Shown here in pieces: positions 1 to 27,758 of a DNA stretch of 27,758 nucleotides (positions within the stretch are counted from its first letter, which is position 1; each line of letters opens with the position of its first letter). The notes under the pieces were generated by a model that was given only the letters and a program-made list of their open reading frames with translations, had not been told where the DNA came from and searched no databases. Location of the stretch: the IMG/VR virus record IMGVR_UViG_3300042564_000616, positions 1-27,758 of that record. One strand, 5' to 3'. The DNA is from a virus. The position numbers and the translations under genes are program-made.

Positions 1-1061
1 GGACGAGTAATCATTGTGTTACCATCGTCATCGCCTTGTGCTTGAACTCCTGTGGGTGCTGCTGGAACGCCAGCATTCTTTTTAATATTAGCAAGCTCGT
101 CCGGTTTTGCTGCCCCAGGCGCCGCTGCGCCAGCAGTATTTGCGCCTGCTTCAGCATCCATTCTATCAGCAATACGGCCAGCCTGTGCTGCTGCATCTGG
201 TGCAACTTTCTGCGCCGCCGCAGTTCCGCCTTGACCAGCTGCTGCCGCCCCGGCACCACCAAGTTCTCCAGCATTAGGATCAACTGATCCAGCCGGTGGT
301 TTTGCCCCAGCTGGTGCTACTGCCGGCATGGCCGCTGTTGTTGAACCAGTAGCTGCCGGCATGGCCGCTGTTGTTGAACCAGTAGCCACCGGCTTTCCGC
401 TACCATCTAATACAGGTTTACCATCAGCACTAACTAATCCAGTTGCTGGTGGAGTGAACGCCGCGCCAGCAGGTTTTTCACCAGGTGCCGCCGCCGGCAT
501 TCTTTTTAAAATTTCTGGACTTGGTACAGCATCACCTAACCAATCTAATTGACTTTTTGTTAGATTTGCTTTGGCAGCTGCCATACCTTCTGGACTGTTA
601 GCTGTTGCATCAGCAGCTTGTTTTGCAGCAAATTTTTCGTTATTTTTTTGGAAAGCGGTGCTAACTCTATCAAACACGCCTGGTTTAGCTGCAGGTGCCG
701 CAGCCGCAGGTGCCGTTGCTGTAGGGCTTGCTGCTTGACCAGCAGCAGCGGGTGCAGGTGTAGTTCCGCTGCCTACTACCTTACCTGAAGCAGTATCTTT
801 TTTAGCTATAGCATCTTGCATTGCTTTAGTGTTAGCAGCAACGGCTGCTGTATTCATTGGATCATTAGGATCTGCTTCGTCTAGTTCATATCCAAACTCT
901 TCAGCAAGACTGCGAGCAATTGAACTAGTAAAAACAGGTTCTGCAGAATAACGAACATGTGCTACTGATTCTGTAATAACTTTCTTTGTTTCTACAGATT
1001 CCGCAACGATCTGTTTTGTATTGATTGTCTCTAACTTCTGCATTAATGCTTTTAAGTCCAT
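1..1061 (-). CDS. Ala/Pro-rich repeat-containing phage protein, 3' end cut by window edge
   Basis: An open minus-strand frame runs from ATG at 1061 to the left edge (353 codons, no stop). I do not recognise a known domain. The N-terminal part (about residues 1-75) has normal composition and is helix-prone, starting MDLKALMQKL, with I-T-E|S at residue 31/32, which looks like a T4 prohead-protease site. The rest is low-complexity Ala/Pro/Gly/Thr, with a perfect 11-residue tandem duplication (ATGSTTAAMPA) and long Ala-rich linkers. A putative late promoter lies 26 bases upstream. It follows dps in the same direction after a 126-base gap. The composition suggests a flexible virion or internal protein; this is inference. 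The small plus- and minus-strand ORFs over the same bases are shadows of this frame. Confidence 0.85.
   Translation of the reverse strand, partial: MDLKALMQKLETINTKQIVAESVETKKVITESVAHVRYSAEPVFTSSIARSLAEEFGYELDEADPNDPMNTAAVAANTKAMQDAIAKKDTASGKVVGSGTTPAPAAAGQAASPTATAPAAAAPAAKPGVFDRVSTAFQKNNEKFAAKQAADATANSPEGMAAAKANLTKSQLDWLGDAVPSPEILKRMPAAAPGEKPAGAAFTPPATGLVSADGKPVLDGSGKPVATGSTTAAMPAATGSTTAAMPAVAPAGAKPPAGSVDPNAGELGGAGAAAAGQGGTAAAQKVAPDAAAQAGRIADRMDAEAGANTAGAAAPGAAKPDELANIKKNAGVPAAPTGVQAQGDDDGNTMITR
321..386. repeat. Perfect 33-bp tandem duplication inside the Ala/Pro-rich gene
   Basis: Two identical 33-bp units, 321-353 and 354-386, lie head to tail. They are in frame with the minus-strand gene and encode two copies of the 11-residue block ATGSTTAAMPA. 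The absence of any difference between the copies suggests a recent in-frame duplication in a linker. Confidence 0.9.
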
Positions 1062-1086
1062 TTTGTTCCCCAAATATTCTATAATA

Positions 1087-1094
1087 TATTTATG
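1087..1094 (-). promoter_or_regulatory. Putative T4-type late promoter (CATAAATA)
   Basis: Reading the minus strand, CATAAATAT lies 26 bases upstream of the ATG at 1061. T4 late promoters consist essentially of a TATAAATA -10 box read by gp55. The same ATAAATAT core recurs before the genes starting at 3598, 6876 and 20596. Assignment rests on motif and position only. Confidence 0.45.
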
Positions 1095-1187
1095 CTCACT
1101 TAGCAGTCTACGGTAGCGAATCGCTTTCTGCGGGCAGCAGCCTCCCCACACTTAAAAACGCAAAGGTCCTAAGGTAGTGTGTTCTTA

Positions 1188-1622
1188 TTATTTCGACGTA
1201 GCCCTTAACATCCAGCTGTGTTTGCGATGTGCATCCATACGAGCTGCTATAAAGTCACTTAATCCGTGCTCACCTGCTTGTTCAGAAAGATCAAATACTA
1301 TCTTTAATAGTTTGACCATTTTATCGCTATCTTGCAATAATTCTGCAATCATAGCACGATCTTCAAGCATGTTTAATTCATCTTCTACTTGTGTTAGCAT
1401 TGAGAAACGCTCAAAGCTAGCAGGAGTGTATGATCCTAATTTGCGAATGTTTTCTGCAAATGGATCAATACTTTCATATACTTCTTCGTAAATGTCACCA
1501 AACAACATGTGTAGTTGTGGAAACAATGGTCCTTCTACATTCCAGTGAAAGTTCTGTGCTTTTAGTGCAAAGCTATATTCACTGGCAAATGCAATCTTCA
1601 TTGCTTTTTTAAGTTCGTCCAT
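1188..1622 (-). CDS. dps: Dps-like ferritin (DNA protection, iron oxidation/storage)
   Basis: This 144-residue protein belongs to the Dps branch of the ferritin-like superfamily. Dps proteins form dodecameric shells that oxidise and store iron, and many also bind DNA. The inter-subunit ferroxidase residues are all visible: H26 (in HWNVEG), H38 (in QLH), D42, D53 and E57 (in SIDPFAENIRKLG). It is slightly shorter than E. coli Dps and lacks its Lys-rich N-terminal tail; the C-terminus ends RATSK. It starts two bases after the stop of the upstream gene. Surrounding genes look virion- or internal-protein-like, so the protein could protect packaged or replicating phage DNA from Fenton chemistry, but this is inference. 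Family assignment is firm. Confidence 0.93.
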   Translation of the reverse strand: MDELKKAMKIAFASEYSFALKAQNFHWNVEGPLFPQLHMLFGDIYEEVYESIDPFAENIRKLGSYTPASFERFSMLTQVEDELNMLEDRAMIAELLQDSDKMVKLLKIVFDLSEQAGEHGLSDFIAARMDAHRKHSWMLRATSK

Positions 1623-1624
1623 AA

Positions 1625-2245
1625 TTATTTCTTAGGCACACAGTTAGGAACTGTCTTACCACCTTTTTTCTTTGTACCTACCATCTTATGACTGTCCCAA
1701 CATGGATCTTTATCTTCTTGTACAGTTGGATCTAACAGTACATACATTTTGTCACCAACTACATAGGCTTTTGCAGTAACAACTTTATCACTACGACCAA
1801 TTCTTGGTCTAATACCGTCACCAAAAACATTTACACTATAAGTTGCACCACCGTATTCAACAGTTGCACTACCTGGCTTTAAATTACTAGGCGCTGGCTC
1901 GGCTGCTGGAGGATTTGGTTTACCTGTTAGACGATTAATGCTTGGATCAGGTAATGATCCGTCTGCATTGGGAACTATACGTTCAATAACACGTTCTGCT
2001 AGTTGACGAGCACGTTCGTTAGGACGAGCAGCAGCTTCTTTTAATTCTTGTTCTACAGTAGCAAAATATTTGCCAATCATACTTGGCTTTGCTTCTTCTG
2101 CTACATTTAACACTGGAGCAGTATAATGCTGCATGGCAATTGACTCGGCACTAGTGGAACGATTTAACGGTCCCCTGCCTTCGCTAATAATCTCAGATTT
2201 ATTAGAAGCTGAGTCTATTGTTTGGATTATACGCTTCATGTCCAT
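1625..2245 (-). CDS. Conserved phage protein with Lys-rich, Cys-containing C-terminal tail
   Basis: A 206-residue protein of unknown function. The N-terminal region has I-S-E|G at residue 22/23, resembling a T4 gp21 cleavage site. A central Pro-rich linker (about 110-125) leads to a small probably beta domain (about 125-178; includes ATVEYGGATYSVNVFGDG). The C-terminus carries the tail HKMVGTKKKGGKTVPNCVPKK with another Cys just before it (DPCW). From memory, similar KKKGG..VPNCVP tails occur on several unrelated proteins of aquatic T4-like phages, where they may act as a packing or interaction tag; I cannot verify this here. An in-frame ATG two codons downstream is an alternative start. It lies 3 bases from the neighbouring gene, in one operon with dps. 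Confidence 0.82.
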   Translation of the reverse strand: MDMKRIIQTIDSASNKSEIISEGRGPLNRSTSAESIAMQHYTAPVLNVAEEAKPSMIGKYFATVEQELKEAAARPNERARQLAERVIERIVPNADGSLPDPSINRLTGKPNPPAAEPAPSNLKPGSATVEYGGATYSVNVFGDGIRPRIGRSDKVVTAKAYVVGDKMYVLLDPTVQEDKDPCWDSHKMVGTKKKGGKTVPNCVPKK

Positions 2246-2248
2246 GAT

Positions 2249-3598
2249 TTAATTCTTACTTTTTAATTTGCCTGTACGCTCTAAGTCTTTCAACATATCT
2301 ATACGATCTCTATAGCCTGCTACACCAGGCTTAATATCGTGTGCAGCCATACGCTGTTGCACTGTTGGGTTCTTGGCGTGTTTCATAGTAACATCATATT
2401 GATGACTATGTTGAGGATTACTATCCGATCCTTCATACGTGCCACCACATTCTTTTAGACCGTGTACTGGGCATGCCTTGCCTTTAGCAGTGTGGTTGCA
2501 TTTTCCTTCACCTAATGCTGCACTTGCTCCTGCCTTCTTTAAATCTTGTTGAGTGGCTCTCATTCCTGGTACTGTAGTAGTTGCTGTCGTTGGAATTCCA
2601 GATTTTTGTGGTGCACCACTTATTGCTGTTTCTTTTACTTTGGCAAAAGGATTAACGCCTTTCTTAGGACCTGCTTTCTTGTTAGCAGCGGCATCTTTCA
2701 TTTTTTCTTTCTTGTTGCCATCATTGTCGATGTCTAAGAAGTCTGGCTTAGCACCTTCTTTAACACCAATTTTTGATGCAGTGTCGACTTCTTTCTTGAA
2801 CGCTGGATCTGTTTTGTAACGTGGATCTAGTTTGGCCTTCTCGGGAGTTGTTCCTGGCTTTACTGGTCGTTTAGCAGATGATGTTGGTCCTTCGTTTGGA
2901 CTTGGAACCGGAACATTAGGTGCGCCTTTCTTAGGAGCATTAGCAGTCCATACACCGCCCTGGATACTGCCTTCCTTTACGTCTTTATCTCTGTTGTCGA
3001 ATTTCTCGCTGTCTTTCATGCCCCATGTCTTGGCACTCTTTGGACTTTGTTTTAGTTTTGGAGCCTGTGATTTCTTTTCAGCTGCTGATTGTGACTTAGC
3101 ATGACTCTTAACACCCTTGCCAGATTTTTCTTCAGAGTCACCGTCATCTTTGTAACTGGTATTAGTGTGCTTAACACCTGTTGATGTTTTTTCTAGTTCA
3201 CCAGTGGCAGTTTTCTTTTTGTCACCAACTTTGGCCTTGTCATCAAATGCTTCTTCTAGGTCTTCTTCTTTCTTTTTCATGTCGGCTTTGGCCTTTTTAG
3301 CCTGTACCTTAGCTTCTGTTAGCTTCTGTGCAAATGCCCGACGAATGCTTTCTGAATACATATCGCTGTTTTCAATAGCACTACCGTACTCACTGATCTT
3401 CATTTCGTATTCCATGTAATGATACACAGACGCAATGTAGTCAGCGGCTTTGGTAATCTTAGCCTGTACCCAACCTTCTAGCTCTTGGTCTTCGCCAATC
3501 ATCTTGAATAGCTTAAAGCTGTATTGAGCGCATTTAAATAGGTCAGCACGAGCCATTTTTGCTTCGTGATCTGCTGGGCGGTGAAAGTTATCTTGCAT
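2249..3598 (-). CDS. Highly charged conserved phage protein, possible internal/core protein
   Basis: A 449-residue Lys/Glu/Ala-rich protein with several short modules: an N-terminal helical segment (about 20-66) containing WVQAKITKAADYIASVYHYM; a charged coiled-coil-like stretch (90-130); a long disordered Lys/Pro/Ser region; a DIDNDGNKKEKM segment (289-300) that looks like a half EF-hand loop; and a Cys/His cluster C367-x-H369-x6-C376-x2-H379-x4-C384 that could bind zinc. Three [L]-x-E|[A/G] sites occur (95/96, 116/117, 364/365), as in proteins processed by T4 prohead protease. Composition recalls scaffold or internal head proteins. A good Shine-Dalgarno (TTGGAG) and an ATAAATA motif precede the start. 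Function is not established. Confidence 0.85.
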   Translation of the reverse strand: MQDNFHRPADHEAKMARADLFKCAQYSFKLFKMIGEDQELEGWVQAKITKAADYIASVYHYMEYEMKISEYGSAIENSDMYSESIRRAFAQKLTEAKVQAKKAKADMKKKEEDLEEAFDDKAKVGDKKKTATGELEKTSTGVKHTNTSYKDDGDSEEKSGKGVKSHAKSQSAAEKKSQAPKLKQSPKSAKTWGMKDSEKFDNRDKDVKEGSIQGGVWTANAPKKGAPNVPVPSPNEGPTSSAKRPVKPGTTPEKAKLDPRYKTDPAFKKEVDTASKIGVKEGAKPDFLDIDNDGNKKEKMKDAAANKKAGPKKGVNPFAKVKETAISGAPQKSGIPTTATTTVPGMRATQQDLKKAGASAALGEGKCNHTAKGKACPVHGLKECGGTYEGSDSNPQHSHQYDVTMKHAKNPTVQQRMAAHDIKPGVAGYRDRIDMLKDLERTGKLKSKN

Positions 3599-3622
3599 TT
3601 TGAGAATTCTCCAATATCGTAA

Positions 3623-3630
3623 TATTTATC
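3623..3630 (-). promoter_or_regulatory. Putative T4-type late promoter (GATAAATA)
   Basis: On the minus strand CGATAAATATTACG lies 25 bases before the ATG at 3598. It overlaps the stop codon of the 60-aa gene (CGA TAA ATA), so the intergenic space seems used for both. Same core as at 6932-6939. Confidence 0.5.
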
Positions 3631-3808
3631 GTTTTAAGCTGCCGCCGGTGAGTAAATTGTTCTTCATGTCAAGAGCATTTTTTACTGTGCCGTCTTTGTT
3701 CTTACCTGCTTTTCCTGCTTTATTTTTGTATACAGGCCCTACTGCAACATTACCTGCGCTGGTAGCGCCAGCTGTTGCTTCTTTAATTAATAGTTCTTTT
3801 ATTCGCAT
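3626..3808 (-). CDS. Small conserved phage protein (60 aa)
   Basis: A 60-residue basic protein starting MRIKELLIKEATAGATSAG and ending GTVKNALDMKNNLLTGGSLKR. Small proteins with this plan (short amphipathic start, Gly/Ala/Lys-rich middle, NALD..N...G..KR end) are familiar to me from aquatic T4-like phages, but none has a known function that I can name. The N-terminal leader holds I-K-E|A at residue 10/11, which resembles the T4 capsid-targeting leader (MKTYQEFIAE|A) cleaved by gp21. It sits between the zincin gene and the 449-aa gene with a 3-base gap on one side and a 27-base gap on the other. Confidence 0.8.
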   Translation of the reverse strand: MRIKELLIKEATAGATSAGNVAVGPVYKNKAGKAGKNKDGTVKNALDMKNNLLTGGSLKR

Positions 3809-3811
3809 AAA

Positions 3812-4558
3812 TTATTCCAAATATTGCGGGAAGCGTTTGTTAAAATGACGCATGATAATACCTGCTTTAGTATTTGCTTCATTTTCTTCATTACTGCCAG
3901 TAGTACCACTTTGTTCGTCAAGTTCACCTTGCTGATCTTGCTTAAAGTGTACTAGTTCGTGTGCTAGTGTTCTAAGCACATCTGCAGGATGACGATCTTT
4001 AAGGGCTAGTTGTATAGTACCATCTTCTGGATTATATCCGCCAAAGCTAGGTTGATCACCTGTTTCTATAGTTTTATGAACGCTGATTCTTGGTAGTTTA
4101 TCTAGCTTTAACAACTTCATAACAAACGGTAAGAAGTCTTCCAGTGCATCCATAGTACTTGGATGTATAACAGCTTCTGTAAGTGTTTCGTTCTTCTTAG
4201 CTTTACCAGCTTTCATATTAGCCATCCAGTGTGCTAACTGTCCTTTGCGACCACCTTGTTTAGCAGTTTTACGTAGCGAGCTTACTGATGCTTTGGTATT
4301 GACACCGTGACGTTTAGCATCTCCTTTGTCTTGTGGATTCTTTCCGTCCGCAAAGTTTTCATTCTCAATGCTTTCGCCACCTCCTCCACCGTCACCACTT
4401 CCTGAATCTCCGCTGTAGCCAGCATAGTATCCATAACCACCATAAGGTCCAGGACCGTAGGCTGCTGACATACCCGTAGTACGACGAGCCTTGCGCCTGC
4501 GCTTCTTGGCTTCATCTACAGTAGATGCGGTTGGCTGTGTTAGTTCACGTAGTAGCAT
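3812..4558 (-). CDS. Two-part phage protein with C-terminal HExxH zinc-metallopeptidase-like domain
   Basis: A 248-residue protein. The N-terminal half has the leader MLLRELTQP, an Arg/Lys patch, a Tyr/Gly-rich stretch (38-62), and the block NPQDKGDAKRHGVN...SVSSLRKTAK...QLAHWMANM (about 74-115), a module I associate with virion proteins of aquatic phages. The C-terminal half has HELVH (200-204) followed by ENEA with E227, the layout of a gluzincin-like metallopeptidase. The halves are joined at LTE|A (128/129), which fits a T4 prohead-protease site. The ATG at 4558 is preferred over an in-frame TTG at 4570 because AAGG sits 5 bases before the ATG. The substrate is unknown. It directly follows the endolysin stop codon. 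Confidence 0.85.
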   Translation of the reverse strand: MLLRELTQPTASTVDEAKKRRRKARRTTGMSAAYGPGPYGGYGYYAGYSGDSGSGDGGGGGESIENENFADGKNPQDKGDAKRHGVNTKASVSSLRKTAKQGGRKGQLAHWMANMKAGKAKKNETLTEAVIHPSTMDALEDFLPFVMKLLKLDKLPRISVHKTIETGDQPSFGGYNPEDGTIQLALKDRHPADVLRTLAHELVHFKQDQQGELDEQSGTTGSNEENEANTKAGIIMRHFNKRFPQYLE

Positions 4559-4559
4559 T

Positions 4560-5192
4560 TTAGCCTTCAAACACCTCTAGTGCATCGTTCCAATGTTTGA
4601 TACGATCTTCTAGACCAATAGTTCCGCCATTGATACGTTTACTTAGTAAGACAATGTCACCAGTGTCGCAAATAGCATTTAGTTGATTCTTATACCAGAA
4701 CCAGCAGGCAGTAATAATAGCATACTCTGGTGTACGTACTAAATCCGGATCATTGGCTAATGTGTCATCGCCAAATAGATCACGGCTGCATTGTGTATAG
4801 TTTGCACGACCTGTTAGCTGTAGTACACCACGACCACGGAACTTGTATCCGTCACCACTAGATTCTGGACCATTACCCATACGCCCACCGTAGACACGAT
4901 TGGCAATCATCTCTGGTTTCTTAGCATACTGAGCAGCAATAGCTTCGTCTGGGAAATATTTTTTAAATGTACCCATTAGACCTTTTGCACTGTAGTTTAA
5001 GTTTTCTTGTAACATAGTAAAGTCACCACTTTCGTGTTGTCCTTGTGCTACAAATCCTGCAACACGAGCCGGTGTGGTAATACCAAACTTTGGCAAGTAT
5101 GTATTCATTGCGTTAAACCAGAATGCTGGTTCTTTGTTCTTGTGTAGTAAGTGTGTTACTTTGTCTAAGGTGAAATCAAACTCAAAACTCAT
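4560..5192 (-). CDS. Endolysin, glycoside hydrolase family 19 type
   Basis: A 210-residue protein matching the GH19 chitinase-like lysozyme fold used by many phages of Gram-negative hosts to cut peptidoglycan. Visible hallmarks are VAQGQHESGDF (E54, likely acid catalyst), QENLNYSAKGL (E63, likely second catalytic Glu), and FRGRGVLQLTGRANY (118-132), the conserved substrate-cleft block. No signal peptide or TM segment is seen, so it should depend on the holin coded at 11325-11912. The start is ATG 5192, with GGAG six bases upstream; the in-frame TTG at 5204 lies before that ribosome site and inside the preceding gene. It is 6.1 kb away from the holin-spanin cassette rather than next to it. Confidence 0.93.
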   Translation of the reverse strand: MSFEFDFTLDKVTHLLHKNKEPAFWFNAMNTYLPKFGITTPARVAGFVAQGQHESGDFTMLQENLNYSAKGLMGTFKKYFPDEAIAAQYAKKPEMIANRVYGGRMGNGPESSGDGYKFRGRGVLQLTGRANYTQCSRDLFGDDTLANDPDLVRTPEYAIITACWFWYKNQLNAICDTGDIVLLSKRINGGTIGLEDRIKHWNDALEVFEG

Positions 5193-5193
5193 A

Positions 5194-5409
5194 TTAATCT
5201 CCAATAGGCTTTTCGCCAGTCATGTAAGGTAGACTAAACCATAACTTAAACCACTGGGGTGTCCCTGGTTTAATATTGTGCTGTTTCATCAACTTGCCTT
5301 TTTCATTGCCAGTAATGCTTATATTACTGCCTTCATTAATGTCATATGGTGTTAGGCCTTTATAACTATTGACTCCGGCAAGGCGTTTAAGTTGGGCAAG
5401 CTCATCCAT
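5194..5409 (-). CDS. Conserved small phage protein (71 aa)
   Basis: A 71-residue protein of unknown function. It begins MDELAQLKRLAGV and contains NISITGNEKGKLMKQHNIKPGTPQWFKLWFSLPYMTGEKP, which I recall as a conserved block in T4-like phages of aquatic bacteria. I-N-E|G at residue 26/27 would release that block if prohead protease acts here. Its ATG overlaps the stop codon of the nucleotidyltransferase gene by one base (TAATG), so translation is probably coupled. Its last codons contain the Shine-Dalgarno of the endolysin gene. Confidence 0.8.
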   Translation of the reverse strand: MDELAQLKRLAGVNSYKGLTPYDINEGSNISITGNEKGKLMKQHNIKPGTPQWFKLWFSLPYMTGEKPIGD

Positions 5410-6533
5410 TATATTAACCTAAATGCCTTTAAGTTCTTCTTTGGTGTATTCTTATTTACATCAACAGTGGTATTCTGTTTGGTAATAATACCAACACCTG
5501 CTGACTCTAATGCCTTCTCACGCTGTAGTCTGTCCCAAGCATTCTCCGCCACACCTTGATGTACTCGTTTTAGGTCACTGGTAAGTACGTCTTTTGTAAT
5601 ACCGCCAAAATCAGATAAAATTGTAATACGAGAATATCTACGGTTTTTTGATTGGTCTTCAATCTTTGCCTTTCGTCCAAAGTATATTACCATATCACCG
5701 ACATCTAATCTCCTGACTGTTTCTCCACCAATATTAACTGTAGTATCTCCTGCAAAGTTACCTTCACCTTCCTCTACACCTTTAGCATCGTTGTTAAACT
5801 GTTTCTTAGTTGCTTTAACAATACCACTGAAGCGTTTATCACCATGTTTATAGTTACCTTCTGCATCTGCTTTCTTAGCATCTGCGCCAGCTGCTTTCTT
5901 GTAACGTCCTAATAGCTCAGATGACAATTCTGCTACCGGTTCTTTAACTTTTTTCTTAACTACTTTAGCCGCTGCCTTTTCAGCATGTGGCATTAGATAA
6001 TGTTTTACCACATCAAAAAACGGATGTCCGGCAATTAGCGTATTAGGATCAACACCGGCAGCTTGACCGAATGCATCTCTATCATCTGCTGCCACTGCAT
6101 TACGTAGAGCAGTTGCTGAACTTAGGCGTGGTGTGTCTTGTTGTTGAATAGTGCCAAACTCGTAATAACCGTGGGCACCTTCTTGACCGTTATACTGTAC
6201 AAGTGCCTTGGTAACCCATGCTTCGTCAGTGTAGACATTCAATACAATATTTCCGTGCTTCTCGTATACTTTGCTAGCTAGCGTTAGCCAACTTTGTTCA
6301 GCAACAATATGTCCTTTGATTTCAGGATACACAGCTTCCATAGCTTTGACCTTGATGTCAAATGGTAATGGATCCTTGGGACCTTGCGTACTTTTATTAG
6401 TACCCACATACCATACTGAATTTTCACTGGCCATTTCCCACGCTTTCATATGCCCCATATGAGGAGGATTAAATCGGCCGAATATAATGCCTACTGACTT
6501 AGCCTTAGCTTCAAATAGTTCTCTTAAAATCAT
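5409..6533 (-). CDS. Nucleotidyltransferase (NMN/pantetheine adenylyltransferase-like) fused to phage-specific C-terminal region
   Basis: A 374-residue protein. Residues about 13-180 form a HxGH-type nucleotidylyltransferase: GRFNPPHMGH (19-28) is the ATP-binding motif, and LSSATALR (138-145) matches the ISSTxxR motif. Members of this superfamily transfer a nucleotidyl group to NMN, phosphopantetheine or glycerol-phosphate; the substrate cannot be told from motifs. The rest (about 205-374) is not enzymatic: it holds SSELLGRYKKAAGAD and FSGIVKATKKQF, a KOW-like beta segment (VGDMVIYFGRKAKI) and the end KKNLKAFRLI. The leader MILRELFE|A fits a capsid-targeting peptide. ATG 6533 is preferred over 6602 because the extra 23 residues overlap the upstream gene, and the MILREL start parallels MLLREL at 4558. 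Confidence 0.87.
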   Translation of the reverse strand: MILRELFEAKAKSVGIIFGRFNPPHMGHMKAWEMASENSVWYVGTNKSTQGPKDPLPFDIKVKAMEAVYPEIKGHIVAEQSWLTLASKVYEKHGNIVLNVYTDEAWVTKALVQYNGQEGAHGYYEFGTIQQQDTPRLSSATALRNAVAADDRDAFGQAAGVDPNTLIAGHPFFDVVKHYLMPHAEKAAAKVVKKKVKEPVAELSSELLGRYKKAAGADAKKADAEGNYKHGDKRFSGIVKATKKQFNNDAKGVEEGEGNFAGDTTVNIGGETVRRLDVGDMVIYFGRKAKIEDQSKNRRYSRITILSDFGGITKDVLTSDLKRVHQGVAENAWDRLQREKALESAGVGIITKQNTTVDVNKNTPKKNLKAFRLI

Positions 6534-6876
6534 CTTTTTTCTCGGCAGTTTTTTTCTTGTCTTCGTGATAAAAATTGGTTTCTTCACCTTGTAACTTTTC
6601 ACAAATTTCTTGTATATCTCGTTCTGTTAATTTGTTTTCCATTCCTTCTACGGGGAACATATCTTTATATTGATCAAACGCTCGATGTACCATAGGTTCA
6701 AATGCTTTAGCTGATACACTACGTCCTGCATCACAGTGACGATTGAATTTTTGTTGGAACGGATGAAATTCCTTACGGTAAAATTGTGGGTCGTTGCGCA
6801 TGAACAAGATTAGATCATCATGCAGATCAAATTCTTCTCGTTTCATGTTGGGGTTAAACAGTTCAAATATTTTCAT
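6511..6876 (-). CDS. Conserved phage protein (121 aa)
   Basis: A 121-residue charged protein of unknown function, starting MKIFELFNPNMKREEFD. The body contains DDLILFMRNDPQFYRKEFHPFQQKF and SAKAFEPMVHRAFDQYKDMFP, both predicted helical, and ends in a Lys/Asp-rich tail. I recall similar proteins with the pattern (F)MRNDPxFYRK in T4-like phages but no assigned role. It is the first gene after the terminator at 6913-6950 and overlaps the nucleotidyltransferase gene by 23 bases, so the two are likely cotranscribed. The MKIFELF start resembles the other short leaders in this cluster but lacks an obvious cleavage site. Confidence 0.8.
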   Translation of the reverse strand: MKIFELFNPNMKREEFDLHDDLILFMRNDPQFYRKEFHPFQQKFNRHCDAGRSVSAKAFEPMVHRAFDQYKDMFPVEGMENKLTERDIQEICEKLQGEETNFYHEDKKKTAEKKDDFKRTI

Positions 6877-6912
6877 AATTTTTAAAATCTACTGACGAGT
6901 TACTTACGCCAT

Positions 6913-6950
6913 AAAAAAATCCCTCTTACGATATTTATCGCAAAAGGGAT
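6913..6950 (-). terminator. Rho-independent terminator after the clpA block
   Basis: On the minus strand, ATCCCTTTTGCGAT pairs with ATCGTAAGAGGGAT (about 14 bp with two G-U pairs) and is followed by a run of seven T. It lies just downstream of the stop codon at 6969. Its apex contains the ATAAATA motif reported separately. Confidence 0.85.
6932..6939 (-). promoter_or_regulatory. Putative late promoter (GATAAATA) within terminator hairpin
   Basis: CGATAAATATCG sits in the apical part of the terminator hairpin, 56 bases before the ATG at 6876. If it is a gp55-type late promoter, transcription of the 6876-to-1 cluster would start inside the terminator of the clpA operon. Confidence 0.45.
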
Positions 6951-6968
6951 ATTAGGAAGTAGCTTTGA

Positions 6969-7610
6969 TTACTGCTTTATAACAGACTCAACGCTGTGTA
7001 TGAAGCCGCCCACAAACATTTTAACCACGGTTAATGTCTTTTCATCTTTAACGTAAAAATGACAGCCACCCCAGCAGGCTTTCTTAGATAAATCTGCTTT
7101 AGCACGTTTAGGCATGCGGATTTTATCCTTGCCTTCACACCATTGTACAAAGTTAGTAAAATCTTGTTTAGTCCTGCCCATAGTTACTTTATAGGCAAAG
7201 TCTAGATTTTTAACAATGATAGTACCTTGGTCTAAAACATCGTCTGTTCCTGTTGCTGGCAAACATACGTACTTGACGCGATCTGAGTCAAGTTTAGCTA
7301 GCTTTTCGATATCTTCTTTAGTATTAGTATAAAAGCTAATGAAAGGATTTTCAACTCTAATCTCGTAGTTTGATAATTTTTCCAGTGCTTCTTTTAACCA
7401 TGAAGTGTATAGTTGTTCGTCAAGAGTCAGTCTAATAAGCCATTTGTCAGCATTAGGATCGTTTTGAAGAAGTAACTCTTCAGTTACCCTTTCAAAATTA
7501 CAACCTCTAAACCAGCCAGCAGCTTTAGATACAAGCACAATTTTGTACTTGTATTTGTTGTTAAACAGCTTGGTTGTCTGCTTGGTCTGTATGGTTGGAT
7601 ATAACTTCAT
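6969..7610 (-). CDS. Unknown phage protein (213 aa), overlaps clpA
   Basis: A 213-residue soluble protein with no motif I can assign. Visible features are KYKIVLVSKAAGWFRGCNFERV near the N-terminus, WLIRLTLDEQLYTSWL (about 57-72), and a Cys-containing stretch ACWGGCHFYVKDEKTLTVVKMF near the C-terminus. The alternating pattern suggests an alpha/beta protein. It starts 50 bases inside the 3' end of clpA in another frame, preceded by AAAGGTAG; no other ATG exists nearby. It ends the clpA transcription unit, directly before the terminator at 6913-6950. Position beside clpA hints at an adaptor or regulator, but nothing in the sequence proves it. Confidence 0.8.
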   Translation of the reverse strand: MKLYPTIQTKQTTKLFNNKYKYKIVLVSKAAGWFRGCNFERVTEELLLQNDPNADKWLIRLTLDEQLYTSWLKEALEKLSNYEIRVENPFISFYTNTKEDIEKLAKLDSDRVKYVCLPATGTDDVLDQGTIIVKNLDFAYKVTMGRTKQDFTNFVQWCEGKDKIRMPKRAKADLSKKACWGGCHFYVKDEKTLTVVKMFVGGFIHSVESVIKQ

Positions 7611-9846
7611 CTACAACTACCTTTTGTACTTTTGGTTTAGCAGTTAAACTTAACAAATTATCAGCTACTCCAATGCTCAATGCTCCACCGTGCTTTAGGT
7701 CACCAAACAACATCATCTTAGCCAATGGACGTTTAATGTCCTTGTCAATGACACGTTGCAGAGGACGAGCACCCATTTTACTGTCAAAGCCCTTGTCAAT
7801 TAACCAATCAATTGCATCGTCACTGATTTTAATTTTAATGCCTTTGTCTTTAACTTGTTCACGCACTTCGACCATAAACTTACCGACAATTTTGATCATT
7901 GTTTCTTTAGTCAGCTTACCAAATGTAACCACTGCATCTAAACGATTGCGGAATTCAGGTGCAAAGAATTTCTTCAATGCTTCATCGCTATATTGCTTTT
8001 CTTGTTGACCGAATCCAATCTGATTCTTTTCAGAATCACTTGCGCCAGCATTAGTAGTAATGATTAGAATCAAATTACGGCAATCTGCTTTCTTACCATT
8101 AGATCCTGTGACAAATCCGTTGTCCATCATCTGTAATAAGATAGTTGACACATCAGGATGTGATTTTTCAATCTCGTCTAGCAACAACACACAGTTGGGA
8201 TTCTCTTGAACCTGTGTAATTAACAAGCCTGAATTTTCTTCAAATCCAACATAGCCCGGAGGTGATCCAATTAACTTACTAACTGAGTGCTTTTCTTGAT
8301 ATTCACTCATGTCAAAACGTATAAGTTTAACACCTAAGTTCTTAGCCAATGCTTTGGCAGTTTCAGTCTTACCTGTACCAGTTGGCCCCATAAACACAAA
8401 TGCACCTACTGGACGATTCTCTGCTTTTAGACCAGCCTGGCTGACCAATATCTTATCAACAATTTCTGTAATAGCAGTATCTTGTCCATAGACTTCTTGT
8501 TGCAAGTTAGCCTCAAGATTAGCGAGACTACTTGACTCTTGTTCTGCAATTTTTTCAGTGGGCATGTTAACAACCTTGGCCAGTTCGTATTGAATGGCTG
8601 CTTCGTCAACAACACGGTCGTCTGCAAGTTTAAGATTGAAACGACTGCAAGCAAGGTCGATTAGATCAATTGCTTTGTCAGGTAACTTTTTATCTGTTTG
8701 ATACTTAATGCTGAGTTTAACAGCCGCCTGGATAGCATCGTCTTTGATCTTAACATTGTGATGACCTTCATAGTACTTCTTAATACCTTTAAGAATCTGT
8801 ATGGCCATTTCTGGAGTAGGCTCATCAATAGTGATACGTGCAAACCTACGCATGAGCGCACGATCTTTTTCAAAGTACTTGCGATATTCTTCCCAAGTAG
8901 TTGATGCAATAACTTTAATATTGCCCTTGCTTAGTGCAGGCTTCATCATGTTGGCAAGATCGTTACTATTTTGCTGTCCACCTGCACCTGCCCCACTGAT
9001 CATGTGTGCTTCGTCAATAAACAAAACGGTCTTGCCTTTCTTGTCAAGACCTTTAAGTACCATTTTAAAGCGTTCTTCGAAGTCTCCGCGATACTTTGAT
9101 CCTGCAAGCATGGCACTGATGTCCAAGTTGAACACTGTATATTCTTTTAAGAAGTCTGGAACAGCACCTTTAACAATATTATAGGCTAGTCCTTCTGCAA
9201 TAGCAGTTTTACCAACACCTGGATCACCAACTAGTATCACGTTTGACTTGCTACGGCGCCCTAGTGATAAGGCAATGTTTTCTAACTCGTCAATACGACC
9301 AATGACCGGATCAACCTTGTTCTTTTTAACTGCATCATTAAGGTTAGTTGTAAATGCACGTAGGGCTTTTTCGCCCTGTCCGTCTCGTTGTTCTTCCACT
9401 GAGTCTACTTCTGTAATATCTGAATTTAAATAATCGGCAAATTTATCTTTGTCAATCTCTGCTTGTTGAATGTAATAGTTTGCATATGAACGCTTTTCGC
9501 TCATCATAGCAAGGAATACATCTGTTGGTTCAATTTTTTGACGCCCATTAAACAGGACCTGTGTAAATGCACGATTAAGCACACGCTCTACTGCCTGCGT
9601 CTTACGTGGTTTAACATCTGTTTGTTCTGTGATGATTTCATCACATTTATTTTTAAGATACAGCTCTAAATTCTTTTTAAGGAAATCAGCATCTGCACCA
9701 TAGCCAGTGACACATTTATGAAATGTATCTTCGCATAACATAGAAAACAACAAGTGTTCAATTGTTAAGTATTCATGCTTTAGCTTCTTAGCTACATCAA
9801 TAGCTTTTTCAAATACCATTTGCAATTCGCTGCTAGGTTCTACCAT
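7561..9846 (-). CDS. clpA: ClpA-type AAA+ unfoldase
   Basis: A 761-residue, full-length ClpA homologue (E. coli ClpA is 758). It has an N-domain (1-145), D1 with Walker A GDPGVGKT (207-214) and Walker B VLFIDEAH (274-281), D2 with Walker A GPTGTGKT (487-494) and Walker B VLLLDEIE (553-560), and the C-terminal small domain with GARPLQRVID. There is no ClpB middle coiled coil, which excludes a disaggregase. The IGF tripeptide at 610-612 falls where ClpA and ClpX carry the loop that docks on ClpP, so it could feed substrates to host ClpP. No clpP lies in this window. The start has AGGA seven bases upstream and overlaps the 2OG oxygenase stop by 7 bases. Confidence 0.95.
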   Translation of the reverse strand: MVEPSSELQMVFEKAIDVAKKLKHEYLTIEHLLFSMLCEDTFHKCVTGYGADADFLKKNLELYLKNKCDEIITEQTDVKPRKTQAVERVLNRAFTQVLFNGRQKIEPTDVFLAMMSEKRSYANYYIQQAEIDKDKFADYLNSDITEVDSVEEQRDGQGEKALRAFTTNLNDAVKKNKVDPVIGRIDELENIALSLGRRSKSNVILVGDPGVGKTAIAEGLAYNIVKGAVPDFLKEYTVFNLDISAMLAGSKYRGDFEERFKMVLKGLDKKGKTVLFIDEAHMISGAGAGGQQNSNDLANMMKPALSKGNIKVIASTTWEEYRKYFEKDRALMRRFARITIDEPTPEMAIQILKGIKKYYEGHHNVKIKDDAIQAAVKLSIKYQTDKKLPDKAIDLIDLACSRFNLKLADDRVVDEAAIQYELAKVVNMPTEKIAEQESSSLANLEANLQQEVYGQDTAITEIVDKILVSQAGLKAENRPVGAFVFMGPTGTGKTETAKALAKNLGVKLIRFDMSEYQEKHSVSKLIGSPPGYVGFEENSGLLITQVQENPNCVLLLDEIEKSHPDVSTILLQMMDNGFVTGSNGKKADCRNLILIITTNAGASDSEKNQIGFGQQEKQYSDEALKKFFAPEFRNRLDAVVTFGKLTKETMIKIVGKFMVEVREQVKDKGIKIKISDDAIDWLIDKGFDSKMGARPLQRVIDKDIKRPLAKMMLFGDLKHGGALSIGVADNLLSLTAKPKVQKVVVDEVISNHTDQADNQAV

Positions 9847-10439
9847 TTAGTTTCCTTTGTTGTATAATTAATATTAATTACTACACGTTTTGCCATAGTA
9901 GTTGGAGACTGACTAGCATGGTAGTGTAATCCGTTAAACCATATAAGTTTATTTTCTTCAGGAGTTGAAGTTTCCATTATTGTTGATTGCCCTTTATGCA
10001 CTTGTTGAAAATATTGATATGTATCTGCATTATCCGAAGAATCATATTTTTCATTATATATTTGAGTATCGCCGTCGCCGTCGTCAAGATAAAGTAAGCC
10101 AACCATGTGTGGATACGGCAAATCTACGTGGGCACCGCCGGTAAAATATTGAGGACTAATAGAATGTAATCCTAATCGAATTCGTATAATTTGGTCAACG
10201 TTTTGTCCGCTGTTTTCTAGTGCCGAAAATGCAGCTATCATTAACGGATCGCCTAATGGGGATACAGATTTTCCATCCATAATAGCAAAATGAGTCCACG
10301 AATGACTATAGATGCTCGGCTGTGCAGAGTAATAGTCAGTCATGGTAGCGTACCACGGAGTTTCTATACCTAATATTAGTTGTTTAACTTTTTTAAAAAC
10401 TATAGGAGTTAGTGCGCCATAACATTTATTAACAGTCAT
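9840..10439 (-). CDS. 2-oxoglutarate/Fe(II)-dependent oxygenase
   Basis: A 199-residue protein of the phage 2OG-Fe(II) oxygenase type. Iron ligands are H104 and D106 (GGAHVDLPYPHMVGLLYLDD) and probably H174 (LHYHASQSP); R185 (AKRVVININY) fits the 2-oxoglutarate contact. These enzymes hydroxylate or demethylate proteins, nucleic acids or small molecules; related genes are common in cyanophages and pelagiphages and their substrates are mostly unknown. It lies between the J-protein gene and clpA, overlapping clpA by 7 bases. Family assignment is good; the substrate is open. Confidence 0.9.
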   Translation of the reverse strand: MTVNKCYGALTPIVFKKVKQLILGIETPWYATMTDYYSAQPSIYSHSWTHFAIMDGKSVSPLGDPLMIAAFSALENSGQNVDQIIRIRLGLHSISPQYFTGGAHVDLPYPHMVGLLYLDDGDGDTQIYNEKYDSSDNADTYQYFQQVHKGQSTIMETSTPEENKLIWFNGLHYHASQSPTTMAKRVVININYTTKETKW

Positions 10440-10458
10440 TCAGTTTCCGTTGTTAGGT

Positions 10459-11310
10459 TTAATGTAGTTTAACATATAATGCTTGTAACTCTCGAATCAA
10501 TTGGGGATCTGTTACAGCCGGAATGTGTATATTAAGTACAACAATTAAACTTCCTACTCGTCCAGTATTCACATCTCTAAATCCGCGGCCACCGCTGGCA
10601 AACTCTGCCCCATGCTGAATTCCTGGGCGCAATCTTAACGGCATTGTTGATCCGTCTAGGCAAGCAACCTCTTTCATACAACCTATCATAGCTTCTAAAG
10701 CTGTAACAGTTAGTATGGTAATTAGTTCATTACCTCGGCGTTCCCAAACAGGATCAGGTTCAACTATTACTGTTACGTTGAGATTACCTCGAGGCAGATT
10801 GGGAATAGAATCGTCGCCTAAATCACCGTAGCGAATAGTTTGGCCGCTTTGCACACCTGGTGGAATATCAACTACCACAGTTTGCGCACGGCCAGCAGGT
10901 GTATTAAACCTTGCCTCAATTTGCGTACCAGTATAACTTTGCTTAAACGTAATGCTAACCCTAATTGATAGATCTTTATTACGACCTCGCTGCTGGAATC
11001 CTCCGAAAGGGCTGGCTCCTCCAAATCCAAATGCTGCTCCGAAGATATCGTTTACATCGGGGAATCCATGATTGCTACTACGTGCGTGAATAAAGGGGTT
11101 ATTTTTTTGAGCGTTATACTGTTGTCGTTTTTGCTCGTCGCCTAACGTGTCATACGCTTGCGATATTTCTTGAAATTTTTGTGTGTCGCCACCACGATCA
11201 GGATGATTCTTCATGGCCAACTTTTTGTAGGCCTTTTTGATATCATCCTGACTTGCGTTTTCAGCTACACCTAATATTTGATAATAGTCCATAGTGCTAT
11301 TATATAGCAT
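10459..11310 (-). CDS. dnaJ: DnaJ/CbpA-like J-domain co-chaperone (no zinc finger)
   Basis: A 283-residue class B J protein. The J domain (about 7-72) has the HPD motif at 36-38, needed to stimulate DnaK ATPase. A Gly/Phe region follows (about 80-110, [13 protein letters not shown]), then two beta-rich C-terminal substrate domains (110-283) without the CxxCxGxG zinc repeats of true DnaJ, so CbpA is the closer comparison. It should work with host DnaK. ATG 11310 has AGGT upstream; ATG 11292 (MDYYQILGV) is a common J-protein start but has no ribosome site. Together with clpA and groES it gives the phage three proteostasis genes. Confidence 0.92.
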
Positions 11311-11312
11311 TA

Positions 11313-11327
11313 TGACCTAAAAGGTCA
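11313..11327. promoter_or_regulatory. Perfect inverted repeat before dnaJ, possible operator or hairpin
   Basis: TGACCT-AAA-AGGTCA, two perfect 6-base arms around three bases, lies just before the dnaJ start and includes the stop codon of the holin gene. It could be a protein-binding site or a small hairpin controlling access to the AGGT ribosome site, which is in one arm. No T-run follows, so it is not a typical terminator. Confidence 0.35.
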
Positions 11328-11912
11328 ATCTATTTCAGGAAAATCTTCTTCAAATGGTGGTCTGCTAGGCATTGGCTTGTCCATAGCAGGCATCATTGTT
11401 GCTGCCGCAAAGCCTCCGGCTGCACCAACTGCTGCGGCTCCGAGTGGTGCTGAACTAAAAGATCTTGGTGCTGTTGATACTGGAGTTGTACCCCAACTCG
11501 GTGCCGGTGTATAACTTGTGCTTGGTGCTGGAGAACCGAAGCCCCCAGGTGCCGCACCGAATCCTGATTGCGGTGCGCCAAATGCTGGAGGCCCGCCCTG
11601 AAATCCTGTTCCTGGTGCTTGTATTCCGCCATTGTTTGCTCCACCTAGTTTTTCTTGTGTGCGACCAAATGCCGCAATACCAAGTACCGCACCCATGGCA
11701 ATATGGAATAAACCGGCACCTTGCAGTGTCAGTGGATTCCATTGTGTAAGACCTGTGCCTACGGTAGTCTGCAACAGACTCCATAGGATTGGAAATACAA
11801 CCATGTCCATGGTACAGACCAGCATGTACATCCAACCCATCATTGGACGCCATTTTGAGTTCATCCAATCTTCTTTTTTTGATTCGCTTGCGCTTTTAAC
11901 TTCTTCACTCAT
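11325..11912 (-). CDS. Putative holin (3TM, gene-transfer-agent type)
   Basis: A 195-residue membrane protein. Residues about 20-85 match the plan of the 3TM GTA-type holin family: SKWRPMMGWMYMLVCTMDMVVFPILW (first TM), then PLTLQGAGLFHIAMGAVLGIAAFGRTQEK. The N-terminus is cytosol-like (charged). After the membrane part comes a long Gly/Ala/Pro/Ser-rich tail (90-175) that ends acidic (FEEDFPEID), an unusual extension. It would make inner-membrane lesions that let the endolysin out. Spanin candidates just upstream in the operon support this. Confidence 0.8.
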   Translation of the reverse strand: MSEEVKSASESKKEDWMNSKWRPMMGWMYMLVCTMDMVVFPILWSLLQTTVGTGLTQWNPLTLQGAGLFHIAMGAVLGIAAFGRTQEKLGGANNGGIQAPGTGFQGGPPAFGAPQSGFGAAPGGFGSPAPSTSYTPAPSWGTTPVSTAPRSFSSAPLGAAAVGAAGGFAAATMMPAMDKPMPSRPPFEEDFPEID

Positions 11913-11931
11913 TGTTCGCCCCTACCTTTAT

Positions 11932-12495
11932 TTAAAAGAACAGATATAAGCCGTTTAGGCTTAGTAGTATTCCGAATCCTGCTACTAGAAAACTACCCCA
12001 GAACATGGCCACACTAACTGCAAGAATACTTGCTGATAGCACAACAATGGCTAACTGATATGCTGTATTAGCATATGCAATCCAAGGACTAGACTTCTTT
12101 GCTTCTTCACGAACTGCTTCCATAGCACGAGCTTTTTCGGCAATATCTTTCTTGTCAGCATCCATGCGCTCTTTTTCAGCTTGGAATTCTGCTTTTAGTT
12201 TTGGATCAGTTGCGGTCTTGCCTGCAATTTCGTATGTGACGCCACGTCCTGCTTTGGCTTGATACTGAGCCCAAGTGTTATTAGCACCTAAGGTATTGTT
12301 TAATACTGTGCTGGATAGTTTGCCACCATACCAAGAATTTACTGCTAATAATAATGCAAATACAGAAATAACCATACCTGCTTTGTCTTTTAACTTTGCT
12401 TCACGTTCTGATCTTGATCCCACCGGAGGCTTAGGTGCGTCCGGATCTTTTGGTTGCTTGTTTACTAAGTTTAATACTGAATCTATCAATGCCAT
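11932..12495 (-). CDS. Membrane protein, DUF4337-like
   Basis: A 187-residue protein with one N-terminal TM (about 39-60, GMVISVFALLLAVNSWYGGKL), a charged helical loop (90-135) and two C-terminal TMs (about 140-187). NNTLGANNTWAQYQAK right after the first TM is the pattern of the DUF4337 family of bacterial membrane proteins, whose function is unknown. It lies between the holin and the lipoprotein/spanin genes, so a role in lysis or its timing (antiholin-like) is possible but unproven. The gap to the holin gene is 19 bases. Confidence 0.75.
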   Translation of the reverse strand: MALIDSVLNLVNKQPKDPDAPKPPVGSRSEREAKLKDKAGMVISVFALLLAVNSWYGGKLSSTVLNNTLGANNTWAQYQAKAGRGVTYEIAGKTATDPKLKAEFQAEKERMDADKKDIAEKARAMEAVREEAKKSSPWIAYANTAYQLAIVVLSASILAVSVAMFWGSFLVAGFGILLSLNGLYLFF

Positions 12496-12527
12496 CTTTC
12501 GCTCCTGCTTAATGTACTACTATTTAA

Positions 12528-12749
12528 TTAAAATCCAAATATATTCTTCTTTGGTTCTATTAGAAATTTTTCTGCAATTGCAGCACCCTTTGCTCTTACG
12601 TGAGCATCAGGACTAACTAACATCTCATTGATCAACGCAGCTTTGGCCATCTTGTCCATGGTTTGATCTTTAGACATTGACTTTTGTACTTCTGGATTAG
12701 TAACGCAGCCTGCTAACAACATTGCTGTAATAATTAATGTAATTTTCAT
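12528..12749 (-). CDS. Small lipoprotein (73 aa)
   Basis: A 73-residue protein with a short lipoprotein signal: MKITLIITAMLLAGC, lipobox LAGC with C15 as lipidation site. The mature part (about 59 residues) is helical, with SMSKDQTMDKMAKAALINEML. It overlaps the o-spanin gene stop by 4 bases (ATGA). A second small lipoprotein next to a spanin pair is unusual; it could be another envelope-disrupting or superinfection-exclusion protein. Function unknown. Confidence 0.8.
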   Translation of the reverse strand: MKITLIITAMLLAGCVTNPEVQKSMSKDQTMDKMAKAALINEMLVSPDAHVRAKGAAIAEKFLIEPKKNIFGF

Positions 12750-13012
12750 TTTATGCTCTCGTATATTTTCTTTTGTGTATCATACCACTCTTGCCAACCT
12801 TCTACTTTAGTTGAACATTCGTAATATAAGGTATAGTTGTGTATTACAACCTTTAACATTTCTGTTATTGCTACTTTGTCACCTTCAATTTTTCTCAACT
12901 GCTCGCATTTTTCTTTTAATGCCTGCGGTGCTTCTGGAAACTTAGGTTTAACGGGTACAGGAGTTGAACATGCAACTAATAATGTAGTTAAAAGTATAGC
13001 AAGGTAATTCAT
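12746..13012 (-). CDS. Putative outer-membrane spanin lipoprotein (o-spanin, Rz1-like)
   Basis: An 88-residue lipoprotein: signal MNYLAILLTTLLVAC with lipobox LVAC and C15, then a Pro-rich stretch (STPVPVKPKFPEAP) typical of Rz1-type o-spanins, and a helical remainder with two more Cys (C36, C66 by my count). Its ATG overlaps the stop of the i-spanin candidate by 4 bases, the usual arrangement of a separate spanin pair. It should sit in the outer membrane and join the inner-membrane partner across the periplasm to fuse membranes at lysis. Assignment is by structure and context, not by strong motif. Confidence 0.75.
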   Translation of the reverse strand: MNYLAILLTTLLVACSTPVPVKPKFPEAPQALKEKCEQLRKIEGDKVAITEMLKVVIHNYTLYYECSTKVEGWQEWYDTQKKIYESIK

Positions 13013-13524
13013 TTCTTACCCTCTGCTGCTTTGTTTAATTCTGTAGCTTGATTATGTATATCTATCATTTCCTTAGGAACAGGACAGTTTTCAATGTATT
13101 TGATCACTTCTTCTCGTCTAATTCTTTCAGGACCTTCAACTTCTTTGATTACGTCTTTAGTGTTCCATCTATCAACATATTTGATAATGTCTTGACCCTT
13201 TTCTTTAATCACTTTGGTCTTTGTAACAACCTTTTCTTGAATCTCTACATTCTTAGTATTAGCAGCTTCTTCTGCTAGTTTAACCTTGTCTTCTAGGTCT
13301 TTGATCTTAGCTTCCCATATTGCATTAGTACTGTTAGCACTTATAAACCATACGCTAACTAACAAGCTGGCAACACTAACAGCCTGTATAGGAAATCTAT
13401 ACTGACTAACAAAAGGTATGCGCTTTAGTAGCCACGCTGATAATAATCCTACTATGCTAGCTACTAGCAATGTAGTCCATAACCACTCAGGTAAAAGACC
13501 TAACATCCATTGAAATTGCCACAT
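13009..13524 (-). CDS. Putative inner-membrane spanin (i-spanin, Rz-like)
   Basis: A 171-residue protein with two N-terminal TM segments (about 10-33 and 46-64), then a long charged coiled coil (about 68-125, starting KIKDLEDKVKLAEEAANTK) and a short end with one Cys (IENCPVPKEM). Classical Rz has one TM; a two-TM version is seen in some T4-like phages of aquatic hosts. Placement directly before an ATGA-coupled lipoprotein gene supports the spanin call. The 13524 start overlaps the neighbouring stop by one base. Confidence 0.75.
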   Translation of the reverse strand: MWQFQWMLGLLPEWLWTTLLVASIVGLLSAWLLKRIPFVSQYRFPIQAVSVASLLVSVWFISANSTNAIWEAKIKDLEDKVKLAEEAANTKNVEIQEKVVTKTKVIKEKGQDIIKYVDRWNTKDVIKEVEGPERIRREEVIKYIENCPVPKEMIDIHNQATELNKAAEGKK

Positions 13525-14258
13525 TAGACTTTCTCCAACGCAACGGCATGTTTACCGTTTTCAAAGACAAACTTATCGCCAACTTTGGTAATATTATAGT
13601 TGCCTACATACTTAGTAAAGAACATGATCTCACTCATTGAGTTACCTTCTAACATAATTGGTCCAACAATATTATCATAGACTTCAGCTTTTGTTCCAAA
13701 GTCTGCAATACGCATACGCAATGGTCCCGAAAACTTCTTTTGGAATACAATATCGTCGTGATCAACGTTTACCTGCTCTAAGTAACTACGACCAAAGAAG
13801 TTGCTAAAGTTGTTCATTACATTTTCTTGGATACTAATTTCATAATCATCTTTAGTCTTAGGCACTGTTTGATCTAAGTTTTGTTCATCAGCATCAATGC
13901 TATTAAAACTCTTATAATATCTAAATTTAAAATCATCTATATTAGCAAGTAATCCTATACCGTTTAATAATTCTACGATTTGTTCTGCAATACGACGATT
14001 ACGTTCAATTTCCACAAACACTTTGTATTTGCCGTCACTTAGTTCACCTGGACTAGCATCTGCATCAAGAACAAAATCATATCCGTTTTCTATAAAGTCA
14101 ACAAGATCATCAGAAGGTCGTTGACTTTTTACTGTAAATGCTAACACTACAATATCTTTATCTTCGCCCATCTTGCTAGAATAACTATCAATTTCAAAAA
14201 TATTATCAACTAACATGCGAAGATCGCCTGCAGTTAGTCCTTCATTAAGTTGGTGCAT
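13524..14258 (-). CDS. Conserved phage protein (244 aa), probably virion-related
   Basis: A 244-residue acidic protein without a recognisable enzyme motif. The N-terminal half includes MLVDNIFEIDSYSSKMGEDKDIVVLAF and YDFVLDADASPGELSDGKYKVFVEIER, a pattern I remember from conserved proteins of T4-like cyanophages without known function. The C-terminal half (NFFGRSYLEQVNVD... MRIADFG) looks like a separate alpha/beta domain. L-N-E|G at residue 6/7 again resembles a prohead-protease site. It overlaps the 183-aa gene by 14 bases, implying a tight two-gene unit. Confidence 0.82.
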   Translation of the reverse strand: MHQLNEGLTAGDLRMLVDNIFEIDSYSSKMGEDKDIVVLAFTVKSQRPSDDLVDFIENGYDFVLDADASPGELSDGKYKVFVEIERNRRIAEQIVELLNGIGLLANIDDFKFRYYKSFNSIDADEQNLDQTVPKTKDDYEISIQENVMNNFSNFFGRSYLEQVNVDHDDIVFQKKFSGPLRMRIADFGTKAEVYDNIVGPIMLEGNSMSEIMFFTKYVGNYNITKVGDKFVFENGKHAVALEKV

Positions 14259-14796
14259 TTGCTTCTCCCCCTGCTGGTGCTACTGGTGCTGGTGCTGCCA
14301 CTGCTGCTTGATCTGCTGCCTGTGGCGGTGCTGAATCAACATTGGCATTACGCCCAATGCCCATACTTTCTTTCATTTTTGTCATATATCCATTGTAAAT
14401 GTCTTCGACTAATGTTTTAGGCATGGTAATTTCAACTAACCATACTGGTGTATGATCTAACTTGCCTTTACGGGTACCTGGACGAAAGTCGTCTGGTGTT
14501 TTAACCTTACGTGGTTCTAGTAGTCGTGTTTTTTCGTAGCGTACACGGCATCCGTAGTCAATTAAGCGTTTAGCTGCCATAGGATCGGGCATTTTCTCAC
14601 GTGGCCACATAAAACTAGCAGTTACCCAGTGACGATCAACTTTAGGTCCCGAAGCTAGTTCTCCATCGGCCCAGTTTTTATATACGTACATATTCATTTC
14701 GTCTAGAACACGCTCAAAGTCTTTGAGTGTGCTTAGGCTAGAATTAGTGCTGTAAATTGATTCTACGTTTTTAATAACGTCAAGTATATCGTGCAT
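14245..14796 (-). CDS. Conserved phage protein (183 aa), probably virion-related
   Basis: A 183-residue protein with a helical N-terminus (ILDVIKNVESIYSTNSSLSTLKDFERVLDEMNMYVYKNW), a beta-rich middle (VDRHWVTASFMWPREKMPDP, CRVRYEKTR, TPVWLVEITMPK) and a disordered Ala/Pro-rich C-terminal tail (155-183). Proteins with this plan are conserved in T4-like phages of aquatic bacteria next to the 244-aa partner; the role is not known to me. It is the first gene of its minus-strand unit, diverging from phoH. TAAATAA at 14821-14827 (minus strand) is a weak late-promoter candidate. Confidence 0.82.
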   Translation of the reverse strand: MHDILDVIKNVESIYSTNSSLSTLKDFERVLDEMNMYVYKNWADGELASGPKVDRHWVTASFMWPREKMPDPMAAKRLIDYGCRVRYEKTRLLEPRKVKTPDDFRPGTRKGKLDHTPVWLVEITMPKTLVEDIYNGYMTKMKESMGIGRNANVDSAPPQAADQAAVAAPAPVAPAGGEANAPT

Positions 14797-14854
14797 AGTT
14801 ATTCCCAGAAGGTTCTACTCTTATTTAGCAGGTTTTAAATCATATGTTGTCAGT

Positions 14855-14926
14855 TTACTTTAGTCCAAAATGACTAAGTAATAGTGTAGGACCTCTGTAG
14901 TTACTGAGGCGGTCGCTACATGTCCT
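14855..14926 (+). promoter_or_regulatory. Two inverted repeats in the phoH leader
   Basis: Between the divergent genes, TTACTTTAGTC (14855-14865) pairs with GACTAAGTAA (14872-14881) with one bulged T. Then AGGAC (14888-14892) and TGTAG (14896-14900) pair in nested order with CTACA (14916-14920) and GTCCT (14922-14926). Neither is followed by a T-run. They could fold in the phoH leader RNA or serve as operators. The ribosome site GGGAGA at 14941 lies outside the stems. No convincing -35/-10 pair was found for phoH. Confidence 0.4.
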
Positions 14927-14952
14927 GCTTTACTAAAAGTGGGAGATACTTA

Positions 14953-15675
14953 ATGAGTAAAAACAATCGAGTGAAAAAACGTTTTACTTCAGATGTGAAT
15001 GTAATTGATTTCCATGCACACAAACCTGCGAAAAAACAGCGTGTAAACCTGTTACCTCGCAATAAACACCAAGAATCTTATCTATTCAAGCTCAACGATG
15101 ACAACAAGAATATCTTGTTTGCCGTCGGACCTGCTGGTACAGGTAAAACCTTGTTGGCTGTTCAAATGGGAATCAAACTTTATCAAGAAGGTAAAGTTGA
15201 TAGGATTATAGTCACGAGACCTGCCGTTTCTGTTGATGAGGATTTAGGATTCTTACCTGGTACGCTAAATGAAAAGATGGCGCCATGGACAAGACCAATC
15301 TTCGATGTATTAGGAGAATATTATCTAACTAAGGAAATCGAATCGATGCTAGAAGAAGGCATTATAGAAATAAGCCCACTTGCATATATGCGCGGCCGCA
15401 CGTTTAAGAATGCTTACATTATTGCGGACGAAATGCAGAATGCAACTCAGAACCAGATGAAAATGCTACTAACCCGCCTAGGAGAAAACTCTAAAATGGT
15501 AGTAACTGGCGACTTAAACCAAGCAGACAGATTAAAAGACAATGGACTTATAGACTTCATCGGCAAGATTGAAGGACGTAAGTTATCTCACATTGATATT
15601 GTGCGTTTTGATAGTAGTGATATCGAACGACACAATGCCGTTAAGGAGGTACTAGACCTTTACGGTGACGATTAA
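14953..15675 (+). CDS. phoH: PhoH-like ATPase/ribonuclease
   Basis: A 240-residue PhoH-family P-loop NTPase, the only plus-strand gene in the window. Walker A is GPAGTGKT (59-66) and Walker B AYIIADEMQ (153-161); DEDLGFLPGTLNEKM (95-109) and MVVTGDLNQ are typical PhoH blocks. PhoH is widespread in aquatic phages; it has been linked to phosphate stress and RNA metabolism, but its role in infection is unsettled. ATG 14953 is chosen because GGGAGA lies seven bases upstream; an in-frame ATG at 14920 lies inside the upstream stem-loop and has no ribosome site. A strong hairpin terminator follows. Confidence 0.95.
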   Translation: MSKNNRVKKRFTSDVNVIDFHAHKPAKKQRVNLLPRNKHQESYLFKLNDDNKNILFAVGPAGTGKTLLAVQMGIKLYQEGKVDRIIVTRPAVSVDEDLGFLPGTLNEKMAPWTRPIFDVLGEYYLTKEIESMLEEGIIEISPLAYMRGRTFKNAYIIADEMQNATQNQMKMLLTRLGENSKMVVTGDLNQADRLKDNGLIDFIGKIEGRKLSHIDIVRFDSSDIERHNAVKEVLDLYGDD

Positions 15676-15677
15676 AC

Positions 15678-15702
15678 AAAAGGGCCTCAGGGCCCTTTTT
15701 TT
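15678..15702. terminator. Bidirectional terminator between phoH and the convergent gene
   Basis: AAAGGGCC-TCAG-GGCCCTTTTTTT forms an 8-9 bp GC-rich stem with a T-run for phoH transcripts; on the minus strand the stem is followed by TTTTGTTT. The stop codon of the minus-strand gene (15687-15689) lies in the loop, and its last codons (Lys-Lys-Gly-Pro) are formed by the stem. Confidence 0.9.
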
Positions 15703-16460
15703 ACTTCTACTGGTAATTCAACATCATGCGCATCGATGTTGTAAGATTTTTTGTGTCTCACATATTTGAGCCATCCGTTAAATGTCATATTAAGTAAGAA
15801 TGATAATCCATGCTGTCTTTCAATAGCAACTTCGCTTAGTTTTCCGGTATATGCAGTAATAGTTTCTCGTTTAATAGGAACTACTTGAACAAGAGGTTCT
15901 CCCATAGAAATCTTAGTATACTTAATTTCTTTTAACATTATATTAACTGGATTTCTAACTGCCCCGAGGTCGTGATCAGCCCACCCGGGAACTGCCTCCC
16001 AATTTCGGGTGTCGTCGTAGTAATACATAGGCAAGTACATCAGGCTATATCCTTCTGCTGCCCACATAGCCCATGGGTTGTCTAATTTTACTGCGGTTCT
16101 TACACTAAACTTATTAATCAATAAGTCTTGTAATGTCTCTGGCGGATGAACTGCATGATTAAATTTAGGATGACTATATCGTGCAATTACTTGTTTGCCA
16201 TCGTCTGTAGGAATAAGCTCAATGTCACACCATGCTGGTATAACAAATCCTGCAGAGCAATAATCTATTATTCCGGGGCATGCTTTAACAGTTTTCATAC
16301 GGTCAATCATATGATCAGCTTTGTTTAAAAACGTAGGCATATTCTTAAATGCGGTAGGCATGAAATTCTTTGCTAATTGAACAGGTGCGTATTTTCTAAC
16401 AGCCCAATCTTCACATTCAAAAAATATTTGATAATTTTCTTTCTTTTTAAATGGCCACAT
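15687..16460 (-). CDS. Conserved phage protein (257 aa), DUF6065-like
   Basis: A 257-residue protein of unknown function. Blocks such as KACPGIIDYCSAGFVIPAWCDIEL (about 59-82), NPWAMWAAEGYSLMYLPMYYYDD (about 127-149), and MGEPLVQVVPIKRE (about 187-200) match my memory of a phage family (DUF6065-type) with the pattern CPgi.D...G.vi..WcDi... kG.PiaQviPfkR. No catalytic motif is evident. It is the last gene of the gp44-dCMP deaminase operon, overlapping the deaminase stop by one base. It ends inside the bidirectional terminator. Confidence 0.8.
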   Translation of the reverse strand: MWPFKKKENYQIFFECEDWAVRKYAPVQLAKNFMPTAFKNMPTFLNKADHMIDRMKTVKACPGIIDYCSAGFVIPAWCDIELIPTDDGKQVIARYSHPKFNHAVHPPETLQDLLINKFSVRTAVKLDNPWAMWAAEGYSLMYLPMYYYDDTRNWEAVPGWADHDLGAVRNPVNIMLKEIKYTKISMGEPLVQVVPIKRETITAYTGKLSEVAIERQHGLSFLLNMTFNGWLKYVRHKKSYNIDAHDVELPVEVKKGP

Positions 16461-16981
16461 TACTCATCTCCTATTTGTCTTACTTCGATCCCTGATCGTT
16501 CGAGAAACGTGATGCCACCAGTATCCCTATAAGAGTTCCTATATAGAACACTGCTAATACCACTTTGGTAGATAAGTTTGGCACAGTCCAAACATGGAGC
16601 ATGGGTAATAAACATAGTAGCACCCATACCAGATTCGTTAGACTTAGCAAGTTTCGCAATGGCATTAGTTTCAGCATGAAGCACCTCTGGTTTTGTTTTT
16701 AATCGATAGCGACCCTGCATTTCATTGCCATCGGTATCTAAGTAAGTACCTTCGTATGGCCACCCTTCTATAATCTCTTCTGCACTTAGCCATCCGCCAG
16801 CACTACACCATTCTACATTTTCACAGTTGTTATCCCAACCAGCTGGCATACCATTGTATCCAATAGAAATAATTCTATCATCCTTGACTACAATAGCACC
16901 AACGTGTAGTCTTCGAGCATGACTTAGCTCTGCGAATGTCTCCGCAGTTTTCATGTATGCTAGTTTTAACTTTTCCTTCAT
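16460..16981 (-). CDS. cd: dCMP deaminase
   Basis: A 173-residue zinc-dependent deoxycytidylate deaminase. The zinc site is HAE (102-104, H102 ligand and E104 proton shuttle) and PCLDC (C130, C133). HARRLHVGAIVVKDDRIISIGYNGMPAG (21-48) is the conserved dCMP deaminase N-terminal block. It converts dCMP to dUMP, feeding dTMP synthesis for phage DNA replication. T4 gene cd is the comparable enzyme (193 aa). Its start overlaps the clamp-loader gene by 4 bases, so replication and nucleotide supply are coexpressed. Confidence 0.94.
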   Translation of the reverse strand: MKEKLKLAYMKTAETFAELSHARRLHVGAIVVKDDRIISIGYNGMPAGWDNNCENVEWCSAGGWLSAEEIIEGWPYEGTYLDTDGNEMQGRYRLKTKPEVLHAETNAIAKLAKSNESGMGATMFITHAPCLDCAKLIYQSGISSVLYRNSYRDTGGITFLERSGIEVRQIGDE

Positions 16982-17892
16982 AGATGCGATAATCTAATCA
17001 GCGTAGCAGCCAAGTTGATTTCAGGATCACTAACTAAGGTATGATCAACTAGTCCTTGCTTGATAATAAGGATAGCTTTTTCTTGTAAGGCTTCATTGCC
17101 AAAGATAGTAACGTTGTCATACAACCAGCGATAGATTTCCTCCATCTCCTCTGGACGGGCTTGTCCGCATACAAGTTTACGTGCTTCTGAGATTTTGCCT
17201 TTCTTAAAAAGCTCAACCATTTCTAGCTTATAGTCTTGTTCGCCAGTGTCGCCCTTTTCAGGAGTATGCAGTTTGCCTTCTAAGCTGTTCATCTGCACAG
17301 TATTAATACATTTACGCAAGTCTGGGTAGGTTGCTTTGACAAACGTATCCAGTGTGTCAAGATCAAACTCTACGTTCTCTTCAACAAGAATAGTAGCAAC
17401 ACGAGCAGTAAATTCAGTAACGTCAACTCGCTCAATGTGGAATCCCTGACAGCGACTATGGATAGCAGGGATAATCCTATTAGGATAGTTGCAAGTAAGA
17501 ATAAAGCGAGCGGTCGTATGGTATTCTTCCATGACGCCTCGTAAGGCTGCTTGTGCATTGGGCGATAAGTAATCTGCTTCATCTAGTAATACTACCTTAA
17601 AGTCTCCGAATGGAATCATCTGTACAAAGTTTATAATCTTGTCACGAACGTCTTCGACTGAGTTAGTACGTGATGCATTAATTTCTAAGATATCTAAATC
17701 TTGAATCTCAAGTTCATTAAACAAGATCTTTGCCAGTGTTGTTTTGCCAATACCAGCATTGCCACTAAACAGCAAATGCGGAATAGTACCTTGCTTGATC
17801 CAGCTTTGTACTTGCTCTCGTTGATGATTGTCTCTAAACACATACCCGTCAACTGTTGCAGGACGGTATTTTTCTACCCATAGTTCTTTCAT
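16978..17892 (-). CDS. 44: Sliding-clamp loader ATPase subunit, gp44-like
   Basis: A 304-residue AAA+ protein of the replication factor C small-subunit / T4 gp44 family (T4 gp44 is 319). It begins LWVEKYRP, the typical RFC box, with Walker A GNAGIGKT (44-51), Walker B VVLLDEAD (100-107), sensor 1 LTCNYPNRI (132-140) and the arginine-finger SRC (146-148). It loads the phage sliding clamp onto primer junctions together with gp62; neither gp62 nor the clamp gp45 is in this window. ATG 17892 overlaps the stop of the 45-aa mini-gene, suggesting coupled translation from the promoter at 18212-18240. Confidence 0.94.
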   Translation of the reverse strand: MKELWVEKYRPATVDGYVFRDNHQREQVQSWIKQGTIPHLLFSGNAGIGKTTLAKILFNELEIQDLDILEINASRTNSVEDVRDKIINFVQMIPFGDFKVVLLDEADYLSPNAQAALRGVMEEYHTTARFILTCNYPNRIIPAIHSRCQGFHIERVDVTEFTARVATILVEENVEFDLDTLDTFVKATYPDLRKCINTVQMNSLEGKLHTPEKGDTGEQDYKLEMVELFKKGKISEARKLVCGQARPEEMEEIYRWLYDNVTIFGNEALQEKAILIIKQGLVDHTLVSDPEINLAATLIRLSHL

Positions 17893-18026
17893 TCTTTGAC
17901 CTTTATAAATTCGTAAACATCGCAGGCGCGGATTTTATATACTACAAAATGTGTAGCTTCCGTTAGTGTAGGAAACAATTTTGTTGTCCTCGTTCCGCCA
18001 ACCATATAATATCTAACTCGCCACAT
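17889..18026 (-). CDS. Mini-gene before gp44 (45 aa)
   Basis: A 45-residue frame starting MWRVRYYMVGGTRTTKLF and ending KIRACDVYEFIKVKE. Its ATG overlaps the preceding stop by one base (TAATG) and its TGA overlaps the gp44 start (ATGA), so the three genes are tightly coupled. The composition (beta-prone, basic) looks like a real small protein, not random sequence. No function is known to me. Confidence 0.7.
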   Translation of the reverse strand: MWRVRYYMVGGTRTTKLFPTLTEATHFVVYKIRACDVYEFIKVKE

Positions 18027-18193
18027 TACACTAACTCTTCAACTACACCCAATACTTCGGCAAGAATTAAAAATGTTCCTGCCCAAAACAAATTGCCTAT
18101 AACTAAATTGCCACCTGCAACGACTCGTAGTGCGCTTTTTGCAAGGCTGACATAAAAATGTCCCCGGCTTATATCTTTAGGTTGTATTTCCAT
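18026..18193 (-). CDS. Small membrane-associated phage protein (55 aa)
   Basis: A 55-residue frame starting MEIQPKDISRGHFYVSLAKSA and containing a hydrophobic segment (about 24-50: VVAGGNLVIGNLFWAGTFLILAEVLGV), probably one TM helix. AAAGGA lies seven bases upstream of the ATG, just behind a sigma70-like promoter. I recall comparable small SLAKSALR...LAEVLGI.EEL proteins in T4-like aquatic phages. As first gene of the gp44 operon it should be expressed early. Function unknown. Confidence 0.75.
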   Translation of the reverse strand: MEIQPKDISRGHFYVSLAKSALRVVAGGNLVIGNLFWAGTFLILAEVLGVVEELV

Positions 18194-18211
18194 ATAATAT
18201 CCTTTTATAGT

Positions 18212-18240
18212 ATTATACAGAAAAAGAAAGGGACTGTCTA
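18212..18240 (-). promoter_or_regulatory. Sigma70-like promoter for the gp44 operon
   Basis: On the minus strand TAGACA (18240-18235), a 17-base spacer and TATAAT (18217-18212) give a near-consensus promoter with a perfect -10 and one mismatch in the -35. It is the best sigma70 match I found in the window. The -35 lies in the hairpin of the preceding terminator. The start point would be near 18205, giving a very short leader to the ATG at 18193. Confidence 0.7.
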
Positions 18241-18248
18241 GTCCCTTT
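18221..18248 (-). terminator. Rho-independent terminator after the MazG gene
   Basis: A perfect 9-bp stem AAAGGGACT/AGTCCCTTT with a four-base loop (18227-18248) is followed on the minus strand by TTTCTTTTT. It begins four bases after the MazG stop codon. On the plus strand the stem is not followed by a T-run. Confidence 0.88.
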
Positions 18249-18251
18249 GAG

Positions 18252-18620
18252 TTATTTGCTCACAAATGGAGCCAACTCCGGCGGCACCCACCCCACGGGT
18301 TTCAATACCTTACCGTCCTCACGCTTACGAACCTTGCCAGTCTCTTTGTCGATCTTGGCTAGATTAGTACCAATGACTTCCTTCCACCCGCCCTCGCCGT
18401 CAAAGCCGCCACTGTGTATTGCACCAATGGTCACTACAATGAAGTCTAATAGAGCATCCAACTGCTCCACACGGTCTTCCATTAGGAGAGCTGCTTTAAG
18501 CTCTTTCCATTCTTCGTCCATAAGGGACAAATACAGTTTGTACTGCTCTGCATTTAGTTCGCCAACAGTTTGATCGCTGGCTCGCATAAACTTTTCTTGA
18601 TCTCTAAAAGGATTGGTCAT
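18252..18620 (-). CDS. MazG/HisE-like nucleotide pyrophosphohydrolase
   Basis: A 122-residue all-alpha NTP pyrophosphohydrolase-like protein. The metal-binding helices show EEWKEL (E36, E37, E40) and DALLDFIVVTIG (D55, D59), the ExxE...ExxD-like pattern of the MazG/HisE fold, and the C-terminus GKVLKPVGWVPPEL is typical of phage members. They hydrolyse (d)NTPs to monophosphates; cyanophage MazG has been discussed as a modulator of nucleotide pools. ATG 18620, two bases after the GroES stop, fits the family better than the 32-residue extension from 18716, which overlaps groES. Confidence 0.85.
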   Translation of the reverse strand: MTNPFRDQEKFMRASDQTVGELNAEQYKLYLSLMDEEWKELKAALLMEDRVEQLDALLDFIVVTIGAIHSGGFDGEGGWKEVIGTNLAKIDKETGKVRKREDGKVLKPVGWVPPELAPFVSK

Positions 18621-18621
18621 A

Positions 18622-18969
18622 TTATAAACTATTAAACAGTACGTCTTTAGGCGGCTCGTCCGATGATAACAGAATATCTTTATTATCAACTCGACGAATG
18701 ATAATTTCGTCACCACTTTCGTCTTCTATAGTAACGCCTCGAGTCCATCGACCGTGATCAATGTAGACCCACTCGCCTACTTTAACATCTAATTGTTCCG
18801 GACCCACAGCGTATACTCGACCCCACCTTGGTTTAATGCCAGATGATTTTCCGTTACCTGATAATACTACAATACCAGATTGTGTGGTCTCGTCGCCGAA
18901 TTCCATATCTCTAATCAGTACATGATCTCGGATAGGTCTAATCTTGCCGCGTGTTACATTTAGACTCAT
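18622..18969 (-). CDS. groES: GroES/gp31-like co-chaperonin
   Basis: A 115-residue co-chaperonin. IRPIRDHVLIRDMEFGDETTQSGIVVL (about 11-37) is the GroES start with the mobile loop (FGDETTQSGIVVL) that binds GroEL; GRVYAVGP and VGEWVYIDHGRWTRG form the rest of the beta barrel. T4 gp31 (111 aa) replaces GroES so that host GroEL can fold the capsid protein gp23; the same job is likely here. Sequence is closer to GroES than T4 gp31 is. It lies between the 96-aa gene (4-base overlap) and mazG. Confidence 0.92.
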   Translation of the reverse strand: MSLNVTRGKIRPIRDHVLIRDMEFGDETTQSGIVVLSGNGKSSGIKPRWGRVYAVGPEQLDVKVGEWVYIDHGRWTRGVTIEDESGDEIIIRRVDNKDILLSSDEPPKDVLFNSL

Positions 18970-19256
18970 TTTTCCTCCGAGTCAAAGTCTTCAAAATTTG
19001 ATTCGGGGGTGTTGACAACAGGTGCTGCCGCTGCTTTAACAGGTTTAGCAGCCTTAGTTGGGATTGCATCTGCATGAGTATGATACTCAGTCATCACATC
19101 TTCACGCTTTTTAATGATTTTGCCCCCAGGTCCTAATTCATCACCGCGAGCATTGACTTTAACATTGCCCACCGCCAAAGTCATTTCGTTTTTAATACGT
19201 AATTTATCAAGGTCAATTTCTTTGCCTTGCATGGTTCTATAAACACTATTTGCCAT
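18966..19256 (-). CDS. Conserved small phage protein (96 aa)
   Basis: A 96-residue protein with MANSVYRTMQGKEIDLDKLRIKNEMTLAVGNVKVNARGDELGPGGKIIKKRED, a pattern (MYRTa.Gk.vDl..L...NE...AVGN..vNARGDel) that I recall from T4-like phages of aquatic bacteria, role unknown. The C-terminal third is Ala/Pro-rich then acidic. AGGAG lies seven bases upstream. The upstream TATAAT has no convincing -35, so an own promoter is uncertain. Its stop overlaps the groES start by 4 bases. Confidence 0.82.
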   Translation of the reverse strand: MANSVYRTMQGKEIDLDKLRIKNEMTLAVGNVKVNARGDELGPGGKIIKKREDVMTEYHTHADAIPTKAAKPVKAAAAPVVNTPESNFEDFDSEEK

Positions 19257-19283
19257 TGTTATCTCCTAACATTATATAATTAC

Positions 19284-19781
19284 TTATCTCAAAAATTCAT
19301 GCCAGTCTAAATTATATTTTAAACTGTCTATTCTATGTACGCCTATCAAGTATAGCACATAACTTGCTACACTGCTGCCTCTTCCTACACCCCAAACTAC
19401 ATTATTAGACCTAAGTGTATCTACAATATACTTTAATACATATAACAGATCCAGCATATTGTGCTGAATAAATGCTTCAAGCTCTTCGCTTACACGATCT
19501 GTTTGCTCTTTAGTAGAGCACATTCCGTAAAGCATTTCTACTAAGTTTGGGTAATAGTCTTTGGGTATAAACCAATCTAATTGATTAGTCTTATCAAACA
19601 ACTGTTGATCTGTAGATGGATCAATATGTTTAGGACTCATTCCTAAATTCTTAAACAAGTTTTGTACTTCAACAGTGGGCTCTGCAAAAATTTGATCAAT
19701 ATGTTCTATCTGCCCGTTGTAGAGCATGTTAAAAATATCGTGTTCTTGAAAGATCGGATTACCGTAAGAGTCTAATAGCAT
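19284..19781 (-). CDS. DnaE (DNA polymerase III alpha)-like fragment, standalone
   Basis: A 165-residue protein whose C-terminal third (about 110-165) matches the region just before the catalytic aspartates of bacterial DNA polymerase III alpha: NNVVWGVGRGSSVASYVLYLIGVHRIDSLKYNLDWHEFLR, compared with the DnaE pattern vGPGRGSaaGSLvaYlLgIt.iDPl.y.LlFeRFL. The frame stops right after this block, before the DxDxD motif, so it cannot be a polymerase on its own. The N-terminal part (DSYGNPIFQEHD) is not recognisable to me. It may be a conserved domestication or the first half of a split gene; nothing downstream in this window supplies the rest. Confidence 0.75.
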   Translation of the reverse strand: MLLDSYGNPIFQEHDIFNMLYNGQIEHIDQIFAEPTVEVQNLFKNLGMSPKHIDPSTDQQLFDKTNQLDWFIPKDYYPNLVEMLYGMCSTKEQTDRVSEELEAFIQHNMLDLLYVLKYIVDTLRSNNVVWGVGRGSSVASYVLYLIGVHRIDSLKYNLDWHEFLR

Positions 19782-19790
19782 CTAGCTATT

Positions 19791-20021
19791 TTACTTGACA
19801 TTGATCAATTTGTCAAGGCCTTTGTCTCTATTTTGGTATTGTTGCTGCCACATTTTAGCTCGTCTGCTTCTTAGTTCTTCATTATATAGATCTAAAAATA
19901 ACGATATTTGACTTTGAATGGACGGGTTACTACTCTGCCAGTACTTCTTACTAAGTTCGGAAACTCGAGTTTCAATTTCAGTATCTTTTAATTGTGAAAA
20001 GTCTTCAGCTAAAGGATGCAT
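19791..20021 (-). CDS. Small conserved phage protein (76 aa)
   Basis: A 76-residue helical protein, MHPLAEDFSQLKDTEIETRVSELSKKYW...NPSIQSQISLFLDLYNEELRSRRAKM, ending GLDKLINVK. This plan (Lx(D/E)LS.K.....NP.....I...LD...EE...RRAK) is familiar from T4-like aquatic phages, function unknown. ATG 20021 overlaps the preceding stop by one base (TAATG), which argues against the 21-residue extension from 20084 reading through the neighbour's end. Confidence 0.8.
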   Translation of the reverse strand: MHPLAEDFSQLKDTEIETRVSELSKKYWQSSNPSIQSQISLFLDLYNEELRSRRAKMWQQQYQNRDKGLDKLINVK

Positions 20022-20596
20022 TATACGAATTCTCCAATATAGCCAAGATACATTTTGCTGCCAGTACCAAAATCGTACTTCCATGCGTCAACAACTACAG
20101 TGGATCCGGCAGGTACTGTGATTGCATGGCTTGTAAATTTTCCGCTATCATCATCTGATACCGTAGCTAATGCATTAGTTGCAAAGGTAACAGTGTGCGA
20201 TGTTGCTTTTAAATTTTCTAAATGGATACGTACTTTAGCAAACCGGCTGTCTAATGTTGGCCAATTAGTTAAAGTTAAAGTAATGTTAGCATCACTAAGC
20301 GTAATTCTATGATAATCCCCAGTAGAAACATCTAAGTTAGCTGTGGCCGCTTCAAGAATAGTAGCAACAGACCCATACAATTTTTTAGTCACTGCGTTTT
20401 GTATAATATTGCCAGCAAAATCATTAGCAGCATTTAGTTTAGCTGTGTTCAGTTGTAACTCTGAAATTTCAGTTGCTGCTTGAGACAGCCCAGTTTTAGT
20501 AATTAGGAAGTTGTCCCTAAATCCTTGACTGTTATTATCTTGCCCTGCTACTGGAAAAGCAGAGTCTATGGTTGATGATACTATCGCACTGGTCAT
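20021..20596 (-). CDS. Tail-fibre-associated structural protein (191 aa)
   Basis: A 191-residue protein with the N-terminal block FPVAGQDNNSQGFRDNF, typical of a family of phage virion proteins in aquatic T4-like phages, then a helical stretch (AATEISELQLNTAKLNAANDF), and a beta-rich C-terminal half with many Thr/Val. Probably a fibre or fibre-attachment protein; the exact place in the virion is not known. It overlaps the Ig-like gene stop by 4 bases and may also use an ATAAATA motif inside that gene. Confidence 0.8.
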   Translation of the reverse strand: MTSAIVSSTIDSAFPVAGQDNNSQGFRDNFLITKTGLSQAATEISELQLNTAKLNAANDFAGNIIQNAVTKKLYGSVATILEAATANLDVSTGDYHRITLSDANITLTLTNWPTLDSRFAKVRIHLENLKATSHTVTFATNALATVSDDDSGKFTSHAITVPAGSTVVVDAWKYDFGTGSKMYLGYIGEFV

Positions 20597-23076
20597 GTTA
20601 TTATGGTCCTGTCATTTCTAAATACGATATATTTATCAGTGGTATCGCCGGTGACAGAATCTATTGTATACCTATCAATGGTGTAGTCGATTTTATTAAA
20701 GCTAAAATCCGTATTATTTTTTAGATAATTTTTAATGTTTAGTAATATGTCAGCACCTCGGCCAACCTTACAAAAGCATAGGGGAATAGCGTTAACAAAT
20801 CCTAATTCTTGAACGCTACCGTCCTGTACAGTTCTCATCCATAAAGGCATGTAATTTCGATCATGTAGTCCCAGCTGCTCAATACGCTTGCGCCATAAAG
20901 AAATACTTCCCGGTCCTCTAAATTCACCATCTGGGTATACATCGCTACGATCTGCGGTTACTGAATACGGTTGAGGCCTGCCCCAGAATCTTTCTGAAGT
21001 ATCAAACGGACCATTAAAGTAAATATTTGTTTGGTCAACTGTAGCCATCATAGGGTCGATAGATCCAACAACAGCTAAGTCTAACGTTTTATCACCAATT
21101 TCAAGAGGATCAATAACATCGATATAAATTACTTCGTACACTACAGTATTAGTAGCTGGTACTTTTGCCCGTGCTAGTTTAATATCACCTAGTTTAAAAC
21201 GCTTCTTACGATGATTTTGTCCAACTACTGAAACTACCTGTGCCGCAGTTTTAGTTTCAATACCAGCATACACGGACATTTTTAAATCATTTTGTATGCC
21301 AAAATTAGCATCTCCCGGTCTGTAAATAGCAGTGGCGTCGAATACACTGGTATTTCTAATAAATGTTTTAAACATTTCTCGTTGATCTAATTTAAGATAC
21401 GGTTTAGCAGTTATATTACTGTATAATCTATTATTTGGAGTAATAACAGTTAGGTTAAATGTTCTTGATATCGCACTGTAGCCTAAAATGTCTCGAGCAT
21501 TTATTGTAAACGAATATTCACGATCAAGGGTAGTAGTACCTGCATCTAAACTCAAACTGCTGCCGTCAAATGTAACAATGCCTTGATTTGTAAACGTATG
21601 TACAACCCAGTGACTTATATTAAATGTAGCACTTACACTGCTCATAATAGCCTTGTAATATATTCCACTGCGTAGAACTACATTGTTTATATTGTAATTT
21701 CGCATGGCCGTCCACAGGCCTTGATATTGTACACTGTCACCAAACTGTGTTACTTTGCCCACAATCTCACCATCTAATGCCAGTGTTAAACCGGGAGGTA
21801 GCGCACCACCAGTTTTTACGTACAGTATAACAGAATCAGTAATTGTAGTAGATGCAACAACAGACAAGTTGCTGATCAAATTAGCTTCAATATTACCTAA
21901 GTTTGATCCAGTTATCCATCCCATTACACTTTCAACTTCACCTAATACTTGCACAGTAAATGTGCGCTTGCTTGTAGCAGTTTCTGAACGATCGCTTAGT
22001 CTTGTTGCACTAACGGTAAATCGGTAAGTTTTAGTAATTGCCGGCTGGTAAGGAACTACTCCAAACACTTCAGCAGTGCCTTGATCAAATTGCATACCTG
22101 GAGGCAATACACTTGCACTCAAGTCCGGATTGGTTGAATCCAATGAATAGACAATAGGACCAAGATCTAAGTCTTCATATGTGTCTAATCTTATAGTTTG
22201 ATAATTGTTTGCTCTACGCACCCCAAGGTTAGCAGGAGTAACCCAGATTGGCGCACGTACATAAGTTGCATCGACCATAAATGATCCGGAACCAGCAGTA
22301 GTAATAGTATTGTCTGCCCTAAAGTAATCGTCGCCAACTACATATATTTTAAATTTTCGTTTTACTTCAGTATCACCGTCTGTGATTGTTACAATAAATT
22401 CATAATTACGATTTAATTTTTTAGGACTAAGACTGGCAGTACTAAAGTCAAAAATTGCAGTATCGTAAATATAGCTGTCATACCCGTTGGATGATCTATA
22501 ACCAAAATCAAATGCAACTGCATCATAAACAGCAGTGTCAAAGTATCCGTTACCTGCCGCTGTTGGAATGACTAACGCAGGCTGTACCCAGCCAGCAATC
22601 CTTCCGGAGTCTGTCAATACTAATCCCGGGGGAAGGGTTCCTTCGTTACTGGCAATAAAATACTTTAATGATTGCCCGGCAGCAGTATCGGTATCGGTAG
22701 CAAGTAGTTGAAAATCAATATATGAACTATCGAGAATGTAGTAAACATTATTAGGGCCAATTGGTAGAGATCCGGCGGCGGTTTGCCATACTGGCTGATC
22801 TGCACCTTCAATAGTCCAAAAGAATGTTCTGTCGGCAAGGTCTGTTCCGTTACTAGCTCTAACAACAAATTTAAAATCAGTTGTACGAGGAACCTCAAAC
22901 GGTGATCCTTGAATAGTATTGTTTACTATTCTTAGACCGGGAGGCAACTTACCAGAGATAACTGAATATGTAATTCCCACGCTGTTATTAGCAGGCAGCA
23001 ATATATTAACTACACTACGTTCTTGTACTGTATCAAACCTGTATCCAGATTGCTCAGTCCATATGTTCAATGCCAT
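20593..23076 (-). CDS. Ig-like-domain (He_PIG type) virion protein, probable tail fibre/baseplate-associated
   Basis: An 827-residue beta-rich protein. At least four putative Ig (He_PIG-like) repeats are marked by the core G.LPPGL: about residues 41-47 (GKLPPGL), 145-151, 317-323 (SVLPPGM) and 422-428, each followed by a G.....G turn. Such cadherin/Ig-like repeats bind sugars or cell surfaces in many phage structural proteins. The C-terminal 200 residues (from about NRLYSNITAKPYLKLDQREMF) lack the repeats and look like a separate assembly domain. It lies between the subtilase and the fibre-associated protein, one base overlapping the former. Confidence 0.82.
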   Translation of the reverse strand: MALNIWTEQSGYRFDTVQERSVVNILLPANNSVGITYSVISGKLPPGLRIVNNTIQGSPFEVPRTTDFKFVVRASNGTDLADRTFFWTIEGADQPVWQTAAGSLPIGPNNVYYILDSSYIDFQLLATDTDTAAGQSLKYFIASNEGTLPPGLVLTDSGRIAGWVQPALVIPTAAGNGYFDTAVYDAVAFDFGYRSSNGYDSYIYDTAIFDFSTASLSPKKLNRNYEFIVTITDGDTEVKRKFKIYVVGDDYFRADNTITTAGSGSFMVDATYVRAPIWVTPANLGVRRANNYQTIRLDTYEDLDLGPIVYSLDSTNPDLSASVLPPGMQFDQGTAEVFGVVPYQPAITKTYRFTVSATRLSDRSETATSKRTFTVQVLGEVESVMGWITGSNLGNIEANLISNLSVVASTTITDSVILYVKTGGALPPGLTLALDGEIVGKVTQFGDSVQYQGLWTAMRNYNINNVVLRSGIYYKAIMSSVSATFNISHWVVHTFTNQGIVTFDGSSLSLDAGTTTLDREYSFTINARDILGYSAISRTFNLTVITPNNRLYSNITAKPYLKLDQREMFKTFIRNTSVFDATAIYRPGDANFGIQNDLKMSVYAGIETKTAAQVVSVVGQNHRKKRFKLGDIKLARAKVPATNTVVYEVIYIDVIDPLEIGDKTLDLAVVGSIDPMMATVDQTNIYFNGPFDTSERFWGRPQPYSVTADRSDVYPDGEFRGPGSISLWRKRIEQLGLHDRNYMPLWMRTVQDGSVQELGFVNAIPLCFCKVGRGADILLNIKNYLKNNTDFSFNKIDYTIDRYTIDSVTGDTTDKYIVFRNDRTIIT
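20630..20637 (-). promoter_or_regulatory. Possible intragenic late promoter (GATAAATA)
   Basis: CTGATAAATATATCG on the minus strand lies inside the last codons of the Ig-like gene, 34 bases before the ATG at 20596. Same core as the intergenic motifs at 3623 and 6932, but here it also encodes protein (Asp-Lys-Tyr-Ile), so chance is more likely. Confidence 0.3.
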
Positions 23077-25751
23077 TACAACGTCCTTCTAATTCTAGGT
23101 CGAGGAAATACTGCTCCTGCACTAGGTCTATGCTTGTAATTGATCTTAGGGAACGTATTTCCACTAACTGCTCTTTCTTTGTAGTAATATAAAAATAAAT
23201 TAGCAGCGCCCTGCAAATCTTGTCCATCTGCAGCACCACCTGATGTGGCGGTTAGTTGATTTGATTTAGCATATGCTAGTATGTAATCCTTGGCCTGTGA
23301 TTGATTCATATTAGGATATATTTCCAAAGCACATGCTAATACTCCACATACTTGAGGACTGGCCATCGATGTTCCACTATACTTGCCTAGAAAATAACTT
23401 CCATTGCGAGGATCATTAATGCCGCTTGGTAGCGAACTAATAATGTAAGTCCCCGGCGCCCATATATCTACACCCGGGCCACAATCACTATATTGTACTT
23501 TTTGATCTGTAGATATTGTATCAACTGATCCAACACATATTGCCGGCAAATCATAATCGCCACCACCTGCTATATTATCATTCGCAGTGGGACTAGTCCC
23601 ACGCATATAATAGTACGGTTGTGCTACACTACCTGGATAACGACTAGCCATTTCAAATGTGTTACTCCAGTCAGTGCCACCGGGCACATCATGTTTCCAT
23701 CGGCCATTGCCGGCAGCACCTACCATGACAATACCTTCTTCGTATAGGTCGTCTAAGTCAATGTCACAAGCTGGCACTCTAGCAGGAATACGTTGGCCTG
23801 CTATAAATCCCCAACCGTTAAGTTGTTCTGTTGTAAATCCAGTGCCTACGGTCTTTCTGCCGTTTGCACCTAGTTGTAGATCAATCTGTGCAGGTGTTGC
23901 TTCGTAAAATATATATTCATTAACCATAGATGGACTGCCAACAGTTCCGCCAGTTGATGCTGCACCTTCGACTCGTACACGATATGTTCTATTAGGAGCA
24001 GTTCCTTCAACACCGTAGTAAATTCTCTGTACTGAGTTGTCGGCACACGACCACATGATCTTAGGTAAATTAGGAGTGATTGCATTTAACCCTGACCACA
24101 CAGTTGAACCAGATCCAAATGTTACATAATGATTAGTACTAACATAGATAGTACTGTATTCTGTTCCAAGATATTCAATACTAAATGGCAATGCCAATGT
24201 CCAATATCCGTCGTCATTGTTTCCCACTGTTGGAGTTGTTAGACTTGCAAGACTACCGGCACCAAGTAAGGTATTTGTAATAGTTGTCACAGCTGCCGTT
24301 GCAGCATGTGAATCAGTAATTACTGTTAACGACATTGCTGTTGCAAACAACGGATTACTCACACCTGATACATCAATTACACTTAAAAATGTAACAGTGT
24401 ATGTGTCAGTATTTGGTAAATTAACTAACGTTTCGTTAATATTAATCTCAATAGTTCCACCGTTAGTTGTTGACTGTTCTACGGCAGTAAACCTGTGAAC
24501 TTCTACCGCACTTGAATTAGTAATAACAATTTCGCCGGCAAGCGACATAGTTCCAGATATTGCATCAATTGCAACATTGTGTATTAGATCTAAATCTGCT
24601 GGACCTTGAACAGTTAATTGGTAAGTGCTGTTGGGTTGTGAAAGATCAATAAAATATGCCTGCTGGCCTTCTAGAGTCCATGTAATCGGCTGTATTAATA
24701 TACTGCCGCCTGGAGGTGTATATGGTCCAGCAGTGGTAATCCTATTTCCATGATTTTCAAAACCCGCAAGTAAAGCCAATCTTTCATTTGCAGTGCATAC
24801 ACCGCTAAACCCAGTAAAGGTAGGAGAGCCTACATCGGGTGTGTAACGAATCCCTCTATAGGTTACTGCTGTAATGTCGCTAAAAGACCATTCACTAGGA
24901 AAAATACTCATACCCCAACTGTTGTTAACAATAGTTGGATTCTTGCGACCTATATCATTGTTAACAGTTTTATTTCTATGAAATGCTCTAATGTAATCAA
25001 AGACTAGACTAAACTCACTAACCGGTGTTCCTGTATCATAGTATAGATTGTAGATGTTAGCATTACGGGCCCAACCCTGTGTGTTACCAGCAACTGTACC
25101 AGCAACGTGTGTTGAGTGATCACCTACGCCATAACTGTATGTACCGTTAGTACCGTTGCCAATTTCAGCATTATGTTGGAACCAGTTGTACTGGATGGCT
25201 CTAGTGCCGCCAGTGCCATCTGCATTAACTGCATACTCAGGATGATTCCATACAATTCCGTTTGAGTCGCAAATCACAACATCAACATTACGTCCAGTTT
25301 GTGTGAGATTAATGGTACCAGTTTGTGCAGGAGTACCGACGCCGCCGCCTGAATATCCACTTCCGCCCCATCCTGATCTCTGAACACCTTCTACACATCG
25401 TAGCAATCCCCAATTTTTCATAGTGTTACTGGTAGTCCCAGACTTGTCCCATGCTGTTGATGTTTGTACTATATTATTAATGCCAGATTTAATTCCAAGA
25501 TAACGCGGCGCAAGAGTTACTGATTTAATACGTGGGTCATTTTTTAACGCATCTGCCTCCCAGTCTGCTAGCAAATAGTGTGTGTTTCTGCTAGTAGTTC
25601 TTCGATGTAGGCAATCAACACTCCGAGTTAATTCTATGTTTGGAGGTGCTTTACCTTGAGTTTCTAAATCGTCGTAAATGGATTCTAAATCTTGAAAATC
25701 ATTCACTGATACAATGTATTCTTTTTTTCGAAGGTAGTCGGCTATAGACAT
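23076..25751 (-). CDS. Subtilisin-like (S8) serine protease with large insertion, in the tail region
   Basis: An 891-residue protein with a complete subtilase triad: D162 (VDVVICDSNG), H212 (GDHSTHVAGTVAG) and S795 (SGTSMASPQVCG), plus oxyanion N276 (NNSWG). The HGTH motif is HSTH here. Residues 11-80 (EYIVSVNDF... ALKNDPRIKSVTL) resemble an I9 propeptide. Between N276 and S795 lie about 520 residues, against about 65 in subtilisin, holding a beta-rich part and a nidogen-like block (LPFSIEYLGTEYSTIYVSTNHYVTFG). No signal peptide is seen, so it is probably a virion protein that cuts host-surface or phage tail proteins. The neighbours are all fibre-type genes. Confidence 0.9.
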   Translation of the reverse strand: MSIADYLRKKEYIVSVNDFQDLESIYDDLETQGKAPPNIELTRSVDCLHRRTTSRNTHYLLADWEADALKNDPRIKSVTLAPRYLGIKSGINNIVQTSTAWDKSGTTSNTMKNWGLLRCVEGVQRSGWGGSGYSGGGVGTPAQTGTINLTQTGRNVDVVICDSNGIVWNHPEYAVNADGTGGTRAIQYNWFQHNAEIGNGTNGTYSYGVGDHSTHVAGTVAGNTQGWARNANIYNLYYDTGTPVSEFSLVFDYIRAFHRNKTVNNDIGRKNPTIVNNSWGMSIFPSEWSFSDITAVTYRGIRYTPDVGSPTFTGFSGVCTANERLALLAGFENHGNRITTAGPYTPPGGSILIQPITWTLEGQQAYFIDLSQPNSTYQLTVQGPADLDLIHNVAIDAISGTMSLAGEIVITNSSAVEVHRFTAVEQSTTNGGTIEININETLVNLPNTDTYTVTFLSVIDVSGVSNPLFATAMSLTVITDSHAATAAVTTITNTLLGAGSLASLTTPTVGNNDDGYWTLALPFSIEYLGTEYSTIYVSTNHYVTFGSGSTVWSGLNAITPNLPKIMWSCADNSVQRIYYGVEGTAPNRTYRVRVEGAASTGGTVGSPSMVNEYIFYEATPAQIDLQLGANGRKTVGTGFTTEQLNGWGFIAGQRIPARVPACDIDLDDLYEEGIVMVGAAGNGRWKHDVPGGTDWSNTFEMASRYPGSVAQPYYYMRGTSPTANDNIAGGGDYDLPAICVGSVDTISTDQKVQYSDCGPGVDIWAPGTYIISSLPSGINDPRNGSYFLGKYSGTSMASPQVCGVLACALEIYPNMNQSQAKDYILAYAKSNQLTATSGGAADGQDLQGAANLFLYYYKERAVSGNTFPKINYKHRPSAGAVFPRPRIRRTL

Positions 25752-25752
25752 A

Positions 25753-27120
25753 TTATGCCTCTATTTGCAAGATAGTTAATGTAACAGTAACTAATGAAGA
25801 ACTGCCGCTTTTATTAGTAACTGCTAGGGCAATACTTGACGACGTTATACTTTCATCATTAAATCCAATTACACCCGGAGACATAACAATGGTTGATGCC
25901 CCTGTTGTAATAACTTCGGCAATTACTCCAGCCCCTGGTAGCGGATCAACACCTTCTGCTCTAGAACTATCGTTAGTTCTAGCATCAACACTAGTATAAA
26001 TTCTAACCCATGCAGCAACACTAGTTTGTATTTTATATAAAATGTATCCTTTAGCCCCAGTAATTGATACTCCCGTTGTTTCTCCGGTAGCAAGTACACC
26101 GGTAGTTTCAGAAACTGCTGTTCGAGATGCTAGACCTGTTCCGCCACTTGCAGTTGCCCAACTTAGTGCGCCCAATCCGTCGGTTGAAAGTACTTGTCCT
26201 GATGTTCCATCTGCTGCAGGAAGTGTCCAAGTTACATTAGCAGCTACTGTTCCTGGTGCTTGGAAAGCAACCCAATTCGAACTATCTGTATCTGCAAATC
26301 TTAAATCGCCCTGTGCATTAATTTGCATATTGCCAGCAACGTTAACTGTTGTAGCAGTAAGAGTTAGATCAGTTCCGCTCAAATTTTGAATACTGTTAAC
26401 CTTCCACACACCTACTGCTGATAATTCTGCTCGAATTGCTTGAGATGACCCGTTGTCGGTAGCAAATGTAATTTTACCAGGTACTCGGGTAGTGCTTGGA
26501 ATCCCGTCAACTGTAACACCAATAGATGCTGCTACAGCAGCTTGTAAAGTAGTTTGTCCAATAAAGTTAATATCAATAATGTCATCACCGTTAACTACAG
26601 TAGTTGGGGCAGATCCGACTCCTCTAGTTCTGTAAAATGTAAAATTTACAGCATCGGCTGTTTCATGATGCTGTGAAAATGTAAAACCTTGCCCGGTTGT
26701 ACTAGAGTAAGAATTTCGAGTAAGCGCCAAATTACCATCAACTAATGATACATTGCTACCTATTGTAGTAAGACCAACGGGTGAGAAGTTTAAATTTCCA
26801 GTTTTAGTGAAATTTCCATTAGTATCGATTGTTAAATTCCCGTGGAGAATAATAGTACCTGTACCTGCAGGGTCTAGTTCAATATTGCCATTACCTGAGC
26901 TAACAATTTTATATCCGTTAATATCTAAATCACCACCTAATTGAGGAGTGATATCTTCAACAAGGTTGCCAATACCGCTGCCGGTGATAAGTGTGCCACC
27001 GGCAGTTGCACCATCCCCAATATATAATTTGCTTTGATCAGTGGTGAATAGAAGCTCACCTGGTGCAGGAGTAACTACTGCTCTATCTGTTTCTAAGCCT
27101 CTTCTAATCTGTAATGCCAT
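25753..27120 (-). CDS. Tail fibre protein (455 aa)
   Basis: A 455-residue fibre protein. The N-terminus QIRRGLETDRAVVTPAPGELLFTTDQSKLYIGDG (4-37) is the common trimeric fibre attachment motif (IRRGT...R....PA.GEl.ftTD...lyvGDG) of phage fibres. The middle is rich in Gly/Asn/Thr beta repeats (GNGNIELDPAGTGTIILHGNL). LSTDGLGALSWATASGGTG (about 313-331) is a usual fibre motif before the C-terminal receptor-binding or trimerisation part. AGGAG lies six bases upstream of the start. It should be one of the host-range proteins. Confidence 0.88.
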   Translation of the reverse strand: MALQIRRGLETDRAVVTPAPGELLFTTDQSKLYIGDGATAGGTLITGSGIGNLVEDITPQLGGDLDINGYKIVSSGNGNIELDPAGTGTIILHGNLTIDTNGNFTKTGNLNFSPVGLTTIGSNVSLVDGNLALTRNSYSSTTGQGFTFSQHHETADAVNFTFYRTRGVGSAPTTVVNGDDIIDINFIGQTTLQAAVAASIGVTVDGIPSTTRVPGKITFATDNGSSQAIRAELSAVGVWKVNSIQNLSGTDLTLTATTVNVAGNMQINAQGDLRFADTDSSNWVAFQAPGTVAANVTWTLPAADGTSGQVLSTDGLGALSWATASGGTGLASRTAVSETTGVLATGETTGVSITGAKGYILYKIQTSVAAWVRIYTSVDARTNDSSRAEGVDPLPGAGVIAEVITTGASTIVMSPGVIGFNDESITSSSIALAVTNKSGSSSLVTVTLTILQIEA

Positions 27121-27138
27121 TGTTGTCTCCTAAACCTT

Positions 27139-27758
27139 TTAAAATGTTCCTAAATCTAAACTAAAGCCCGCCGGTGCACTAAATGTACCAAAATCTAAAC
27201 TTCCACCAGCACCACTAGTTGCAGTTGATGTAATAGTAACATCACCGAGGCCGTTTGTAGGGCTAATTGAAATATTTGTTCCTGCAATAATTTTAGTTAC
27301 ACCACCTGGCGTAATTGTACCAGGAATCCAATTTGTCCCACTCCATAGTAGTGCTTGTCCTGATGTAGGAGCAGCAGTTATAGTATCAACATCTGCTAGA
27401 GCATTAACACTTGATGTAGTATATACCCCATTGGTAACTGATCCAGCATTTCCGGTTATGCTTCCACTGATTGTGTTACTAAAAGTCTTAGTACCACCAA
27501 TAGTTTGATCACCTGTAGTATATACGCCATTGGTAACTGATCCAGCATTGCCACTGATGTCGCCACTTACTTTGCTACCTGCAATTGATGTAAGCCATAC
27601 TGGATCAGCATATGAGCCATTTGTATATACGCCATTGGTAACTGATCCAGCATTTCCGGTTATGCTTCCACTGATTGTGTTACTAAAAGTCTTAGTACCA
27701 CCAATAGTTTGATCACCTGTAGTATATACGCCATTGGTAACTGATCCAGCATTGCCAC
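27139..27758 (-). CDS. Repeat-bearing tail fibre protein, 5' end cut by window edge
   Basis: An open minus-strand frame from the right edge to TAA at 27139-27141 (about 206 visible codons). It contains four copies of GNAGSVTNGVYT, separated by either TGDQTIGGTKTFSNTISGSIT or NGSYADPVWLTSIAGSKVSGDIS, giving a 68-residue super-repeat. This is the usual trimeric beta-helical fibre shaft. After the repeats come LADVDTITAAPTSGQALLWSG and SLDFGTF, a frequent fibre C-terminal pattern. It is the first visible gene of the fibre operon. Confidence 0.88.
   Translation of the reverse strand, partial: GNAGSVTNGVYTTGDQTIGGTKTFSNTISGSITGNAGSVTNGVYTNGSYADPVWLTSIAGSKVSGDISGNAGSVTNGVYTTGDQTIGGTKTFSNTISGSITGNAGSVTNGVYTTSSVNALADVDTITAAPTSGQALLWSGTNWIPGTITPGGVTKIIAGTNISISPTNGLGDVTITSTATSGAGGSLDFGTFSAPAGFSLDLGTF
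27421..27758. repeat. 204-bp direct repeat in the fibre gene
   Basis: Bases 27421-27554 recur at 27625-27758 with a single difference (27427 c versus 27631 g), an offset of 204 bp or 68 codons. The second copy continues past the window edge. A shorter 36-bp unit (GNAGSVTNGVYT) occurs twice in each period. Confidence 0.9.

Follow-up and report, generated by a model that had tools for sequence, protein, structure and literature searches.

ClpA has long been annotated in phages, and a phage ClpA by itself is nothing new in kind. The family phrog_4871, labelled 'ATP-dependent protease', holds the ClpA proteins of RaK2-like, PA5oct-like and Atu_ph07-like phages. For the Agrobacterium phage Atu_ph07, ClpA, ClpP, ClpS and ClpX are listed, with DnaJ beside ClpA (PMC6102473); the accessible portion of that paper gives the list for this one phage and states no rule of co-occurrence across phages. 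Iyer et al. 2021 (PMC7824862) presented ClpP and ClpS as alternatives, with phage ClpS feeding the host ClpAP, and suggested a role for phage ClpA in translocation or assembly. Among large aquatic phages, moraphages have ClpA and PhoH in their core set and some carry DnaJ, DnaK and HSP20 (PMC12619734), and bS21 phages carry chaperones and a Clp protease (PMC9723584); unlike what we report below for relatives of our locus, no ClpP/ClpS partnership is described in the accessible portions of these two papers. The literature on huge phages and pmoC phages made no mention of Clp, and in a literature survey that was mostly open-access we found no statement that possession of ClpP and ClpS is the rule among ClpA phages. 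The consistent set of ClpA, ClpP and ClpS is the noteworthy part of what follows.

We analyzed a 27,758-bp virus fragment (IMG/VR record IMGVR_UViG_3300042564_000616, here termed the window) that encodes a ClpA-like protein. Like E. coli ClpAPS, this protein and its relatives keep the motor motifs and the position of the docking loop, lack the ClpB middle domain, and in relatives are accompanied by ClpS and ClpP; unlike in E. coli, the phage genes are spread over tens of kilobases, and ClpS lies beside DnaK and a small heat-shock protein rather than beside clpA. Sequence comparisons make it probable that the open reading frame supplies the unfoldase of a Clp protease encoded by the phage itself, a ClpAPS of its own that is linked to chaperones, rather than a means of hijacking the host.

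Domains and docking loop of the ClpA-like protein

The clpA interval holds a single uninterrupted ClpA-like reading frame, and the opposite strand there is packed with stops (Table 1). The original prediction of a full-length phage ClpA is borne out by the intact frame, the presence of all domains and the IGF motif at residues 610-612; the strand had gone unstated and is minus. Pfam identifies Clp_N (weak but significant), AAA, AAA_lid_9, AAA_2 and ClpB_D2-small domains, and the phrog_4871 profile matches full-length (E = 2.9e-250; residues 6-737 against profile positions 10-757 of 764). Domain order is the same as in the isolated-phage members of that family, to which the window protein is 38-44% identical; the freshwater group to which it belongs differs from them in keeping IGF strictly and in having a conserved overlapping gene 3' of clpA.

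Table 1. Positions of the features discussed, in window coordinates.
Feature	Position	Strand	Details
Conserved gene, 213 aa	6969..7610	minus	50-nt overlap of its 5' end with clpA
clpA	7561..9846	minus	761 aa, phrog_4871; N domain ~1-143, D1 ~165-450, D2 ~451-735
IGF codons (residues 610-612), ClpP-docking loop	8011..8019	minus	by alignment; IGF in 80/80 relatives
Gene between dnaJ and clpA	9840..10439	minus	phrog_274 (label: endonuclease V)
dnaJ-like co-chaperone gene	10459..11310	minus	J domain and C-terminal domain
PhoH	14920..15675	plus	opposite to clpA; synteny marker common to the window and PA5oct-like PAC2
Clamp loader (T4 gp44-like)	16978..17892	minus	synteny marker
GroES-like (Cpn10) co-chaperonin	18622..18969	minus	clpA's strand

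Both AAA+ modules, likewise predicted to be intact, keep their Walker A (207-214 and 487-494) and Walker B motifs (to E279 and E558), arginine fingers (R333, R334 and R635, aligned with R339, R340 and R643 of E. coli ClpA), sensor-2 arginine (R694) and pore loops (KYRG from residue 251 and GYVG from residue 531). No change occurs at these motor positions in ten isolated phages or in 80 environmental relatives. Identity to E. coli ClpA is about 44% overall, 48-50% in D1 and D2, and 23% in the N domain. The N domain thus diverges, as had been suggested, from its E. coli counterpart, but ClpA phages bring their own ClpS.

The best solved relatives of the window protein are E. coli ClpA structures, and its predicted fold matches ClpA, ClpC-ClpP and ClpAPS complexes (the pTM of the model is low, 0.44, and only the fold match was used). 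The architecture is that of ClpA, with Clp_N, two AAA+ modules and D2-small; neither hallmark of ClpB, a middle coiled-coil domain and the lack of a ClpP loop, was found. E. coli ClpA (1ksf) matches in a single stretch (6-728), and ClpB matches only in two stretches. The ClpA equivalog model of NCBIfam, TIGR02639, gives 874 bits, under its cut-off of 993 but still the best score of any model and above the ClpB models. This sub-cut-off score places the protein, as judged from its sequence, in a ClpA-like phage branch rather than among strict bacterial ClpA equivalogs, and with ClpA as the closest chains there is no sign of a ClpB-like placement.

Alignment with E. coli ClpA puts IGF opposite IGL (617-619), where ClpA and ClpX loops had been said to bind ClpP. 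Divergence of the loop, raised in the original prediction as a point against it, is not seen among close relatives (Table 1); the loop has drifted only in the distant RaK2-like branch (IGV, IGM, MNM and LGM). In the model, residues 606-618 form a low-confidence segment (pLDDT under 50), as expected for a predicted mobile docking loop. Phenylalanine occupies the third position of the loop in 29 of 30 bacterial ClpAs sampled; because IGF-like loops occur in most of these proteins, we regard IGF as an ordinary ClpA motif and not a phage adaptation.

ClpP and ClpS in ClpA-bearing phages

No ClpP is encoded in the window, which as a 27,758-bp fragment is uninformative about the full genome. The original prediction stressed this absence and proposed that the phage may redirect host ClpP for want of its own. 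Relatives do carry ClpP, and the absence is an artefact of the 27.8-kb fragment. Of 18 IMG/VR records that encode this ClpA, six also have ClpP, and searching from the ClpP side reached three further records with both genes. In all nine relatives with enough sequence, ClpP shares clpA's strand and lies 30-57 kb 5' of it (gaps of about 55, 43, 30, 57, 41, 52, 48, 48 and 46 kb). The twelve ClpP-less records extend no more than about 40 kb 5' of clpA, where only the ClpP at 30 kb would be reliably caught, and so do not contradict the rule. With 17.9 kb available on that side, the window's ClpP would fall outside. Among the IMG/VR relatives, ClpS and ClpA occur together on a single record, 383 kb long, with a ClpA that shares 82% identity with the window protein. 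From these relatives we infer clpP and clpS also for the phage from which the window comes, whose available sequence ends at 27.8 kb, as the record of a near-identical relative (L001) does at just 39 kb.

The same partners recur in isolated phages. We hand-chose ten complete or near-complete genomes of ClpA-bearing jumbo phages from about five lineages: Phosso, PAC2 (PA5oct-like), Vibrio 2.275.O, RaK2, Atu_ph07, Munch, SCTP-2, 121Q, GAP32 and XaC1. All ten encode ClpP, and a ClpS search matches each of them at E <= 0.001, with nine above the Pfam cut-off and XaC1 below it. ClpS was found in none of nine large phages that lack this ClpA; one of these, phage G, has a strong ClpP, and two have weak ClpP-like matches. 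In phage G the ClpA search gave just a weak match to an AAA protein adjoining its ClpP. The association of ClpS with ClpA gives a Fisher p of 1.1e-5 (10 versus 9 hand-picked phages), or 5e-4 when the ten are reduced to five lineages; on hand-chosen phages the test is indicative. Across 50,697 phage records, a ClpS search matched 20. These comprise the PA5oct group, Phosso, Atu_ph07, SCTP-2 and CBB, every one of which also has ClpA; the remainder are a fecal contig of 4.9 kb and Acinetobacter DNA wrongly classed as phage. The top ClpA match in INPHARED, 'Acinetobacter phage MD-2021a' (CAKLQF020000008.1), was set aside as host chromosome, with clpS-clpA beside argC, aroF and fadH; the record represents host contamination within a phage collection.

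The partner proteins appear intact. The Ser-His-Asp triad is kept in 14 of 14 aligned ClpPs from ClpA-bearing phages (six freshwater, eight isolated). Freshwater phage ClpPs share 48-62% identity with the E. coli protein. Pocket residues vary among phage ClpPs in general, Y60 being replaced by H, T or Q in the freshwater proteins. Four phage ClpPs, three freshwater and that of PAC2 (L084, L085, L086 and L105), have an insertion of about 10 residues right after the catalytic histidine, which the other freshwater ClpPs lack; one lineage holds two ClpP types. ClpS of the 383-kb relative keeps N34, D35, T38, M40, V65 and H66, as well as E79 and K84, in an alignment from which the RaK2 row was left out; in E. 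coli ClpS we take the first six to be the N-degron pocket and the last two to be ClpA contacts.

Half of the isolated phages (RaK2, Munch, 121Q, GAP32 and XaC1) form one branch. These phages keep ClpA, ClpP and ClpS, but their ClpS has an N-terminal extension and pocket residues that are lost or drifted. With both the IGF loop and the ClpS pocket drifted, the RaK2-like branch may work differently.

Taken together, the parts list of a phage Clp protease is present in sequence, and the assembly, activity and substrates of ClpA and ClpP are what we infer from it. ClpA hexamers would dock through the IGF loop on phage ClpP tetradecamers encoded 30-57 kb away, and substrates would either come to ClpA unaided or be delivered by a phage ClpS recognizing N-terminal degradation signals, and would then be degraded. 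Weighing against this reading are the variable pocket residues of phage ClpPs, the single IMG/VR record that has both ClpS and ClpA, and the drift of loop and ClpS pocket in the branch that makes up half of the isolated phages. We consider it unlikely that phage ClpA instead docks host ClpP to redirect host proteolysis, leaving phage ClpP to do other or extra work. Docking on host ClpP is chemically plausible with an IGF shared with most bacterial ClpAs, mixed use of phage and host ClpP may occur, and Iyer et al. (PMC7824862) proposed that phage ClpS serves the host enzyme; yet a phage ClpP with an intact triad occurs in every sufficiently complete ClpA genome checked, both the long relatives and the isolated phages, and CBB, among the ClpS matches, has its own ClpA.

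Chaperone genes and the gene overlapping clpA

The window is collinear with PAC2 across a pol III alpha domain, GroES, the gp44-like gene, PhoH (on the opposite strand), two virion genes, DnaJ and ClpA; in PAC2, clpX, clpS, ftsH and clpP all lie within 25 kb 5' of clpA. DnaJ is directly 5' of clpA in 79 of 80 loci and also adjoins it in Phosso, PAC2 and Atu_ph07. In the window one gene intervenes (Table 1), which by eye looks 2OG-Fe(II) oxygenase-like. Since it is confined to the window and L001, it appears to be a recent insertion or replacement outside the conserved core. Elsewhere in the window, 23076-25751 (minus strand) encodes an 891-aa protein with a subtilase domain (PF00082) that adjoins tail-like genes.

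ClpS in relatives belongs to a run of DnaK, a small heat-shock protein, ClpS and heme oxygenase (small heat-shock protein and ClpS in 80/80, DnaK in 73/80, heme oxygenase in 78/80). Together with DnaJ by clpA, the DnaK-sHSP-ClpS run indicates that the clpA lineage carries most of the bacterial proteostasis set. DnaJ, and in relatives DnaK and the small heat-shock protein beside ClpS, probably work in one proteostasis network with the protease during the long infection of a jumbo phage, in which phage ClpAP, ClpS and chaperones would remove or recycle proteins of the infected cell.

Two further gene pairs accompany the ClpS run. Right after clpS, freshwater relatives (L194-L273) carry the heme oxygenase (78/80) and a ferredoxin-dependent bilin reductase (PF05996; 71/80), located at 5802-7018 in L357 (G004:C1:1-20000). 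A phage heme-catabolism cassette has already been described (PMC11480375), and a link of it to clpS was not found in that paper. Roughly half of the relatives that extend far enough also encode CsgG and CsgF (curli secretion; 2073-3515 in L357) a few kilobases 3' of the run; PMC9004378 deals with phage CsgGF.

The linkage with DnaJ also bears on a reading that we consider quite improbable: a ClpP-independent ClpA, acting with DnaJ as a disaggregase or virion-assembly unfoldase, with ClpP as a separate head-maturation protease. Besides DnaJ next to clpA, it draws on several records that label ClpP 'head maturation protease', on the assembly role put forward by Iyer et al. (PMC7824862), and on the RaK2-like phages, whose clpA has virion genes as neighbors and encodes a degraded loop. 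Against this, IGF is conserved in all 80 relatives, needlessly for a ClpP-independent unfoldase, and ClpS, a ClpA-specific adaptor, travels with ClpA. Moreover, PAC2 clpP lies away from head genes in the annotated stretch, and the related moraphage core set, in the accessible portion of PMC12619734, includes a prohead protease of its own.

The neighboring gene that overlaps clpA, noted in the original prediction as a candidate adaptor or substrate, is a real open reading frame and not an artefact, as every one of the 80 relatives has a homologue immediately 3' of clpA. The overlap across relatives is mostly 8-50 nt, and the start of the 3' gene inside clpA suggests translational coupling. Homologues share 33-69% identity across the 80 relatives, as against 75-95% for ClpA in the same loci. 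The confident model of the product (pLDDT 94.3) has two alpha/beta halves, which structural alignment matches to ferredoxin-like folds, and so predicts a tandem ferredoxin-like protein. Eight viral proteins match this fold at E <= 0.001, seven of them uncultured phage proteins without known function and the eighth an Atu_ph07 protein with a low TM; no PDB entry matches at that threshold, and the best VIA match (Z 5.8 over half the protein) is in that tool's "common" range. INPHARED, Pfam (E 0.001) and PADLOC gave no usable family, and in a PHROGs search with 53 family members single members reached E 0.002, with no phrog recurring in more than two. A ClpS-type adaptor is rejected, with no PF02617 in Pfam (E 0.001) and a different, two-ferredoxin-like predicted fold. 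The constant adjacency to clpA fits the adaptor-or-substrate idea, and the product may be an adaptor, a regulator or an unrelated late gene.

Origin and significance of phage ClpA

Two maximum-likelihood trees separate phage ClpAs (27 and 18 rows) from bacterial ClpAs (33 and 35) with 100/100 support, and the freshwater group forms a separate 100/100 branch. Neither tree is rooted, some of their branches are long, and the bacteria in them are mostly Pseudomonadota; a single old origin of phage ClpAs is favored but not proven. No bacterial ClpA exceeds 46-47% identity to the window protein. A 53% match in a metagenome-assembled genome (L118) lies on a contig with a phage-like clpP 12 kb away, and such Rickettsiales MED657 matches were rejected as bacterial donors since they are probably phage contigs binned in the assembly. 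On the MED657 contigs (L118, L119, L123 and L124), clpP lies about 12 kb from a clpA of phage type; they probably come from a marine jumbo phage binned with its host, and two ClpPs from them also keep Ser-His-Asp.

Uptake from the host, for which the original prediction had proposed a tree, finds no support in this topology, with all phage ClpAs on one side of the branch. That clpA is a passenger recently taken from a host is accordingly highly improbable: its overall likeness to bacterial ClpA (about 44% to the E. coli protein) is offset by the phage/bacteria split in both trees, by the ceiling on bacterial identity and the phage-like context of the one higher match, and by the conserved gene order around clpA.

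A broader reading can be offered tentatively, as possible though doubtful. ClpA jumbo phages would possess a complete, vertically inherited ClpAPS with chaperones, to which the overlapping gene of the freshwater group would add a further phage-specific adaptor or regulator, giving N-degron proteolysis independent of the host.

If the co-occurrence of ClpA, ClpP and ClpS holds, phage ClpA and ClpS would be parts of a virus-owned protease rather than host hijackers, which contradicts the view of phage ClpS feeding host ClpAP. One could then test directly which host proteins a phage removes and whether its ClpP and that of the host are interchangeable; the conserved overlapping gene offers a specific candidate for a novel regulator of Clp.
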